Below, one piece after another: positions 1-64,000 of a DNA stretch of 64,000 nucleotides; position 1 is the stretch's first letter; each line of letters starts with the position of its first letter. The stretch comes from an uncultured Lachnospiraceae bacterium (GTDB lineage Bacteria > Bacillota > Clostridia > Lachnospirales > Lachnospiraceae): contig CADBFZ010000001.1 of assembly GCA_902794095.1 (NCBI GenBank), positions 124,001-188,000 of the forward strand, given 5' to 3'. The translations under genes and the position numbers were made by a program. The notes beneath the pieces are model-generated. The model did not search any database. It saw only the letters and a list, made by a program, of their open reading frames with translations, and had not been told where the DNA came from.

Positions 1-1128
1 GTTCCCGAGTCAGAGATCAACCGTCTCAATGCAGGAGCAATCAGTGCTTATAATTTCATGGTAAACAGGATTTCCAATCTTGATATTACCCCTGCACAGC
101 TTGCTCTTGAGCCTTGTAACGGTTCCGTTGTAATGACCAATCCAAATAACGGTCAGGTAATTGCTCTTGTTTCATATCCCGGATATGATAACAACCTTCT
201 TGCAAATTCCGTAGATACCGATTATTGGAACAGACTCCTTAACGACGATTCATCGCCTCTTTTGAACTTTGCCACCCAGTATAAAGCGGCTCCCGGATCC
301 ACATTTAAGATTGTATCCGCTACGGCAGGTTTCGGTGAAGGGGTTATCAGCACATCGACTCTGATCAATTGTAACGGTATATTCACAGACATTGAACCGC
401 CTTCAAAGTGTACGGCAGTTCATGGTAATGAAACCGTAAGAACCGCCATAAGAGATTCATGTAACCTATATTTCTTCAACGTAGGTTACAGACTTGCTAC
501 ACAAAACGGATATTACGACGATGCTGCAGGTTTGGAATACCTGTATAAATATGCCGATATGTATGGTCTTACTCAAAGGTCCGGAGTGGAGATAACGGAG
601 TATGAACCCGATGTATCCGATAAGGACTCGGTTCGATCTTATATAGGACAGGGTACTAACGCATATACGACAACGCAGCTTGCCAGATATGTATCAAGTA
701 TTGCAAACGGCGGAACAACCTATGATCTGACACTTCTTGATCATATAGAAGACTCATACGGCAGAACCGTTTGGGAACATGAACCTGTTATTTACAACAC
801 CGTTACCCTTGAAGATTATCAATGGAATGCAATCATTAACGGTATGATCGACGGTGTTAACAATAAGCCGTATTTCTCTGATATTCCCGTTGTTGTAGCG
901 GGTAAAACAGGTACGGCTCAGCAGTCCAGATCTAAACCCGACCACGCTCTTTATATTGCATTTGCACCTGCAATCGGAGAACCGGAAGTGGCTCTTTGCT
1001 GCAGAATTCCTTTCGGATTTTATTCTGATTATGCCGCTCAGCTGGCTCACGAATGCCTGCAGGCTTACTATCATGTAGAACCCGAAGTCGATCAGTCAGC
1101 TTATGCTACGGACGAAAGAAGAGACTAA
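1..1128 (+). CDS. mrdA: Penicillin-binding protein 2, transpeptidase domain (5' partial)
   Basis: The frame is open from base 1, so the N-terminal part (membrane anchor, dimerisation domain) lies outside the window. What remains is a class B PBP transpeptidase domain with all three active-site motifs: STFK at about 298-309, SCN at about 454-462 and KTGTAQ from about 904. The enzyme cross-links peptidoglycan peptides outside the membrane and is the catalytic partner of RodA in side-wall synthesis. rodA lies two genes downstream with minC between, matching the mre-mrdA-min-rodA layout known in Clostridia. The mrdA name rests on this context; another PBP occurs at the far end of the window. Confidence 0.9.
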   Translation, partial: VPESEINRLNAGAISAYNFMVNRISNLDITPAQLALEPCNGSVVMTNPNNGQVIALVSYPGYDNNLLANSVDTDYWNRLLNDDSSPLLNFATQYKAAPGSTFKIVSATAGFGEGVISTSTLINCNGIFTDIEPPSKCTAVHGNETVRTAIRDSCNLYFFNVGYRLATQNGYYDDAAGLEYLYKYADMYGLTQRSGVEITEYEPDVSDKDSVRSYIGQGTNAYTTTQLARYVSSIANGGTTYDLTLLDHIEDSYGRTVWEHEPVIYNTVTLEDYQWNAIINGMIDGVNNKPYFSDIPVVVAGKTGTAQQSRSKPDHALYIAFAPAIGEPEVALCCRIPFGFYSDYAAQLAHECLQAYYHVEPEVDQSAYATDERRD

Positions 1129-1144
1129 ATTTACGGAGGATTAT

Positions 1145-1831
1145 ATGAGTCAGGGAGTGACTTTAAAAAGCTATAACGGTGCAATTAAGCTCATTCTTGA
1201 TCCCGAGATGAATTTCAACGAACTTCTCGGCCTTGTCAGGGATAAGTTTTATTCTTCCAAAGCTTTCCTTGGTTCTTCATCCATAATCCTTGATATTGAG
1301 GGCAGAAAACTATCCGATTTTGAAGAATCCCTTATTGTGGATGCCATCAATGCAAGCTGTGATGTCGATGTTGCCTGTATCGTAGGCAAGAATGAGAACG
1401 ATCAGGAGCACATCAGGAAAGTGGGAGAGATCTTAAACGATAAGATCAATTCGCTTGATAAATGTATTATTTTACAGTCCTCTGTAATGAATAAGCAGGT
1501 CATTGATGTAGAAGACAGCGTACTTGTACTCGGGGACGTAAATCCCGGAAGTCAGATCAAGAGCTGCGGAAATATCATCGTTCTCGGCGGACTATACGGT
1601 TCTGCATATGCAGGATCTGCCGGAGATGAAACTGCTTTTGTGTGCGCTATTGAGATGGAGCCCGAGAGCCTGATAATAGGGGATAAGAAGTATACACCCG
1701 ACAGCAAACCTATCTGGTCTGCCATGCTTAAACCCGCTCCCAAGGTTGCCAGAGTATGTGACGGAGAACTTACCATAGGGCCTTTAAACAGGGTCGTAAT
1801 GGAGAAGATTTATGAGTCTAAGAAATTATAG
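1145..1831 (+). CDS. minC: Septum site-determining protein MinC
   Basis: Encodes 228 aa. The ATG at 1145 is preceded by GGAGGA at 1135-1140; an upstream in-frame codon at 1103 lies inside the PBP gene and has no such site. The C-terminal half shows the right-handed beta-helix pattern of MinC (glycine-rich VLGDVNPGSQI followed by GNIIVLGGL). MinC inhibits FtsZ assembly away from midcell and normally needs MinD for membrane recruitment. In related genomes minD and minE usually follow; here the gene instead overlaps rodA by 20 bases, so the MinD partner must be encoded elsewhere or be absent. Confidence 0.9.
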   Translation: MSQGVTLKSYNGAIKLILDPEMNFNELLGLVRDKFYSSKAFLGSSSIILDIEGRKLSDFEESLIVDAINASCDVDVACIVGKNENDQEHIRKVGEILNDKINSLDKCIILQSSVMNKQVIDVEDSVLVLGDVNPGSQIKSCGNIIVLGGLYGSAYAGSAGDETAFVCAIEMEPESLIIGDKKYTPDSKPIWSAMLKPAPKVARVCDGELTIGPLNRVVMEKIYESKKL

Positions 1832-2987
1832 GATTCGAGATTATGATTTCAAGATAATATTGTTTGCCGTTCTTTTATCCGTTATCGGAGTTTTTGCCAT
1901 CTCATCAGCAATGGGAGAGACGACTGCGGGTGCCGAGAACGTCAAAAAACAGATCGGAGGTATCATCTTCGGGTCTGTACTTATGATAATCACTTCCCTT
2001 ATCGATTATCATTTCATCCTGAAATTCAGAATACCTATATATATTTTTAATATTGTTATGCTGGTTTGGGTTCTTGTGGGCGGACATTCGTCTCACAACG
2101 CTCAAAGATGGCTGAATATCGGTGCAATCACCTTCCAGCCGTCCGAACTTGCCAAGCTATTATTGATTTTATTTTTGGCTTCGTTTATTATGAAATACAA
2201 GGATAAAATCAGCAGTTTTCATTTGCTTTTGGTATGTTCAGCGCTGTTTTTGGTTCCGTTTTTTCTGATTTTTAAACAGCCCGATCTTTCGACCAGTATA
2301 GTTCTGATTTTCATCTTTACCGCCATCATGTTTTCCAGCGGTATCAAGAAGAGAGTTATCCTGATCGTTATGCTGATCGTTATACCTGTGGGTGTGGCTT
2401 TTGTAAGTTATATGCTTAACCCGGATAACGGCGTTTTGGAGGGATATCAGTTAAAGAGAATTTACGGATTCCTGTATCCGGAAGATTATCCCGATATCGC
2501 TTATCAGCAGAATAATTCCGTAACCGCAATAGGTTCCGGAATGCTTGAAGGCAAAGGCTACAAGAATAATCAGATAACATCGGTCAAGAACAGCAATTTT
2601 CTTTCGGAGGCCGAAACCGATTTCATTTTCGCCGTAATAGGTGAGGAATTCGGATTTAGGGGAGCTTCGGTCACGATTGTTTTACTGTTTTTGATATCCC
2701 TGAGCTGTTTGAGCGTGGGAATACGGGCAAAAGATACTGCAGGGGCCGTGATATGTGCCGGAATGGGTACTTTTATCGGTATACAGGGCTTTATGAATAT
2801 AGCCGTTGCTACGTTCCTGATGCCTAATACCGGTATTCCGCTGCCGTTTGTAAGTTACGGTCTTACATCACTTGTTACGCTTTATTTAGGACTTGGGGTA
2901 GTTCTGAATGTTAGGCTTCAGGTGAAGCATTCAGTCAATCCGCTGGATGAATTCACACTAAATTTTAATGGAAAGGGGCCGTATTAG
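1812..2987 (+). CDS. rodA: Rod shape-determining SEDS glycosyltransferase RodA
   Basis: Encodes 391 aa with about ten hydrophobic membrane segments and SEDS-family signatures: QPDLSTS in the middle and the C-terminal PNTGIPLPFVSYG block. RodA polymerises lipid II into glycan strands and works with a class B PBP, here the upstream partial PBP2. The start lies inside the end of minC (20-base overlap) with GGAGAAG just upstream, suggesting translational coupling. FtsW or SpoVE are alternatives within the family, but the pairing with PBP2 and MinC favours RodA. Confidence 0.88.
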   Translation: MSLRNYRIRDYDFKIILFAVLLSVIGVFAISSAMGETTAGAENVKKQIGGIIFGSVLMIITSLIDYHFILKFRIPIYIFNIVMLVWVLVGGHSSHNAQRWLNIGAITFQPSELAKLLLILFLASFIMKYKDKISSFHLLLVCSALFLVPFFLIFKQPDLSTSIVLIFIFTAIMFSSGIKKRVILIVMLIVIPVGVAFVSYMLNPDNGVLEGYQLKRIYGFLYPEDYPDIAYQQNNSVTAIGSGMLEGKGYKNNQITSVKNSNFLSEAETDFIFAVIGEEFGFRGASVTIVLLFLISLSCLSVGIRAKDTAGAVICAGMGTFIGIQGFMNIAVATFLMPNTGIPLPFVSYGLTSLVTLYLGLGVVLNVRLQVKHSVNPLDEFTLNFNGKGPY

Positions 2988-2993
2988 GGGATA

Positions 2994-3389
2994 ATGAACA
3001 TTGCACTTATCGCTCATGATTCCAAGAAAAAGCTCATGCAGAATTTCTGCGTTGCTTATCGTGGAATCCTGACCAAGCACGATCTATACGCCACAGGAAC
3101 CACAGGAAGACTTATCGAAGAGGTAACCAATCTCTCGATTCATAAATTCCTGGCAGGACATTTGGGAGGAGAGCAGCAGCTTGCCGCACAGATCGAGCAG
3201 AACCTGATCGATCTTGTTATATTCCTCAGAGATCCCGTAAATACTACAGTTCACGAGCCAAATGTCGAGAACGTATTCAGGGATTGCGATCTTCATAATA
3301 TTCCGCTTGCTACCAATCTTGCGAGCGCAGAACTCCTTATAAAATCACTCGACAGAGGTGATCTTGAATGGAGAGAGATGTATAAATGA
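2994..3389 (+). CDS. mgsA: Methylglyoxal synthase
   Basis: Encodes 131 aa, a typical length for MgsA. The enzyme converts dihydroxyacetone phosphate to methylglyoxal and phosphate, a bypass of lower glycolysis that relieves sugar-phosphate stress. Family signatures are visible: N-terminal IALIAHDSKK, the phosphate-binding ATGTTG, the GGEQQLA block and the VIFLRDP segment carrying catalytic aspartate. It follows rodA by 6 bases and overlaps the next gene by ATGA, so it belongs to the cell-wall operon, a linkage also seen in other Clostridia. Confidence 0.95.
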   Translation: MNIALIAHDSKKKLMQNFCVAYRGILTKHDLYATGTTGRLIEEVTNLSIHKFLAGHLGGEQQLAAQIEQNLIDLVIFLRDPVNTTVHEPNVENVFRDCDLHNIPLATNLASAELLIKSLDRGDLEWREMYK

Positions 3390-4381
3390 TCCGTCTTTTC
3401 GGCAAATCAAAGTTCAGATTAGTATCACTTTTTATAGTTGTAGCGCTTATCATAACGGGATGCGGTTCCGATTTTGCATCCCCTTATTCTGCGTCCGTTT
3501 TGGCATCCGAGATGGCCGGAAGAGGCTTTACTGCGGATCTTAAAGCGGACTCTTTTGCATCGGATCTTTGTATAGTTACCGAGAATGTTCCGGTGGAAGG
3601 TATCGAGTTATCAACTTCCGTTGAATCTTATCTTCTTGTTGATATCAATAATCAATCCGTTCTTGCTTCCTATGACGCAAACAGACAGATTCATCCCGCA
3701 TCCACGACCAAGCTTATGACAGCGTTGGTTGCTCTTGAGAACTGCTCAATGGATGAAAAACTTGTTCTCGGTGATGAGGTTACGGGTTTTGCATATGATG
3801 AGACCGTACTTCCCGGCAAAGTGGGAGATACCATGACCATGGATCAGGCTCTTCATTTCATGCTCATGTATTCAGCCAATGATATTGCCAATGCAATTGC
3901 AGTTCATGTCGGCGGAAACATAAGCAATTTCTGTGAAATGATGAATGAGAAGGCAAGAGAAATCGGTGCTACAAATACCCATTTCTCCAATCCTCACGGA
4001 CTTGATGCGGACGATCATCTAACCACCGCATATGATCTGTATCTGATCTTAAGTGAATGCATCAAATACGAGAAATTTGTTGAGATAGTTTCCAGCTCGG
4101 AATACTCAACCGTATATTACAACGCACAGGGAAAGAACGTTGATAAGACTGTCAGAAGTACCGATCTTTTTATCAGAACCGATAAGGATGTAAACGCTCC
4201 TGCGGGTATTACCGTTATCGGCGGAAAGACCGGAACCACAGGAAAAGCAGGACATTGTCTTATCGTTCTTTGCAAGGATTCTGCCGGTAATCCGTACATA
4301 TCCTGTGTCATGGGAACGACCGATACCGACACGCTCTACGCGCACCAAAAAGCGCTCATGAGCCTAATACTAAACAGTTAA
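3386..4381 (+). CDS. dacA: D-alanyl-D-alanine carboxypeptidase (S11), lipoprotein
   Basis: Encodes 331 aa. The N-terminus has a positively charged, hydrophobic signal ending in LIITGC, a lipobox with cysteine 26, so it is probably a lipoprotein rather than the C-terminally anchored PBP5 type. Active-site motifs are STTK at 106-109, SAN at about 163-165 and KTG at about 281-283. It trims the terminal D-Ala from peptidoglycan stem peptides. The start overlaps the mgsA stop by four bases (ATGA). The C-terminal domain of PBP5 is absent, consistent with the short length. The gene symbol is by family only. Confidence 0.85.
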   Translation: MIRLFGKSKFRLVSLFIVVALIITGCGSDFASPYSASVLASEMAGRGFTADLKADSFASDLCIVTENVPVEGIELSTSVESYLLVDINNQSVLASYDANRQIHPASTTKLMTALVALENCSMDEKLVLGDEVTGFAYDETVLPGKVGDTMTMDQALHFMLMYSANDIANAIAVHVGGNISNFCEMMNEKAREIGATNTHFSNPHGLDADDHLTTAYDLYLILSECIKYEKFVEIVSSSEYSTVYYNAQGKNVDKTVRSTDLFIRTDKDVNAPAGITVIGGKTGTTGKAGHCLIVLCKDSAGNPYISCVMGTTDTDTLYAHQKALMSLILNS

Positions 4382-4407
4382 AAAGCGATTGAAAAAATAC
4401 GCTTTTT
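4380..4407 (+). terminator. Stem-loop after dacA (weak terminator)
   Basis: AAAAAGCG at 4380-4387 pairs with CGCTTTTT at 4400-4407 around a 12-base A-rich loop. The T run is part of the stem, so termination may be partial. It overlaps the promoter of the next gene. Confidence 0.45.
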
Positions 4408-4417
4408 AAACTATAAT
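4389..4417 (+). promoter_or_regulatory. Sigma-A type promoter for the division cluster
   Basis: TTGAAA at 4389-4394 and TATAAT at 4412-4417 are separated by 17 bases. A perfect inverted repeat (CCGAAAA, CGA, TTTTCGG at 4439-4455) lies in the leader before the GTG start at 4500. Confidence 0.7.
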
Positions 4418-4499
4418 CTTATTAGTGATTGACTTGATCCGAAAACGATTTTCGGTGAGGAGCTGATACACTAAAATAACAGCATCGGAGGGCAAATTA

Positions 4500-4928
4500 G
4501 TGGTTTCATTGATAGTTGGTCAGAAGGGCAAAGGTAAGACTAAGGAGCTTTTGGATAGGGTAAATGCCGATGTAAAGAACGTCTCAGGCAATATTGTATA
4601 TCTTGATAAGGACACCGCTCATATGTATGAGCTGAACAACAAGATCAGACTTATCAATGTCAGTGAATTCGATATTTCCAATTCAGACCAGTTCTATGGC
4701 TTCGTTGCAGGTATCATCTCCCAGAATCACGATATTCAAGAAGTATTTATCGATTCTTATGCTAAGATTTCACAGCAGGTCGATAAAGATATAACCGAGA
4801 ATGTTGAGAAACTTGCGGCTCTGTCCGATAAGTACAAGGTCGATATGGTTTTTTCCGTATCAATCGAAAGAAGCAAGTTCCCGGCAGGTCTTCAGGCTAA
4901 CGAGAAGATAGCAATCAATTTCCTTTAA
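4500..4928 (+). CDS. Small P-loop protein of the division cluster
   Basis: Encodes 142 aa from a GTG start with GGAGGG at 4487-4492. Residues 7-14 form a Walker A motif (GQKGKGKT), and VFIDSY near residue 83 could serve as a Walker B strand. No membrane segment or DNA-binding motif is evident. I recognise it only as a small conserved P-loop protein; some databases label such proteins as PilT-like, which the sequence does not support. It has its own promoter and is followed by the HlyD-like gene, yggS and sepF, so a role near the division apparatus is plausible but inferred from context alone. Confidence 0.75.
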   Translation: MVSLIVGQKGKGKTKELLDRVNADVKNVSGNIVYLDKDTAHMYELNNKIRLINVSEFDISNSDQFYGFVAGIISQNHDIQEVFIDSYAKISQQVDKDITENVEKLAALSDKYKVDMVFSVSIERSKFPAGLQANEKIAINFL

Positions 4929-4945
4929 TATCTATATGACTGAAA

Positions 4946-4978
4946 CCCCGGATAGGCTCTTACCAGCCGCATCCGGGG
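4946..4978 (+). promoter_or_regulatory. Stem-loop in front of the HlyD-like gene
   Basis: CCCCGGAT at 4946-4953 pairs with ATCCGGGG at 4971-4978, with an inner GGCT/AGCC stem (4955-4958 with 4965-4968). The 3' arm GGGGTG is the only Shine-Dalgarno-like sequence before the ATG at 4988, and only a mixed T/A stretch follows, so it may act as an attenuator or hide the ribosome binding site. Confidence 0.6.
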
Positions 4979-4987
4979 TGTATTTAT

Positions 4988-6391
4988 ATGAGTAATACAG
5001 GCGATAACAACATCAGAAAGTTTACCAAAGAGCATAACTTTGGATTCGGAACGGTCCTTTTCCTCGGGATCTTTATTTACGTTGTTATTGTTTTGTTTAT
5101 TTACTTTTCATCGGACCCGATTGTCAGATATGAAGTTGTTGAAGGTTCTCTTTCTTCGCAGAATATCTACAGGGCAATCGCATTTAGGGATGAACACGTA
5201 ATCCAGAGTCCCTATTCCGGATATGTAAACTTCCTTGCAAGGGAAGGACAGAAGGTTGCGGTTGGCGACATTGTTTATACTGTTGACGAAACCGGAAGAC
5301 TTAATGAATTTCTTGAATCCCAGTCCCTTCTTGAAAATACTTTGTCCGATAAAGAGCTTGATGATTTTAAGAACGATCTTGTGGACTTCTCACATTCATA
5401 CGATCCCCTTTCTTATTCAGAGGTTTACTCATTCAAGTATTCTCTTCAAAATTCTGTTCTTAAGTTGGCAAATTCCAACTTCCTTGAATCTCTCAGAATG
5501 GCACAGGACGAAGGCGGTCTTTCCACTGCCGTAAAATATTGTACCAGCAGTGAGGCGGGAGTTGTTTCTTATTGGGTGGACGGATATGAAACGTTCGATC
5601 CTGCCAATTTAACCATGGACAATTTCGACGAGCGTAAATACGAGAAGACCAATATTACTGCAAATGAGCTCAGAGCAGAGGGTGATGTTGTATATAAGCT
5701 TTCCGAAAGCGAAGACTGGTTTATTATTTTCCCCATCAACGAAGCAGATGCGGAAAGTTATGAAGCACAAGGTTACATTCTTACCAGATTTCTTAGAAAT
5801 CAGTATGAATCCTGGGGTAGGGTAACCATCATCCGTAAGGATAAGGATGTATTTTGCAGACTTGATTTTAACAATTCAATGTCTTCTTTTGTAAATGAAA
5901 GATTCCTTGATGTTGAGCTTATCCTTAATGAGGAGACCGGACTTAAAGTTCCCAATTCTTCGATTATTGAAAAAGAGTTCTATCTCATAGATGAGAATTA
6001 CGTAATATTTGATACCGTAAACAATATTTACTACGTTATCTTATCGGGTTATGACGATACAGGTCAGCCCATTACCATACGTAAAGAAATCTCTGTATAC
6101 AGCCATGATGAGGAAGCACATGTTTACTATGTTGATGAGACCTTCCTGACGGCGGGAGATACTCTCCATATGGAGAATTCGCAGCAGGTATTTGCTATTA
6201 AAGATAAAGGTACGCTTACGGGCGTCTATAACATAAATAAAGGCTATGCGGATTTCAAAGAGATCACGATAGTTGCCCAGAATGATGAGTATGCCATTGT
6301 AAAACCCAATTCCACATACGGACTCAGAGTTTATGATTATATCGCTCTTAAGGCAGATACCGTATCCGACGATCAGTTTATAAATGAATGA
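4988..6391 (+). CDS. HlyD-like single-pass membrane protein
   Basis: Encodes 467 aa. A short cytoplasmic N-terminus is followed by one membrane segment at about residues 21-41, then an extracytoplasmic region. Residues 65-110 look like a biotinyl/lipoyl-type half motif (SPYSGYVNFLAREGQKVAVGD), as in HlyD periplasmic adaptors; the rest is poorly conserved by eye. No ABC transporter or outer-membrane partner is adjacent. It sits between the small P-loop gene and yggS-sepF, an arrangement seen in Clostridia division clusters, so a divisome-linked envelope role is more likely than export, but this is inference. Confidence 0.75.
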   Translation: MSNTGDNNIRKFTKEHNFGFGTVLFLGIFIYVVIVLFIYFSSDPIVRYEVVEGSLSSQNIYRAIAFRDEHVIQSPYSGYVNFLAREGQKVAVGDIVYTVDETGRLNEFLESQSLLENTLSDKELDDFKNDLVDFSHSYDPLSYSEVYSFKYSLQNSVLKLANSNFLESLRMAQDEGGLSTAVKYCTSSEAGVVSYWVDGYETFDPANLTMDNFDERKYEKTNITANELRAEGDVVYKLSESEDWFIIFPINEADAESYEAQGYILTRFLRNQYESWGRVTIIRKDKDVFCRLDFNNSMSSFVNERFLDVELILNEETGLKVPNSSIIEKEFYLIDENYVIFDTVNNIYYVILSGYDDTGQPITIRKEISVYSHDEEAHVYYVDETFLTAGDTLHMENSQQVFAIKDKGTLTGVYNINKGYADFKEITIVAQNDEYAIVKPNSTYGLRVYDYIALKADTVSDDQFINE

Positions 6392-6403
6392 CAGGTTTTA
6401 AAA

Positions 6404-7099
6404 ATGAGTTGTAAAGAGAATTACCTTAGAGTACTTGATGTTGTCTCCGAAGACTTGAAGAAGGCCGGAAGAGACGAATCCGAATGCACATTGGTAGCTG
6501 TCAGCAAAACAAAACCTTTGGAACTTCTCAAAGAGGCTTATGAAGCAGGCTGCAGGGACTTCGGAGAAAATTATGTTCAGGAGCTTGTGGATAAGATTCC
6601 TCAAATGCCCGAGGATATAAGATGGCACATGATAGGTCATCTCCAGACCAACAAGGTGAAATACCTTATCGGTAAGACATATCTGATCCACAGCGTAGAT
6701 ACTGTCAAGTTGGCCAAAGAGATCGGTAAACAGTCCGAAAAAGCCGGAATAGTCACCGATATTTTGCTTGAAGTAAATGTTGCCGAAGAAGAGTCCAAAT
6801 TCGGCTTCACATCCGAAAATATCTTGGACGGAGTAAAGGAAATATCCGAGATTCCCGGTGTACGCGTAAAAGGCCTTATGACAAGTGCTCCGATATGCGA
6901 AAATCCTGAGGAAAACAGGGTATATTTTCAAAAACTGAAACAATTATCCATTGACATAAAAAACCAAAATATTGATAATGTTAGTATGGGTTTTCTTTCA
7001 ATGGGTATGAGCGGAGACTATGAAGTCGCACTCAGCGAAGGTTCTACTTTCGTAAGAGTCGGAACCGCCATTTTCGGAGAAAGAGATTATTCCAAGTAA
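6404..7099 (+). CDS. yggS: YggS/PLPBP family pyridoxal-phosphate homeostasis protein
   Basis: Encodes 231 aa, full length for the family. It has the alanine-racemase-like barrel only. Lysine 35 in VAVSKTKP is the PLP Schiff-base residue; DFGENYVQE, WHMIGHLQTNK and the C-terminal LSMGMSGDYEVA and VRVGTAIFG blocks are all present. The protein binds PLP and buffers vitamin B6 and amino-acid pools rather than catalysing a known turnover. It precedes sepF by 18 bases, a linkage conserved across Firmicutes (ylmE-sepF). Confidence 0.95.
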   Translation: MSCKENYLRVLDVVSEDLKKAGRDESECTLVAVSKTKPLELLKEAYEAGCRDFGENYVQELVDKIPQMPEDIRWHMIGHLQTNKVKYLIGKTYLIHSVDTVKLAKEIGKQSEKAGIVTDILLEVNVAEEESKFGFTSENILDGVKEISEIPGVRVKGLMTSAPICENPEENRVYFQKLKQLSIDIKNQNIDNVSMGFLSMGMSGDYEVALSEGSTFVRVGTAIFGERDYSK

Positions 7100-7117
7100 A
7101 ATACAGAGGGAGTTAAG

Positions 7118-7606
7118 ATGGGAAGTACTGTTGATAAGTTTATTAATTTCATGAAACTTGATAACAAAGACGAAGAAGACGATGAAGATTACGGCTTCGG
7201 TGATGATGATACCGAACAGCCCGCTAAATATCAGAGTACCGATGATGATTCTCAGGATAAGCCTAAGAAGACAGCAAAGGGAATGTTTAAAAACACAGAT
7301 TCTCGGAGGAAGACTATGAGTGCAGGAATTAATGCCGGTGTCAGCATGAGATTTCCCAAGGAACTCAATGACGCAGCTGAAGTGGTTGATGATCTTAAGT
7401 CTATGAACAGTGTAGTCCTTAATCTTCAGGGACTTGATTCTTCACTTGCTCAGAGCATTTACGATTTCCTTTGCGGTGCTTGCTATGCACTCGGATGCCG
7501 TATGGAGAAGGTTTCAGATTACGTATATGTAATCACTCCCGAGAGCGTAACACTTTCCGGCGATCTTTTGTCGGCACAGGGTCCTGACGGAAACGGAATT
7601 TTCTGA
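7118..7606 (+). CDS. sepF: Cell division protein SepF
   Basis: Encodes 162 aa. An N-terminal amphipathic membrane-targeting stretch (about residues 1-14) is followed by an acidic, Lys/Asp-rich linker (residues 16-65) and the SepF core with FPKELNDAAEVVDDL and VLNLQGLD. SepF anchors and organises FtsZ filaments at the septum. AGGGAG precedes the ATG. It ends the division cluster and is followed by a good terminator. Confidence 0.95.
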   Translation: MGSTVDKFINFMKLDNKDEEDDEDYGFGDDDTEQPAKYQSTDDDSQDKPKKTAKGMFKNTDSRRKTMSAGINAGVSMRFPKELNDAAEVVDDLKSMNSVVLNLQGLDSSLAQSIYDFLCGACYALGCRMEKVSDYVYVITPESVTLSGDLLSAQGPDGNGIF

Positions 7607-7625
7607 TTCACTAAATTGATCATTT

Positions 7626-7664
7626 CGGACCGTTTAGCTAATGGCTATCGGTCCGTTATTTTTT
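7626..7664 (+). terminator. Rho-independent terminator after sepF
   Basis: CGGACCG at 7626-7632 pairs with CGGTCCG at 7649-7655, with an inner TAGC/GCTA stem, followed by TTATTTTTT. Confidence 0.85.
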
Positions 7665-7675
7665 GAGGTTTAATA

Positions 7676-8797
7676 ATGAAAGATGTTGAAGCAATAGACA
7701 TGTCCAGGCTTACGGTTAAAACCGGAACCAAGACTTCATACGACATTGTCTATAAGAAATCATTTGAAGCACTTACCGCAGAGGTTGGTGAGCTTTATCC
7801 CGATAAGCCTTCCATATGTGTGATCACAGATTCAAATGTTGATCCTCTTTATGGCGAGGAAGTTGTTAAGAAGCTTGAACCTGTTGCTAAGTCCGTTATC
7901 AAATACGTTCTTCCTGCAGGTGAAGAGAACAAGAATCTCGATGAAGTTAAGAAGGTATATGCTTACCTCATCGATAATAAAATGGATCGTAAGTCAGTCC
8001 TTGTAGCTCTTGGCGGGGGTGTTGTAGGTGATATGACAGGATATATCGCCGCAACATTTTTAAGGGGAGTTGATTTCATTCAGATTCCCACAACCCTTCT
8101 TGCTCAAGCAGATTCTTCCATCGGTGGAAAGACCGGCGTTGATTTTGACGGATATAAGAATATGGTCGGTGCATTTAAAATGCCCGCACTTGTATATACC
8201 AATCTTTCAACCCTTTCATCTCTTTCAGGCAAGCAGTTCTGCTCAGGTTTTGCCGAGGTTATGAAATCCGCTCTTTTGAAGGATGAGAAATTCTATACAT
8301 GGCTTATTGATAACTCATATGAGATCAGAGACCGTGATGTAGATGTTCTTGCCGAGATGGTATATCGCTGCGATGATATCAAGAGATACATTGTGGAGAA
8401 GGACCCTTTTGAGCGTAAAGAAAGAGCACTCCTTAACCTGGGACATACTCTCGGCCATGCTATTGAGAAGTATTATGATTTTAAATTCCTTCATGGAGAA
8501 TGCGTATCACTCGGATGTGTAGCTGCCGCATTCATATCCTGGAAAAAAGAATTCCTTTCCAAGGAGGAGTTTTATGAGATAAGGGATATGTTCGTTCTTT
8601 TCGGACTTCCCATCTCAATGGATCTTGCGGATATTCCCAAGATCATCGAACTTACCAAAAACGATAAGAAGATGGATTCAGGTCATGTGAAATTCATTCT
8701 ACTTAAGAAGATTGGCAAAGCATTCATCAATGAAGAAGTTACGGATGAAGAAATGTCCGCTGCACTTGATGAACTTAATTTCGCCGAAGGAGACTGA
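7676..8797 (+). CDS. aroB: 3-dehydroquinate synthase
   Basis: Encodes 373 aa. AroB converts DAHP to 3-dehydroquinate, the second step of the shikimate pathway, using NAD+ and a divalent metal. The NAD-binding GGGVVGDMTGYIAA block, the IPTTLLAQADSSIGGKTGV substrate-binding region and the metal-binding histidines in LNLGHTLGHAIE and FLHGECVSLG are present. GAGG lies just before the ATG. A shikimate kinase gene occurs separately at 22308. lspA starts 2 bases after the stop. Confidence 0.96.
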   Translation: MKDVEAIDMSRLTVKTGTKTSYDIVYKKSFEALTAEVGELYPDKPSICVITDSNVDPLYGEEVVKKLEPVAKSVIKYVLPAGEENKNLDEVKKVYAYLIDNKMDRKSVLVALGGGVVGDMTGYIAATFLRGVDFIQIPTTLLAQADSSIGGKTGVDFDGYKNMVGAFKMPALVYTNLSTLSSLSGKQFCSGFAEVMKSALLKDEKFYTWLIDNSYEIRDRDVDVLAEMVYRCDDIKRYIVEKDPFERKERALLNLGHTLGHAIEKYYDFKFLHGECVSLGCVAAAFISWKKEFLSKEEFYEIRDMFVLFGLPISMDLADIPKIIELTKNDKKMDSGHVKFILLKKIGKAFINEEVTDEEMSAALDELNFAEGD

Positions 8798-8799
8798 AG

Positions 8800-9369
8800 T
8801 TGGAATCCGAAAACAAAAACCTCGTAAGTATGCATGAGAGAAAAAAGATAGCAAAGCCCAAGATGCTTGTTCTTTGTCTTTTTCTGATCGCTCTTGCTGT
8901 ATTTTTTGATCAATACACCAAATACCTGGCTGTTTCTAATCTTAAGGATCAGAATGCCTATGTGCTTATAGATAAAGTTCTTGAACTTTACTATATCGTT
9001 AATATCGGATCAAGCTGGGGAATGCTTGCAGGACAGAAAGCTCTTATTCTTTTTATCTCCGCAGTTATAGTAGCTCTTTGTATCTTCATGATATTTAAGA
9101 GCCCCGAAGATGTTAAGTTCATTCCTTTTAACATTTCGCTTTCCATGATCATTGCGGGCGGAATCGGAAACGGAATCGACAGAATAAGATATTCTTACGT
9201 AATTGATTTTATTTATTTCAAAGCAATTAATTTCCCGGTTTTTAACGTAGCTGATATCTTCGTTACATGCGGTGCGGCTCTTTTCATCCTTCTAATTCTA
9301 TTTAAGTATAAGGAAAAGGATCTGTACTTCATGAAGTTTAACCAGAAGAAGTTCAGGGAGATGAACTAG
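8800..9369 (+). CDS. lspA: Lipoprotein signal peptidase (signal peptidase II)
   Basis: Encodes 189 aa from a TTG start chosen because AAGGAGA sits 6-7 bases upstream; ATG 8830 is a possible alternative without a good site. Four membrane segments are visible. The two catalytic aspartates lie in GNGIDR and FNVADIF, and the first helix carries FDQYTK. The family NxGxAF element reads NIGSSWGML, a mild variation. It cleaves lipoprotein signal peptides ahead of the lipid-modified cysteine. Grouping with rluD downstream is standard in Firmicutes. Confidence 0.93.
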   Translation: MESENKNLVSMHERKKIAKPKMLVLCLFLIALAVFFDQYTKYLAVSNLKDQNAYVLIDKVLELYYIVNIGSSWGMLAGQKALILFISAVIVALCIFMIFKSPEDVKFIPFNISLSMIIAGGIGNGIDRIRYSYVIDFIYFKAINFPVFNVADIFVTCGAALFILLILFKYKEKDLYFMKFNQKKFREMN

Positions 9370-10292
9370 TGAGACATTACCTGTTTAATGTTGAAGAAGA
9401 TTATGAAGGGGAGAGAGTCGACAGACTTCTCCCTTCTTTACTTGAAGGAGTATCCAGATCTTATCTTCAGAAGGTTATTAAAGACGGCGGACTTAAAGTT
9501 AATGATAAGGCTGCTAAATCATCTTTTAAGGTTAAAGAGGGAGATGTTCTTGAACTAGACCTTCCCGAAGCTGAGAGCCCCGATATTCCCGCAGAGAACA
9601 TCCCTCTGGATATTCTGTATGAGGATTCCGATGTTATTGTCGTAAATAAACCCAAGGATATGGTTGTACATCCTGCTGCAGGACATTATACGGGAACTGT
9701 GGTCAATGCGCTTATGTATCATTGCGGTGATTCGCTCAGCGGTATAAACGGCGTTATGCGTCCGGGAATCGTACATAGAATCGATAAGGATACTACGGGC
9801 TCCATCATAGCCTGCAAAAACGATCAGGCTCATATGAAGCTTTCAGAGCAGTTTAAAGAGCATTCCATTACCAGAGTATATAAAGGTATCTGTCTCGGCG
9901 TAATATGTGATGATGAGGGCGTTATAGATGCTCCCATAGCCCGCATGACTAATGACAGGAAGAAGATGGGTATTGTTCCCGGTGGTAAGAGAGCTGTTAC
10001 CCATTATAGAGTTCTTGAAAGATTTAACGATTATACCTATCTCGAATTCAGACTTGAGACAGGAAGAACTCATCAGATAAGAGTTCACATGGCTCATATC
10101 GGACATCCTTTATTGGGCGATACCGTTTACGGAAATCCTTCCTCCAATCTGAATAAGAGATTTAAAACAGAAGGTCAGACTCTTCATGCCGAAACCCTCG
10201 GTTTCATACATCCGTCCACGGGAGAATATGTCGAAGTGAAAGCACCTCTTCCGGACTATTTTTCCCATCTTCTGGAAGTGTTAAAACAGTAG
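9369..10292 (+). CDS. rluD: RluD-like 23S rRNA pseudouridine synthase
   Basis: Encodes 307 aa from a GTG overlapping the last base of the lspA stop, with AGGGAG at about 9356-9361. An S4 RNA-binding domain (residues 10-70) precedes the RluA-type catalytic domain with the catalytic aspartate in HRIDKDTTG and the family LETGRTHQIRVH motif. It isomerises uridines in the large rRNA; the RluD assignment follows length, S4 domain and lspA linkage, and the exact target positions cannot be read from sequence. Confidence 0.9.
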   Translation: MRHYLFNVEEDYEGERVDRLLPSLLEGVSRSYLQKVIKDGGLKVNDKAAKSSFKVKEGDVLELDLPEAESPDIPAENIPLDILYEDSDVIVVNKPKDMVVHPAAGHYTGTVVNALMYHCGDSLSGINGVMRPGIVHRIDKDTTGSIIACKNDQAHMKLSEQFKEHSITRVYKGICLGVICDDEGVIDAPIARMTNDRKKMGIVPGGKRAVTHYRVLERFNDYTYLEFRLETGRTHQIRVHMAHIGHPLLGDTVYGNPSSNLNKRFKTEGQTLHAETLGFIHPSTGEYVEVKAPLPDYFSHLLEVLKQ

Positions 10293-10300
10293 TATTTGCT

Positions 10301-10328
10301 TTGTTTTTTGAGGAAATCGGTTTATAAT
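10301..10328 (+). promoter_or_regulatory. Promoter upstream of the cytidylate kinase-like gene
   Basis: TTGTTT at 10301-10306 and TATAAT at 10323-10328 are 16 bases apart. A near-perfect 10-base inverted repeat (10312-10321 with 10346-10355, nine of ten pairs) encloses the -10 region, and a smaller AGTAC/GTACT hairpin (10335-10348) follows, so an operator or leader hairpin is possible. Confidence 0.6.
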
Positions 10329-10387
10329 AAAACTAGTACAAAAGTACTGATTTCCAAGTTAAAAGTGTATTCGGGAAGGTGGTGCCT

Positions 10388-11011
10388 ATGAAGACCGTAA
10401 TTACTATCGGAAGACAATTCGGATCAGGTGGAAGAGAGATCGGAGAAAAGCTTTCCAAAGCTTACGGCATCAATTTCTATGACAGGGAACTCCTTGCAAG
10501 AGCTGCCAAAGAGAGCGGTTTTTGTGAAGAGATCCTTCAGAATCATGATGAACGTCCAACCAATTCATTCCTGTATAATCTTGTAATCGATACATACAGT
10601 TTCGGATACAATTCATCTGCATTTGTCGACATGCCTATTTCACAGAAAGTATTTCTGGCACAGTTCGATACCATTAAAAAGGTTGCGGATGAAGGTCCCT
10701 GCGTAATAGTCGGCAGATGTGCGGACTATGCTCTCGACGGACGTGATAATGTCATTAATCTCTTCATCTATGCAGATGATGATTTCAAGATCAAGAGAGT
10801 TATGGATATTTATGATCTTGATGAGAACAAAGCTCGTGACATGATCAATAAAAAGGATAAGCAGAGACAGAGCTATTATAATTACTACACCAACAGGAAG
10901 TGGGGTAAGGCAGATACATACGATCTTTGCATTAATTCCTCGGTTCTCGGTGTGGACGGTTCGGTCAAACTCATTAAGCAGTTTGTAGAAGATTTTGAAT
11001 CAAGATCATAA
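10388..11011 (+). CDS. Cytidylate kinase-like family protein
   Basis: Encodes 207 aa from ATG 10388 with AAGGTGG at 10376-10382; in-frame GTG codons at 10379 and 10382 lie within that site. A P-loop-like GRQFGSGGREIG occupies residues 8-19, followed by FYDRELL and a VGRCADY segment. This pattern matches the cytidylate kinase-like family (Pfam PF13189), which is related to CMP kinase but has no well-established substrate. It has its own promoter and is followed by a small membrane protein. Confidence 0.85.
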   Translation: MKTVITIGRQFGSGGREIGEKLSKAYGINFYDRELLARAAKESGFCEEILQNHDERPTNSFLYNLVIDTYSFGYNSSAFVDMPISQKVFLAQFDTIKKVADEGPCVIVGRCADYALDGRDNVINLFIYADDDFKIKRVMDIYDLDENKARDMINKKDKQRQSYYNYYTNRKWGKADTYDLCINSSVLGVDGSVKLIKQFVEDFESRS

Positions 11012-11035
11012 TTTAGATTCCGGAGGGAGAATATT

Positions 11036-11284
11036 TTGGAAAAAGAAAACGAATTTGTCGAAGAGGTTCAGGCTGTTAATCAGGAGATCAAAACTGTATC
11101 CGATAAGATTCAGGCAATTATTTATGTTGTGGCAGGAGCCATTGCGATGATAGTATGCCCGCTTCTTATTAAAGGTCTTTTCGGATGGGTATTTTCACTT
11201 ACCGGTCTGATCTTTGTTTTACTCGGGATCTGCGGATTTGTTTATGTATCCGGTGATCCTGCCAAAACCTCAAAGAAGGCTTAA
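11036..11284 (+). CDS. Small two-helix membrane protein, unknown function
   Basis: Encodes 82 aa from a TTG start supported by a strong GGAGGGAGA at 11022-11030. An N-terminal charged, probably helical segment (residues 1-25) is followed by two hydrophobic segments at about 27-47 and 50-72 and a lysine-rich tail. I do not recognise a family. It lies 24 bases after the cytidylate kinase-like gene and probably shares its transcript. Confidence 0.65.
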   Translation: MEKENEFVEEVQAVNQEIKTVSDKIQAIIYVVAGAIAMIVCPLLIKGLFGWVFSLTGLIFVLLGICGFVYVSGDPAKTSKKA

Positions 11285-11316
11285 ACTTCGGGTTTTAAAA
11301 TAGTAACAAAAAAATA

Positions 11317-11345
11317 TTGACATTTTAGGCACTTCCTATTAATAT
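11317..11345 (+). promoter_or_regulatory. Strong promoter of the rplU operon
   Basis: A consensus TTGACA at 11317-11322 and TAATAT at 11340-11345 are spaced by exactly 17 bases, as expected for a highly expressed ribosomal protein operon. Confidence 0.85.
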
Positions 11346-11351
11346 TATGGA

Positions 11352-11470
11352 GTATGCCGCTTGAATAGGCTTTAAGTTTGTGCGCAATAACGCGTAACAA
11401 CGCCGAATCAGCGTTGAAAAGGACCATGACGCATACTTCATGATGGTTCATGAAAAGGAGGTGCCTATTT
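11352..11470 (+). ncRNA. L21 (rplU) leader, probable autoregulatory RNA
   Basis: About 119 transcribed bases precede the L21 start. They contain several hairpins: CAACGC/GCGTTG at 11398-11403 and 11411-11416, and GGACCAT paired with ATGGTTC at about 11421-11439, just before the Shine-Dalgarno AAAGGAGGTG. Firmicutes L21 mRNAs are known to carry a conserved ribosomal-protein leader (Rfam L21_leader); position and structure fit, but a covariance search was not possible. Confidence 0.65.
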
Positions 11471-11773
11471 ATGTACGCAATTATCGCAACCGGAGGAAAG
11501 CAGTATAAAGTTTCCGAGGGAGATGAGATCAGAGTCGAGAAGCTTGATGCTGCTGAAGGTGATAAAGTTACTTTCGACGTCATTGCTGTTAACGACGGTT
11601 CTCTTAAGGCTGGTAAGGATGTAGCTTCTGCAAAGGTTACCGGTACTGTTGTAAAGCAGGATCGTGCCAAGAAGGTTATCGTATATCGCTATAAGAGAAA
11701 GTCCGGCTATCATAAGAAGAACGGACACAGACAGCCTTTTACAGCTGTTAAGATCGATTCCATCAAAGGTTGA
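11471..11773 (+). CDS. rplU: 50S ribosomal protein L21
   Basis: Encodes 100 aa from ATG 11471 with a strong AAAGGAGGTG site; an upstream in-frame ATG at 11450 belongs to the leader. The sequence begins [14 protein letters not shown], the standard L21 N-terminus, and ends with the [15 protein letters not shown] rRNA-binding region. First gene of the conserved rplU-prp-rpmA-obgE operon. Confidence 0.97.
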
Positions 11774-11775
11774 TC

Positions 11776-12120
11776 ATGACTACTATTGTGATCGAAAAGT
11801 CTCATGAAGGAGTCTATAAAGGCTTTACTTGTATGGGACACGCCGGTTTCGCTAAGAAAGGCAAACCGGATATCTTATGTTCAGCTGTTTCTGCACTTTC
11901 CATCCATACGATTAACGGATTGGAGAAGGTGGCAGGGCAGGATATCTCAGTAAGTACCGATGAGAGTACCGGTTTTATGAGATGTATCATTAATGACAAA
12001 CCTTCATCAGAAGCTGTTGCACTTATGGATGCATTTGTGAACTCGGTTAAAGACCTCTCCGATGAATACAGTGAGAAATTCCTGCAGGTAAAAATTCAGG
12101 AGGTTAACGACAATGCTTAG
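11776..12120 (+). CDS. prp: Ribosomal-processing cysteine protease Prp
   Basis: Encodes 114 aa. The start is ATG 11776, three bases after the rplU stop. The family dyad is visible as histidine 22 in GHAGFA and cysteine 35 in [10 protein letters not shown]. Prp removes the N-terminal extension of ribosomal protein L27 in Firmicutes and related bacteria, an essential maturation step. Its substrate is encoded by the next, overlapping gene, and that protein carries the expected cleavage site. Confidence 0.94.
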
Positions 12121-12400
12121 AATGAATCTTCAGTTCTTTGCTCATAAAAAGGGTGTCGGTTCTACCAAGAACGGCAGAGATTCCGAATCCAAGAGACTTG
12201 GCGCAAAGCGTGCAGACGGTCAGTTTGTAACTGCCGGAAACATTCTTTACAGACAGCGCGGAACCAAGATCCACCCCGGTAATAATGTAGGTATCGGCGG
12301 AGATGATACTCTTTATGCGCTGGTTGACGGCGTTCTCAGATTCGAGAGAAAAGGTAAGGACAGAACTCAGGCTTCTGTTTATCCCAGAGAAGAGCAGTAA
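12113..12400 (+). CDS. rpmA: 50S ribosomal protein L27 with Prp-cleaved extension
   Basis: Encodes 95 aa, overlapping prp by 8 bases, with AGGAGG at 12098-12103. The N-terminus [14 protein letters not shown] carries the extension processed by Prp between F9 and A10; mature L27 then begins AHKKG and reaches the peptidyl transferase centre. The remaining sequence is canonical L27. A strong terminator follows. Confidence 0.97.
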
Positions 12401-12406
12401 TAACTT

Positions 12407-12435
12407 CGGCTCCGGTAACTACCGGAGCCGTTTTT
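12407..12435 (+). terminator. Rho-independent terminator after rpmA
   Basis: CGGCTCCGGT at 12407-12416 pairs perfectly with ACCGGAGCCG at 12421-12430 over a 4-base loop, followed by TTTTT. Confidence 0.92.
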
Positions 12436-12474
12436 AGATATATGCCCATTTGTTATAGAACGAACATATATCTA
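12435..12474. repeat. 10-base inverted repeat upstream of obgE
   Basis: TAGATATATG at 12435-12444 is perfectly repeated in inverse as CATATATCTA at 12465-12474 with a 20-base spacer. It lies between the rpmA terminator and the obgE start and might be an operator or a leader hairpin. Confidence 0.5.
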
Positions 12475-12506
12475 AAAAGTGTTGTTTACATTAATGGAGA
12501 AAAGAC

Positions 12507-13799
12507 ATGTATTGCGATAAGGCCCGCGTAATCTTAAAGAGCGGTAAGGGAGGAGACGGACACGTTTCTTTCAGAAGAGAAAAATACGTAACTAACGGTG
12601 GCCCCGACGGCGGTGACGGCGGAAGGGGAGGAGACGTCATACTCAAAGTTGATGAAGGTCTCAATACACTGATTGATTTCCGCAATGTTCGTAAATATGC
12701 TGCAGGCAACGGAGAAAACGGCGGTAAGAAAAACTGCCGAGGTAAAGACGGTAACGATATTATCCTTAAAGTTCCTGAAGGCACTGTTGTAAGGGAAGCC
12801 GAATCCGGTAAAGTAATCGTCGATATGTCAGGTGATTGCAGGGAGTATACCATCCTTAAAGGGGGAAAAGGCGGATGCGGAAATCAGCATTATGCTACTT
12901 CCACCATGCAGGCTCCCAAGTATGCACAGCCCGGACAGCCCGCTCTTGAACTTGAAACGATTTTTGAGCTTAAGGTTGTTGCAGATGTAGGACTTGTCGG
13001 ATTCCCCAATGCAGGTAAATCATCCCTTCTTGCGGCATGCACCAATGCAAAGCCCAAGATTGCAGGTTATCAGTTCACGACTCTTATGCCTAATCTCGGA
13101 GTTGTAGATCTTGGCGGTGAAGGATTTGTAATTTCGGATATTCCCGGACTTATAGAAGGAGCTTCCGAAGGTCTCGGACTCGGTCATGAATTCCTCAGAC
13201 ATGTTGAAAGAACCAAGGTTCTTATTCATGTTGTAGACGCTGCAGGGACCGAGGGAAGAAATCCGCTTGAGGATGTAAAACAGATCAATCTCGAGCTTGA
13301 GAAGTATAATCCTTCTCTTATCAAAAAGCCCCAGCTTATAGCAGCGAATAAATCCGATCTTTTTGAATCATATGAAGAGGCAGACAGCTATGTACAGGCT
13401 CTTAAGGATGAATTTGAGCCTAAGGGCATCAAGGTTTATACTATTTCTGCTGCTACGGGAGACGGTATCAAAGAGCTTCTGAGAGCCGCATTTGAACTTA
13501 TAAAGTCTCTTCCTGATGAAGTAATGACATTCGAGCAGGAATACGATCCCGAAGTAAGTCTTAAGAACAGTGAAGATCCTTATACCGTATACTTTGATGA
13601 TGAGGAAGATGAATACGTCATTGAAGGTCCCAGGATTGAGAAGATGCTCGGATATACCAATCTTGATTCCGAGAAGGGATTTGCTTTCTTCCAGAGATTC
13701 CTTAAAGACAACGGTATGCTTGAACAGCTTGAAGATCTTGGTATTAAAGACGGTGATACTGTAAGGCTATACGGTCATTCATTTGAATATTATAAATAG
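12507..13799 (+). CDS. obgE: GTPase ObgE/CgtA
   Basis: Encodes 430 aa with the three Obg parts: a glycine-rich Obg fold (residues 1-158), a G domain with P-loop GFPNAGKSS at 165-173, DIPG switch and NKSD base-recognition motif, and the C-terminal OCT domain (about 345-430) found in Gram-positive Obg. It is an essential GTPase in 50S assembly and stress signalling. It continues the rplU-prp-rpmA order but follows a terminator, so it likely has its own promoter. Confidence 0.97.
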   Translation: MYCDKARVILKSGKGGDGHVSFRREKYVTNGGPDGGDGGRGGDVILKVDEGLNTLIDFRNVRKYAAGNGENGGKKNCRGKDGNDIILKVPEGTVVREAESGKVIVDMSGDCREYTILKGGKGGCGNQHYATSTMQAPKYAQPGQPALELETIFELKVVADVGLVGFPNAGKSSLLAACTNAKPKIAGYQFTTLMPNLGVVDLGGEGFVISDIPGLIEGASEGLGLGHEFLRHVERTKVLIHVVDAAGTEGRNPLEDVKQINLELEKYNPSLIKKPQLIAANKSDLFESYEEADSYVQALKDEFEPKGIKVYTISAATGDGIKELLRAAFELIKSLPDEVMTFEQEYDPEVSLKNSEDPYTVYFDDEEDEYVIEGPRIEKMLGYTNLDSEKGFAFFQRFLKDNGMLEQLEDLGIKDGDTVRLYGHSFEYYK

Positions 13800-13806
13800 G
13801 TGAGAT

Positions 13807-14115
13807 ATGGAATTAACCAGTAAACAAAGAGCATATTTAAAAGGTCTTGCTATGGATATTGATGCCGCATTCAATCTCGGCAAAGCATCCGTAACTCCTG
13901 AGACCATCGCTGCACTTGATGAGTTCTTCGCTAAGAATGAGCTTCTTAAGATTTCAGTTTTGAAGAATTGTGAGGATGATGCAAAGTCACTTGCAGAGAT
14001 CATTGCGGGAAGAACCAGATCAACCGTAGTACAGGTTATCGGACGCAAAATTGTTCTCTACAAACCCAATAAGGATAATCCTAAGATTGAGCTTCCCAAA
14101 GCTTCCAAGAAATAA
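13807..14115 (+). CDS. yhbY: YhbY family CRM-domain RNA-binding protein
   Basis: Encodes 102 aa, essentially a single CRM domain: LTSKQRAYLKGLA at the N-terminus and the GRKIVLYKP motif near the end. YhbY associates with pre-50S ribosomes. AGGTGAG precedes the ATG, 7 bases after obgE. In many Firmicutes nadD follows; here yqeK follows directly. Confidence 0.92.
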   Translation: MELTSKQRAYLKGLAMDIDAAFNLGKASVTPETIAALDEFFAKNELLKISVLKNCEDDAKSLAEIIAGRTRSTVVQVIGRKIVLYKPNKDNPKIELPKASKK

Positions 14116-14117
14116 TA

Positions 14118-14723
14118 ATGAAAAAAGATATCATTAATTTCAGAAAAGCCCTTGAGAAGGATCTGGATCAGCAGAGGTTTGAGCATTCTCTCGGAGTTGA
14201 GTATACATCCGCTTGTCTTGCTTTTATTCACGGATGCGATATTACCGATGCCAGAATTGCGGGTCTTTTACATGACTGCGCTAAATGCATTCCTCATGAA
14301 GATCAGATCAAGATCATGGAGAAAGCCGGACAGCCTCCGCTTCAAGAAGAGCTTGATAACCATTCGCTTCTTCATTCCAAATGCGGAGCAATCATTGCAC
14401 GCGATAAGTATGAAATAGAAGATGATAACATCTTAAATGCCATTAGATTCCATACAGTCGGCAGACCTAATATGAGTCTTCTTGAGAAGATCGTATATAT
14501 AGCAGATTTTATTGAACCTACTCGCAAAGAACTTGAGATCATGGAACGTGTCAGAAAGGTTGCTTTTATTGATATCGATCAGGCACTTTTATGGATCATG
14601 GAAAGTGTAACCGAATATGTCAGGAAGAAAGGTCTTGAACCTGCTCCTTCATCGGTTGCAGCATATGAATATTACAAGAACCAGATCAAGGTTAACGAAG
14701 ATCTTAGAAACGGGAGGATTTAG
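14118..14723 (+). CDS. yqeK: HD-domain Ap4A hydrolase YqeK
   Basis: Encodes 201 aa. HD-domain metal ligands are visible in RFEHSLGVEYTS, GLLHDCAK and HSLLHSKCGA, with the later IRFHTVGRPNMS and YIADFIEPTR motifs typical of YqeK. The family hydrolyses diadenosine tetraphosphate symmetrically, controlling the Ap4A alarmone. It starts 2 bases after yhbY with only a weak ribosome site, implying coupled translation. The neighbouring nadD expected in this operon is missing. Confidence 0.9.
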   Translation: MKKDIINFRKALEKDLDQQRFEHSLGVEYTSACLAFIHGCDITDARIAGLLHDCAKCIPHEDQIKIMEKAGQPPLQEELDNHSLLHSKCGAIIARDKYEIEDDNILNAIRFHTVGRPNMSLLEKIVYIADFIEPTRKELEIMERVRKVAFIDIDQALLWIMESVTEYVRKKGLEPAPSSVAAYEYYKNQIKVNEDLRNGRI

Positions 14724-14726
14724 TTT

Positions 14727-15071
14727 TTGACAGCAAATATCACCAACGAGATCAAAACTATTGTTGATGCTTTAGAAGATAAAAAAGGAATCGATATTTC
14801 GGTTCTTGATCTTAGCAAAGTGTCCGATGTAACCGACTGCTTTGTTATCTGTTCCGGAACCAACCGTTCTCAGATCCAGGCACTTGCCGATGGTGTTGAA
14901 GAAGCACTTGGCAGAAAAGGTATCCTTCACAGAGGAATCGAAGGATATGACACCGCCAATTGGATACTCCTTGATTACGGCGATTTTGTCGTTCATGTCT
15001 TTGATAAAGATTCAAGAGATATGTATGATCTTGAAAGAGTATGGGGCGACGCAGAAAAAGTAAAAATTTGA
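14727..15071 (+). CDS. rsfS: Ribosomal silencing factor RsfS
   Basis: Encodes 114 aa from a TTG start with GGGAGG at 14712-14717. Family motifs are VTDCFVICSGTNRSQIQALAD-like core, then GYDTANWILLDYGDFVVHVF, with the conserved W-x-L-DYGD. RsfS binds L14 on the 50S subunit and blocks subunit joining when nutrients are short. The yqeK-rsfS order is standard. A perfect-stem terminator follows. Confidence 0.95.
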   Translation: MTANITNEIKTIVDALEDKKGIDISVLDLSKVSDVTDCFVICSGTNRSQIQALADGVEEALGRKGILHRGIEGYDTANWILLDYGDFVVHVFDKDSRDMYDLERVWGDAEKVKI

Positions 15072-15076
15072 TTTTA

Positions 15077-15109
15077 TCGGGAATCGTTCATCGATTCCCG
15101 AAATTTTTG
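15077..15109 (+). terminator. Rho-independent terminator after rsfS
   Basis: A perfect 10-base stem (15077-15086 with 15092-15101, loop TTCAT) is followed by AATTTTTG. The HAD gene begins five bases later. Confidence 0.88.
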
Positions 15110-15113
15110 TGAT

Positions 15114-15770
15114 ATGAAAAAAGGTATTATTTTTGATATGGACGGAACCGTTTGGGACTCCGCTGAAAACGTGGCAAAGTCCTGGACTGTCAAAGTTCAT
15201 GAGGCAGGTTTTACAGACAAAAACATATCAAGGGATGACATCAAAAACGTTATGGGTAAGACCATGGATGTCATTGCGAATATTCTCTTTCCATTTGCCG
15301 AAAAAGGCCCTGAAAGGGATAAGCTCCGCTATGCGTGTCAGGAATATGAGATTGAATATCTTAGAGAGCATGGCGGCCTTCTCTATGATGGTATAAAGGG
15401 TACCTGGCGTAAATTAAAGGATATGGGCTATCACAATTACATCGTAAGTAATTGTCAGGCAGGTTATATCGAATGTTTTCTCGAGCATTATAAGATACCT
15501 TACGGAAGTCCGGATGAACTTATAGAAGATATTGAATGCTATGGAAATAACCTTCTTCAAAAGGATGAGAACATTAAGCTTCTGGCACATAGAAATGGTT
15601 TGGATGATGCCTGTTATATCGGTGATATTCAGGGCGATTATGATGCCACGATAAAAGCAGGATATAAGTTCATCCACGCAAGATACGGATTTGGTACCAT
15701 AGATGCGGATGTTCCGTACATAGATTCATTTCCGGAACTGACAGAAGTCGTTCCCAAAGTTATAGGTTAA
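15114..15770 (+). CDS. HAD-family hydrolase (phosphoglycolate phosphatase-like)
   Basis: Encodes 218 aa. HAD motif I is FDMDGTVWDS (nucleophile and acid/base aspartates), motif II is the SN in YIVSNCQAGY, and motif IV is YIGDIQGDYDA; a helical cap lies at about residues 18-90. The closest named group is phosphoglycolate phosphatase-like, but the substrate is unknown. The ATG comes immediately after the rsfS terminator T-run with no recognisable ribosome site, so efficient expression may need a promoter not evident here. Confidence 0.85.
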   Translation: MKKGIIFDMDGTVWDSAENVAKSWTVKVHEAGFTDKNISRDDIKNVMGKTMDVIANILFPFAEKGPERDKLRYACQEYEIEYLREHGGLLYDGIKGTWRKLKDMGYHNYIVSNCQAGYIECFLEHYKIPYGSPDELIEDIECYGNNLLQKDENIKLLAHRNGLDDACYIGDIQGDYDATIKAGYKFIHARYGFGTIDADVPYIDSFPELTEVVPKVIG

Positions 15771-15777
15771 ATAAATA

Positions 15778-15806
15778 GGACCGGTACATCAGTACCGATC
15801 CTTTTA
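15778..15806. terminator. Terminator between HAD gene and lexA
   Basis: GGACCGGTAC at 15778-15787 pairs with GTACCGATCC at 15792-15801 (one mismatch), followed by TTTTATT on the plus strand. It lies between two convergent genes. Confidence 0.75.
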
Positions 15807-15821
15807 TTAATTTGAATATCT

Positions 15822-16442
15822 TTATCTGAAGATTCTTATGACACCGTATACCTTACCGAGGATTTGGCAATTGTCTACGATGATGGGATCCATTGTATCG
15901 TTCTCGGGCTGGAGACGAATATGATCTTTCTCTTTGTAGTAAGTCTTAACGGTTGCCGAATCATCTATGAGAGCAACAACCATTTCGCCGTTTTCCGCAG
16001 TGCTTTGCTGGCGTACAATGATTCGGTCTCCGCTGAAGATGCCGGCATTGATCATTGAATCCCCCTTTACATTGAGCATGAAGGTCGTACCCTTTGAAAG
16101 CTCGGATGCCGGAAGAGGGAAGTACTCAATGATATTATCATTGGCAAGAAGAGGCTGGCCTGCAGCTACATTTCCGTATACGGGAACGCTGGTCATCTCT
16201 GTTCTGACCATCTGGAAGGAATCGTCACAGATCTCAATTGCCCTGGGCTTGGAAGGGTCTCTTTTGATATATCCCTTACGCTCAAGAGCCTCCAGGTGTG
16301 AGAAGACCGATGATGTTGATTTCAGTGATACCTTCTCACCAATCTCTCTGACGGTGGGAGGATAGCCCTTTGCAAGTATATTCTCTTTAAGATACTCGAG
16401 TATCTGTTCCTGTTTGGGTGTAAGCTGGCTGAAATCGCGCAT
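15822..16442 (-). CDS. lexA: LexA repressor
   Basis: Encodes 206 aa. The start is the ATG at 16442, with AAAGGAGT just upstream; 21 further in-frame codons run into the operator region and are discarded. An N-terminal winged HTH (residues 1-68, TVREIGEKV and STSSVFSHLEAL) is followed by the S24 self-cleavage domain with cleavage site A94-G95, catalytic serine 129 in KGDSM and lysine 166. LexA represses the SOS regulon until RecA-triggered autocleavage. Its own upstream region carries LexA-box-like palindromes. Confidence 0.96.
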   Translation of the reverse strand: MRDFSQLTPKQEQILEYLKENILAKGYPPTVREIGEKVSLKSTSSVFSHLEALERKGYIKRDPSKPRAIEICDDSFQMVRTEMTSVPVYGNVAAGQPLLANDNIIEYFPLPASELSKGTTFMLNVKGDSMINAGIFSGDRIIVRQQSTAENGEMVVALIDDSATVKTYYKEKDHIRLQPENDTMDPIIVDNCQILGKVYGVIRIFR

Positions 16443-16454
16443 GTGCACTCCTTT

Positions 16455-16512
16455 CAAACATCTGTTTGTATTTAATATAGCACATTTGTTCTGAAAAGCA
16501 AACATATTTTCG
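16455..16512 (-). promoter_or_regulatory. lexA promoter with three LexA-box-like sites
   Basis: On the minus strand TTTGCT (16497-16502) and TATATT (16474-16479) are 17 bases apart. The spacer holds GAACAAATGTGC (16480-16491), one base from GAAC-N4-GTTC. CGAAAATATGTTTG (16499-16512) overlaps the -35, and the palindrome CAAACATCTGTTTG (16455-16468) lies downstream of the -10. This arrangement suggests autorepression. Confidence 0.75.
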
Positions 16513-16519
16513 AATAAAA

Positions 16520-16547
16520 AAAGACCCGGAACATTGTCCGGGTCTTT
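16520..16547 (-). terminator. Rho-independent terminator of the DUF3048 gene
   Basis: AAAGACCCGGA at 16520-16530 pairs perfectly with TCCGGGTCTTT at 16537-16547. Read on the minus strand it is followed by a run of T (A run at 16516-16522 on the plus strand). Confidence 0.9.
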
Positions 16548-16564
16548 CTGAATTTAACTTGTTA

Positions 16565-17566
16565 TTAGCAGAAAGTTACGAGCTGCCAGCTGTCTGCGGG
16601 AACGATTCCGATATATGTCTTGCCGGGGTTAACGGTAAGAACGGTACCGTCGGTGTTGAAGTAAACGGTATGTCCGGTTACATCCTTGAACCAAGTGATT
16701 GCAACTGCCTTGCCGTTGGTAAGATAGTAGCCGACACCGGTTCCGATTACGCCGTAGATCATGTATCCGTTTCCGTCATACTCCTGAATGGGAGCACACT
16801 GGATAATAACGTTCTTGAAGGTTACCTGCTTGAAATCATCGCCGTCTTTAACGGGAGCTCCTGCTTCAATCCAGTCATAAGTAGCGGTAGCTGCGTTGTA
16901 CTGGAGCATGGTTGAGTTATGAGGGAAAGGAAGAGAGCAAACGCCTGCGGGTACACCTGCGGGAAGATCGTTAACTCCGAAGTTGAATCTGTTCTGTGCA
17001 CAAGCAACATTCTGGTAGTAAGGAGAGATGCCTGCTGCAGCCATTCTTCTGGTTGCTTCACCAGCAAGGCAGTACTCGGTGTACCAGCTGGGCTTTCCGT
17101 TAGCGATTCTGCTGAATCCGCCGGAAAGACGAGGAAGAGCATACATAGCGATGAAAGGATTGATATAAACGGGACCGCCGTCGTGGATAAGAACCGCATC
17201 ATACTCATTTGCAAGAATGATGTTGGTAGGGCGTGCGGAACGGATATTTCCGATACGGGGAACGGAAGCATAATCCTTGTAGATAGCCATGAGTCTGGTG
17301 ACCCTGTTGTTTCTGGTTGAGTTGATCATCTCATAAACGATATCTGCTTCGCTGAGACCGTAGTGAGGTGATGCGATCTTGTCGTTATCGATCATAACGG
17401 CAACGGGACGCTGAAGCTCGGGAGCTGTGGTAGGAAGTCCTGTAAGCTCGTTGATTCCGGCAATAGCCTGAGAGTTGAATGAAGGTGCAAGGATAAGAGC
17501 ACCTGCGGTCAATGCTGCCATAACAAGCGATGTGACCTTTTTAATCATGTTTTTTCCTAATGACAT
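16565..17566 (-). CDS. DUF3048 (YerB-like) secreted protein
   Basis: Encodes 333 aa from the ATG at 17566, chosen because AGGAGGG lies 4 bases upstream. A Sec-type signal peptide covers about residues 1-34 without a lipobox cysteine. The N-terminal domain matches DUF3048 (ELTGLPTTAPELQRPVAVMIDN, then YGLSEADIVYE and RLMAIYKD). The family includes B. subtilis YerB; its molecular role is unknown. The cysteine-containing C-terminus (SWQLVTFC) is notable. A LexA-box-like sequence at 17590-17603 lies in its leader, so it may be SOS-influenced. Confidence 0.85.
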   Translation of the reverse strand: MSLGKNMIKKVTSLVMAALTAGALILAPSFNSQAIAGINELTGLPTTAPELQRPVAVMIDNDKIASPHYGLSEADIVYEMINSTRNNRVTRLMAIYKDYASVPRIGNIRSARPTNIILANEYDAVLIHDGGPVYINPFIAMYALPRLSGGFSRIANGKPSWYTEYCLAGEATRRMAAAGISPYYQNVACAQNRFNFGVNDLPAGVPAGVCSLPFPHNSTMLQYNAATATYDWIEAGAPVKDGDDFKQVTFKNVIIQCAPIQEYDGNGYMIYGVIGTGVGYYLTNGKAVAITWFKDVTGHTVYFNTDGTVLTVNPGKTYIGIVPADSWQLVTFC

Positions 17567-17589
17567 ATATCCCTCCTGGATTATATTTT

Positions 17590-17603
17590 CGAACATTTGT
17601 TAA
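17590..17603 (-). promoter_or_regulatory. LexA-box-like site upstream of the DUF3048 gene
   Basis: CGAACATTTGTTAA resembles the Firmicutes LexA box CGAAC-N4-GTTYG with changes only at the right end. An extended -10 TGGTATAAT for this gene lies upstream at 17636-17644 (minus strand), placing the box inside the early transcript. Confidence 0.55.
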
Positions 17604-17669
17604 ATAACTAAATTGATTATATAGCAAGAACCTGCATTATACCACAATAAAAATGTATTAAAAAAAGAG

Positions 17670-17730
17670 TTGACAACCGAAAATATGTTCGATAGAATAC
17701 AAACAGAACAAATGTTCAGAACATATATTC
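17670..17730 (+). promoter_or_regulatory. SOS promoter with three tandem LexA boxes
   Basis: TTGACA at 17670-17675 and TAGAAT at 17693-17698 are 17 bases apart. Box 1, CGAAAATATGTTCG (17678-17691), fills the spacer; box 2, a perfect GAACAAATGTTC (17706-17717), covers the start region; box 3, GAACATATATTC (17719-17730), abuts the ribosome site. The stacking implies tight LexA repression. Confidence 0.88.
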
Positions 17731-17740
17731 GGAGGCGTAT

Positions 17741-18082
17741 ATGAGAACACTTATTAATATGAACAGGAGAACAAAGATTGTCTGTGCATTCATCCTCGCA
17801 GCAGTCATGGTACTTTTTATAAGTGCATTTGCAATCAGATCCAAGGCCGGATCACCTGCTGAGTATGACGACACTGTTTACTATAAATACACCACCATGT
17901 ACAGAGTATGTTCCGGTGATACGCTTACCTCAATAGCAGAGCAGTATATGGATGATGTTCACTATTCATCGGTATCCGAATATGTTTCAGAGATCAGACA
18001 GATGAATCAGATGTACTTTTCGGATGAGATCAAAGCCGGAGAACTTATCAGTATTTGCTATTATTCAACAGAATATAAGTGA
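17741..18082 (+). CDS. yneA: YneA-like SOS cell-division suppressor (LysM protein)
   Basis: Encodes 113 aa: a short cytoplasmic N-terminus, one membrane segment at about 12-32 and an extracytoplasmic LysM-type domain at about 52-107 (YRVCSGDTLTSIAEQY). This is the layout of B. subtilis YneA and functionally similar SOS division inhibitors in other Gram-positives. The promoter has three LexA boxes and lexA lies about 1.3 kb away, as in the lexA-yneA pairing of Bacilli. Two cysteines (57 and 106) could form a disulfide. GGAGG precedes the ATG. Function is inferred from family and regulation. Confidence 0.85.
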   Translation: MRTLINMNRRTKIVCAFILAAVMVLFISAFAIRSKAGSPAEYDDTVYYKYTTMYRVCSGDTLTSIAEQYMDDVHYSSVSEYVSEIRQMNQMYFSDEIKAGELISICYYSTEYK

Positions 18083-18118
18083 TAGATATATATCACAAAA
18101 TGCACCATATATATCACA
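18079..18118. repeat. Short palindrome and 12-base direct repeat after yneA
   Basis: ATATATATCACA occurs at 18086-18097 and again at 18107-18118, a 21-base period; the first copy is part of an imperfect palindrome (GTGATA to TATCAC, 18079-18096) that includes the yneA stop codon. Confidence 0.5.
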
Positions 18119-18120
18119 TG

Positions 18121-18157
18121 AAAACGGATCCCCAAATTGAGGATCCGTTTTATTTTT
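18121..18157. terminator. Strong terminator between yneA and the recombinase gene
   Basis: AAAACGGATCC at 18121-18131 pairs perfectly with GGATCCGTTTT at 18141-18151, followed on the plus strand by ATTTTTTC. It separates convergent genes and may serve both. Confidence 0.9.
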
Positions 18158-19252
18158 TCAGTCATCATTTTTCTTTTTAGGCTTCTTTTCGGGCGCTTTT
18201 TCACGAAGAGTTACGGCATTTGCGGCGTGTTTACGGCTTTCCTCAAACTGTGCCGCGTAATGTTTTCTGGTGGTGTTAACATCCTTATGTCCAAGTACAT
18301 CAGCAACCAGATATATGTCACCGGTTTCTCTGTAAAGAGCGGTACCGTAAGTACTCCTAAGCTTGTGGGGAGTGATCTTCTTGAGGGTGGTAAGCCTGGA
18401 AGAGTACTTCTTAACAAGCTTTTCAACGGCTCTTACACTGATCCTTTTATTCTGTAAGGAGAGGAAGAGTGCGTTTTCGGATCCGCTTTCGGCATTGATA
18501 CGTTCTCTTTCTTCCAGATAATCATGAAGAGCTGCTTCCACCTCGTCACCGAAATATACTATTGCTTCGTTTCCGCCTTTTCGGGTAACCTTGATGCCTC
18601 CGTTTTTGAAATCCACATCATTGAGATTGATGCCCACGCATTCGGATACACGGATTCCGGTTCCCAGGAGAAGAGTAAGGATTGCTATGTCCCTGGTCTT
18701 CGTTCTTTGATGATAAATCAGCTCTTTATCGGTAAGGTTTTCGCCGGTCTCAACCATATCCAATAGCTTTGCTACCTCATCGGTATCAAGCCTTATGATT
18801 TCTTTTTCATGGATCTTGGGAGGAATAACCAGCTCTGCAGTATTCTTAGAGACTCTTTCCGTTTCGAAGAAGTACTTATACATACTTCTGAGAGCCGAGA
18901 GCTTACGGGCTTTTCCTCGTTCTCCATTTATAACGGTTCTGCCGTCTTTCTCATAAAGGGATATGTTTTCAAGGTATTCCTCGATATCGCTTCTTGTAAT
19001 GCTTTCGAGAATGGAGATGTTAAAGTCTTTGATCTCTTTATTTTTCAGGGAAGGATTGTTCTCTTTAAGGAATTCGAAGAACATCCTGATGTCGTAAGCG
19101 TATGCAAGCCTGGTTCTGGCCGAGGTGTTTGATTCAATGGATCTGAAGTATTCCTTAAGCCAGCCGGGAAGGGTATCAAGAACAAGCCGCATTTTGCGGA
19201 TGTTGTCCCTTACCTGAGCTTCATGATAGTTTTCGTTATTAAGTACTGCCAT
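18158..19252 (-). CDS. Tyrosine recombinase, XerC/D-like
   Basis: Encodes 364 aa. A SAM-like core-binding domain (about residues 30-130) precedes a catalytic domain with the full tyrosine-recombinase set: R201 in GTGIRVSE, K225, H296 and R299 in HKLRST, H322 in GHKDVNTT and nucleophile Y332. The C-terminus is lysine-rich. Family members resolve chromosome dimers or mobilise elements. No att-like repeats or phage genes are nearby and the codon style matches neighbours, so a resident Xer-type enzyme is favoured. It faces yneA, somewhat as the yneB resolvase neighbours yneA in Bacillus. Confidence 0.85.
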   Translation of the reverse strand: MAVLNNENYHEAQVRDNIRKMRLVLDTLPGWLKEYFRSIESNTSARTRLAYAYDIRMFFEFLKENNPSLKNKEIKDFNISILESITRSDIEEYLENISLYEKDGRTVINGERGKARKLSALRSMYKYFFETERVSKNTAELVIPPKIHEKEIIRLDTDEVAKLLDMVETGENLTDKELIYHQRTKTRDIAILTLLLGTGIRVSECVGINLNDVDFKNGGIKVTRKGGNEAIVYFGDEVEAALHDYLEERERINAESGSENALFLSLQNKRISVRAVEKLVKKYSSRLTTLKKITPHKLRSTYGTALYRETGDIYLVADVLGHKDVNTTRKHYAAQFEESRKHAANAVTLREKAPEKKPKKKNDD

Positions 19253-19307
19253 AGTTAGATTTTATCACAATTCTTTACGCTAAAGTGATGAAATTTCATG
19301 CCTTAAA

Positions 19308-19316
19308 TGTTATAAT
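19308..19316 (+). promoter_or_regulatory. Extended -10 promoter of the AI-2E transporter gene
   Basis: TGTTATAAT is a perfect extended -10 element 26 bases before the ATG at 19342; no good -35 is seen. Confidence 0.55.
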
Positions 19317-19341
19317 CAAGACGTTCTTAGGGGGCAATCCA

Positions 19342-20763
19342 ATGACCAATTTCAGAGACGATAAAGAAGAAAAAGATATTATCACAGTAAATGCCGAAGG
19401 TAGGATTCGTAACAAGAACAAGAATCCTAAATTTGATAACCATTATTTCAAGTGGGGATTAACTTTCTTCATTACGTTTCTTGCATGCATTCTTTCTATT
19501 TACATTGTCTTTTATCACGATCAGTTTAAAGCAAGTATTCGCAACATTAATAAGATACTTTCGCCCGTTTATGTAGGATTTATCATCGCATACCTTTTCA
19601 GTCCGCTTTTGAACTCACTTGAAAAGAAGGTGATGTATCCGATCTATAAGAAGATAAAGTTCATCAAAGAAGAAAACAAGATGCCTCTTGCAAGAGGTAC
19701 TTCCATCATCTGTATCATCATATTATCCATTGTTTTGATATATGCCATCGTTCAGATAACCATTAAGCAGGTTATTCCTTCGCTTATCAGCATCGTATCA
19801 AACATCAATAATTACCTGGATAATATCACCGCATGGTTTGACAGATTCCTTGAAGATAACCCTTCGGTTAAAGCATTTGTCATGGATGATCTGAACAGAT
19901 TCTCCGATGATATTTCAACCTGGGTTACCGATAATTTCAAATCCCTTTCCACTAATATCATCAAGTCCTTATCAGCGGGCTTTCTTGTATTCGTAAAGAA
20001 ACTTTGGAATTTCATAATCGGATTTATCATTTCGATTTATGTTCTCTGGAGCAAGGAACGTCATGTTGGAAGATGCAAGAAGATCATCTACGCATTATTC
20101 CCCAGAGAGACCGCAAATGCTCTTGTAGAAGGCTTCAGATTTACTCACAGAACTTTCATCGGTTTCTTTTTCGGGAAGATCGTTGATTCGATCATTGTAG
20201 GACTTATCTGTTTCATCGGATGTACTTTGATGCAGATCCCTTATGCGATACTTATCAGTATCATCGTAGGCGTAACGAATATCATTCCTTTCTTTGGACC
20301 TTATTTCGGAGCGATTCCTTCTACGATTTTGATCTTTGCTTTTGACCCGCTGCATCCCGGCAAGGCTCTTGCATTTGTTATCTTTATCCTTGCACTGCAG
20401 CAGTTTGACGGAAATGTATTGGGCCCCAGAATTCTCAGTACTTCAACAGGTCTTACAGGATTCTGGATCATCTTCTCCATCACATTATTTGGCGGACTCT
20501 TCGGAGTATTCGGAATGGTTATCGGTGTTCCCGTATTTGCCGTAATCTATGCAGGACTCAGACAGTTCGGAAGAACACGTTTGAAGAAAAAAGGATTCCC
20601 TTACAGGACTTCTGATTATATTGATGTTGGTACCATAAATGAAGACGGTTCCATCAATCCCATTCCTCCCGTTGAAAAGAAACCCGGAAAGAAAGCTTTC
20701 ATTTCAACAGTAATCGATAATTTCAAAAACAATAAGAACAACAAAAAAGATAAAAAGAAATAA
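19342..20763 (+). CDS. AI-2E family transporter (PF01594)
   Basis: Encodes 473 aa from ATG 19342 with AGGGGG at 19329-19334; a longer frame from 19285 would include the promoter. Seven to eight membrane segments and the C-terminal family block ([17 protein letters not shown], then [13 protein letters not shown]) identify the AI-2E/PerM permease family, which includes AI-2 exporters and sodium/proton exchangers; the substrate cannot be inferred. The C-terminus is lysine/asparagine-rich. The stop overlaps the start of the next gene by one base. Confidence 0.88.
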
Positions 20764-22286
20764 TGAGATTTGTAATACAGAGAGTTTTGAATGCATCGGT
20801 ATCGATCATTGAAACTACGGAAAATAAAACAACGAGTGAAAGAATATCGGGATTCATTGGAAAAGGATTCCTGGTTTTGTGCGGCATTGAAGAGCATGAT
20901 ACCAAAGAGATCGCCGATAAGATGATCAAGAAACTTCTTGGTCTCAGGATATTTGAAGATGAAAACGGTAAAACTAATCTTGATCTGAAAGCCGTAAACG
21001 GTGAGCTTCTGATTGTTTCTCAGTTTACTCTTTGCGCAGATTGCAGTCACGGCAACAGACCTTCGTTTATTAATGCCGCTAAGCCTGAGATTGCTATTCC
21101 CATATATGAATATATAGTAGAAGAGTGCCGCAATGCAGGCTTCATGACCGAGACAGGAGAGTTCGGTGCCGATATGAGAGTGGACCTTACCAATGATGGT
21201 CCCTTTACAATTGTGCTCGATTCTGAAGATCTTAAGACAAATGCTGAAGAATCCGGCAATAAGATCATGGAACATCTGTCAAAAGAAACCGCTGCAGATG
21301 TTTTAAAAACATGCTTTAAACTTCAGGGCGCTGATGATTTCGGTGAAGCAATTAATGAAGTTATTGTCGATATCAGAAGAATTTGTGATGCAAAGCATGT
21401 ATGTTTGCTTCTTGTAGACAAAGCAAATCGTAAGTGCTCAATGCTTGCACATTCATATCTGGATGATGTCATTGAAGAACCCATTGATTGGCATGAAGAT
21501 GAACAGTTCAGACTTGTTGAAAGCTGGAATCAAATTGTTCCCGACAATAAGACTCTGATAATTAAAAATGTAGTTGAACTTCAGAAGATTAATTCCAAGA
21601 ATCCGGCATGGTATAAATCGCTTACAAAAGCACGTGTATATAATCTTGTTCTTTGTCCCCTTAGTTTTGAGGGTGAACTCATCGGTTATATATGGGCAAC
21701 CAATTTCGAAGTAGATAATACCGATCGCATTAAAGATACTCTTGAGCTGACAACATTTTTCCTTTCTTCGGAAATATCCAGATTCAGATTGCTGAACAGA
21801 CTTCATATGCTCAGCACCGTAGATCTTCTTACCGGAGCATTTAACCGTAATGCCATGAACGCAAGAATCGATTCCATGGCAAATGATAAAGATCCTGTGA
21901 AGCATCCTCTTGGAGTAATCTTTGCCGATCTGAACGGACTTAAGAGAGTAAATGATACCAAAGGACATGAAGCAGGAGACATTCTTCTAAAGAATGCAGC
22001 GCTTTTACTTCAGGGAGTCTTTGTGGGTTATGAAATATACAGAGCAGGCGGAGATGAATTCTTTATCCTGCTTAAAGACGTAACCAAGGAAGAAGTCATT
22101 AAGAAAGTATCAGATCTCAGAGAAGCAATTGCAGCAAACGGAACCATAAGCTTTGCAATCGGTCATACCCATGTTTCAAGTATGAAAGATGTAGAGAGAG
22201 CTTTCCATGAAGCTGATGAATCGATGTACGCTGATAAGAGAAAATTCTACATGGAGCATAAAGAGTTAGACCAAAGACGTGGTTGA
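20763..22286 (+). CDS. dtd: D-aminoacyl-tRNA deacylase fused to GAF and GGDEF domains
   Basis: One uninterrupted 507-aa frame. Residues 1-152 are a complete [11 protein letters not shown] start, SQFTLCAD (86-93) and the NDGPFT Gly-cisPro-type motif near 144-149. DTD hydrolyses D-amino acids (and glycine) from mischarged tRNA. Residues about 175-345 resemble a GAF sensor, and 350-497 form a GGDEF domain with GGDEF at 429-433 and no upstream RxxD inhibitory site, predicting a diguanylate cyclase. An internal ATG at 21267 has no good ribosome site, so a single polypeptide is favoured. DTD alone is normally about 150 aa. It follows the transporter gene by a one-base overlap. Confidence 0.9.
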
Positions 22287-22290
22287 CTCT

Positions 22291-22304
22291 GTTAATTAAT
22301 TAAC
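22291..22304. repeat. Perfect 14-base palindrome before the shikimate kinase gene
   Basis: GTTAATTAATTAAC lies directly before the ATG at 22308, where a Shine-Dalgarno sequence would be expected but none is seen. It might be an operator or chance AT-rich symmetry. Confidence 0.4.
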
Positions 22305-22307
22305 AAG

Positions 22308-22850
22308 ATGAAAGAGTACGATAATATAGTCCTGATTGGAATGCCGGGAGTCGGCAAAAGCACCGCCGGAGTTATTGCTGCCAAGACTCTCGGCCTTAAA
22401 TTTGAAGATACGGATCTTATGATCCAGTCAAATGAAGGCAGATTACTAAAACAGATAATTGCAGATGACGGCATTGAAGGATTCCTTAAAATCGAAGAAA
22501 ATGTGCTGAAAAGCATAAATCAGAAGGGATATTTGATAGCTACAGGCGGTAGCGCCGTATACGGATTCGAAGGCATGGAACATTTGCGTGAGAATTCACT
22601 CATAATATACCTGCATTTGGGGCTAGAGGAACTTACTCACAGATTAGGCAATCTGCAAAATCGAGGCGTCGTTTTAAAACCCGGACAAACCCTTGCGGAC
22701 ATTTACGAAGAACGTTTACCGCTTTACAGACGTTTTGCAGATATTGAAATTGATGAAACGGATCTTGATATCGAAGCCACAGTTACCAAAATATGCAGTG
22801 GGGCATCCATATATAACTATTCGCAAAATGCGGATTTAACGAATAGTTAG
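22308..22850 (+). CDS. aroK: Shikimate kinase
   Basis: Encodes 180 aa. Walker A GMPGVGKST at residues 11-19, the DTD substrate aspartates in FEDTDLMI, the IATGGSAV motif and the late lid/adenine segment (RGVVLKPGQTLADIYEERLPLYRRFAD) identify AroK. It phosphorylates shikimate, the fifth shikimate-pathway step; aroB is at 7676. The usual FR in the FR-x-E region reads FLKIEE, a common Clostridia variant. No clear ribosome site precedes the start. Confidence 0.88.
   Translation: MKEYDNIVLIGMPGVGKSTAGVIAAKTLGLKFEDTDLMIQSNEGRLLKQIIADDGIEGFLKIEENVLKSINQKGYLIATGGSAVYGFEGMEHLRENSLIIYLHLGLEELTHRLGNLQNRGVVLKPGQTLADIYEERLPLYRRFADIEIDETDLDIEATVTKICSGASIYNYSQNADLTNS
22814..22849. repeat. 10-base inverted repeat at the 3' end of aroK
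   Basis: TAACTATTCG at 22814-22823 is exactly inverted as CGAATAGTTA at 22840-22849 over a 16-base loop, ending inside the aroK stop codon. No T-run follows, so it is not a standard terminator. Confidence 0.5.
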
Positions 22851-22891
22851 TGCCCGGATTAATAAGATATAGAGATACAGGGTTTTGTTGT

Positions 22892-23377
22892 ATGAACGAA
22901 TACTTACTTTATCTAATAATTCGTATTTCTATTGCCTTTGGATTTATCATAGTTTTATTACTCTTTAATTATTGTTATAAAAAGAAACTTAAAGCGGATC
23001 ATCCACCTTATTTTAATTTTGATTATTCCGAAGGAAAACAAATAGCTAAGGTATATATTTGGCGTAATGGATCAAAGAATTCCAAGAGCCGTTACTTTTG
23101 CTATGAGTTTGCAATGATAAATGATGAATGGACTTTGATAAACCCTAAATTTGGGAAAATATTCGCAATAATTATTGGTTTGCTCATATTTATACCTGCA
23201 TCCAAAAGCATTAATAATATGGACACCGAATATAATGTTCAATTATATATTGTACTGAGTATTTTTACATTGTTAATAGTTTTAGCTATTATCGGGGATG
23301 AATATATAGAAATTAGAAATGCTCGTAAGATCTTCCAGAACATGCTGGAGGATCCAAACAAATATATGCACTATTGA
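22892..23377 (+). CDS. Membrane protein of unknown function
   Basis: Encodes 161 aa from ATG 22892; a GTG at 22850 overlapping the aroK stop is an alternative giving 175 aa. Hydrophobic segments lie at about residues 5-25, 83-98 and 113-130, with a polar stretch between that contains aromatic and charged residues. I recognise no family. The gene is visibly richer in A and T than its neighbours and has a weak ribosome site, which may mean recent acquisition or low expression. Confidence 0.6.
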   Translation: MNEYLLYLIIRISIAFGFIIVLLLFNYCYKKKLKADHPPYFNFDYSEGKQIAKVYIWRNGSKNSKSRYFCYEFAMINDEWTLINPKFGKIFAIIIGLLIFIPASKSINNMDTEYNVQLYIVLSIFTLLIVLAIIGDEYIEIRNARKIFQNMLEDPNKYMHY

Positions 23378-23409
23378 TATATTAATAAGAAATACAGAGG
23401 TTTAAAGAA

Positions 23410-24576
23410 ATGAAATTTGCAGACAGACTTGATAATTTTGGTGCAGAGATTTTTGCGGCTCTGAACGAAAAGAAAATCGCATGTGAAGCCAAAGGTCAAA
23501 AGATCTATAACTTCTCTGTAGGTACACCTGATTTTCCCGTACCGGATCATATTAAGAATGCTTTGATCGAAGCTGCTCAGGATCCCGCAAACTGGAAATA
23601 TTCACTCAGAGACATGCCTGAAATGCTTGAGGCTGTTTGTGCATATTTTAAAAAACGTTATGACGTAGACGGAATTACTCCGGATATGGTTATGAGCTGT
23701 TACGGAACTCAGGAAGGCTGCGGACACCTTGCTCTGGCTCTTCTTAACAAGGGTGACACGATTCTTCTTCCCGATCCTTGTTATCCCGTATTCCAGGCAG
23801 GAACATTCCTTGCTGAAGCAACTCCTTACTACTACCCTCTTGTAGCCGAAAATAACTTCCTTCCGGATGTAAATTCCATTCCTGAGGATGTTGCTAAGAA
23901 GGCTAAGGTGATGATCGTATCACTTCCCGCAAATCCCGTAGGAAGTGTTGCTCGTGAAGGTATTTATGATGAAATAATCGCCTGGGCGAAAAAGAATGAT
24001 GTCATCATCGTTCATGACAACGCTTATAGCGACATTATCTACGACGGAAATGTTGGAAATTCATTCCTTAAGTATGATGGCGCTCTTGATGTAGGTGTTG
24101 AATTCTTCTCATTATCCAAGTCATATGACGTTACAGGAGCCAGAATAAGCTTCCTTGTAGGCCGTAAAGACATCGTAGCTGCCGTTAAGAAGCTCAGAAG
24201 CCAGATTGACTTCGGTATGTTTATTCCCATCCAGAAAGCCGCTATTGCAGCTCTTACAGGTCCTATGGACTCTGTTAAAGAACAGAATAAAGAATATCAG
24301 AGAAGACGTGATGCTCTTTGCGGAGGAGCAAGAAAGATCGGATGGAATATTCCCGATGCTAAGGGTTCAATGTTCGTATGGGCACCTGTTCCCGAAGGAC
24401 ACGGAAATTCAATGGAGTTTTGTATGGAACTTCTTGAGAAAACCGGAGTTCTGTGCACACCCGGTTCATCATTCGGACCTTCAGGTGAAGGCTATGTAAG
24501 AATGGCTCTTGTTGCAACCGTTCCCGTTATCGAAGAAGCTCTTAAAGCGGTTGATAACAGCGGAATACTTAAGTAA
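23410..24576 (+). CDS. PLP-dependent aminotransferase, class I/II
   Basis: Encodes 388 aa, fold-type I. Visible are the N-terminal FSVGTPDFPVPDHI, the YSLRDMPEMLEAV region, ANPVG in the substrate loop, HDNAYSDIIYDG, and the Schiff-base lysine in SLSKSYDVTGAR; FVRMAL-like YVRMALV closes the domain. The nearest named groups are LL-diaminopimelate and alanine/aspartate-type aminotransferases; the substrate is not certain. The his operon in this window lacks hisC, but nothing here specifically supports histidinol phosphate. AGAGG precedes the ATG. Confidence 0.88.
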   Translation: MKFADRLDNFGAEIFAALNEKKIACEAKGQKIYNFSVGTPDFPVPDHIKNALIEAAQDPANWKYSLRDMPEMLEAVCAYFKKRYDVDGITPDMVMSCYGTQEGCGHLALALLNKGDTILLPDPCYPVFQAGTFLAEATPYYYPLVAENNFLPDVNSIPEDVAKKAKVMIVSLPANPVGSVAREGIYDEIIAWAKKNDVIIVHDNAYSDIIYDGNVGNSFLKYDGALDVGVEFFSLSKSYDVTGARISFLVGRKDIVAAVKKLRSQIDFGMFIPIQKAAIAALTGPMDSVKEQNKEYQRRRDALCGGARKIGWNIPDAKGSMFVWAPVPEGHGNSMEFCMELLEKTGVLCTPGSSFGPSGEGYVRMALVATVPVIEEALKAVDNSGILK

Positions 24577-24606
24577 TAAATAACAGAAGAGTAACGAATA
24601 TAAAAA

Positions 24607-24632
24607 AGAGACATCCGACCTTGGATGTCTCT
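24607..24632. terminator. Bidirectional terminator between aminotransferase and GGDEF genes
   Basis: AGAGACATCC at 24607-24616 pairs perfectly with GGATGTCTCT at 24623-24632. The A run at 24602-24607 gives a T run on the minus strand; the plus side has a weaker CTTCTATTT. Confidence 0.85.
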
Positions 24633-24650
24633 CTTCTATTTCACTTTTTA

Positions 24651-26012
24651 TTATCTTCTTCCTCTTCTGTCCTGACCGGATTTTACATAGAAATTACGCT
24701 TATCTTCGTACATTCTCTGATCTGCGGTCTTGGCCAGTTCCTGTATGGACAGTTCAGGGAATTCATAATGAGGTGCATATCCTTTGGACATTGAAAGGGA
24801 TATATTAAGTTCACCTTTCCATTTACTTATGGATCTGTCCAGTATTTCTTTAGACTTCTCAAGATTATTTGAATCACAGCATATTATTGCTACGAATTCA
24901 TCACCGCCTGTTCTGAATACGTTACCGTAATCCTTAAAACAGTTCTTCAAACAGGTTGCTGCTCCTATTATCAGTTCATCACCGGCTTTATGTCCCAGTG
25001 TATCATTAGCTTTTTTTAGACCGTTAATGTCTACTGCAACATATACAAGGTTGCTGCACATTTTAGCTTCGGAAGAGATTTCCTTTAATTTCTCTTCATA
25101 AGCCCTTCTGTTATAGCAGCCTGTCAGCTTATCCATATTGGAAATCATCCAAAGCTCACGGTTGGTATCTCTTATCTTAAATACCATATTTGCAAATAAG
25201 GTTATAAGTGCGGAAATGGCTAAAAAGATAATGATCAGAAAAACAAAATTCTTATTGGAATACCAGCCTTCATTGGGACAGATGGATAATTCCCAATTCA
25301 GATTATTAATGGCAAATTCATAACTGATCTCATCCTCAACACGTTCGGCACTTTCTATAATAATATGTTTGGTGTTATGAGAATCTATATACGATAACCT
25401 GTAGTTAACACCCATTTCATCAAAAGGCTCGAATCTGAATGCGTCAACGAAGTTTTTAGAATCGACACTTAAACCGACTATGCCCCAAAATACCGGGACG
25501 TTCCCTTTATCAATATAAATCGGTGTTGTGGCGGATAATCCTATTCCGTTTGTTTTAATATCAAAATAATGAGTAAGTACAGTTTCACCGTCAGCATATG
25601 CATTCCTGGACTGAACATTTCCGGGTCTGCTGACATCGAGATAATCGTATCCGATCATGTCCTGATTTGAATCATAGGGATAAATATCGACAATCACCCC
25701 ATCAGGAGCAATGGCAATATAATCAAGAGTAATGCCGGATTCGGTTTTGATCATTTCAAAAACATCTCCGGCCATGAAATCAAAGAATCCTGTATCACCA
25801 TTATGATCCTTGATAAGGGCATTCAATACTTCGGCTCTGAGCAAAACATTATTAACGGTTGTTGCTATATGATCTGCTTTATCTTTGGCTATATATTGAT
25901 AAATGTTTTTTTGATTTGAAATTTCGTTTCTGACATACAAAGAATATGCTCCCATGAGCAATCCGAAAGTAATGATATAAATTAAGCTTAAGAGTAATAT
26001 TTTCTTCTTCAC
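24651..26012 (-). CDS. CHASE-domain diguanylate cyclase
   Basis: Encodes 453 aa. Membrane segments at about 5-25 and 255-278 flank an extracytoplasmic sensor (30-250) that resembles a CHASE domain (IAIAPDGVIVDIYPY, QDMIGYDYL, TTPIYI). The cytoplasmic GGDEF domain (about 290-445) has DKLTGCYNRRA, DINGLKKANDTLGHKAGDE and GGDEF at 369-373, so it should make cyclic di-GMP in response to an external ligand. The extreme C-terminus resembles that of the deacylase-GGDEF fusion (DKR-FY and a QDRRG/DQRRG tail), hinting at common origin of the cyclase domains. Confidence 0.9.
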   Translation of the reverse strand: MKKKILLLSLIYIITFGLLMGAYSLYVRNEISNQKNIYQYIAKDKADHIATTVNNVLLRAEVLNALIKDHNGDTGFFDFMAGDVFEMIKTESGITLDYIAIAPDGVIVDIYPYDSNQDMIGYDYLDVSRPGNVQSRNAYADGETVLTHYFDIKTNGIGLSATTPIYIDKGNVPVFWGIVGLSVDSKNFVDAFRFEPFDEMGVNYRLSYIDSHNTKHIIIESAERVEDEISYEFAINNLNWELSICPNEGWYSNKNFVFLIIIFLAISALITLFANMVFKIRDTNRELWMISNMDKLTGCYNRRAYEEKLKEISSEAKMCSNLVYVAVDINGLKKANDTLGHKAGDELIIGAATCLKNCFKDYGNVFRTGGDEFVAIICCDSNNLEKSKEILDRSISKWKGELNISLSMSKGYAPHYEFPELSIQELAKTADQRMYEDKRNFYVKSGQDRRGRR

Positions 26013-26046
26013 AGATCTGTATTTCCCCTCTTGCAGATCTTAAATA

Positions 26047-27090
26047 TTATTTTAATTGCTCGTAAAGCGGCGGAAATTCTTTCTTACGTGTAACTTCAAC
26101 CAGTCCAAGTTCTGTAATATCAATTACCATTACGGTTTCGGTATCTGCCAAAGATTCTTCTTTAAGAAGATTCAGAAGCTGTTCCTTGTCTTCATCAGAT
26201 TTAAGATTAATGAAATCAATGATAACAATACCGGATATATTTCTCAGCCTTAACTGCCTGCATATTTCAATGGCAGCTTCGCTATTAACAGCCATATAAG
26301 CTGACTCTTTGTCCGTGCCTTTGGAAGGCGTAAACTTACCGCTGTTTACATCTATAACAGTCATGGCTTCGGTTTTATCAAATATTAAAAAGCCACCGCA
26401 TTTAAGCCATACATTACGGTCCTGCGCTTCATCAAGTGCAGTTTTTAAACTGTAGAGTTTATCAAGACCGAATGATTTATCATCATATAATCTGACATTG
26501 GGAAAATCTTTTGAGAACATTTCATAAACCAATTCTATATCGGTAACAATCTCATCAAATTCTCCCTGTTTGAAGACTTTATTTATTCTGTCCGTATAAG
26601 AAGTTTTTGATTTATACAGATATGAATATTTGGTAAGATACGAAGCTTTTTCGGATAACTCGGCACCGTTTTCAATCTTTGAATAATCTATCTTTGCCGT
26701 AAAGGAAGCTCGTTTTCCCTTTTGAGCCAGGGATGTAATCTTTACGGGAATAAGGTCTCCTTGTTTGACAGTAACGCCTTTAGGAAGTTTATTTAAAGGT
26801 AAATATCCGTCACAACCTGAAGCGTATTCAATAAAGCATGCTCCGATATCATTCTTTACATCTTTAACAATTGCAATAACGATATCTTCCGGAGAAAGAT
26901 CGGCATTTTCGGTCCCGTCAGAATCTTTTCCGAGAACCGTGATGCATTTCATCTTGCCGGAAACCGACAAAAATGCAATTATCTTATGATCGATGGATGT
27001 GATGATCAGTTTGCCGGATTCTGATGTTCTGAGTTCTTCAAGATTTCGAGCGGTTTCTTTGGCCGAAGATTGTAAAACAGATCTGCTCAT
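26047..27090 (-). CDS. rng: Ribonuclease E/G family protein (short form)
   Basis: Encodes 347 aa. An S1-like RNA-binding region (about 30-135) precedes the catalytic core with the two metal-binding aspartates D247 in VIDVNSG and D292 in IIDFINL. E. coli RNase G is about 490 aa; the C-terminal small domain with the zinc-link cysteines is missing here, as in other short Clostridia homologues. It should cleave single-stranded RNA endonucleolytically. It starts 2 bases after the TIGR03936 gene, the conserved partner. Confidence 0.88.
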   Translation of the reverse strand: MSRSVLQSSAKETARNLEELRTSESGKLIITSIDHKIIAFLSVSGKMKCITVLGKDSDGTENADLSPEDIVIAIVKDVKNDIGACFIEYASGCDGYLPLNKLPKGVTVKQGDLIPVKITSLAQKGKRASFTAKIDYSKIENGAELSEKASYLTKYSYLYKSKTSYTDRINKVFKQGEFDEIVTDIELVYEMFSKDFPNVRLYDDKSFGLDKLYSLKTALDEAQDRNVWLKCGGFLIFDKTEAMTVIDVNSGKFTPSKGTDKESAYMAVNSEAAIEICRQLRLRNISGIVIIDFINLKSDEDKEQLLNLLKEESLADTETVMVIDITELGLVEVTRKKEFPPLYEQLK

Positions 27091-27092
27091 AA

Positions 27093-27809
27093 CTAAATTC
27101 CGACTTCCTCAAGTGATTTAAGATTACCTTCTTCATCCTGTGTAAACATATCAAGTCTGGTAATCTTAAGCGCATTAACAGGAAGTTTAATATTATCAAG
27201 ACCACACATAAACTCCATTACGAATCCGGGCTTAATGGAATCGGCACTTGATGAATTGATCGTCATATTAATTACAGGGTTATCTTCAGAATCAGATACC
27301 TTTAATTCATAGATGAACTCTTTAAGATCTATATCTCTGGAGGTTTTCTTAGTCTCCTTATGATAAACGCAATGATCCATTGCATTCATTCTCTCAATAA
27401 GTTCACGTACCTTTTCTGTACCGGGACAATCATCTTTTTTATCATCGTAAAAGGTAATTTCATATGATGACGCATAGACTGATGCCATTGCATTTCCTGC
27501 GTCTTCAGGCAATACCTTAACGGATTTTATTCTGATACCATCCACACTCGCTTCATTTAAAGCATCTTTGATGGCTGCGCAATCGGGATTTTCATCCTCG
27601 ACTCCAATGTCCATATATTCGCCTTCACTTTCAAGGCCTACACCCAAAGGTGCTGCGAAGGTCATGATCTGATGAGGTGAATAACCTGCAGAATATGATA
27701 CATTGACCTTGGCTCTTCTGATGCATTTCTGGAAATATCTCATAACATCCAGATGTCCGATATAACGGACCGCACCATGTTTGGTAAATCTGACACGAAT
27801 CTTTTTCAT
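27093..27809 (-). CDS. TIGR03936 (DUF2344) radical-SAM-associated protein
   Basis: Encodes 238 aa from the ATG at 27809 (GGAAG upstream); 15 further in-frame codons reach into the preceding gene and are discarded. The N-terminus (KIRVRFTKHGAVRYIGHLD, then RRAKVNVSYSAGYSPHQ) is diagnostic for DUF2344. The family is normally encoded beside, or fused to, the TIGR03960 radical SAM protein and near rng. Here rng is adjacent but the TIGR03960 gene is 4.5 kb upstream, separated by a signalling module. Function is unknown; RNA modification has been suggested from context. Confidence 0.9.
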   Translation of the reverse strand: MKKIRVRFTKHGAVRYIGHLDVMRYFQKCIRRAKVNVSYSAGYSPHQIMTFAAPLGVGLESEGEYMDIGVEDENPDCAAIKDALNEASVDGIRIKSVKVLPEDAGNAMASVYASSYEITFYDDKKDDCPGTEKVRELIERMNAMDHCVYHKETKKTSRDIDLKEFIYELKVSDSEDNPVINMTINSSSADSIKPGFVMEFMCGLDNIKLPVNALKITRLDMFTQDEEGNLKSLEEVGI

Positions 27810-27813
27810 TGCA

Positions 27814-28674
27814 TTACTTCCACAACATTTGCTTGATAGTATGTCCCTCAACAAGCTTGGTTTCGATCATAACATCACTGAAGTCAGTGATCTCTTCGGG
27901 GGTTTCGATGAGCTTTATAAGCTTCTCGGCAGCTGCCCTTCCCATTCCATCCATGTCCTGTTTAACGGTAGTGATCTGAGGATCATATCTTGAAGGAATA
28001 TCGATTCCGTCGTAAGCTGCTACGGAGATATCATCGGGAACTACCATACCGTAAGCTTTAAGGATATTTATACCGCCTATTGCAGCATAATCATCAGGAA
28101 AAATAATACATGTAGGCGGATCAGGGAGTCTTAAAAGTGCTTCGGTTTCAAAAGCTGTCTTATTAATATCTCTGAAATACGACTGTCTGATATATTCTTC
28201 GGGAACGGTAATTCCGAGTTTATCACATGCTTCTTTGAAGTTCTTAAGCCTTACTTGAGTGACACTGTTCATATTACCATGAATGTAGGCAATTTTGGTA
28301 TGTCCCATGCCTGAAATATGATAAACAAGATTTTTGATACCCTGGGCATTATCGGATAAAACCGATATAACGCCATCTAAAGGCTCATCTATGGTTACAA
28401 CGGGCACATCAGAGCTGATGAGTTCTTTAACCTCGGGATCTTCGAAATTTGTACAGATAATGCCGACGCCCTGGATATTTCTGTCTTGAATGCGCTTTAG
28501 ATATGAAGTTTTATGAGGATTATCCTTGCGAGTATTGATAAAAGTGATATCATAGCCCTGCTCTTCTGCCTGATTCTTAAATCCGTTTAAAACGGAAGCA
28601 AAAAAGTCATGGGTAAGGCCGTTTCTAGCCTCATCATCGAACAATATTCCAAGTGTATATGAATTATCAGACAT
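27814..28674 (-). CDS. LacI-type sugar-binding domain protein lacking the HTH
   Basis: Encodes 286 aa. It begins directly with the periplasmic-binding-protein-like fold (YTLGILFDDEARN) and continues through ILFPDDYAAIGG-type and ISVAAYDGIDIPSRYDPQITTVKQD motifs of LacI/GalR regulators, but the usual 55-60 residue N-terminal DNA-binding domain is absent. Upstream sequence leaves no room for it: the kinase stop is 9 bases away and GGAGG precedes the ATG. With no signal peptide it should be a cytosolic ligand sensor, likely working with the adjacent hybrid kinase. Confidence 0.88.
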   Translation of the reverse strand: MSDNSYTLGILFDDEARNGLTHDFFASVLNGFKNQAEEQGYDITFINTRKDNPHKTSYLKRIQDRNIQGVGIICTNFEDPEVKELISSDVPVVTIDEPLDGVISVLSDNAQGIKNLVYHISGMGHTKIAYIHGNMNSVTQVRLKNFKEACDKLGITVPEEYIRQSYFRDINKTAFETEALLRLPDPPTCIIFPDDYAAIGGINILKAYGMVVPDDISVAAYDGIDIPSRYDPQITTVKQDMDGMGRAAAEKLIKLIETPEEITDFSDVMIETKLVEGHTIKQMLWK

Positions 28675-28683
28675 GGAATCCTC

Positions 28684-31377
28684 CTAGATTAAATCTATCC
28701 ATTCGGCGATTGTTTTATCGCAGGCATCGATATCGATATTTGCAACTTCTTCTTTTAATCTCTCATATAGAGTATTCTGATCGTCATCGAAACTGAACTT
28801 ATCAAGTCCGGACATAACTTCTTCCATCATGTCTATATCAAGATTATCAAGTGCTACGGACATCATATCGAAGAGTTCGGTCATTACTTTCTTGGATGCC
28901 TTTGATTTCTTCTTACTCTTCTTCTCTTCTGCTTTACCGTCAAATATACTGCCTATCAAAGGTTCATATTCAAGATACTTATGAAGCATGGGCTCTGTAT
29001 ATTTCTCGATAAATTCGGTGTTTCTGTCGTTACCTGCTTTTTCAAGCTCTGCAGCCATATCCGCAAGTTCCAAAGCTCCTGCCTGTCTTGAGAGAGACTT
29101 CAGGGCATGTACCTCGACAGTATAATTGGGCCAATCCTGATTGTTCAGATGTTCTCTTATAACCGCCGCTTTCGTAGGAATAGCTTTGTGATATTCCTTG
29201 AGAAGGTTATAATACATCTTCTCACTACCCAGCAGCCTTATGGCAGCTTCCGCATCAAGATCACCGAGATTATAAACTGCATCATAGCTTATATCATCGG
29301 AATTTCCTGATATCTCGGATATAACGATATCCTTCTTAATCTTTTCGATGGGAAGCCATTTCTTAACCGTATTTACAAGGTTGATAACTTCAATTGGCTT
29401 AGCAATAAAGTCATTCATTCCTTCGTTCAGGAACATATCCTTATTGCCTTCCATGGCATTTGCGGTAAGTGCAACTATAGGAACCTCATCATATTCTTTA
29501 TGAAGTCTTCTGATAATTCTGGTGGTTTCGATACCGTCTATCTCGGGCATCATATGGTCCATGAGTATCAGGTCAAACTTATTCTTCTCAATAAGTTCAA
29601 TCGCTTCTTTACCACCCGTAGCCCTTGTAATCTGCATCTTGAGAGGTTCAAGAAGTCCTTCTGCGATATTCAGGTTTACTTCATTGTCATCAACGATAAG
29701 AACCTTAGCTTCAGGAGCTGTGTAATCAAATTGAACCGCTCTGTCATTACGGGATACCTTAAGTTCCTCATTATTAAGAGCCATTGCGATAGACAGTGAT
29801 GACAACGGCTTTTTAATAATCCTGAAATTGGTCTTCTTAGTTGAATATTCACTGGTAAGATCTGTAATTTCTACGAAGTTGATCTCCGGATTTTTATTAA
29901 TGATCCTTTCAAGTGCAGGAAGATACATCTCCTCATCAAAGAATAAAACAAGCTTCTTATTCTTTAATTCGCTTGCATAATTTGAAAGCATATCATTAAG
30001 CGAATCAAGGTTAACAAGTGCTGCATGAAATACACCCAGATTCTTGGCATCTCTGTAGAACTGTCTTGCCATGTATCTGTTGGAAAAGAGACCGGTTATC
30101 ATAAATGCGTCAGGTTCACGCACGAAAATTGAGGGTGAATGATCCACAACTTTCTGAGGAATAATGATGGTGAACTTGCTTCCCTTTTCATATACAGATT
30201 CAACAGAAAGAGTTCCGTGCATGAGCTCCACAAGTCTCTTTGTAATGGCAAGACCCAGGCCGGTTCCTTCAACGTTTCTGTTACGTTTGGAATCAACCTG
30301 TGAGAAAGACTCAAATATTTTCTCAAGATCTGCTTTCTTGATACCGATACCGGTATCGGAAACACTGATCCTCATATTGATCGTATCTTCGGATACATCC
30401 TCGTAATCGAGGCTTATCTTAACACGACCTTTGTTGGTGAATTTAATCGCATTATTGGACAGATTTATAAGAATCTGTTTGATCCTCTGGCTGTCACCGA
30501 TAACCTTACAGGGAAATGTAGGATTGATATTCAAAAGAAGCTCAAGCTTCTTGGTACCGATCCTTGTTGTAATGATATTACAGGTATCGTTAAAGATGGA
30601 TAAAGGAGTATACTCCTCTTCCATTATCTCCATTCTTCCCGAATCAATCTTCGAAAAATCGAGAATGTCATTAATGATATTAAGCAGTGACATTCCGCTG
30701 GTTTTGATCTGAGAAATATAATCCCTTGCAGCGGGAGGAAGATCTTCTCTTAAAGACATCTCTGCCATTCCCAAAACGGCATTCATAGGGGTTCTGATCT
30801 CATGGCTCATATTAGCCAGGAAGTCAGATCTCATATCTGCATTCTTTTTAATGGTTTCTGCGGAATGCTGAATCTCTTCGGCTGAAATATAAGATTTAAT
30901 CTCTGCTTCAACAGCTTTAAGCCTGCCGTTGGCAAGCTTGGATACGATATCTATATTTGATAACAGATATTTGGAAGCAAGTTCGATATGATCTTTGGTG
31001 AAAAACTGAACGGCGTCAACACCTTCATTTTCCGGAGTTCTGACAGCTCCGGTACCCATCATACAACCGAGAACTTCATCGTCATATTTAAAAGGGATTG
31101 CGAAAATGATAATTCCGCCATGATATTCATAGAAAATAAAATCGCCGGTTCTTATGGCATTATATCCCAGGGTGGATGCATACTCTTTAACCGCAACATC
31201 ATCTACACTTCCGTTTGATGCAACGGAAATATATTGATAGAAATATGTACTATCGGTAACAGGGGCACCTTCAGCATCCATTATGTAATTGGATAAACCG
31301 GAATACAGATAACAGGAAGCACACATCTGCTCCAGCATATCCAGGGATATGAAATCTGTAAGAGTTATATTATCCAT
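28684..31377 (-). CDS. Hybrid histidine kinase with PocR-like sensor, REC and HPt domains
   Basis: Encodes 897 aa with no membrane segments. In order: a PocR-type ligand-binding domain (about 5-150, FISLDMLEQM), HisKA with H192 in MSHEIRTPMN, a HATPase with N, G1 (DTGIGI) and G2 (GTGLGL) boxes to about 410, a degenerate receiver at about 415-535, a canonical receiver with D607 (LILMDHMMPE) and an HPt domain with H757 (VHALKSLSRQAG). This is a complete intramolecular phosphorelay. No DNA-binding output is encoded next to it. It lies 4 bases after the two-receiver gene. Confidence 0.92.
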   Translation of the reverse strand: MDNITLTDFISLDMLEQMCASCYLYSGLSNYIMDAEGAPVTDSTYFYQYISVASNGSVDDVAVKEYASTLGYNAIRTGDFIFYEYHGGIIIFAIPFKYDDEVLGCMMGTGAVRTPENEGVDAVQFFTKDHIELASKYLLSNIDIVSKLANGRLKAVEAEIKSYISAEEIQHSAETIKKNADMRSDFLANMSHEIRTPMNAVLGMAEMSLREDLPPAARDYISQIKTSGMSLLNIINDILDFSKIDSGRMEIMEEEYTPLSIFNDTCNIITTRIGTKKLELLLNINPTFPCKVIGDSQRIKQILINLSNNAIKFTNKGRVKISLDYEDVSEDTINMRISVSDTGIGIKKADLEKIFESFSQVDSKRNRNVEGTGLGLAITKRLVELMHGTLSVESVYEKGSKFTIIIPQKVVDHSPSIFVREPDAFMITGLFSNRYMARQFYRDAKNLGVFHAALVNLDSLNDMLSNYASELKNKKLVLFFDEEMYLPALERIINKNPEINFVEITDLTSEYSTKKTNFRIIKKPLSSLSIAMALNNEELKVSRNDRAVQFDYTAPEAKVLIVDDNEVNLNIAEGLLEPLKMQITRATGGKEAIELIEKNKFDLILMDHMMPEIDGIETTRIIRRLHKEYDEVPIVALTANAMEGNKDMFLNEGMNDFIAKPIEVINLVNTVKKWLPIEKIKKDIVISEISGNSDDISYDAVYNLGDLDAEAAIRLLGSEKMYYNLLKEYHKAIPTKAAVIREHLNNQDWPNYTVEVHALKSLSRQAGALELADMAAELEKAGNDRNTEFIEKYTEPMLHKYLEYEPLIGSIFDGKAEEKKSKKKSKASKKVMTELFDMMSVALDNLDIDMMEEVMSGLDKFSFDDDQNTLYERLKEEVANIDIDACDKTIAEWIDLI

Positions 31378-31381
31378 ATGA

Positions 31382-32179
31382 TCAACCTATAAATTTTTCA
31401 ATGGTTCCTATAAGCTTATCCTTATCGATGGGTTTTAACAGATAACCCTGAGGCTTGAGTGAAAGCGCTGCAGTTATCTTGTCCTTATCCGATACACCGG
31501 TTAAGAAGATAATCGGAATATTGGAAAGCTCCTCACGCTTTCTGAGGTTGATCAAAACATCCGGTCCGTCCTCTCCGGGCATTTCATAGTCCAGAAGGAT
31601 CATGTCGGTTGTTTTACTTTCGAGGAATTTATATGCGATCTTTCCGCTGATTGCGGTTGCCACATCATAGTTTTCATGGAGATGCTCTTTAACGACCTTG
31701 AGCATTATGGGGTCATCATCAATTACGAGAACATGCTTACGACGGTTCTCTTCTTTGATTTTTTCAAGTTCTGCCTGAATCTTGGCGTCTTCGATCTCTT
31801 TCTTTTTCTTATCTTCCATGTAATCGTTGATACGATTCCTGATGGCAACGATATTAATTGGCTTTTCGAAGGATTCTTCAGCCATATAAACAACGGTACT
31901 CTTGAAGAAATCACAGTCTTCACGAGAACCGGCTATGAACACAAAAATACTTTCTCTGGTGAAAATTCTTTTGAGTTCCATCATAACGCTGAGATCTTCT
32001 TTGGTCTCACCGTTTAAGCACAGCATAAATACATCGGGATGGAACAATGAAACATGTTTGACGATATCTTCATACCTGAATGAAGTGGTAAGAAGATCGA
32101 AATCATCTGAAAGATGATGGAAGAAATCATCGATGATGATATTTTGTTTGCCGCAGATTAAAATCTTATACTTATCCAT
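31382..32179 (-). CDS. Two-receiver response regulator without output domain
   Basis: Encodes 265 aa from the ATG at 32179 with GGGGGTT upstream. The first receiver (about 1-115) is degenerate: the acceptor position in DVFMLCLNG is not aspartate. A charged, probably coiled-coil linker (120-148) leads to a canonical receiver (148-265) with D197 in MILLDYEMPG, the acidic pair in LVIDDDP and the late lysine in LLKPIDKDK. With no effector domain it may relay phosphate or act by protein contacts with the hybrid kinase encoded downstream. Confidence 0.88.
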   Translation of the reverse strand: MDKYKILICGKQNIIIDDFFHHLSDDFDLLTTSFRYEDIVKHVSLFHPDVFMLCLNGETKEDLSVMMELKRIFTRESIFVFIAGSREDCDFFKSTVVYMAEESFEKPINIVAIRNRINDYMEDKKKKEIEDAKIQAELEKIKEENRRKHVLVIDDDPIMLKVVKEHLHENYDVATAISGKIAYKFLESKTTDMILLDYEMPGEDGPDVLINLRKREELSNIPIIFLTGVSDKDKITAALSLKPQGYLLKPIDKDKLIGTIEKFIG

Positions 32180-32269
32180 TTTGGAACCCCCGAATATAAA
32201 ACAGATGCGAAAAGATAACGACATCTATATTTTATCGGAAATTGCTGAAAAAATACAGTTTTTCGGGGG

Positions 32270-34156
32270 TTAATTACCACTCTTGACAACACCGGGACAA
32301 ATTCCCGCACCAAATGAAGCGGCGCCACATCCGCTACACTTATTTCTGCAGTTTGAAGTGATCTCTCCGCGAGCTGCTTTCTTGTATTCTTTTAATAAAA
32401 ATGCCTTGCTTACGCCGATATCAATGAAGTCCCAGGGGAAGAGCTCATCATCCTTCCTCTCCCTGAAAGCATAGAAATCAAGGGATAGGCCGCATTCTTC
32501 GATGGCTTTCACCCATCGGTCATGCTTATAGTAATCGGACCAGGCGTCATAGATTCCGCCCTTTTCATAAACTTTCTTGATGACAGCAGAAACCTTCCTG
32601 TCTCCGCGGGCAAGAAGTGCCTCGATTACGCTGGTATCGGCATCGTGCCAGTTATAGTGGATTCGCTTCTGGTTAAGCTGATTTGCGATTCCGCCGCGAC
32701 ATACATAGGCTTTTCTGATAAATTCATCCTGAGTACACTGAGGAGCCCACTGAAAGGCCGTAAAAGGCTTGGGAACAAAGAATGAAGTACTGACTGTAAT
32801 CGATATAGGACCGTTTGTTCTCTTGTCCTTAGGGACCATTTCAAAGAATTCTGCGGCAACCTTATTTGCAAGATCTCCGATTCCTTCGATATCCTCATCT
32901 GTTTCAAAAGGATGTCCCAGCATAAAATAAAACTTAAACTTAGTCCATCCGCCCTGAATAGCCTGTCCTGCACCGGATAAGATATCTTCTTCCGTAAGGC
33001 CTTTGTTGATTACATTTCTGAGTCTCTGGGAACCTGCTTCGGGAGCAAAGGTTACCGAAGACTTCTTGATGTCTTCAACCTTATTCATGACATCAAGAGA
33101 GAAAGCATCAATACGAAGTGAAGGAAGGGTAATGTTAACCTTCCTCTTATTGCACTCCTCGATAAGATTATCGAGAAGCTCGGGCAAATGAGTATAATCG
33201 GATGATGAAAGAGAACTGAGAGAAACCTCTTCATATCCGGTTGAATCAAGCATTTGATATACGGTATCCAGTAGCTTATCTACGCTTCTTTCACGTACCG
33301 GTCTGTACAATTCACCCGCCTGGCAGAAACGGCATCCTCTGATACATCCGCGCATTATCTCAAGAACAACTCTGTCCTGTACGCATCTGATATAAGGAAC
33401 CACGGGTTTCTTGGGGTAATAGGTGTCATCAAGATTTTTGACGACTTCTTTACGGACTTTTGCAGGTACTCCTTCTACTGCAGGAGTAAACGATTTTAAA
33501 GTTCCGTCTTCGTTGTATTCCACATTGTAGAATCTGGGCACATATAATCCGGGAATGGATGCTGCTTTGATAAGGAACTCATCACGAGTACATCCTTCGT
33601 CCTTACATTTCTCATAAAGATCAATGAGTTCACGATATCTTGTTTCACCTTCTCCGATATAGAAAATATCGAAAAAATCCGCAATGGGTTCAGGGTTATA
33701 AGTGCAGGGTCCGCCACCGATAACGATGGGATCGTCTTCTTTTCTATCCCCGGATTCAAGGGGAATTCCGGAAAGGTCAAGCACCTGTAAGATGTTTGTA
33801 TAGCACATCTCATATTGGATGGTTATACCCAGAAAATCGGCATTTTTAACGGGAGTCTGGGATTCCAGCATAAAAAGAGGAATGTTCTTTTCACGCATTA
33901 CTTTATCCAGATCCACCCAGGGTGAATAAACTCTTTCGCACCATACATCATCGAAAGAATTCAACATATCGTAAATAATCTGGATACCCAGATGGCTCAT
34001 TCCTATCTCATATACATCGGGAAAACACATCGCAAAACGGACCCTGACAGAATCAGGGTCCTTTATGCATGAATTAACTTCGTGCCCGATATAACGTTCA
34101 GGTTTCTCAACAGACATTAAAATGTCGTTGGAAAGAAAAAGATTATCTGAACTCAT
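32270..34156 (-). CDS. TIGR03960 family B12-binding-like/radical SAM protein
   Basis: Encodes 628 aa. A cobalamin-binding-like N-terminal region (about 40-180) precedes a radical SAM domain with the cluster-binding motif in RGCIRGCRFCQAG (about residue 270) and the family FAPEAGSQRLR block. The C-terminal cysteines (CRNKCSGCG and GIC) may bind a second metal centre. The protein accompanies the TIGR03936 protein and RNase G in many Firmicutes and is thought to modify RNA, but its reaction is unknown. It begins immediately after hisIE (2-base gap). Confidence 0.9.
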   Translation of the reverse strand: MSSDNLFLSNDILMSVEKPERYIGHEVNSCIKDPDSVRVRFAMCFPDVYEIGMSHLGIQIIYDMLNSFDDVWCERVYSPWVDLDKVMREKNIPLFMLESQTPVKNADFLGITIQYEMCYTNILQVLDLSGIPLESGDRKEDDPIVIGGGPCTYNPEPIADFFDIFYIGEGETRYRELIDLYEKCKDEGCTRDEFLIKAASIPGLYVPRFYNVEYNEDGTLKSFTPAVEGVPAKVRKEVVKNLDDTYYPKKPVVPYIRCVQDRVVLEIMRGCIRGCRFCQAGELYRPVRERSVDKLLDTVYQMLDSTGYEEVSLSSLSSSDYTHLPELLDNLIEECNKRKVNITLPSLRIDAFSLDVMNKVEDIKKSSVTFAPEAGSQRLRNVINKGLTEEDILSGAGQAIQGGWTKFKFYFMLGHPFETDEDIEGIGDLANKVAAEFFEMVPKDKRTNGPISITVSTSFFVPKPFTAFQWAPQCTQDEFIRKAYVCRGGIANQLNQKRIHYNWHDADTSVIEALLARGDRKVSAVIKKVYEKGGIYDAWSDYYKHDRWVKAIEECGLSLDFYAFRERKDDELFPWDFIDIGVSKAFLLKEYKKAARGEITSNCRNKCSGCGAASFGAGICPGVVKSGN

Positions 34157-34157
34157 A

Positions 34158-35531
34158 TTATCTTCCGGCTAATTCCTTTGTAACTTCTTCCCAGGAAATC
34201 TCTTTCTCAGCCATAAGTACCATTAAATGATATAGAAGATCGCTGATCTCATAAACGGTTTCCTGATTGGAGTGATTCTTGGCTGCGATAATAGTCTCCG
34301 TAGCTTCCTCTCCCACTTTCTTAAGGATCTTATCAAGGCCCTTATCAAGCAGGTAATTGGTGTAGGAACCTTCCTTGGGATGTACCTTACGGTCCTTGAT
34401 TACATCATATACCTTCTCAAATACAAGAAGAGGATTTGTCTCATCGACTTCTTCACTTCCTGTGATTTCGTTAAAGAAGCAAGATCTCGCACCGGTATGA
34501 CATGCTACACCCACCTGGGATACTTTGGCAAGTATTGTATCTTTATCGCAGTCTGCAGTAAGGGATTTTACATACTGATAATGACCGCTGGTCTCACCCT
34601 TAACCCACTGCTCTTCACGGCTTCTTGAATAATAAGTCATAAGTCCGGTAGAGATGGTGTTAAGGAAAGCTTCCTCGTTCATATAAGCAAGCATAAGAAC
34701 TTCGTTGTTCTTATAATCCTGTACGATAACCGGGATAAGATCGTTGGGACCTTTCTTAAGATCGGACCATTTGATCTTGCTCTCAAGTCTTCTAACGATG
34801 ATTCCATTTTCGGTACAAATATCCTTAATGGATGAAATCTCTCCTGAGTTAAGCGAGATAACATTTCCGGTTACACCGGCTACAGAATCTTTCTTGAGAT
34901 ATTCGATGATCTTATTAAAAGCAAGATCCTTGGCGCTGATAACGATGGGAAGATCCACATCTCCTTCGATTACATCAAGTGCATGGATATTCTTAAGAAG
35001 TATTCCGGAGCAGTATTTAACGGCAAGATCCGATACGCTGCCGGTATCCTTATCATCACCTGAATGATAATTGGTGTCGGTTCCGATAAGAAGGCTTCTG
35101 TCCAGGGATTCTACCTGAGTGGTAAGAGTCTGAGGGTATGAAACCGCTGCATATACTTTATCTCTTCCGAATCTTCCGCTTGCTGCAGATGTAAGAAGGA
35201 TATTTACTTCCTTGTCGTAATCAAGAATAACCTTGGAACATCCTGCATATATAAGCTTCTTAACATCTTCAAGTCGCTTGATGTTACCGGTTGCATAGAT
35301 GGGAACCTCACTGTCTCCGCAAATTGCACGAATAATCCTGAGTGCCTCATCATGTGCTTCATCACCCATGCCTTCGGAAAGATCGTAGATTATGATTCCG
35401 TCTGCAAGATCCCTGCAGAATTTCATGGCAAGGGAATACGCATCAGCTTCGATTATTGAATCGTCTTCATCGGATGCCACTGCACTTCCGTTCTTAAGAT
35501 AGATACAGGGCAGAAATTTCTTAACGTACAT
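34158..35531 (-). CDS. hisIE: HisIE with an N-terminal degenerate HisF-like domain
   Basis: Encodes 457 aa, twice the usual HisIE length. Residues about 250-350 are phosphoribosyl-AMP cyclohydrolase ([36 protein letters not shown]) and 365-457 phosphoribosyl-ATP diphosphatase ([25 protein letters not shown]); together they catalyse histidine steps 2 and 3. Residues 1-235 resemble a HisA/HisF barrel ([32 protein letters not shown]) but lack the catalytic aspartates (CIYLKNG where HisF has CLDVKDG; AAVSYPQ for the second). It may be structural or regulatory. hisB overlaps it by one base. Confidence 0.88.
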
Positions 35532-36130
35532 TACAGAGCTCCTTTCGTTGAGAGAACTCCTGAGATTCTGGGATCGGTTGTTGTAGCCATATCAAGAGCC
35601 TTTGCAAACGCTTTGAACATAGCCTCGGTTACGTGATGAGCATTTCCGTCGGATAAAACTTTAAAATGTAGATTCATTCCGGCAGAGTAACTTACTGCAT
35701 AGAAGAATTCCTTAACAAGCTCGGTATCAAGTTCACCGATCATGGGAACTTTGTACTCATATTCGAATCCGAGATAAGGTCTGTCACAAAGATCGATACT
35801 GCAAAGAACAAGAACCTCATCCATGGGAAGAACGAAGTATCCGTATCTGTTAATACCTTTCTTATCTCCGATTGCTTGTTTAATTGCAGTTCCGAGAACA
35901 ATACCGCAGTCTTCCACGCTGTGGTGTCCGTCTACTTCAAGATCTCCTGCTACGGAACATTTAAGATCGAATAAACCATGCTTTGAAAATGCTGTAAGCA
36001 TGTGATCAAAGAAACCGATTCCGGTCTTAACCTGATTCTTGCCGGTTCCGTCGATATTAAGGCTTATCTTGATATCTGTTTCACCGGTTTTTCTGGAAAC
36101 ATCTGCTTTTCTAATCTTCTTTGAAGGCAT
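35531..36130 (-). CDS. hisB: Imidazoleglycerol-phosphate dehydratase
   Basis: Encodes 199 aa, the monofunctional HisB form without the phosphatase domain. Metal-binding motifs [21 protein letters not shown] and the later [22 protein letters not shown] and [18 protein letters not shown] blocks are present. It performs the sixth step of histidine synthesis. It lies between hisD and hisIE in one transcription unit. Confidence 0.95.
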
Positions 36131-36145
36131 ATTAAGTCTCCTTTA

Positions 36146-37438
36146 TCAGTCCTCAAAACGGACTTTAATGCTGTTTGCGTGAGCGGTGAGTCCTTCGTTA
36201 TTTGCAAAGAGCTGAATCTTCTTGGAATCGCGCTCAAGTGCTTCCTTTGAATAGTATATAACGGAACTCTTTTTAATGAAATCATCAACATTTACGGGGC
36301 TGAAGAATCTTGCGGTTCCGTTAGTCGGAAGTATGTGGTTGGGACCTGCAAAATAATCTCCGAGAGGCTCGGATGAATACTCACCGAGGAAAATCGCACC
36401 CGCATTTCTGATCTTGGTCATTACCTCAAAAGGATTTGCTGTAAGGACTTCAAGATGCTCGCTTGCAACGGTATTAACTGTATCAATGGCCTCATCCATA
36501 TCATTTGCGATAAGGATATATCCGTAATTATCAAGGGATTTTCTGATGATATCAGCTCTTGAAAGAGTCTTGAGATATCCTTCGATCTCTTCGTTTACTT
36601 TATCTGCAATCTTCTTATCGGTAGTTACAAGTATAGCACTTGCAAGTTCATCGTGCTCAGCCTGGCTTAAAAGGTCTGCGGCAACATAGTGAGCATTAGC
36701 GGTTTCATCTGCAAGTACCATAACCTCGGAAGGTCCTGCGATGGAATCGATGCTTACAAATCCGTAAACAGCTTTCTTGGCAAGAGCTACGAAGATGTTA
36801 CCGGGGCCGGTGATCTTATAAACCTTGGGAATGGACTCGGTTCCGAATGCCATTGCACCGATTGCCTGAGCTCCGCCTGCTCTGTAGATTTCATCCGCAC
36901 CTGCGATATCAGCGGCAACTAAAGTTCCGGGATCGATGACTCCGGTCTTTCCGGGAGGTGTGCACATGATGATCCTGTCTACTCCGGCAACTTTTGCAGG
37001 AATGATATTCATAAGAACGGATGAAGGATAAGCTGCCTTTCCTCCGGGAACATATACACCCAGTCTTTCGATTGCAGTTATCTTCATTCCGAGTAAAGTT
37101 CCGTCCGGCTTGGTCTCAAACCAGCTGTTTCTGAGCTGCTTTTCGTGAAACTCTCTGATATTGGCAGCCGCTTCTTTGATAACTTCGATATACTCTTTAT
37201 CAAGCTTGGTATATGCTTCGGCAATCTCAGCTCTTGTTACCTTGATGTTTTCGGGAGTCAGTTCAAATCCGTCAAACTTAGTGGTGTAATCAAAAAGAGC
37301 CTTATCTCCGTTTTCACGGATGTTTGCAAGTATTTCATTTACTTTGGATTCGTACTCTGTGTACTGAGCAGGGGAACGCTTTAAAAGTTCGCTCTGAATC
37401 TCTGCGATTGAATCCGGAGTTAAGTTTACGATCTTCAT
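36146..37438 (-). CDS. hisD: Histidinol dehydrogenase
   Basis: Encodes 430 aa from the ATG at 37438, preceded by GGAGG; four earlier in-frame codons fall inside that ribosome site. Family features are YVPGGKAAYPSSVLMN, AGADEIYRAGGAQAIGA, KITGPGN and GPSEVMVLADETA, plus the late ILPTNGTARFFSPV. It oxidises histidinol to histidine in the last two steps. Confidence 0.95.
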   Translation of the reverse strand: MKIVNLTPDSIAEIQSELLKRSPAQYTEYESKVNEILANIRENGDKALFDYTTKFDGFELTPENIKVTRAEIAEAYTKLDKEYIEVIKEAAANIREFHEKQLRNSWFETKPDGTLLGMKITAIERLGVYVPGGKAAYPSSVLMNIIPAKVAGVDRIIMCTPPGKTGVIDPGTLVAADIAGADEIYRAGGAQAIGAMAFGTESIPKVYKITGPGNIFVALAKKAVYGFVSIDSIAGPSEVMVLADETANAHYVAADLLSQAEHDELASAILVTTDKKIADKVNEEIEGYLKTLSRADIIRKSLDNYGYILIANDMDEAIDTVNTVASEHLEVLTANPFEVMTKIRNAGAIFLGEYSSEPLGDYFAGPNHILPTNGTARFFSPVNVDDFIKKSSVIYYSKEALERDSKKIQLFANNEGLTAHANSIKVRFED

Positions 37439-37469
37439 ATAATCCTCCAAAAGCCCTTAAGGCTTGAAT

Positions 37470-38117
37470 TTATAATTGTTCTTTGAGCTTAAGAACAAGT
37501 TCCTTGATTCTGTCTCCCTTAAGTTGCATGCTGACGGGATTTACAATCATTCTTGCGGAAAGCGGGCAGATCTCTTCGAGAACTTCAAGTCCGTTTTCTC
37601 TTAAAGTGGAACCTGTTTCTACTATATCAACTATGACATCGGCAAGACCTACGATGGGTCCCAGCTCTACGCTTCCGTTAAGCTTGATGATATCAACAGT
37701 CTGGTTTTTCTTATTATTAAAATACTCCTTGGCAATTACCGGGTATTTACTGGCAACTCTGATTCTCTCATGATGTAGAAGCTTTTCTGCGGCCGAATGT
37801 GGACCGCATACGCACATCCTGCACTTTCCGAAACCAAGGTCCAATATCTCATAGACATTGCGGTTTTCCTCCAGGATTGTATCTCTTCCTACAACTCCGA
37901 TATCAGCTGAACCGTATTCTACATAAGTAGGAACATCGGGACCTTTGGAAAGGAAAAATCTTGTCTTGGTCTCTTCACTTGTAAATATAAGCTTTCTTGA
38001 AGAAGGATCCTTCATCTCTTCGCAGGTGATTCCGATCTTCTCGAAAAGCTCCATTGTTTTATTGGATAAGCGTCCCTTACCGAGCGCAAATGTAAGATAA
38101 TCGTCGTAACTGTTCAT
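37470..38117 (-). CDS. hisG: ATP phosphoribosyltransferase, short HisZ-dependent form
   Basis: Encodes 215 aa from the ATG at 38117 (GAGGAT upstream); 59 upstream in-frame codons lie within hisZ and are discarded. LTFALGKGRLSNKTMELF, GSADIGVVGRD and the DIVETGSTLRENGLEV motif identify HisG. The short form lacks the C-terminal allosteric domain and needs HisZ, which is encoded directly upstream. It commits PRPP and ATP to histidine synthesis. Confidence 0.95.
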   Translation of the reverse strand: MNSYDDYLTFALGKGRLSNKTMELFEKIGITCEEMKDPSSRKLIFTSEETKTRFFLSKGPDVPTYVEYGSADIGVVGRDTILEENRNVYEILDLGFGKCRMCVCGPHSAAEKLLHHERIRVASKYPVIAKEYFNNKKNQTVDIIKLNGSVELGPIVGLADVIVDIVETGSTLRENGLEVLEEICPLSARMIVNPVSMQLKGDRIKELVLKLKEQL

Positions 38118-38124
38118 AATATCC

Positions 38125-39255
38125 TCACTTCTGTGCACATACGGCGGCTCTTCCGCCCTTACTTCTGATCTCTGCTGCTTTCTTAACAGCTTCTTCATAT
38201 GAAGACTCATCACCTGCTTTATAGAAGATTTCCTCAACTGATGCCGCATCGGGGAAAGCAAATCCCTGTCTTTCGAGAAGCTTTTCAACTTCATCGGGAA
38301 GGATTACAAAGCCGACTGCAGCCGCATCCTTGCCAAAATAAGACAGCAGCTGATCATATCTTCCGCCCATGGCAATGGGGGATCCGGCTCCGAGAGCAAA
38401 TGCTTTAAATACGATTCCGGTATAGTACTGATACTTGGAAAGCATACCCAGATCAAATGAAACATACTTCTCATATCCACGGATCTTAAGAAGTTCAAAA
38501 AGCTTACTGAGTCTTTCAATAGCATTCTTAGAGATTTCATTTCCTGCAGAGGATGCAAGCTCGGAAAGCATAGAATGATCTGCGAAAGTATCTGTGATCC
38601 TAAGGAGCTTATCTCTCATCTCATCGCTTATATCGCACTGTCCGAGAAGATCAGATGCAGCAATGGGATTCTTGGATGAGATCAAGTCTCTTAAATCTCT
38701 TTCCTCATCTTCGGAAAGCTTAGCCTCTGAGCAAAGTCCCTTGAAATAATCAACTTCTCCTATCGAAACTCTGAAATTCTCAAGTCCTGTTTTAAGAAGA
38801 CTTTCTATTAAGAGGGAAACCATCTCGGCATCTGCCTGAACGCTTCCGTCTCCGATGAGTTCAGCACCTTCCTGAGTAACCTCACAGTATTTTCCCTGAA
38901 GGGATGAAATATTCTGGAAGGTTGATCCGATATAGGAAAATCTCAAAGCTCTGTCATCATCCATGAAATACTTTGCAGCACATCTTGCTATCGAAGGAGT
39001 AAAATCAGGACGAAGTGCAAGGGTCTCGTTTTCTTTATCGAAGAATTTATAAAGTTCTCTTGAAGGAATTGTTCCGACTTCCTTGGAAAAGACATCGAAA
39101 TATTCGAATGAAGGTGTCTGGATATCGGTATATCCATAGGAAGAAATCACATCTGAGATCGTCTTTCTCACGAACTTGATATTGTCATATTCCTTGCCGT
39201 AGATATCCCTGACGCCGTCGGGTGTATGGAGTAAATTGTTCTTGAAATTGCTCAT
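38125..39255 (-). CDS. hisZ: ATP phosphoribosyltransferase regulatory subunit HisZ
   Basis: Encodes 376 aa with a class II histidyl-tRNA synthetase-like fold (TPDGVRDIYG start, SYGYTDIQTPSFEY, LRPDFTPSIAR, GGRYDQLLSYFG) but without aminoacylation capacity. HisZ pairs with short HisG to form the active, histidine-inhibited enzyme. It is the first gene of hisZ-hisG-hisD-hisB-hisIE. hisA, hisF, hisH and hisC are not in the window. Confidence 0.93.
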   Translation of the reverse strand: MSNFKNNLLHTPDGVRDIYGKEYDNIKFVRKTISDVISSYGYTDIQTPSFEYFDVFSKEVGTIPSRELYKFFDKENETLALRPDFTPSIARCAAKYFMDDDRALRFSYIGSTFQNISSLQGKYCEVTQEGAELIGDGSVQADAEMVSLLIESLLKTGLENFRVSIGEVDYFKGLCSEAKLSEDEERDLRDLISSKNPIAASDLLGQCDISDEMRDKLLRITDTFADHSMLSELASSAGNEISKNAIERLSKLFELLKIRGYEKYVSFDLGMLSKYQYYTGIVFKAFALGAGSPIAMGGRYDQLLSYFGKDAAAVGFVILPDEVEKLLERQGFAFPDAASVEEIFYKAGDESSYEEAVKKAAEIRSKGGRAAVCAQK

Positions 39256-39294
39256 ATATATCTCACTTTACCTATTGTTCATGATACAATGTAA

Positions 39295-39350
39295 ATGTTT
39301 CACGAAATTTATGTTTCACGCTTTACTATGCTAATGTGCTAACATGCTAA
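39295..39350 (-). promoter_or_regulatory. Repeat-rich upstream region of the his operon
   Basis: ATGTTTCACG occurs at 39295-39304 and 39311-39320, and TGCTAA occurs three times at exact 8-base spacing (39329, 39337, 39345). No T-box (histidine tRNA-sensing) leader is recognisable. An 8-base tandem spacing suits a TrpR-type repressor such as YerC/HisR; this is inference. Confidence 0.5.
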
Positions 39351-39371
39351 TACAGTGAATTATACAGACCA

Positions 39372-39407
39372 AATTACTATGTGTCAATAACAAAAAACAT
39401 AGTAATT
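39372..39407. repeat. 10-base inverted repeat between hisZ and a plus-strand gene
   Basis: AATTACTATG at 39372-39381 is exactly inverted at 39398-39407 with a 16-base spacer. It lies in the divergent intergenic region; operator or hairpin. Confidence 0.45.
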
Positions 39408-39448
39408 ATAACGCATTTTACACATTAAAGATATCGAAAGGATTCAAT

Positions 39449-40657
39449 ATGGAATCTGTCTATTTTGGAAAAGAAAACTCTGACTTACACAAGATTACAA
39501 CTGAGCCAAAGCCTCAGGAAAATGCTCCCAAAGGTCCCAGAGAGTATTATTTTCCCAATGAGAATACGAAAAAGCTGGATATTATTGCGTTCATATCTGC
39601 TCTTCTTGCATCAGCTGTATTGGACGGTTTTATATTCGGCTTTGCATACCCGGCTATCATTTTCACTTTAAGAAAATCATATCCGGTTTTTAAGCTTATT
39701 ATAGTTAACGAATTTCTTCTCGCAGACATCTTTGTTCTGTATGCTATTTTATTTATCATTATATATTTTCTGATCCATAATAGCGGGCGTAAAAAAGTCT
39801 ATGTAAATGACAACGGAACATTCTATTTTCTTAAAATGAATATCAGGGTAAAGACCGGGAGATCAAACAGTTCCATACATGCCAAATACGCAAGATATAT
39901 TAATAAAATAAATAAACAGATAGAAAAAAGGGGATTAAGGATCTTCAAGGTTCTGACAGACTGTAAAGAATCGGATAATATCCATGATGACGGGATATAC
40001 TTTACCGGATTTAACGAAAAGACGGTAAGCGATGAAGAGTTTAAGATTCCCGGCTGGTACATTAAATACGAACCAAATGCAGATTACCATAAGAATAAAA
40101 TAGGCTTTGCTCTTCTGTTTTGGGTGATAAAGCTGTCATATTATGGAATTATAATGTGTTGGCTTATCAGTATCGGAAAGAGCAGACTTAATACTTTTAA
40201 TGAATGCTTCGAAACTTACAGAGATGAGAGAATTGCAGCGCTTGAACCTATCGGGTACAAATACTTGGAAAGCAGCGGATATCTCGATCATACTTATGAA
40301 TATCTGGAGTTTATTGATAAAACCGATAATCTGAATAATACTGTGAGGGTATATTTTGATATAACCAAAGATGGTGAAATCATAGATGATTCATATAGCT
40401 TTTTCTATGACATGAATTACGATGAAGATATTGATACCATTAAAACTGCCATAAGGACTTTGTATGACGGAGATATTCCGGAACTTGACGACATAGATGA
40501 AATGATTCAAAAATACAAACTTGAGGGAACACGGCAAAGTATTAGTATCTCAAACGATCACATATTTATGGGCGGAAGTGTATATGACTCATACTACGCA
40601 GATTACAGATTATATATTAACTTCTCGGAAAAGAATAAACTGATTTATATCTTTTAA
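39449..40657 (+). CDS. Membrane protein of unknown function
   Basis: Encodes 402 aa. A polar N-terminus (1-45) is followed by hydrophobic segments at about 45-80 and 92-112, a basic/aromatic cytoplasmic-like region (115-210), another hydrophobic segment at about 212-235 and a long, Asp/Tyr-rich C-terminal region. I recognise no family. It stands alone between the divergent his operon and a terminator, and it is more AT-rich and richer in Asn, Ile and Tyr codons than neighbouring housekeeping genes, so acquisition by transfer is possible. Confidence 0.65.
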   Translation: MESVYFGKENSDLHKITTEPKPQENAPKGPREYYFPNENTKKLDIIAFISALLASAVLDGFIFGFAYPAIIFTLRKSYPVFKLIIVNEFLLADIFVLYAILFIIIYFLIHNSGRKKVYVNDNGTFYFLKMNIRVKTGRSNSSIHAKYARYINKINKQIEKRGLRIFKVLTDCKESDNIHDDGIYFTGFNEKTVSDEEFKIPGWYIKYEPNADYHKNKIGFALLFWVIKLSYYGIIMCWLISIGKSRLNTFNECFETYRDERIAALEPIGYKYLESSGYLDHTYEYLEFIDKTDNLNNTVRVYFDITKDGEIIDDSYSFFYDMNYDEDIDTIKTAIRTLYDGDIPELDDIDEMIQKYKLEGTRQSISISNDHIFMGGSVYDSYYADYRLYINFSEKNKLIYIF

Positions 40658-40658
40658 T

Positions 40659-40693
40659 AAAATACTCCCCGTTCATGAACGGGGAGTATTTTT
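40659..40693. terminator. Bidirectional terminator, perfect palindrome
   Basis: A perfect inverted repeat centred at 40675/40676 (AAAATACTCCCCGTTCA and its complement) with T-runs in both directions separates two convergent genes. Confidence 0.92.
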
Positions 40694-40703
40694 ATCGTCA
40701 TTA

Positions 40704-42638
40704 TTAAAAAGAATCAAGAAGCTGCTTAAGTGAGTCTTCTACATCCTCGGTTACCGTAGTCATCATGTTGATGGATGTAGCTGTTTCTTCGGATGAAGCA
40801 ACAAGGTTCTCAGCTCTTGAATTGACCTTCTTAACTATATCTGCAAGTCTCTGGGACTCTTCGATAAGCTTGGTGATGGTCTCTTTAATATCCTGGTTGT
40901 TCTTATTGGAATCGTTTGCAGTAACATTTGAATTCTCTGCAAGATTCTTTATCTCGTCAGCAACAACCGCAAATCCTCTTCCGGCTTCACCCGCACGAGC
41001 AGCTTCGATTGAAGCATTAAGTGCAAGAAGGTTAGTCTGGTTTGATATTGCTATAACGTCTGCGTTATTTGATTCAAGCTTATCAAGATATCCCTCTATT
41101 GTAGAGAGAACGTTACGAAGGTTCTCTGCAAACTGATCGACCTCAGCCATGTACTCGGATATCTTGGAGGTCTGCTGAGCGTTATCATCACTTATCTTCT
41201 GAATCTGATTGATGGAGTTAAGAAGATTTGCGAAGTTTTCGTTAATTCCGGATGAAAGAGAATCTTTCTTTTCAACAAGTTCATCATGAGTTTTCTGAAC
41301 CTGTTCGGTAAGAGCGATTGCCTTATCCTTCTCTTCGTATGCTCTGTCTTTGATATAGTGTACACAGTTATGACGATGGCTGAATCCGTTGGCAATTGCA
41401 ATTGCCATTTCACGACATGAATCATATCCGCAGCATGAGCAGTCGATATGACGCTTCTCTTCGGTATCCTTTCTCATCTTGGTAAAGATCTGATTGATCT
41501 CTGCGTCGGAAGGAATCCTGAAAGCACAATCCTTGCTTCTGTCGGTATATTTCCTTATAAAGTCATTCAGATTAAGATCTGCAAACTGCTTATTAAGAGC
41601 GGCAAGTCTCTTCTCGGGAGTAAGTTTCTTACCCCATGCGGATCTCTTCGAATCATTCTTGGAACTTATCTTAACCTTCTGAATGGTCTCGAATACTTCC
41701 TCATCCATGGTCTTACGGTTATCAACTCCTGTTCCGTAGAGACAGCCGTTGGTACAGTTGAGTGCATCGATAAAGAGATAACCTGTTCTGCCGTTCTTGA
41801 TTCTTTCTTTGTTGCGGCGAAGATACTCATACATATGATGTTCGCCTTCCATCTGACGAACAAGAGCATCCTCTCCCAGAAGCCAATATACATTCTCTTT
41901 CAGACCGCCGGGCATAGGATAAATTGATCCGAGGCCATATTCAATCTCGTCCTTATAAGGCTGAGCTCCGCTTACGGGATGAGTCTTAAGATATGCAACA
42001 AGCTTTGAAAATGTAAGATTATATGCGATATATCCCTGATTATTGGGATCGTCTATCTCATTCTTTTTGGCAATACAAGGACTGATAAATGCAAACTTGT
42101 CATTTATCTTAAGATACTTCTTGGCATAGATTGCAGTACACATCATGGGACTGTGTACCGGCATGAGTTTGGGAAGAAGTTCGGGTAGGTATCTCTCGAT
42201 ATAACCTACAACTGCAGGACAAGGCTGAGAAATTCCACCGTAGAATTTATGCTCAGTAATATATTTGATGTATGCCCAGGTAGTGATATCTGCTCCGAAA
42301 GAAACGCTGATAAAGCGATTAACTCCCAGCTTTTTGAGCATACCGAGATATTTCTCATAGTCACGAGGATAATTAGCAAGAAAAGCGGGAGCAATGATAA
42401 CGGAGATCTTCTGACCTTTCGAAAGATCTGCGAAGAACTGCTCAACATCATCTTCATACTCTCTTGCCTGATGCTCACACGCATCAAGACATGCACCGCA
42501 GGCGATGCACTTTTTAGGATCTACTTCTATTATGTTGCCTCTTTCTTTTTCAACGGCAACATTCGCTCCGATACAGCTACAGGCTCTGATACATTTATTA
42601 CATCCGATACATTTGTCGTTTGTCTTGATCAACCCCAT
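40704..42638 (-). CDS. [FeFe]-hydrogenase-like protein fused to a chemoreceptor signalling domain
   Basis: Encodes 644 aa from the ATG at 42638 (GGAGG upstream). Two ferredoxin-type 4Fe-4S motifs (from C10 and about C44) lead to an [FeFe]-hydrogenase large-domain fold with variants of the H-cluster motifs: [17 protein letters not shown] and [22 protein letters not shown] cluster motif (about 390) follows, then a cytoplasmic methyl-accepting domain with the hairpin tip [19 protein letters not shown]. No membrane segment is present. It resembles sensory hydrogenases (HydS type) and probably couples redox or hydrogen state to chemotaxis kinases encoded elsewhere. Confidence 0.88.
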
Positions 42639-42775
42639 ACTATCCTCCAAGGTGAAAATAGATTGCCACTTAACATATTTTACTAAAATTATGCTTTTTA
42701 TACCAATTTAAAAATTTAGCAATTTTGTGACTATACAGGAAATCAAATGCTCCATCGATCTTGAGGGAGCTCAAA

Positions 42776-43318
42776 TTATTTCTCATCCGGCCTGTCAGCC
42801 AGGTCTAAATTAACCTTATCAAGATACGGGACAGGAATCCCGGGGTTTTCTTTGATTATATAATCGGGATTAAGTTCATCATGCCTGAAGGATTTGCGTC
42901 CGCCCTTCTCTGCCCTTTCCCAGAAGAATTCAAGCATCTGAAGAGGCAGATAATATAGCTCTTCCCTTCCGGTAAAATAGATCAGGAAGAACGCTATACC
43001 GCCCTGCTTTTCAAACTTTCTCATGAACTCAACCTGGTGAGCATGTATATTACTTAAGGCAAAGGTATCTGAAGCGCATTCTTTTGCATCAAAGCAGATT
43101 GGAATTCCCTGAACCGCTCCAATGTAATCGACAGTACTTTTCTGATCAAAGTAAGCAAGTGTAATGTGCCTTGTTGCTTTATCGATATTGATTGGAGTTA
43201 TGGGCGTGGGAATCTTCTGGACAAGCGCAAGTCCAGCTTCGTCATATTTTTCGTTACTTCTGTTTATCAGGTCTTCAAGAGTTGAACCTCTGAGACCTCT
43301 TGATTTCCAAGTGGTCAT
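42776..43318 (-). CDS. recU: Holliday junction resolvase RecU
   Basis: Encodes 180 aa. The N-terminal RGSTLEDLINRSNEKY and the nuclease core STVDYIGAVQGIPICFDAKEC (acidic metal ligands and lysine) identify RecU, with the following HQVEFMRKFEKQGGIAFFLI segment. It resolves Holliday junctions in Firmicutes recombination repair. Usually recU neighbours a PBP1 gene; here it follows the rluA-family gene with an ATGA overlap. Confidence 0.94.
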   Translation of the reverse strand: MTTWKSRGLRGSTLEDLINRSNEKYDEAGLALVQKIPTPITPINIDKATRHITLAYFDQKSTVDYIGAVQGIPICFDAKECASDTFALSNIHAHQVEFMRKFEKQGGIAFFLIYFTGREELYYLPLQMLEFFWERAEKGGRKSFRHDELNPDYIIKENPGIPVPYLDKVNLDLADRPDEK

Positions 43319-44277
43319 AAGGTATCTTCCTCTCTTATTCCGATTTTGGATGCCAAACGCATCATATCTGCAGGCATAGGTGCAGTAATGTCTGTTCCTT
43401 CTTCAAGAACAGTTCTGTATGAATGAAGCATCTGACGCTTAGCCATGGAGGCCGACTTTTCATTTCCGTACTTTCTGTCACCGAGAATGGGAAAACCGAG
43501 CCTCGCTAAATGAGCTCTGATCTGATGGGATTTGCCGGTATAAAGTCTTACCTTAACAAGTGAGATCTCATCACTGCATTTAACAGGTTCAAATCCTGTT
43601 TTGATCATCATTGCATCCGGAGCATCTTCAGAGACGAACTTAAGCTTGTTTTCTTTTTCATCTTTTATTACGTATTTGATATCGATTGAAGGGCCTGTAA
43701 AATTACCGGCAACAATAGCCAGGTAATACTTCTCCAGATCCTTGTCTTTGATCTTATCGGACAGATACCTGGATCCTTCAAAAGTCTTGGCACATAAAAT
43801 AAGTCCGGATGTATTTCGGTCCAGTCTGTTACAAACAGAAGGCCTGAAACTTTGAAGTGATGATGCAGTTACTGCTCCTTTTGCAAGCAGGTATCCCACC
43901 AAATATTCATTTAAAGAAAGCGCCTTATTATCAGCGGACTGTGAAAGCACATTTGCAGGCTTATTAAATACAACTATCTTGTCGTCTTCATATACTGCTT
44001 CAATGCCTTTAATTTCTGTATATGCTCTTTCAAATACTGAAGTATTAACCGCTTCTCCCGCAGCAAACTTCTCATATGTCTCGTCTGAAAAGAAAACAGA
44101 AATAACATCACCTGCCTTAACTATCTCATTTCCGGTTGCTTTGGATGAATTAAGGGTGATGTTTTTCTTACGAAGTTGTTTATATATAAGGCTTTTGGGA
44201 CATGACGGAAGAAGTCTTTGAAGATACTTATCAAGACGCTGAGATGCCATATCATTTGTGACTGTTATCTGTTTCAT
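43315..44277 (-). CDS. RluA-family pseudouridine synthase (RluC-like)
   Basis: Encodes 320 aa: an S4 domain (about 10-70) and a catalytic domain with the nucleophilic aspartate in NRLDRNTSGLIL and LYTGKSHQIRAHLA near the end. Domain order and length match RluC-type enzymes that modify 23S rRNA, but target sites cannot be assigned. It overlaps recU by four bases. Confidence 0.9.
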   Translation of the reverse strand: MKQITVTNDMASQRLDKYLQRLLPSCPKSLIYKQLRKKNITLNSSKATGNEIVKAGDVISVFFSDETYEKFAAGEAVNTSVFERAYTEIKGIEAVYEDDKIVVFNKPANVLSQSADNKALSLNEYLVGYLLAKGAVTASSLQSFRPSVCNRLDRNTSGLILCAKTFEGSRYLSDKIKDKDLEKYYLAIVAGNFTGPSIDIKYVIKDEKENKLKFVSEDAPDAMMIKTGFEPVKCSDEISLVKVRLYTGKSHQIRAHLARLGFPILGDRKYGNEKSASMAKRQMLHSYRTVLEEGTDITAPMPADMMRLASKIGIREEDTL

Positions 44278-44278
44278 A

Positions 44279-44839
44279 TTATAAAACGATCTGTTTTAAA
44301 ATTTTTAAACAAGCAGCATCAGCATCGTCGGATGTAGTAAGAGTCGAAATGCGGTTTAAATAAGCTTTCTTATCGGTAAAGACTTTAATGGTCTCGTCTT
44401 TGATTTTCTCTGCATTTAAATAGATCTGAACATGATCTTTGAAAGCGGTCTCGTCGAATTTAGGTTTGTCTGTATAACCGATAACACAACCGCCGGATAC
44501 GCACAGATGGCAGATCTGATAATTTACTTTCTCTGAAGTAAATACCATATCGTATGCGTTAAGAACATCTTCTGCTACCTCAATCTTCTCTTTAAAGCTT
44601 TTGAATCTGCAAAACATGATAACTGATACAAGACTCTTTGATGCGGGAAGCATTCCGAGTACGGCAACTACCGTAAGAAGATTCTTCCTGGTTCCTGTTG
44701 TTATATATCCTGCAAAAAAGATCGAAAACGAAATAGCGAAATATATTATGGTTCTGGCAATCTCATATTTACGCTGGGTATCGAGGTACCCAAAAGTTCC
44801 TTTATGTGATTCGCCTGAAAAAAGTCTGGAAAAGGTCAT
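44279..44839 (-). CDS. Membrane-associated protein of unknown function
   Basis: Encodes 186 aa from the ATG at 44839; a TTG two codons earlier is possible. Two hydrophobic segments lie near residues 28-46 and 53-72, followed by a soluble C-terminal region of about 110 residues that contains an ICHLCVSGGCVIG stretch with three cysteines. I do not recognise a family. It sits between the SDR and rluA-family genes with short gaps and probably shares their transcript. Confidence 0.7.
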   Translation of the reverse strand: MTFSRLFSGESHKGTFGYLDTQRKYEIARTIIYFAISFSIFFAGYITTGTRKNLLTVVAVLGMLPASKSLVSVIMFCRFKSFKEKIEVAEDVLNAYDMVFTSEKVNYQICHLCVSGGCVIGYTDKPKFDETAFKDHVQIYLNAEKIKDETIKVFTDKKAYLNRISTLTTSDDADAACLKILKQIVL

Positions 44840-44852
44840 TATCAATCCCCGA

Positions 44853-45623
44853 TCATTTATATAAATTATTCGTCAAAGCAATAATGATCCTGTGGGGAAC
44901 GATCTTGCTCATGATATGGAAAAGCTTCATTACTGTGGTAGGTACGGAAATTTCTTTCTTAGCATAGGAATCCTTAAGAGCTTCCTTTACTACAACATTG
45001 GGAGTTGTCATAGCAAACTTCTTAAGAGTTAAAGTTCTGGTTCCGTACTTCTCCGCAACATCAAAGAACTCTGTTCTTACAGGTCCGGGACAAACCGCAG
45101 TTACATAAATTTGTCTGTCCTTAAGTTCGGCATTTAATGCTCTTGAGAAACTCAGAACATAAGACTTAGAAGCTGCATATACGGCAAATGAAGGCTGAGG
45201 TACAAATGAAGCACTTGATGCAAGGTTAATAATACGGGAATTCTTTCCCATATGAGGAAGACATACATGAGTAAGCTCGGTAAGTGCTCTTACGTTAAGG
45301 TCGCACATTCCGCTTTCTTCCTTACGGTCACCCTTTGCAAAATCACCAAGAACTCCGTAACCTGCAGCGTTAACAAGAAATCTTACTCTGTATTTATCAG
45401 CATTAAGAAGCTGGGAAATACGATTTATGGTATTTCTGTTAGCAAGGTCTCCTGCAACAATACGTGCATGATGCTTGAGCTTTTCCGAAAGCTCCTCAAG
45501 ACGATCTTTTCTCCTGGCAACAATCCAGATCTCATCGATTCCGTTCATGCTCTGATCGATGGCGTAAGCAAATTCACGTCCTATTCCGGAAGATGCTCCG
45601 GTAACTATGGCAATATACTTCAA
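44853..45623 (-). CDS. Short-chain dehydrogenase/reductase (SDR)
   Basis: Encodes 256 aa, a classical SDR: the dinucleotide-binding TGASSGIGRE near the N-terminus, NAAGYG motif, catalytic serine in NLASSAS and the catalytic YAASKSY. The C-terminus has hydrophobic stretches (FHIMSKIVPHRIIIAL) that may associate with the membrane. Substrate unknown; similar genes are annotated as ketoacyl-reductase-like. It is the middle of a minus-strand run of diverse genes. Confidence 0.88.
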   Translation of the reverse strand: MKYIAIVTGASSGIGREFAYAIDQSMNGIDEIWIVARRKDRLEELSEKLKHHARIVAGDLANRNTINRISQLLNADKYRVRFLVNAAGYGVLGDFAKGDRKEESGMCDLNVRALTELTHVCLPHMGKNSRIINLASSASFVPQPSFAVYAASKSYVLSFSRALNAELKDRQIYVTAVCPGPVRTEFFDVAEKYGTRTLTLKKFAMTTPNVVVKEALKDSYAKKEISVPTTVMKLFHIMSKIVPHRIIIALTNNLYK

Positions 45624-45643
45624 ACTTGTACCCTCCGCTTAGA

Positions 45644-46777
45644 TTAAGCTTCTCTGTATAAAGGTTTATCCGTAGAATTAAATCTGTCTATAAATGTAAT
45701 CTGATTTGATTTAGTATATGCATCGTAGCGGTTAAAAGCCTTAACTACGATATCCGGTCTGTCACCTGAATTAAAAGATAAAGTCAGCTCAAAGCTTGAA
45801 TCAAATGTTCCGGTATAAGTGTCTGCGCCGGGCCAAACCTGCGATTCCTCCCAAGTCCATCCGCCGTCAGTAGATAATGCATAAAACATCATCATTCCGT
45901 CAGCTTCCGTTGCCTCTACTCTAACTGTAACGGTATTTGATGAAGGATCTAAATTTACTACCGACACATTAACGGAATCGGGTGACGTTCTGTCCTCATA
46001 AGTAGCATCATTAAATCCGTTAACGTCCACTTCGATAAGATTTGTCGAGTACCCCGTATAGTCCAAACCTAAAATAGAACTCTTAAGTCCGAAGAACTCC
46101 GCAATGGCATCTGCATCGGCGTATCCATAATTTCTGAGCTGATCCCCTGTCTGAGTAAATACTGCATCAATAGGACCATCAGCAAAACAATGCTCAATTA
46201 TAACTGCAGGAATCTCACGATATACATTGGCAGAAATGATGGTATAGTAATCTCCTTCGGTTCTCAGACCTTTTCTGGTCTTAACACCTCTGGGGAAAAT
46301 TCCGAACTCACTCTCATATCTTTGCATCAACAGATTTCCAAACTGATATCCGTATGCATTGTAAGGTGCAACTCTGGAAGTATAAACTTCGATTCCGAAC
46401 CTGTCATGAGCATAGCAGGCATTATAGTGAACACTGAATACGAAATCCGCATCAACTGTCTCTGCAAACTTAGCTCTGTCAGTTAAGCTCATCGTTGTAT
46501 CGTTATCAAATCTGGTCATGTAAACCGTAACGCCTTCATAGAGATTCAGTCTCTCAACAAGCGCCTGAGCAGTGATAAGATTCATAAAACGTTCCTGGAT
46601 CCTTCCGCCCTGTGTTCCGGTTTCATTACCACCGTGTCCGGGATCGATTACGATAACAAGATTGTCATCATGAGGATATGCTCTGTCCGCAGCAAGTACA
46701 TCCGAATTAGGGACAAGGCAAAGTAAGGCTACTGCTAAAACAATGCTTATACACTTTTTAAAGAAGCGGGTTTTCAC
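45644..46777 (-). CDS. N-acetylmuramoyl-L-alanine amidase (Amidase_3), secreted
   Basis: Encodes 377 aa. A Sec signal peptide (about 1-29, ending VLA before AD) precedes an Amidase_3 domain (about 38-235) with the zinc ligands in IDPGHGGNETG, the RIQERFMNL glutamate, SVHYNACY and IIEHCF. Residues 250-377 form a C-terminal domain (possibly Ig-like or wall-associated). It cleaves the amide bond between peptide and glycan in peptidoglycan, on the cell surface. A terminator separates it from the upstream coiled-coil gene. Confidence 0.9.
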   Translation of the reverse strand: MKTRFFKKCISIVLAVALLCLVPNSDVLAADRAYPHDDNLVIVIDPGHGGNETGTQGGRIQERFMNLITAQALVERLNLYEGVTVYMTRFDNDTTMSLTDRAKFAETVDADFVFSVHYNACYAHDRFGIEVYTSRVAPYNAYGYQFGNLLMQRYESEFGIFPRGVKTRKGLRTEGDYYTIISANVYREIPAVIIEHCFADGPIDAVFTQTGDQLRNYGYADADAIAEFFGLKSSILGLDYTGYSTNLIEVDVNGFNDATYEDRTSPDSVNVSVVNLDPSSNTVTVRVEATEADGMMMFYALSTDGGWTWEESQVWPGADTYTGTFDSSFELTLSFNSGDRPDIVVKAFNRYDAYTKSNQITFIDRFNSTDKPLYREA

Positions 46778-46791
46778 TTATCCTTGTCCTC

Positions 46792-46824
46792 TAAAAAGAA
46801 AACCGGCTTGTTTAAAGCCGGTTT
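46792..46824 (-). terminator. Terminator between coiled-coil and amidase genes
   Basis: AAACCGGCTT at 46800-46809 pairs perfectly with AAGCCGGTTT at 46815-46824; on the minus strand it is followed by TTTTCTTTTTAG. Confidence 0.85.
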
Positions 46825-46834
46825 ATCATTACTT

Positions 46835-47461
46835 TCATTCGTTATCGGTATCGGGATAAACCGTACTGACATTGGGGCCTGAACTTTCGGTTTCTTCGGG
46901 CTTACCGTTTCTGGAAGCTCTGAGAGAATCGTGATCGTTCTTAACAGCCTGAAGCTTTGAATTAAGTGCATTGAGAAGTTCATCGTACTGATTGGATACG
47001 GTTCTTGATGAAGCTGAAAGAAGTCCCTCAACATAGTTCATGACATCTTCCATATATCCCATTGCAGCTTCTCTGCATGCATTTGCTTCGTTGGTAGCAT
47101 TATCCAGAATGTTCTGAGCCTCAGCCATGGTCTGCTGAGTTACTGCATCAGCTTGCTCGTAAGCCTTCTTGAGAATCTCGTTCTGGGAAAGCATCTCATC
47201 GGTCTGAGCAGTTGCCTTCTCGATAAGTCCGTCAGCCATCTTTCTTGCATTATCGAGAATGCTGTCCTGATTGCTGATGATCTTCTGATATCTTGCGATC
47301 TCTTCAGGTGCTTTTCTTCTGAGATCGTCTATAAATCCCTGAATAACGTCTTTTTCAACATAGATCTCGGTGCTGGAGAGAAGCTTGGGCTTACATTCGG
47401 AAATGTACTGTTCAAGCTCATCGATTACTCCGAAGATCTGACTTTCCATTTTTCTTTCCAT
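46835..47461 (-). CDS. Coiled-coil protein linked to coaD
   Basis: Encodes 208 aa. Residues about 8-175 are helical with coiled-coil character, rich in Ala, Glu, Gln and Lys (QADAVTQQTMAEAQNILDNA), and the tail is polar. No membrane segment. Similar proteins, often labelled V-type ATPase subunit H-like or DivIVA-like, are encoded next to coaD in Clostridia; neither name is proven. It follows coaD by 11 bases. Confidence 0.75.
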   Translation of the reverse strand: MERKMESQIFGVIDELEQYISECKPKLLSSTEIYVEKDVIQGFIDDLRRKAPEEIARYQKIISNQDSILDNARKMADGLIEKATAQTDEMLSQNEILKKAYEQADAVTQQTMAEAQNILDNATNEANACREAAMGYMEDVMNYVEGLLSASSRTVSNQYDELLNALNSKLQAVKNDHDSLRASRNGKPEETESSGPNVSTVYPDTDNE

Positions 47462-47472
47462 TATCCGGTTCC

Positions 47473-47964
47473 TTACTTTTTGATAACTTTGAATTTTTCC
47501 TTAAGTGCACTTTCAACATAAGGAGGAACGGAATGACTTACATCGCCACCGTACATGGCAATCTCCTTGACGGTTGAAGAGCTTAAATACGAATACTGAA
47601 GATCGGTGGTAAGGAAGACGGTATCAACCTTATTATCCGATATCTTTCTGTTGGTCTGAGCAATCTGAAGTTCATACTCAAAGTCGGTGACCGCACGCAG
47701 TCCTCTTACCATGGTATGAAGGCTATTGTTCATACAATAATCTACTGTCAGACCCCTGAAAGAATCGACTCTGACATTGGGCATATCTTTAGTCGCTTCG
47801 CACAATATTTTAACACGTTCATCTGTTGAAAACAACGGAGTCTTTTGGGTGTTATCAAGGACTGCGACTATGAGTTCATCGAACATAAGTGAAGCTCTTC
47901 TGATGATATCAAGGTGTCCCAAAGTCATGGGATCGAAGCTTCCGGGATATAATGCTCTGTTCAT
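47473..47964 (-). CDS. coaD: Phosphopantetheine adenylyltransferase
   Basis: Encodes 163 aa. The nucleotidyltransferase motif GSFDPMTLGHLDII near the N-terminus and the late YSYLSSSTVKEI motif are diagnostic. It transfers AMP from ATP to 4'-phosphopantetheine, the penultimate step of coenzyme A synthesis. It overlaps rsmD by four bases (ATGA), a standard pairing. Confidence 0.96.
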   Translation of the reverse strand: MNRALYPGSFDPMTLGHLDIIRRASLMFDELIVAVLDNTQKTPLFSTDERVKILCEATKDMPNVRVDSFRGLTVDYCMNNSLHTMVRGLRAVTDFEYELQIAQTNRKISDNKVDTVFLTTDLQYSYLSSSTVKEIAMYGGDVSHSVPPYVESALKEKFKVIKK

Positions 47965-48530
47965 TTACTCTCATCCTTTACGATTTTACGAAGGAACAAA
48001 TGCATATTGCCTTTGTATTCTTTCCTTCGAACTATTTCAAATCCGACGCTTTCAGTATAGCTGAAATCGCTTTTTTTGTCAGCCTCTATTATGATGAGTG
48101 TATCTCTGTCAACGTACTTCATGAAGGAAAGCTGTTTGAGGACGTTTTTCTCGTAATCCTTCATGTAGGGTGCATCAATATGGATGATATCGATATGTTT
48201 CTCGTAGACGGACTGAAGACCTGCAACGGCATCCTGTTTGAGGATGACGGATTTATCGGTCATTTTGGTAAATGCGACGTTCTCGGTGATGCATTTGATG
48301 GGTTCTTTACCGTTATCAATAAAATAAACTTTTGTAGCACCGCGGCTTAATGCTTCGATGCCGATCTGGCCGCTTCCTGCAAAGAGGTCGATCCAGACGG
48401 AACCGGGAACATCACCCTGAATTATGTTGAACAATGTCTCTTTAATTATGTCTTGAGTCGGTCTTGTTATGTCTTCTCCCGCAGGAGTCTTTAAAGGCAT
48501 AGATCTGCATTCGCCCGCAATTACTCTCAT
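47961..48530 (-). CDS. rsmD: 16S rRNA (guanine-966-N2)-methyltransferase
   Basis: Encodes 189 aa. RVIAGECRSMPLKTP and RPTQDIIKETLFNI at the N-terminus, and the SAM-binding DLFAGSGQIGIEALSRGA, identify RsmD. The catalytic D/N-PPY motif reads DAPY, a substitution of the first proline that is worth noting. RsmD methylates G966 of 16S rRNA. The rsmD-coaD order is conserved. The preceding long hairpin separates it from parC. Confidence 0.9.
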   Translation of the reverse strand: MRVIAGECRSMPLKTPAGEDITRPTQDIIKETLFNIIQGDVPGSVWIDLFAGSGQIGIEALSRGATKVYFIDNGKEPIKCITENVAFTKMTDKSVILKQDAVAGLQSVYEKHIDIIHIDAPYMKDYEKNVLKQLSFMKYVDRDTLIIIEADKKSDFSYTESVGFEIVRRKEYKGNMHLFLRKIVKDESK

Positions 48531-48565
48531 AAAATGGTCCTTTCAAACTAATTCAGGATGTATTG

Positions 48566-48737
48566 AACGTTGTAATGTGTTTTTTGCGACATTTACCGTC
48601 TCACTTAGCAAGGCAAGTCGTTCATGATTGCTTCGAGGACTGTTTGAGCACCGCGAGTTCCGCAGAAGCAATCAGCCTTTGAACGACGAAGGCGAGCTTA
48701 GTGAAGACGGTGCATGAGCAAAAAAACATTACACGTT
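48566..48737. ncRNA. Long imperfect hairpin between parC and rsmD (ncRNA or repeat element)
   Basis: Paired blocks run outside to inside: AACGT/ACGTT, GTAATGT-T6-GC with GC-A7-CATTAC (48572-48587 with 48718-48732), ACCGTCT/AGACGGT (48595-48601 with 48705-48711), TCACT-AGC with GCT-AGTGA, GTCGTTCA/TGAACGAC (48617-48624 with 48680-48687) and GATTGCTTC/GAAGCAATC (48626-48634 with 48665-48673). This accounts for most of the 221-base gap. It could be a structured RNA, a strong terminator or a palindromic repeat. Confidence 0.7.
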
Positions 48738-48751
48738 TAATGCGTCCGTAA

Positions 48752-50992
48752 CTATGCCTTGATCTTGGTTCCTTTAGATCCCCTGCCTAAAAGCTTGATG
48801 GAATTAAGGGAAATGGTCTTCGTACCGTATTCTATCATATTTTCAGATACGATATCGGTAATGTATGCATTTTCGACTTTATCGGTATCGCCTAGTTTCA
48901 TGCCTTTAACACCGGCCGCAGTCTTTTTCATCTCGGGAATTTCGGAGATGTTGAAGCGGATGAAATAGCCGTCTGCTGACTGAAGGATTACATTCTCTTC
49001 TGTTCTTACTTTACGGATGGCTACAATCTTATCGCCTTCATTAAGCTTGGTCGCTGTAACCGTACGTCTGGAACTTACATCAAATTCGGGACCACAGGTT
49101 ATCTTACACATTGATGCTGCGGTAACAAACAGATACTTTCCGAGAAGAACCGTTGAAAGATCCTCTGCATAAATGATCATGTCATCGGATGAATCGAAGT
49201 TTGTGATGTTATCAACGGGTACGCCCTTATCACGGAACTTGGACATGGGCAGGTCAAGCATCTTGATGGTATGCATCTGACCGTTTTCGGTAAATACAGC
49301 AATCCTACCGTTATTACGAACAGGCAGGCAGAACTTAATTTCTTCCGCAATAGCTTCTTTGTTTCTTTCGAAGGTTGCGGTATCGATCATCTTGCAGTAT
49401 CCGAATCTGTCCATGAGGAAGTATACGTCCATTTCCTCAAATTCTTTTTCCTTGTAGACAGCTTCCTCAGCGTTCTCGATTACAGTCTTACGCTTGCTGG
49501 TAAATTCCTTCTTAAGAGCCTCAAGATCGGTGATGATAACCTGGGTCATGGACTCTTTTCTATCGAGGATATCCTCGTAACGATAGATGTTTGCGAGGGT
49601 ATTCTCATGGTCTTTGTTAAGAGCATCGATCTCAAGTCCGATCAAACGATACAGTCTCATATCGAGGATGGCCTTAGCCTGACGCTCGGTAAAGAGAAGC
49701 TGTGAAGCCATGATTGAAGACTCTTTGGTCTTAAACTTGATTCCGTCGGTGATACCGCGAACAAGACAGTCTTCTGCCATCTTACGGTCACGGGATCCGC
49801 GGATGATCTCAATGATTAGGTCAATCAGGTTGCAAGCCTTGATAAGGCCTTCCTGAATCTCCTTCTTATCCAGCTCCTTGGAAAGGAGGTTGTTATATTT
49901 TCTGGTGTTGATCTCGTACTGGAAATCTGCAATAGCTTTAAGGACGGCTCTGAGAGACATGGTTTCGGGTCTTCCGTCTTTGATAGCCAGCATATTCACA
50001 CCGAAGGTATCTTCCAGATGCGTCTTCTTGTACAGAAGGTTAATGAAGTTCTCTGCATCGGCATCTTTCTTAAGCTCGATTACGATGCGGATTCCCTCTT
50101 TGGAAGATTGATTGGAAATATCTACGATATCCTGAGTCTTCTTGGATTCGGAAAGGTTAGCAACTTCCTGAAGGAACTTACCGATTCCTGCTCCTACCAT
50201 GGTGTAGGGAATCTCAGAGATTACAACATTCTGATGTCCGTTCTTAAGCTTCTCAACGGAAGCAACACCACGGATTCTTACCTTACCCTGTCCGGTCTCA
50301 TAAATGTTCTTAAGATCATCTTTGTTGATGATAATTCCGCCGGTAGGGAAATCAGGTCCTTTGATGTATCTCATGAGCTCTCTTGTAGAAATCTCTTCAT
50401 TCATAATGAATGCTTTGAGAGCATCAATTGTTTCACCGAAATTGTGAGGAGGGATATTAGTTGCCATACCGACAGCAATACCTTCGGATCCGTTGATCAA
50501 AAGGTTAGGGATACGGCAAGGAAGAACTTCGGGCTCCTTCTCGGTTTCATCGAAATTGGGAACGAAGTTAACGGTATCATTACCAAGCTCATCCAGGAAA
50601 GCCATCTGAGTGATCTTCTTAAGACGAGCCTCGGTGTATCTCATTGCAGCAGCGCCGTCACCTTCGATGGTACCAAAGTTACCGTGTCCGTCTACAAGAG
50701 GAAGTCCCTTCTTAAAATCCTGGCTCATTACAACGAGAGCTTCGTAAATGGATGAATCACCGTGAGGGTGATATTTACCCATTGTATCTCCGACGATTCT
50801 CGCGCTCTTTCTGTAAGGCTTATCGTATGTGATTCCGAGTTCTCTCATATCATAAAGAGTACGTCTCTGAACGGGCTTAAGTCCGTCTCTAACATCGGGA
50901 AGTGCTCTTGATACGATAACGCTCATGGCATAGTCCACATAGGACCTTTGCATTTCCTCGGAATATTCTGTTTTGATTATCTTTTCTTCCAT
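48752..50992 (-). CDS. parC: Type II topoisomerase subunit A, probable topoisomerase IV (ParC)
   Basis: Encodes 746 aa. The breakage-reunion domain has catalytic tyrosine 119 in [10 protein letters not shown] and the quinolone-region [10 protein letters not shown] with serine 80. The C-terminal half forms a beta-pinwheel-like region but shows no GyrA box (QRRGGKG-type), which argues for topoisomerase IV or a divergent gyrase. It pairs with the subunit B gene 28 bases upstream. It decatenates or relaxes DNA using ATP hydrolysed by the partner. Confidence 0.88.
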
Positions 50993-51020
50993 AACATTAC
51001 CTGTATGTTTATTTTATCGA

Positions 51021-52946
51021 TCAGATATCAAGATTAGCTGCGGTAGCATGCTCATAAATGAAAGTCTTACGGGGAGGCACGTCGGTACCCATAAGAAGTT
51101 CGGTAGTCTCGGATGCCATTCTTGCATCTTCAATCTCTACGAGCTTAAGTCTTCTGGTCTTGGGATCGAGAGTGGTCTCCCAGAGCTGATCGGGATCCAT
51201 CTCACCGAGACCTTTGTATCTCTGAAGAGTGAAAGGTCCTTTATGTTTAGCTCTGTACTTCTCGAGAGCCTTGTCATCATAAAGATATTCCTCTTCTCCC
51301 TTTGAAGGCATTGCCTTGTAGAGAGGAGGCATTGCGATATAAATATGACCTTCGAAAATAAGCTCCGGCATAAATCTATAGAAAAGAGTAAGGAGCAGCG
51401 TGGAGATGTGAGCACCGTCCACGTCCGCATCGGCCATTATTATGATCTTGTCATAACGAAGCTTGCTGATGTCGAAGTCGTTGCCGTAACCTTCGGAAAA
51501 ACCACATCCGAAAGCATTGATCATTGTCTTGATCTCGGCATTTTCAAGTATCTTGTTAATAGAAGCCTTCTCAACGTTAAGAATCTTACCTCTGATGGGA
51601 AGGATTGCCTGGAACATACGGTCACGGGCAGTCTTGGCAGAACCGCCTGCGGAATCTCCCTCTACGATAAAGATCTCACACTTATCTGCTTCCTTGGATA
51701 CGCAGTTTGCAAGTTTTCCGTTTGAGTCAAAAGAGAACTTCTGCTTAGTAAGAAGATTGGTCTTAGCCTTCTCTTCTGCCTTTCTGATCTTCGCAGCTTT
51801 GTCAGCGCTTTCGATTACGGCTTTGAGAATATCAAGGTGTCTGTCGAAATATCTGACCACCTCATCTCCGGTAACCTTGGCAACTGCCTTGGATGCATCC
51901 TGGTTATCAAGTTTGGTCTTAGTCTGGCCTTCGAAAGTGGGTGCGGGATGCTTGATGGAAACAACAGCAGTCATACCGTTTCTTACTTCGGTACCGGAAT
52001 AGTTGGCATCCTTATCCTTCAGATTACCAAGCTGTCTTGCATAGGAATTGATGACAGTGGTGAACTGAGTTTTAAATCCGGTAAGATGCGTACCCCCTTC
52101 GGAGTTGTAAATATTATTACAGAAACCGAGTACGTTTTCGTGGAACTCGTTAACATACTGGAATGCAATCTCAACCTGGATTCCCTCCGACTCACCGGAG
52201 ATTGAAATGATCTCGGTTACGGGATCCTTCAGCTTATTGAGATCCTTTAAGAATCCGACGATCCCTTCGGGCTCATGATATGTAACGGTGTCAGGCTCAT
52301 CTCCTCTGACATCTTTATACTCGATGGTAAGACCGGGATTAAGATATGCAGTCTCATGAAGTCTGCTCTTAACCTCGTCTTCTTTAAATCTGGTTCTGTC
52401 AAAAATAGTATCGTCGGGAAGGAAGTTGATTGTAGTTCCGTGATCTCTTGTCTTACCCTGTGAAGGAAGCAGTCCGTCTACAAGCTCTACGATGGGCTCA
52501 CCCTTTTCGTAGCTGTCCTTGTAGATGTTACCGTCTCTCTTAATGGTAATGTCGAATCTGGAAGAAAGAGCATTAACAACGGATGAACCTACGCCATGAA
52601 GACCACCACTGGTCTTGTAGGCGTTGTTGTCGAACTTACCGCCGGCATGAAGGGTTGTAAGAACAAGACGCTCTGCAGATATACCCTTCTCGTGGCGTCC
52701 TACGGGAATACCTCTTCCGTTATCGGATACGGTACATGATCCGTCTTTCTCCAAAGTGACTTTGATGGTATCGCAAAATCCCGCGAGATGCTCATCCACG
52801 GAATTATCGACAATTTCATATATAAGATGATTCAGACCCTTGGTAGATACAGATCCGATGTACATACCGGGACGGACTCTTACGGCTTCAAGACCTTCGA
52901 GTACCGTAATACTGCGCTCATCATAATTATCTTTTTTAGGTGCCAT
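51021..52946 (-). CDS. parE: Type II topoisomerase subunit B, probable ParE
   Basis: Encodes 641 aa with a GHKL ATPase (EIVDNSVDEHLAG, DNGRGIPVG, GGLHGVGSSVVNALS), transducer and TOPRIM domain (EGDSAGGSAK, PIRGKILNVEKA, DADVDGAHI) and C-terminal YKGLGEMDPDQLWETTLDP. Sequence alone does not separate GyrB from ParE; ParE is preferred because the partner lacks the GyrA box. GGAG precedes the ATG, and a strong promoter lies at 53028-53056. Confidence 0.88.
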   Translation of the reverse strand: MAPKKDNYDERSITVLEGLEAVRVRPGMYIGSVSTKGLNHLIYEIVDNSVDEHLAGFCDTIKVTLEKDGSCTVSDNGRGIPVGRHEKGISAERLVLTTLHAGGKFDNNAYKTSGGLHGVGSSVVNALSSRFDITIKRDGNIYKDSYEKGEPIVELVDGLLPSQGKTRDHGTTINFLPDDTIFDRTRFKEDEVKSRLHETAYLNPGLTIEYKDVRGDEPDTVTYHEPEGIVGFLKDLNKLKDPVTEIISISGESEGIQVEIAFQYVNEFHENVLGFCNNIYNSEGGTHLTGFKTQFTTVINSYARQLGNLKDKDANYSGTEVRNGMTAVVSIKHPAPTFEGQTKTKLDNQDASKAVAKVTGDEVVRYFDRHLDILKAVIESADKAAKIRKAEEKAKTNLLTKQKFSFDSNGKLANCVSKEADKCEIFIVEGDSAGGSAKTARDRMFQAILPIRGKILNVEKASINKILENAEIKTMINAFGCGFSEGYGNDFDISKLRYDKIIIMADADVDGAHISTLLLTLFYRFMPELIFEGHIYIAMPPLYKAMPSKGEEEYLYDDKALEKYRAKHKGPFTLQRYKGLGEMDPDQLWETTLDPKTRRLKLVEIEDARMASETTELLMGTDVPPRKTFIYEHATAANLDI

Positions 52947-52985
52947 AAAAACTCCTTGTGAAATCAGACTTGCAGATAAACACTG

Positions 52986-53001
52986 TGTTTTACGTGAAAC
53001 C
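52986..53001. other. parS-like ParB/Spo0J binding site
   Basis: TGTTTTACGTGAAACC matches the parS consensus TGTTTCACGTGAAACA at 14 of 16 positions. It lies in the untranslated leader of parE, downstream of the promoter. A weaker relative (12 of 16) is at 53125-53140. Confidence 0.5.
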
Positions 53002-53027
53002 CCCGAACAATCGTTTGCAACTTCTAA

Positions 53028-53056
53028 ATTCTATCATAGATTTTGAAAAGTGACAA
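53028..53056 (-). promoter_or_regulatory. Promoter of parE-parC
   Basis: On the minus strand TTGTCA (53051-53056) and TAGAAT (53028-53033) are 17 bases apart, with an extended TGA before the -10. Confidence 0.85.
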
Positions 53057-53084
53057 CAAAAAATCCACTACATGTAGTGGATTT
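53057..53084 (-). terminator. Terminator downstream of the degV gene
   Basis: AAATCCACTA, CATG, TAGTGGATTT at 53061-53084 is a perfect palindrome. On the minus strand it is followed by a T run (A run at 53057-53063). Between it and the degV stop, 53085-53165 holds only AT-rich sequence and the weak parS-like relative. Confidence 0.8.
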
Positions 53085-53165
53085 AATGCCGCATGAAATA
53101 TGAATTTTTTGATTCAATAACAATTGTTTTGCGTGAAATTTTTATGTTTTTAAACGAATTTTCGC

Positions 53166-54032
53166 TCAGATTTTCTTGGAAACGGCAACTGCCAGAGCAC
53201 CGGGTCCGATATGGCAGGAAATGGAAAGCGACAACGGTCTCATTACGATTTCATATCCGGGGAATACTTCAAGTAATTCCTGTTCAAACTGCTTAGCTGC
53301 CTCAAGTGAATCGGTGTAAGCAATCTCAAGATGAACATTATGACACTTATCGGTACATCCGAATCTGCTCTCCATGTCATGCTTGATTGCTTTGATCATG
53401 ATTTCTTTTCCGCCCTGGAACGTGCGGGTCTTGCTGTAAGAATCAAGCTTCTCGCCCTGGATCTGAAGAACGGGTTTGATTCTGAGAAGTGTCCCGATGG
53501 CAGCAGCTGCGGGAGTAAGTCTTCCCCCCTTTTTAAGATATTCAAGAGTATCTATCATAATGTAGATACTGCTCTCGAATTTAACTCTCTCAAGTTCATC
53601 CTTAACCTGTCTGGCACTCAATCCCTTATCGATAAGTTCAAGTGCATCGAGGCAGGACTGTCTGAGGGTCACTGAAATTCTCTGGTTATCTACAACCTGA
53701 ACCTTATCATCGTAATGCTGAGCAAGAAGGTATGCGGATCCGCAGGAGCCGGAAAGTCCGCTGGACATGGGTATGTGAACAATCTCATCATATTCTTCGA
53801 GAAGTTTATCCCAAGTCTTCATAACTTCTTCAGGTGAAGGCTGGCTTGTATGAATCTCTTCTCCTCCCTTAAGTCTTTCGTAAAACTCTTCCTGTGTGAG
53901 TGTTACACCATCCAGAAATTCTTTACCGCCGATGAAAAACGGCATGGGAATAACGGTTATACCGAGTTCTTTTCCTTCCTCAACAGACATGGAACTGTTG
54001 GTATCGGTAACAACTGCTATTTTTGAGCTCAT
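53166..54032 (-). CDS. DegV family fatty-acid-binding protein (FakB-like)
   Basis: Encodes 288 aa from the ATG at 54032 with GGAGGGAG upstream; a longer frame adds 13 unlikely residues. DegV motifs are IAVVTDTNSSMS at the start, TSQPSPEEVMKTW, IPMSSGLSGS and TLEYLKKGGRL. DegV proteins bind fatty acids, and FakB members present them to the kinase FakA. A FakA-like DAK2 gene lies at 56354, so the pair may form a fatty-acid kinase system for incorporating exogenous fatty acids. Confidence 0.9.
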   Translation of the reverse strand: MSSKIAVVTDTNSSMSVEEGKELGITVIPMPFFIGGKEFLDGVTLTQEEFYERLKGGEEIHTSQPSPEEVMKTWDKLLEEYDEIVHIPMSSGLSGSCGSAYLLAQHYDDKVQVVDNQRISVTLRQSCLDALELIDKGLSARQVKDELERVKFESSIYIMIDTLEYLKKGGRLTPAAAAIGTLLRIKPVLQIQGEKLDSYSKTRTFQGGKEIMIKAIKHDMESRFGCTDKCHNVHLEIAYTDSLEAAKQFEQELLEVFPGYEIVMRPLSLSISCHIGPGALAVAVSKKI

Positions 54033-54156
54033 TAGTTCTCCCTCCAAAGGTTGGTTGACATAATATTTCAAGCATTATGTAACCATGTATTATGTAAACC
54101 GCTTTTTGGAGTCATATTTCGATCTCCAAACAGGTTTCGAACAATATTGTGCGTTA

Positions 54157-56235
54157 TTAAATGGTTCTGAAATCCAGGAAATTCTTGCCGTAAAACTCAG
54201 CTTCTTCCCTTATCAAAGCATTCTCGGGAGCATGCAGATTACGGTCTTTTTTGAGAATTTCATCACAAAGATTTGAAGCTTCATTAAGAAGATCCGCATC
54301 CGCAAATACGTCGGCAATCTTAAAAGCAAAATCTCCGCTCTGTCTTACCCCGAACAATTCGCCGGGACCTCTGGTTTTAAGATCATATGAAGCAATCTCA
54401 AATCCGTCAGTGGTCTTGGCAAGTATTCCCAGTCTTTCGGAAGTCTTCTCATCGCTCTTGGAAGTCATAAAGATCGCATAGCCCTGATCCTTACCTCTTC
54501 CTACTCTTCCTCTAAGCTGATGCAGCTGAGAAAGACCGAATCTCTCTGAATTTTCTATCATCATAACGGTAGCGTTGGGAACGTTGATTCCTACTTCTAT
54601 AACCGTTGTTGATATCAATATGTCTATATCTCCGGATGAAAAACGGTCCAGAATATTTTCTTTTTCCGAAGGTTTCATCTTGCCGTGAAGATATGAAATT
54701 CTGTATCTGTCGCCCAGAACCGATTGGAGCTCGTCGGAATAATCGACTACATTGCGAAGCTCTGTATCGGAGTCCTCATCGTCAGATGCTTCAACCATGG
54801 GACAGATGATATAAACCTGATGACCCTTGGCGACTTCATCTTTAATGAACTTATTGGCAGAGGGTCTGAATGACTCACCTACAACACAGCTCTTGATGGG
54901 GCTTCTTCCCTCGGGCATATCTTTAATGGTGGATATGCTAAGGTCGCCGTAAAGGACTATTGCAAGTGTTCTGGGAATTGGCGTTGCACTCATTACAAGA
55001 ATGTGAGGTCCTACGCCTTTGCCTGCCAGGGTTTCTCTTTGCCTTACACCAAATCTGTGTTGCTCATCGGTTACCACAAGTCCAAGATTCTTATATACAA
55101 CCTTGTCCTGGATCAATGCGTGAGTTCCTATTATCAGGTTAGCTTCACCGCTTTCGATCTCTTCGTAGATCTTACGCTTTCCCGCGGCACTTACTGAGCC
55201 TGTCAAAAGTACCGGTTTAAAAGGAAGACCGTACTTGATCGTCATATCGGAAATGGTCTTAAAATGCTGAGTTGCAAGGACTTCAGTGGGAGCCATGAAA
55301 GCACCCTGATATCCGTTTGCAACCGTATTAAGAAGACCAAGTATGGCAACTATCGTCTTACCGCTTCCTACGTCGCCCTGAACAAGTCTGTTCATTACGG
55401 TGTCGCCGCAAAGGTCAGTGATAATTTCCTTAATAGCTTTGTTTTGTCCCTTGGTAAGCTTATATGGAAGCTGCTCCAAAAGTCTTCCGACTTCGGCGGA
55501 TTCAACCATGGGACATGTGTTGGGTGCGCCTTTAAGAAGCTCTTTATTTTTACGAAGATACAGGATAAAAAAGAACAATTCATCAAATGAAAGTCTTCTT
55601 CTGCCCAGCAGGGATTCTTTCTCGTCTGCAGGCGAATGGATCATCCTGTAAGCTTCTCTTGAAGTGACAAGCTTCAAATTATTTCTGTATTCATCGGATA
55701 AATAATCATCCGTAAAATCAGCTTTTTTGAGGGCGGATTCTTCTGCCTTAACTACCGAAGAATTCTTCAGTCCTTTGGTCAGAGGATACATACACTGGAA
55801 CTTACCCGAAAGCTCAGTATATTCGTCGTAGGCATATTTACGTGGCTGAACCAGAGTAAACTCTTTACCTGCCTTTTTAACGCGGCCTCTGAATACGTAA
55901 TAACCGCCTTTGCTCACAGCCTTGGCCATGAAAGGCATGTTGAAATACTTGATAACCATACTTCCTGTATCATCACTGACTTCAATGGGAAGAATGGTCA
56001 TTTTATTCTTCACACGCCTGAGATTACCCACCATATCGACTTTTACACGTACGGCTGCAATCTCGTCATGCTGTAGTTCGGAGATTTTCTTAAGTCCACC
56101 GAATACAAGATATGTCCTCGGAAAATGGTTCAAAAGCTCGTAAATATTGGTAATTCCGAGGTTACTGAAGTATTCTGCTGTCTTGGGTCCGACGCCTTTA
56201 AGCTCGGAAACCGGAGTGTTCCAATTATTCAGCAT
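54157..56235 (-). CDS. recG: ATP-dependent DNA helicase RecG
   Basis: Encodes 692 aa. An N-terminal OB-fold wedge region (about 60-155) precedes superfamily 2 helicase motifs: GDVGSGKT (I), TDEQHRFGV (II, DEQH), SATPIPRT (III) and the late ATVMMIENSERFGLSQLHQLRGRVGRG (V/VI). It reverses stalled replication forks and remodels recombination intermediates. The asp23-DAK2-recG order is conserved in Clostridia. The ATG has only a weak ribosome site. Confidence 0.96.
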   Translation of the reverse strand: MLNNWNTPVSELKGVGPKTAEYFSNLGITNIYELLNHFPRTYLVFGGLKKISELQHDEIAAVRVKVDMVGNLRRVKNKMTILPIEVSDDTGSMVIKYFNMPFMAKAVSKGGYYVFRGRVKKAGKEFTLVQPRKYAYDEYTELSGKFQCMYPLTKGLKNSSVVKAEESALKKADFTDDYLSDEYRNNLKLVTSREAYRMIHSPADEKESLLGRRRLSFDELFFFILYLRKNKELLKGAPNTCPMVESAEVGRLLEQLPYKLTKGQNKAIKEIITDLCGDTVMNRLVQGDVGSGKTIVAILGLLNTVANGYQGAFMAPTEVLATQHFKTISDMTIKYGLPFKPVLLTGSVSAAGKRKIYEEIESGEANLIIGTHALIQDKVVYKNLGLVVTDEQHRFGVRQRETLAGKGVGPHILVMSATPIPRTLAIVLYGDLSISTIKDMPEGRSPIKSCVVGESFRPSANKFIKDEVAKGHQVYIICPMVEASDDEDSDTELRNVVDYSDELQSVLGDRYRISYLHGKMKPSEKENILDRFSSGDIDILISTTVIEVGINVPNATVMMIENSERFGLSQLHQLRGRVGRGKDQGYAIFMTSKSDEKTSERLGILAKTTDGFEIASYDLKTRGPGELFGVRQSGDFAFKIADVFADADLLNEASNLCDEILKKDRNLHAPENALIREEAEFYGKNFLDFRTI

Positions 56236-56251
56236 TTCTTATTTTTATACA

Positions 56252-56284
56252 AATTAAAAGAAGGTTCATAATCGAACCTTCTTT
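56252..56284 (-). terminator. Terminator after the DAK2 gene
   Basis: AAAGAAGGTTC at 56257-56267 pairs perfectly with GAACCTTCTTT at 56274-56284 over ATAATC; on the minus strand TTTTAATTT follows. A further AT palindrome, TATATACGTGTATATA, lies at 56292-56307. Confidence 0.85.
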
Positions 56285-56353
56285 CATATAATATATACGT
56301 GTATATAGTTAAACAAACCACTTATTGAGTCAGACGCATATATAAGACAGGGT

Positions 56354-58018
56354 TTATTCTACGGAAACGATGTAATAGTAAACCGGCTGTCCACCGTTCT
56401 GAATATCTACATCAAGTGTAGAGAACTTTTCAGCGATCTGATCCTTAAGAACATTCGCATCTTCCTCAGTTACATCAGCACCGAAGTACAAGCTGATAAG
56501 CTCTGAAGAATCGTCTACCATCTCTCCGATCATCTCAACAACTACCTGGTTCATATCGGTTCCGACAGAAAGTATCTTCTTATCGCCGATACCCATGTAA
56601 TCGCCTTTTCTGATGTCGTGATCATCAATATTGGTATCACGAACCGCATAGGTAATCTCACCGGTCTTAACAAGGCCGATAGCCTCGATCATAGCCTGCT
56701 CATTCTCATCAGCACTGCTGCCTGCACTGAAGTTGATGGCAGCGGTAATTCCCTGAGGAATGGTCTTGGTAGGGATTACGAGTACCACCTTATCGGTAGT
56801 AAGATCTCTTGCCTGGTTTGCAGCCATGATGATGTTCTTGTTATTGGGAAGGACGAATACGGTCTTGGCATTAACCTTCTCAACAGCATCAAGAATGTCT
56901 GCGGTTGAAGGGTTCATGGTCTGACCACCTTCAATTACGTAATCAACGCCGAGGCTTCTGAAAATCTCAGCAAGTCCGTCTCCGGCAGATACTGCTACGA
57001 ATCCGAATTCGGAAGGCTCACCCTTAGGTTCGGGAGCTGTAGCGGGTGCTGCAGAAGCAACTTCGGCAGCTGCCTTGGCATCAACATTCTCAAGTCTGCA
57101 GGTAACCTTTACATCGGTAAGGATACCAAACTTGATTGCTTTCTGAAGAACTAGACCGGGATCGTCGGTGTTGATATCGATAACAACTTCGGATCCGCTT
57201 ACCTTAAAGCTCTTAAGATCTCCGATATCGTTCAGATAGGACTTAACATCGCTTTCAAGCTTGCTGTTAACATTCTTGGAAAGCATTACCTTCATCTCGG
57301 TATGGTAGATGTTCTTCTGAACATCTTCCTTCTTGCCGGGTCTTGAATCATCAACCTTGGCAATAGGCTCGTCTGAAATGGTAAGGTCGATCTCTTTGCC
57401 GGAGAACATGTCAACGGCACCCTGAACAACCTTCATAAGACCTGCTCCGCCTGAGTCTACAACGCCTGCCTGCTTAAGAACAGGAAGGAGTTCGGGAGTC
57501 TGGTCGAGTACTTTATATCCGTGCTCAAGAACTGCGGGAAGAATAACTGCAAGGTCCTCTTCTCCATTCTCGATAAGCTCTGTAACTTTCTCTCCCATTC
57601 CTCTTGCAACGGTAAGAATGGTTCCCTCGGTGGGCTTCATTACGGCTTTATATGCAGTTTCAACAGCTTTGGTACATGCAGCTCCGAGAAGTGGAACGGT
57701 AATAACCTGCTCATCTCTTACTGCCTTTGTCAAACCTCTGAGAAGCTGGGAAAGAATAACTCCGGAGTTTCCTCTTGCGCCTCTGAGTGATCCGCCGCTC
57801 ATAGCTTTGCAAAGTGACTTCATATCAGGCTCTTCGCCAAGATCTCTGACTTCCTTGGCTGCAGACATGATTGTCATAGTCATATTGGTTCCGGTATCTC
57901 CGTCCGGAACAGGGAATACATTCAGCTCATTGATCTCCTCTTTGCTCCTGTCGAGGTAAATTGCTCCGGCAAGGAACATTTTGGAAAAGAGCTTAACGTC
58001 TATCTCTTTGATTGCCAC
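56354..58018 (-). CDS. fakA: DAK2-domain fatty-acid kinase-like protein (FakA-like)
   Basis: Encodes 554 aa. The N-terminal DAK2 (dihydroxyacetone-kinase-like) domain has the nucleotide/metal site PVPDGDTGTNM at about 37-46 and LRGARGNSGVILSQLLRG. A middle region and C-terminal DegV-like/FakA domain follow (SAGDGLAEIFRSLGVDYVIEGGQTMNPST, LPNNKN). FakA phosphorylates fatty acids delivered by FakB (DegV) proteins. It lies 13 bases after asp23. Confidence 0.9.
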   Translation of the reverse strand: MAIKEIDVKLFSKMFLAGAIYLDRSKEEINELNVFPVPDGDTGTNMTMTIMSAAKEVRDLGEEPDMKSLCKAMSGGSLRGARGNSGVILSQLLRGLTKAVRDEQVITVPLLGAACTKAVETAYKAVMKPTEGTILTVARGMGEKVTELIENGEEDLAVILPAVLEHGYKVLDQTPELLPVLKQAGVVDSGGAGLMKVVQGAVDMFSGKEIDLTISDEPIAKVDDSRPGKKEDVQKNIYHTEMKVMLSKNVNSKLESDVKSYLNDIGDLKSFKVSGSEVVIDINTDDPGLVLQKAIKFGILTDVKVTCRLENVDAKAAAEVASAAPATAPEPKGEPSEFGFVAVSAGDGLAEIFRSLGVDYVIEGGQTMNPSTADILDAVEKVNAKTVFVLPNNKNIIMAANQARDLTTDKVVLVIPTKTIPQGITAAINFSAGSSADENEQAMIEAIGLVKTGEITYAVRDTNIDDHDIRKGDYMGIGDKKILSVGTDMNQVVVEMIGEMVDDSSELISLYFGADVTEEDANVLKDQIAEKFSTLDVDIQNGGQPVYYYIVSVE

Positions 58019-58031
58019 GAATAGGTCCTCC

Positions 58032-58394
58032 TTAGTCGATCACTCTGACGCCTTCAACGAAGATGTTAATCTTCTCAACGTCGAGTCCTGTAAATTCTTC
58101 AACCTTATATTTAACGCTCTCGATAAGATTGTCGGAAACCGTCAAAATGCTGACGCCGTACGCAACGATTACATGGAAATCAAGGATAAGCTTTCTCTCT
58201 GATGAAAGTCTTACATTGATACCTCTGGAAAGATTCTCGGTGCGCAGGATCTTGGCGATGCCGTCTCTCATACTGATTCCGGCCATACCGACTATTCCTA
58301 TGCATTCAATGGCAACACTGCCGGCATACTGAGCAATTACATCATTGTCGACAACAATGTTTCCCATATGTGTATTCATGGAAGAGCTCTTCAT
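58032..58394 (-). CDS. Asp23/Gls24 family protein
   Basis: Encodes 120 aa, a single Asp23 domain (IVVDNDVIAQYAGSVAIECIGIVGMA and the VEEFTGLDVEKINIFVEGV ending). Members are envelope-associated and stress-linked; in B. subtilis this locus is yloU. AAAGGAGG precedes the ATG. It is the first gene of the asp23-DAK2 unit, divergent from rpmB. Confidence 0.92.
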   Translation of the reverse strand: MKSSSMNTHMGNIVVDNDVIAQYAGSVAIECIGIVGMAGISMRDGIAKILRTENLSRGINVRLSSERKLILDFHVIVAYGVSILTVSDNLIESVKYKVEEFTGLDVEKINIFVEGVRVID

Positions 58395-58427
58395 ATAAAA
58401 TCCTCCTTTACTGCAAAACTGCGATTA

Positions 58428-58436
58428 ATTATACCA
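58428..58436 (-). promoter_or_regulatory. Extended -10 promoter of the asp23 unit
   Basis: Read on the minus strand, TGGTATAAT is a perfect extended -10 element about 34 bases before the asp23 start. No strong -35 is seen. Confidence 0.65.
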
Positions 58437-58478
58437 TAATATCTTCAAATAAATGTTAAATATCTTGAAAAATATTTC

Positions 58479-58507
58479 TTGCATTATTAAAACGGCTCTG
58501 ATAATAT
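58479..58507 (+). promoter_or_regulatory. Promoter of rpmB
   Basis: TTGCAT at 58479-58484 and TAATAT at 58502-58507 are 17 bases apart with TGA before the -10. The remaining leader up to the ATG at 58571 is unstructured apart from a GGGAGGTGAG ribosome site. Confidence 0.8.
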
Positions 58508-58570
58508 ACATATGTTGCGTTTCAAGCGATTTTATGTAAATTAGAGATTATAACGCCGGGAGGTGAGAAT

Positions 58571-58756
58571 ATGGCAAAGTGTGATGTATGCGGAAAGGGA
58601 ATCCATTTCGGAAATAATGTGAGTCACTCTCACAGAAGATCAAATGCAATCTGGAAGTCCAACGTACTTAGCGTTAAGTGCAAGGTTAACGGACAGTCCA
58701 AGAGAATGCATGTCTGCTCAAGATGCCTTCGCAGCGGTGCTGTTGAGCGTGCATAA
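58571..58756 (+). CDS. rpmB: 50S ribosomal protein L28, zinc-binding form
   Basis: Encodes 61 aa. MAKCDVCGKG and VCSRCLRSG give the two CxxC pairs of the zinc-binding (C+) form of L28, with SHRRSNAIWK between. GGGAGGTGAG is a strong ribosome site. The divergent placement relative to asp23 is typical of Firmicutes. Confidence 0.97.
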   Translation: MAKCDVCGKGIHFGNNVSHSHRRSNAIWKSNVLSVKCKVNGQSKRMHVCSRCLRSGAVERA

Positions 58757-58780
58757 TAGCAGCTTAATCTTAGACGATTT

Positions 58781-58812
58781 AAGAACAGGCTTCATCGCCT
58801 GTTCTTTTTTTG
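58781..58812 (+). terminator. Terminator after rpmB
   Basis: AGAACAGGC at 58782-58790 pairs perfectly with GCCTGTTCT at 58797-58805 and is followed by TTTTTTTG. Confidence 0.9.
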
Positions 58813-58815
58813 TAT

Positions 58816-58850
58816 AAAAAAATACTCCCCGCTTTTGGCAAGGAGTATTT
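58816..58850 (-). terminator. Terminator of the gerW-J-domain unit
   Basis: AAATACTCC at 58820-58828 pairs with GGAGTATTT at 58842-58850 and is followed on the minus strand by a T run (A run at 58816-58822). Confidence 0.85.
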
Positions 58851-58851
58851 A

Positions 58852-59415
58852 TCATGTTTTTCTGCGGTGGTACTCTTTGTTGATTGCACGAGAAAGTCTC
58901 TCATCCCCACAGAGGTTATCAGGATGAAAGATCTTAACCAGATCCTTGTACCTCTTTCTGAGCATGGAAGGATTCGTGATGTTCGCAAACAGCACGCAGG
59001 CAATGGAGTCAAAATCATTCTCAGACAAATGGGACAGATCCGGTGATGAAATATCGGACATACCCAATCTTCTGCTGGCCTCAAATTCTTCCTTTTCCCG
59101 CTCTAACTTACGCCTGTCTTCCTCAAGAGTTCTGAAACCGTCTTTAAGGATCTCCATCTTCTTATCGAAAAACATGTTTTCCTGACGGAGTCTTTGCCTC
59201 TCCTGAGTAGTGCGCCTGTTTAACTCGTTGAGTTCGTCCCTGAGAAGAACTCTGTCCTTCATGAAAGATTCCTGAAGATTCTTAAGCTCGCTCTTCTCGT
59301 GATCAAGCTTCTGCTTCTCTGCATCAAGGCGCATATTTTCCTGGAAAAGAAATAATTTGAGTTTTTTTAACTCTTCCTCATCTTCAGTTTGAACTATTGT
59401 TTCCCAGTCGATCAT
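58852..59415 (-). CDS. Coiled-coil protein with a C-terminal J-domain-like motif
   Basis: Encodes 187 aa. Residues about 12-118 form a highly charged, Glu/Lys/Arg-rich coiled coil. The C-terminal 60 residues resemble a truncated J domain: RKRYKDLVKIFHPDNLCGDERLS, with the HPD signature at 164-166 that stimulates DnaK ATPase activity. I know no named family. It lies 18 bases after gerW. It could recruit DnaK to a coiled-coil partner, though this is inference. Confidence 0.75.
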   Translation of the reverse strand: MIDWETIVQTEDEEELKKLKLFLFQENMRLDAEKQKLDHEKSELKNLQESFMKDRVLLRDELNELNRRTTQERQRLRQENMFFDKKMEILKDGFRTLEEDRRKLEREKEEFEASRRLGMSDISSPDLSHLSENDFDSIACVLFANITNPSMLRKRYKDLVKIFHPDNLCGDERLSRAINKEYHRRKT

Positions 59416-59433
59416 GCGTATTACCTGAAATGT

Positions 59434-59826
59434 TTATTCGGGGAATGCTGCATCTCTGATTTCGTCATCTTCGGGGCCGCCCTTTTTATCCTTGGAAATT
59501 CGATGGATTACTTCGGGGACCATATCAAGTATCTTGGTAATGGAATCCTGATTCTTAACAGAAAGAAGTCTTGTATTACCGTCTTTGATAACTATGATGG
59601 CATTGGGAGAAACCTTACCGCCCATTCCGCCTGCAGAGGAATTCTTGTTGTAATTTCTGCTCTCATTACCGCTTCCTGCCGCAACGCCGAATGAGACGTC
59701 AACAAGCGGGATAATGGTTGTATCACCGACTACTACCGGCTGACCTACAACAGTCTTGGATGAAAGAATCGCATCCATTCCGCCAAGCAGCGAATCGATA
59801 ACTTCTTTTTTATTGGAATCGGCCAT
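59434..59826 (-). CDS. gerW: GerW/YtfJ family sporulation protein
   Basis: Encodes 130 aa. The family pattern is visible: LLGGMDAILSSKTVVGQPV, TTIIPLVDVSFGVAAGSG, a glycine/serine-rich loop (GGMGGKVSPNAIIVI). In Bacillus, YtfJ/GerW is needed for spore germination with certain germinants, but homologues also occur in non-sporulating Clostridia, so it does not prove sporulation here. It follows the DUF2953 gene by 17 bases, a known linkage. Confidence 0.92.
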   Translation of the reverse strand: MADSNKKEVIDSLLGGMDAILSSKTVVGQPVVVGDTTIIPLVDVSFGVAAGSGNESRNYNKNSSAGGMGGKVSPNAIIVIKDGNTRLLSVKNQDSITKILDMVPEVIHRISKDKKGGPEDDEIRDAAFPE

Positions 59827-59843
59827 AACGGTCCCCCTTAAGA

Positions 59844-60860
59844 TCAGGCAGCTTTATCCGATGCTGCTTCTTCTTTATCTTTAGTCCTTGTATGATGCTT
59901 ATAAGACTTATAGATCTTGCGAACGTTCTTATTAAGAATGATCATAAGACCGTTCCAAAGGATGCACCATACATTAAAATGCCCTTTACAGAAGATTTCT
60001 CCCTCAAAGATCTTACGTTCAAAATTCGGAACTACTTTGGAAGTGCGGTCAAACCTCTTAGCAAATAAGGTATATATTCCGAACACCTTGCCTGTAAGAT
60101 CGGGTGAATCGAATCCGAAGGTGATTTCTGCGTGTGCACGCCCGGGCATCACTTTCTTAAGGATCCTCATTAATCTCTTCTTGATCACATAAACGGCATT
60201 CTTGGCTTCGTTCGAATTATATACATTCCTGTAGTAGCGAATCTCCGAACGCGCTCTTTTTATTTTATCACAAATTTCGTCTACTTTGAATTTAATCTTG
60301 TCCGTAAAGGAGTCCTCATCGGATTCATATTCGTCGGAATCAAGGTTTTCAGGACTTTCTTCATCCGTTTCAAAGGCATTTTCAGCCTCATTTTCGGGCT
60401 CTTCAGTCGGATTTTCGGAGTCACAAGCCGAAATTTCATCTTCCGTGGACAATTCTTCAGTATTTTCAAGGCTTTCGTCCGTTTCAGAGGCTGCTTCGGG
60501 CGCGATATCGTCCTCTTCTTCCTCATCAAGGGCATCAAGCGCCTCATCAAGCTCGCTTAAGTCATATTCTTCCTCTTCAGGCTCATCCTTATCGGGAATC
60601 TTCATTTGGAATATGGTGAAAAAGAGAACCTTCACCTTAACGTAAAAAGCATCGGTATACTCAGCTCTAGCTCTAAGGAGTCCAAGAAAATAGAAAATCT
60701 TAAGCTTACCGACAGGCTGCTTATCGGCTTCGGCAAGAAGTGTAAGTCTGTAAGTAACAGGAAGAGCCAGAGCCAAAATAACAAGCACCAAAACAAGCCC
60801 CAATAAAGACAGGAGCACAATACCTATTATCTGTAAGATTTTGAGTATTACAGCGAGCAT
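59844..60860 (-). CDS. DUF2953 domain protein with acidic linker
   Basis: Encodes 338 aa. An N-terminal membrane segment (about 8-35) is followed by a beta-rich part and a long acidic, low-complexity insertion (about 95-185, mostly Glu, Asp and Ser), then the conserved DUF2953 C-terminal half with ITFGFDSPDLTGKVFGIYTL. DUF2953 proteins accompany gerW/ytfJ (ytfI in Bacillus). Function unknown. Confidence 0.88.
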   Translation of the reverse strand: MLAVILKILQIIGIVLLSLLGLVLVLVILALALPVTYRLTLLAEADKQPVGKLKIFYFLGLLRARAEYTDAFYVKVKVLFFTIFQMKIPDKDEPEEEEYDLSELDEALDALDEEEEDDIAPEAASETDESLENTEELSTEDEISACDSENPTEEPENEAENAFETDEESPENLDSDEYESDEDSFTDKIKFKVDEICDKIKRARSEIRYYRNVYNSNEAKNAVYVIKKRLMRILKKVMPGRAHAEITFGFDSPDLTGKVFGIYTLFAKRFDRTSKVVPNFERKIFEGEIFCKGHFNVWCILWNGLMIILNKNVRKIYKSYKHHTRTKDKEEAASDKAA

Positions 60861-61183
60861 ACGTATTCTTTAAGCTTCAGGTCACCGCGGGTTTTAAGAC
60901 AGTCTTCGGTGATTTTGGCAACAAGTTCAAAGGCTTCGTCCTCGTCATCAGCAATTCCGCATGCGGTGGGAACCTTGCCCTCCCATATACGGGATTTAAG
61001 ATTAGAAGGCGAAACGATATCGAAGTTTTCCTCGGCCTTATCGGATATCAAAATTATCTTATAGGAGCCCTTCCCGTTTCGGATCTTCTTTTTGACCTTG
61101 GGAAGTTTTTTCTCGCTTATGGAATCCGATAAATATAGTACAGGTTTAAAATTTATTTCGATGGAATCTTTAAATAAATTCAT
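60848..61183 (-). CDS. Small protein upstream of DUF2953, unknown function
   Basis: Encodes 111 aa: a basic N-terminal third (EKKLPKVKKKIRNGKG) and an acidic C-terminal region. No membrane segment or known domain. It overlaps the DUF2953 gene by 13 bases, indicating coupled translation. No Shine-Dalgarno sequence precedes the ATG, and the -10 element at 61191-61196 is only 7 bases away, so the message may be leaderless. Confidence 0.65.
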   Translation of the reverse strand: MNLFKDSIEINFKPVLYLSDSISEKKLPKVKKKIRNGKGSYKIILISDKAEENFDIVSPSNLKSRIWEGKVPTACGIADDEDEAFELVAKITEDCLKTRGDLKLKEYVCSL

Positions 61184-61190
61184 ATGAATA

Positions 61191-61199
61191 AATATACCA
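61191..61199 (-). promoter_or_regulatory. Extended -10 element for the minus-strand unit
   Basis: Minus-strand TGGTATATT ends 7 bases before the ATG at 61183, consistent with a leaderless transcript. Confidence 0.45.
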
Positions 61200-61205
61200 C
61201 AGAAA

Positions 61206-61235
61206 TTGACACGGACCTTAGAAATAATTTAAAAT
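61206..61235 (+). promoter_or_regulatory. Promoter of the HD-GYP-like gene
   Basis: Consensus TTGACA at 61206-61211 and TAAAAT at 61230-61235 are 18 bases apart; GGGGAGA at 61258-61264 is the ribosome site. Confidence 0.75.
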
Positions 61236-61268
61236 TTAGGTTAATCGAGACTGATTCGGGGAGACACT

Positions 61269-62324
61269 ATGAAAACAATATCGAGAATGGAATTGCAGGA
61301 TGGAATGGAACTTGCCGAGCCTGTTGAAGCTGCCGGCAAAGTAATATTCAACGCCGGCACAAAAGTTACTCAGTCCGTAATCTCAAAACTCTCTCATTAC
61401 GACGTCATTGCCGTTACCATAATGGAGGACGTCGATTATGCAACCACGCATAACGAAAGAATCCAGTTCGACGAAGAGTTCAAGAATTTCAGAGTCAAAT
61501 ATAATGACTGTCTTACCAGATATAAAGGCGTAATGCTCTCTTATCTGGGCACCAAATTTTCAATCCCTTCACAGAATCTCATAGATATATTCGAAGACTG
61601 CTATTCCACCGTCAAAAACGAAAAGCAGCTTCTTGATTTTATGTATAATCTGGCCCCCAATGAAGACGAGCTTACCTATACACAGTCCTTCAACGCAGCT
61701 CTTCTTTGCGGAGCATTCGCAAACTGGCTTACTCTTCCAGAAGATAAAAAGAGAACGCTTATCCTATGCGGTTTCTATTATGATATCGGCAAATGGAAAA
61801 TCCCTTCAGAAATCCTGTGGAAACCCGGCAGATTAAGCGATGAAGAATATGCTCTTGTTAAACAGCATACACTTCTCGGATTTCAGCTTGTAAAGCATGA
61901 CACAGCTCTTCCCGAAGATATTAAAATGTGCATTCTGATGCACCATGAGAAAATGGACGGATCCGGTTACCCTTGCAGTGTTAAGGGTGAAAAGATCAAT
62001 GAATATGCAAGATATCTGGCAATCGTTGATACCTATATCGCAATGGCATCAGCAAGAACATTCAGACTTGCATTTACTCCTCTCCAGATCATCGGAGAAT
62101 TCGAAAAGAACATGCACAAATATGACACCTCGATACTTATGCCTCTGATTGAAAGAATCTCCGAAGCTCAGATCGGTACCACTGTTGAATTAAGCGACGG
62201 AACCGAATGGGAAGTAATGCTGATAAACAGAGACAATTTCTCAAGACCCATGCTTAGAAATACGGGAAATATGATACTGAATCTGGCAGAAAGAACAGAT
62301 CTTGAAATCGTTAAACTCATCTAA
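61269..62324 (+). CDS. Degenerate HD-GYP domain protein
   Basis: Encodes 351 aa. An N-terminal region (1-125) precedes an HD-GYP domain. The GYP part is good: H200 in VKQHTLLGF, HHEKMDGSGYP at 225-235 and AIVDTYIAMAS. However, the canonical HDxGK reads YYDIGK (Y171 in place of histidine) and the first HS motif reads QS (Q139), so at least two metal ligands are lost. It is probably not an active c-di-GMP phosphodiesterase and may be a receptor or scaffold. Two GGDEF proteins occur in the same window. Confidence 0.88.
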   Translation: MKTISRMELQDGMELAEPVEAAGKVIFNAGTKVTQSVISKLSHYDVIAVTIMEDVDYATTHNERIQFDEEFKNFRVKYNDCLTRYKGVMLSYLGTKFSIPSQNLIDIFEDCYSTVKNEKQLLDFMYNLAPNEDELTYTQSFNAALLCGAFANWLTLPEDKKRTLILCGFYYDIGKWKIPSEILWKPGRLSDEEYALVKQHTLLGFQLVKHDTALPEDIKMCILMHHEKMDGSGYPCSVKGEKINEYARYLAIVDTYIAMASARTFRLAFTPLQIIGEFEKNMHKYDTSILMPLIERISEAQIGTTVELSDGTEWEVMLINRDNFSRPMLRNTGNMILNLAERTDLEIVKLI

Positions 62325-62327
62325 AAC

Positions 62328-62354
62328 AAAATCTCCCTTTTAAAGGGAGATTTT
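62328..62354. terminator. Bidirectional terminator
   Basis: AAAATCTCCCTTT at 62328-62340 pairs perfectly with AAAGGGAGATTTT at 62342-62354 between two convergent genes. Confidence 0.92.
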
Positions 62355-62366
62355 CTTATGTCCTAT

Positions 62367-63824
62367 TTATACATCAAAGTAAACATCAAGTATTCTCTTG
62401 GCAAGAGGTACGGCGTATTCAACACCGGTTCCGGCTTTCTCGATAATTACCGTAACACATATCTCGGGATCATCCACAGGTGCAAAACATGTAAACCATG
62501 CATGGGACTCATTAATGTCATTAGCAAACTCTGCGGTTCCGGTCTTGCCCGCAACAGTATAGTTATCATTTAAAAGAACTCTTGCAGTTCCGTATTCACA
62601 TACAGCAGTCATCAGGTCAGTAAGGAACACTGATTCATTGTGAGACATAACCATACCGGCACTTTGAGGAGTATATGCAAGTATTACCTTTCCGTTTTCA
62701 TCTACAATCCTGTCTATAACATAAGGCCTTAACATCTCTCCGCCGTTGGCAATGGCCTGAGTGATCATGTTAAGATGAAGAGGCGTGATTGTGGTCTTAC
62801 CCTGACCTATGGATGTCTGCATGATATCGTAATCAGTTGACTGAGGTCCCACATAAGCCCTGCCATAATTGGCAAGAAGATTTGTAGGAAGCCTTCTGTT
62901 GAAATACAAAGAATCCATGGTATCGGACCATTTATCAAGATCCAGTGAAAGACCTATGTTAACAAATGAAGAGTTACAGGATCTTGCAAATGAAGACTCA
63001 AGATCAAGGTCATAATGAACCGTTCCGTAAATACAGCTGATGCGGTAGTCATCATGAGTAATGCTTCCGTTACAGGTATATTCATATTCATCCCAGTCGG
63101 TGGGATTTTCTCTGTAATATTCAAGTGCAGTGATGATCTTAAAAGTAGATCCGGGAGGATAAAGTCCCTGGGTTGCTCTGTTTAAAAGCTGGGAACCGTT
63201 GGGATCCGAAGTAATTGCTTCCCAATCCTCTTTAATAGATCCGGGATTGAAATTAGGATGTGAAACCATGGCGAGAACTCGTCCTGTTTTTGCCTCGGTT
63301 ACAATAACCGCACCGTTGTACATGCCAAGGCTTTCATCAGCAACCTGTTGAAGTGTTGCATCAAGAGTGCTCATGACATTGTATCCGGGATCCTTGACGT
63401 TCTCCAGGTCGTTTTCAACTCTTTCGGAAAGAGTGGCGCCGGAATGCATCAGATAGTAATTGGCATAATCTTCTATTCCCATGCGTCCGTTAACGGAATA
63501 ACCGACAATGTGCGCAAATGCGGTACCGTATGGATAATACCTTCTCTCTACGCCGTTTTCATCGATTCTGGATTCTGCAAGAACCTCTCCGCCTGAAGCA
63601 TAGATTGTTCCTCTGAGAACATTACTCTCCTGTAATTCCTGACGGTTGTTGTAATTGTTATCAAAAAGCTCAACCGTGGATGTAGAAACAAAGATTCCAA
63701 GATACAGGAACATGCAAAGAAACAGCACGCAGAATATCACAAGCGTGATGTTGATAAGAAACATCGATTTAGCTCTGGGCGATGCATCAATATACTTTTG
63801 TATCAGGCTTTTTATTTTTTTCAT
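62367..63824 (-). CDS. Penicillin-binding protein, class B transpeptidase
   Basis: Encodes 485 aa. A membrane anchor (about 22-46) precedes a short dimerisation region and a transpeptidase domain with STFK (in PPGSTFKII), SCN (in ARSCNSS) and KTGTAEF. Shorter than PBP2/FtsI of many species; it matches the PbpA-type monofunctional PBP encoded with an FtsW/RodA partner, as here. It should cross-link peptidoglycan with the neighbouring SEDS polymerase. Confidence 0.9.
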
Positions 63825-64000
63825 CTAATAACTTTTCGTACTTCAAAGACTTAATATATATTCCCTGAACAATAAAGAACATTATATACGTCGATAAAAC
63901 AGAACTTCCGCCGTAGCTTAGGAAAGGAAGTGTCACACCGGTCAGGGGGATGAACTTGATTCCGCCGCCTACGGTCAGAAATACCTGGAAAATATACATA
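63787..64000 (-). CDS. FtsW/RodA/SpoVE family protein (N-terminal part outside the window)
   Basis: Only the C-terminal 71 or so residues are inside the window. They include the SEDS signature [18 protein letters not shown] and a last membrane helix. The gene overlaps the PBP start by 38 bases, so the pair is translationally linked. It is a second SEDS polymerase besides rodA at 1812. Confidence 0.88.

Follow-up and report, generated by a model that had tools for sequence, protein, structure and literature searches.

The window, as we call the 64,000-nucleotide stretch of Lachnospiraceae DNA analysed here, carries at positions 20763–22286 (+) an uninterrupted frame of 507 codons that starts with ATG and encodes, in this order, a D-aminoacyl-tRNA deacylase (DTD) domain, a linker, a GAF-like domain, a long helix and a GGDEF domain. 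As a rule, DTD stands alone, as an enzyme with a length of about 150 amino acids. Directly upstream lies the gene of an AI-2E family transporter (19285–20763, +), whose stop codon overlaps the ATG of the fusion gene by one base, and 21 bp past the stop codon of the fusion follows a shikimate kinase gene (22308–22850, +). An Rfam search of the window at the gathering threshold gave no matches.

The first half of the fusion protein (residues 1–153; 20763–21221, +) is a full DTD domain with both signature motifs, as a sequence-only reading of this DNA had claimed. Pfam Tyr_Deacylase (PF02580) matches residues 2–153 over the whole profile (positions 1–144 of 144; E 1.1e-52, 178.7 bits against a cut-off of 25), the NCBIfam equivalog for D-aminoacyl-tRNA deacylase, TIGR00256, scores 165 bits against a cut-off of 101.5, and Foldseek superposes the predicted structure on E. 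coli DTD (1jke) with a TM score of 0.94 by target length. The SQFTL motif (residues 86–90; 21018–21032, +) and the NDGPFT motif with its Gly-cisPro pair (residues 144–149; 21192–21209, +) are identical in all seven fused proteins that we aligned. A nine-residue insertion in the DTD hairpin (around residues 16–24; 20808–20834) occurs in the same seven proteins as well as in four unfused DTDs (G017, G020, G024 and G030), while it is missing or shorter in the eight others aligned; being common to fused and some unfused DTDs, it is probably older than the fusion.

The C-terminal part comprises the GGDEF (diguanylate cyclase) domain and a short tail (residues 353–507; 21819–22283, +), with a Pfam GGDEF (PF00990) match at residues 352–494 (E 1.8e-23). 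Its catalytic motif (residues 429–433; 22047–22061, +) is unbroken in 7/7 fused proteins, again in line with the sequence-only reading, and so are the DLN..K..ND..GH..GD residues, which we take to bind substrate and metal. A degenerate GGDEF domain was therefore rejected. In all seven proteins the place of the RxxD inhibitory site (I-site) ahead of the motif is taken by other residues; this site is common in GGDEF proteins without being obligatory, and feedback control of the I-site type would thus be absent.

Between these two domains, the alignments and an AlphaFold2 model define a linker (residues 154–171; 21222–21275, +), a GAF-like domain (residues ~172–316; 21276–21710, +) and, from the model, a helix of 36 residues joining GAF and GGDEF (residues 317–352; 21711–21818, +). 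By Pfam and a fresh alignment, DTD stops at about residues 153–158, and homology to unfused cyclases begins at about residues 169–172. The linker is variable: only 3 of its 22 reference positions are invariant across the seven fused proteins, it is 16 columns longer in the fusions of G001 and G027 than in the other fused group, and residues 160–166 have a pLDDT below 50, i.e. they are predicted to be disordered. The model (a monomer built on an alignment of 63 sequences, in which the rows of unfused cyclases were misplaced around residues 153–200) reaches a mean pLDDT of 90.3 and a pTM of 0.58, which means that the single domains are confident and their relative placement is unsure. The GAF-like part has a Pfam GAF score (E 0.0011, 19.9 bits) under the cut-off of 22.4 and is confidently modelled. 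The model aligns with Dcsbis of Pseudomonas aeruginosa (4ZMU), with 353 aligned columns, 22% identity and a TM score of 0.39 by target length; the poor superposition of the whole chains is probably due to a differing arrangement of the domains.

That this frame is real, continuous and free of frameshifts, as had been proposed with sequencing error named as one way in which it might fail, is borne out by other genomes. Searching 59 genomes at the protein level, with the window's among them, turned up the full-length, stop-free fusion in seven genomes of one genus, at full-length identities to the window protein of 82–90% (G007, G012, G028 and G026) and 59–60% (G001 and G027), and with this base composition a further 345 codons would stay open by chance with a probability of about 1e-11. 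A scan of named genomes with six exact peptides returned 79 loci, four of which carry the fusion and correspond to four of the seven fused genes. What might suggest an artefact of sequencing or assembly is that many of the genomes are split into numerous contigs and that, of the four named fused genomes, three are metagenome-assembled. Six further assemblies nevertheless encode the protein stop-free, one of them (G012) on a contig that is 916,590 bases long and not labelled as metagenome-assembled, and this refutes the explanation in practice and leaves it a negligible probability. An internal start, or proteolysis, that frees GAF-GGDEF from DTD so that the parts work separately is likewise quite improbable. 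It could draw on an in-frame ATG that, in the window gene and G012, stands at residue 169 just ahead of the GAF-like domain, and on a TTG at residue 172 in G007 and a GTG at residue 186 in G027 (the window gene also has GTG codons at 140 and 151); yet G001, G026 and G028 have no in-frame start codon between residues 145 and 199, and no start position is common to more than two of the seven genes, so a conserved internal start was rejected. The earlier claim that no in-frame start with a good ribosome site separates the parts holds insofar as no clear site was seen ahead of Met169 and no start is conserved, but it carries little weight, because the main ATG is itself preceded by merely a weak A-rich stretch.

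The fusion was found in a single genus. Among its 31 genomes searched with PF02580, DTD was detected in 24, seven with fused frames of 508–526 amino acids and 17 with unfused DTD only; no DTD match was obtained in the remaining seven (G002, G004, G005, G008, G016, G021 and G022, of which G008 is listed as 91% complete). Some of the fusion-bearing bacteria come from ruminant stomachs. In six of the seven fused genomes the fusion is the sole DTD match, whereas G026 has, on a contig of 4,172 bases, an additional unfused DTD that shares 99% identity with its G030 counterpart; given the listed contamination of 5% for the bin, mis-binning of this copy is suspected, not proven. DTD homologues of wider samples were checked for GGDEF domains as well: a family sample (397 genomes, 349 with DTD, about 150 matches listed), a class sample (167 genomes, 139 with DTD, all listed) and a phylum sample (189 genomes, 174 with DTD, about 150 matches listed). 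Outside the genus, no DTD-GGDEF frame was found among the matches listed. Apart from the window fusion, no frame of the class sample exceeds 266 amino acids, and re-searching 80 low-scoring family genomes recovered DTD in all 80, with a longest frame of 214 amino acids. Two DTD frames of more than 266 amino acids (304 and 341) were seen outside the genus among the matches listed, both in the phylum sample; together with two frames of 266 amino acids, one each from the family and the class sample, they were rejected as fusions, since their extra length lies upstream and they end with DTD, with no GGDEF. Conversely, the GAF half has matches in 41 of 299 family genomes, and among the 30 loci listed, DTD stands in the same frame in the window and G027 only.

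Within the fetched stretches, fused and unfused species have the same neighbourhood, with genes for a DUF3048 protein, a tyrosine recombinase, the AI-2E transporter, DTD and shikimate kinase; a lexA-like repressor and an aminotransferase are presumably further neighbours. In the six unfused genomes examined (G010, G017, G018, G020, G023 and G030), a stand-alone DTD of 158–162 amino acids occupies the syntenic place, although shikimate kinase was not recognised beside it in G010 and G018. The sequence-only reading had regarded relatives with two separate proteins as speaking against a true fusion, which is half the case here: these six do encode DTD alone at the locus, but none has a GAF-GGDEF gene directly adjoining it.

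Several other signalling and multidomain proteins are encoded in the window. A second GGDEF protein (24651–26012, −) lies convergent to the fusion at a distance of 2.4 kb and has a weak, sub-threshold CHASE match; relatives of it are found near the fusion in G001, G012, G026 and G027, and a similar GGDEF protein is located about 4 kb from the stand-alone dtd in G018 and G020. Farther along, a hybrid histidine kinase with a PocR sensory domain, a receiver and an Hpt domain (28684–31377, −) adjoins a receiver-domain gene, and three histidine-biosynthesis domains, a partial His_biosynth, PRA-CH and PRA-PH, are joined in a single frame (34158–35531, −). One further frame (40704–42650, −) combines a domain resembling the large subunit of iron-only hydrogenases with ferredoxin motifs and a methyl-accepting chemotaxis signalling domain, and its product is a possible redox or hydrogen sensor.

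As to the origin of the cyclase half, its nearest unfused relatives are proteins of 474 amino acids in G010 and G023, which are encoded elsewhere in the genome and are, over GAF-GGDEF, 53–56% identical to the window protein and 61–66% identical to those of G001 and G027. In a model of the G010 protein (mean pLDDT 81), the N-terminal 125 residues are arranged as strand-strand-helix-helix-strand-strand-strand, an order that in our reading suggests a PAS-like domain. Pfam detected no family in the N-terminal part of the three unfused cyclases scanned, and Foldseek, used with the G010 model, gave no separate match for this domain, its first 25 rows being long alignments of low TM score (0.16–0.42) headed by phytochrome-linked cyclases, DosP and GGDEF structures. 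Homology between fused and unfused cyclases starts at the edge of the PAS-like domain; DTD replaces this domain there and thus fills the position of the sensor in a known diguanylate cyclase type. None of the seven fused genomes, whose listed completeness is 80–99%, yielded a PAS-bearing unfused orthologue: five have just paralogues, with 34–40% identity over the PAS part, and two have none.

Trees were used to ask how often the fusion arose. The fused DTDs do not form one clade (AU p 0.005). The fused GAF-GGDEFs cluster together with a support of 92/93, under the tool's star, and a species-like topology, following the tree of neighbouring genes, remains acceptable for them (p 0.317 and 0.297). 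In a tree of five neighbouring genes, G001 and G027 sit with G030 and G017, two genomes within their subclade that have DTD alone, and three changes of fusion state are needed, at least two of them forced by starred branches. The fusion is kept in all five genomes sampled from the window's own subclade. These results are compatible with one old fusion followed by several losses, with two fusions, and with recombination.

Both halves of the fused gene are under purifying selection, as judged from six pairs of fused genes with dN/dS values of 0.05–0.12 for DTD, 0.05–0.13 for GAF and 0.05–0.16 for GGDEF; dS for the G001–G027 pair is 1.4–2.2 and hence near saturation. The idea that the window's subclade has lost conserved residues was considered and rejected, since a fresh alignment revealed no position that is alike in at least 17 of the 19 other rows and changed in these five. 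Every fused genome also has 13–19 EAL and 1–3 PilZ matches, which by family indicates a c-di-GMP network with breakers and receptors besides makers.

The best explanation of these observations, and one that we consider fairly probable, is a bifunctional enzyme in which the dimer of the DTD half also dimerises the cyclase. It would have arisen by domain exchange, with DTD taking the place of the N-terminal PAS-like domain of GAF-GGDEF cyclases. The DTD half is predicted to perform its housekeeping task, i.e. the removal of D-amino acids from tRNA and of glycine from tRNA-Ala; glycine on tRNA-Ala is reported to be a DTD substrate (PMC5409826). A structural study describes DTD as a symmetric dimer with two active sites at the interface, each built from the SQFTL of one subunit and the NXGP(V/F)T of the other (PMC3845328), and for several cyclases it is reported that the register of the coiled coil preceding the dimeric GGDEF domains governs their activity (PMC12805367). 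Taken together, these properties mean that an N-terminal DTD dimer would pair two GAF-helix-GGDEF arms and hold them in the arrangement that GGDEF needs for c-di-GMP synthesis, the output of the cyclase being set by the GAF domain and the helix, possibly together with the state of the DTD dimer. The architecture, the unbroken motifs, the syntenic place and the selection on both halves are observed here, and both activities, the dimer-driven activation of the cyclase and any influence of tRNA are inferred.

Whether the join has a regulatory meaning is a matter on which the evidence pulls in different directions. A short, variable and partly disordered linker is more what one would expect of a tether than of a rigid signal path, and the existence of some very close relatives that have DTD and lack the cyclase implies that any coupling is not indispensable; the linker, and a tail that close relatives have gained or lost, thus argue for caution on coupling. 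They fit a neutral tether, in which both enzymes work and dtd has captured a tail that is losable and brings, perhaps, constant co-expression, and the interleaving of fused and unfused states in the DTD and flank-gene trees points the same way. We regard this explanation as possible, if on the unlikely side, because all five genomes sampled from the window's subclade retain the fusion, GAF and GGDEF are under purifying selection, the join falls at the boundary of the PAS-like slot and the fused genomes did not yield an unfused orthologue. More doubtful still is a role of DTD as the sensor itself, whereby D-aminoacyl- or glycyl-tRNA bound at the dimer interface would shift the alignment of the GGDEF domains and stress on translation quality would set c-di-GMP; the sequence-only reading had suggested that the fusion could tie D-amino-acid or glycine mischarging to this signal. 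The N-terminal position that DTD takes over from the PAS-like domain speaks for such a role, as does the location of its active sites at the dimer interface, but the linker is flexible and unconserved, and in the structural study, Plasmodium DTD with and without ligand superposes to within 0.41 Å with subtle differences (PMC3845328).

The bifunctional enzyme that we favour would, if true, connect translation proofreading with c-di-GMP signalling by a direct physical link. A tentative extension, which we rate as rather unlikely, is a bacterial sensor of translation fidelity in which DTD reports the load of D-aminoacyl- or glycyl-tRNA directly to the cyclase, so that mischarging sets c-di-GMP and hence lifestyle; D-amino acids freed in a habitat rich in cell walls would be one example of a source of mischarging. 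Should the fusion have arisen twice, a case that the trees speak neither for nor against, coupling would have been selected repeatedly. The genus moreover offers a natural experiment, with the same dtd locus present with and without the cyclase in close relatives and the same type of cyclase equipped with either a PAS-like domain or DTD.

The statement of the sequence-only reading that it knew of no described DTD-GGDEF fusion agrees with our searches of openly accessible literature, judged partly by title and the start of the abstract, in which none was found. Set beside known DTDs (TIGR00256/PF02580; E. coli 1JKE, P. falciparum 3KNF), the fusion protein has the same whole domain, the same two signature motifs and the same fold, and differs by the C-terminal GAF-GGDEF arm and by the nine-residue hairpin insertion, which is also present in the unfused DTDs that near relatives have. 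With the PAS-like GAF-GGDEF proteins of Lachnospiraceae (about 463–500 amino acids, 37–56% identical to the window protein) it has in common the GAF-like domain, the long helix and the GGDEF domain, whereas these proteins carry another N-terminal domain, common to an alignment of 12 and PAS-like in one model, where the fusion has DTD. Dcsbis, which we take to be a GAF-GGDEF diguanylate cyclase, aligns with this arm and, unlike the fusion, lacks DTD. Each half is an ordinary member of its family, and it is their combination that is new.
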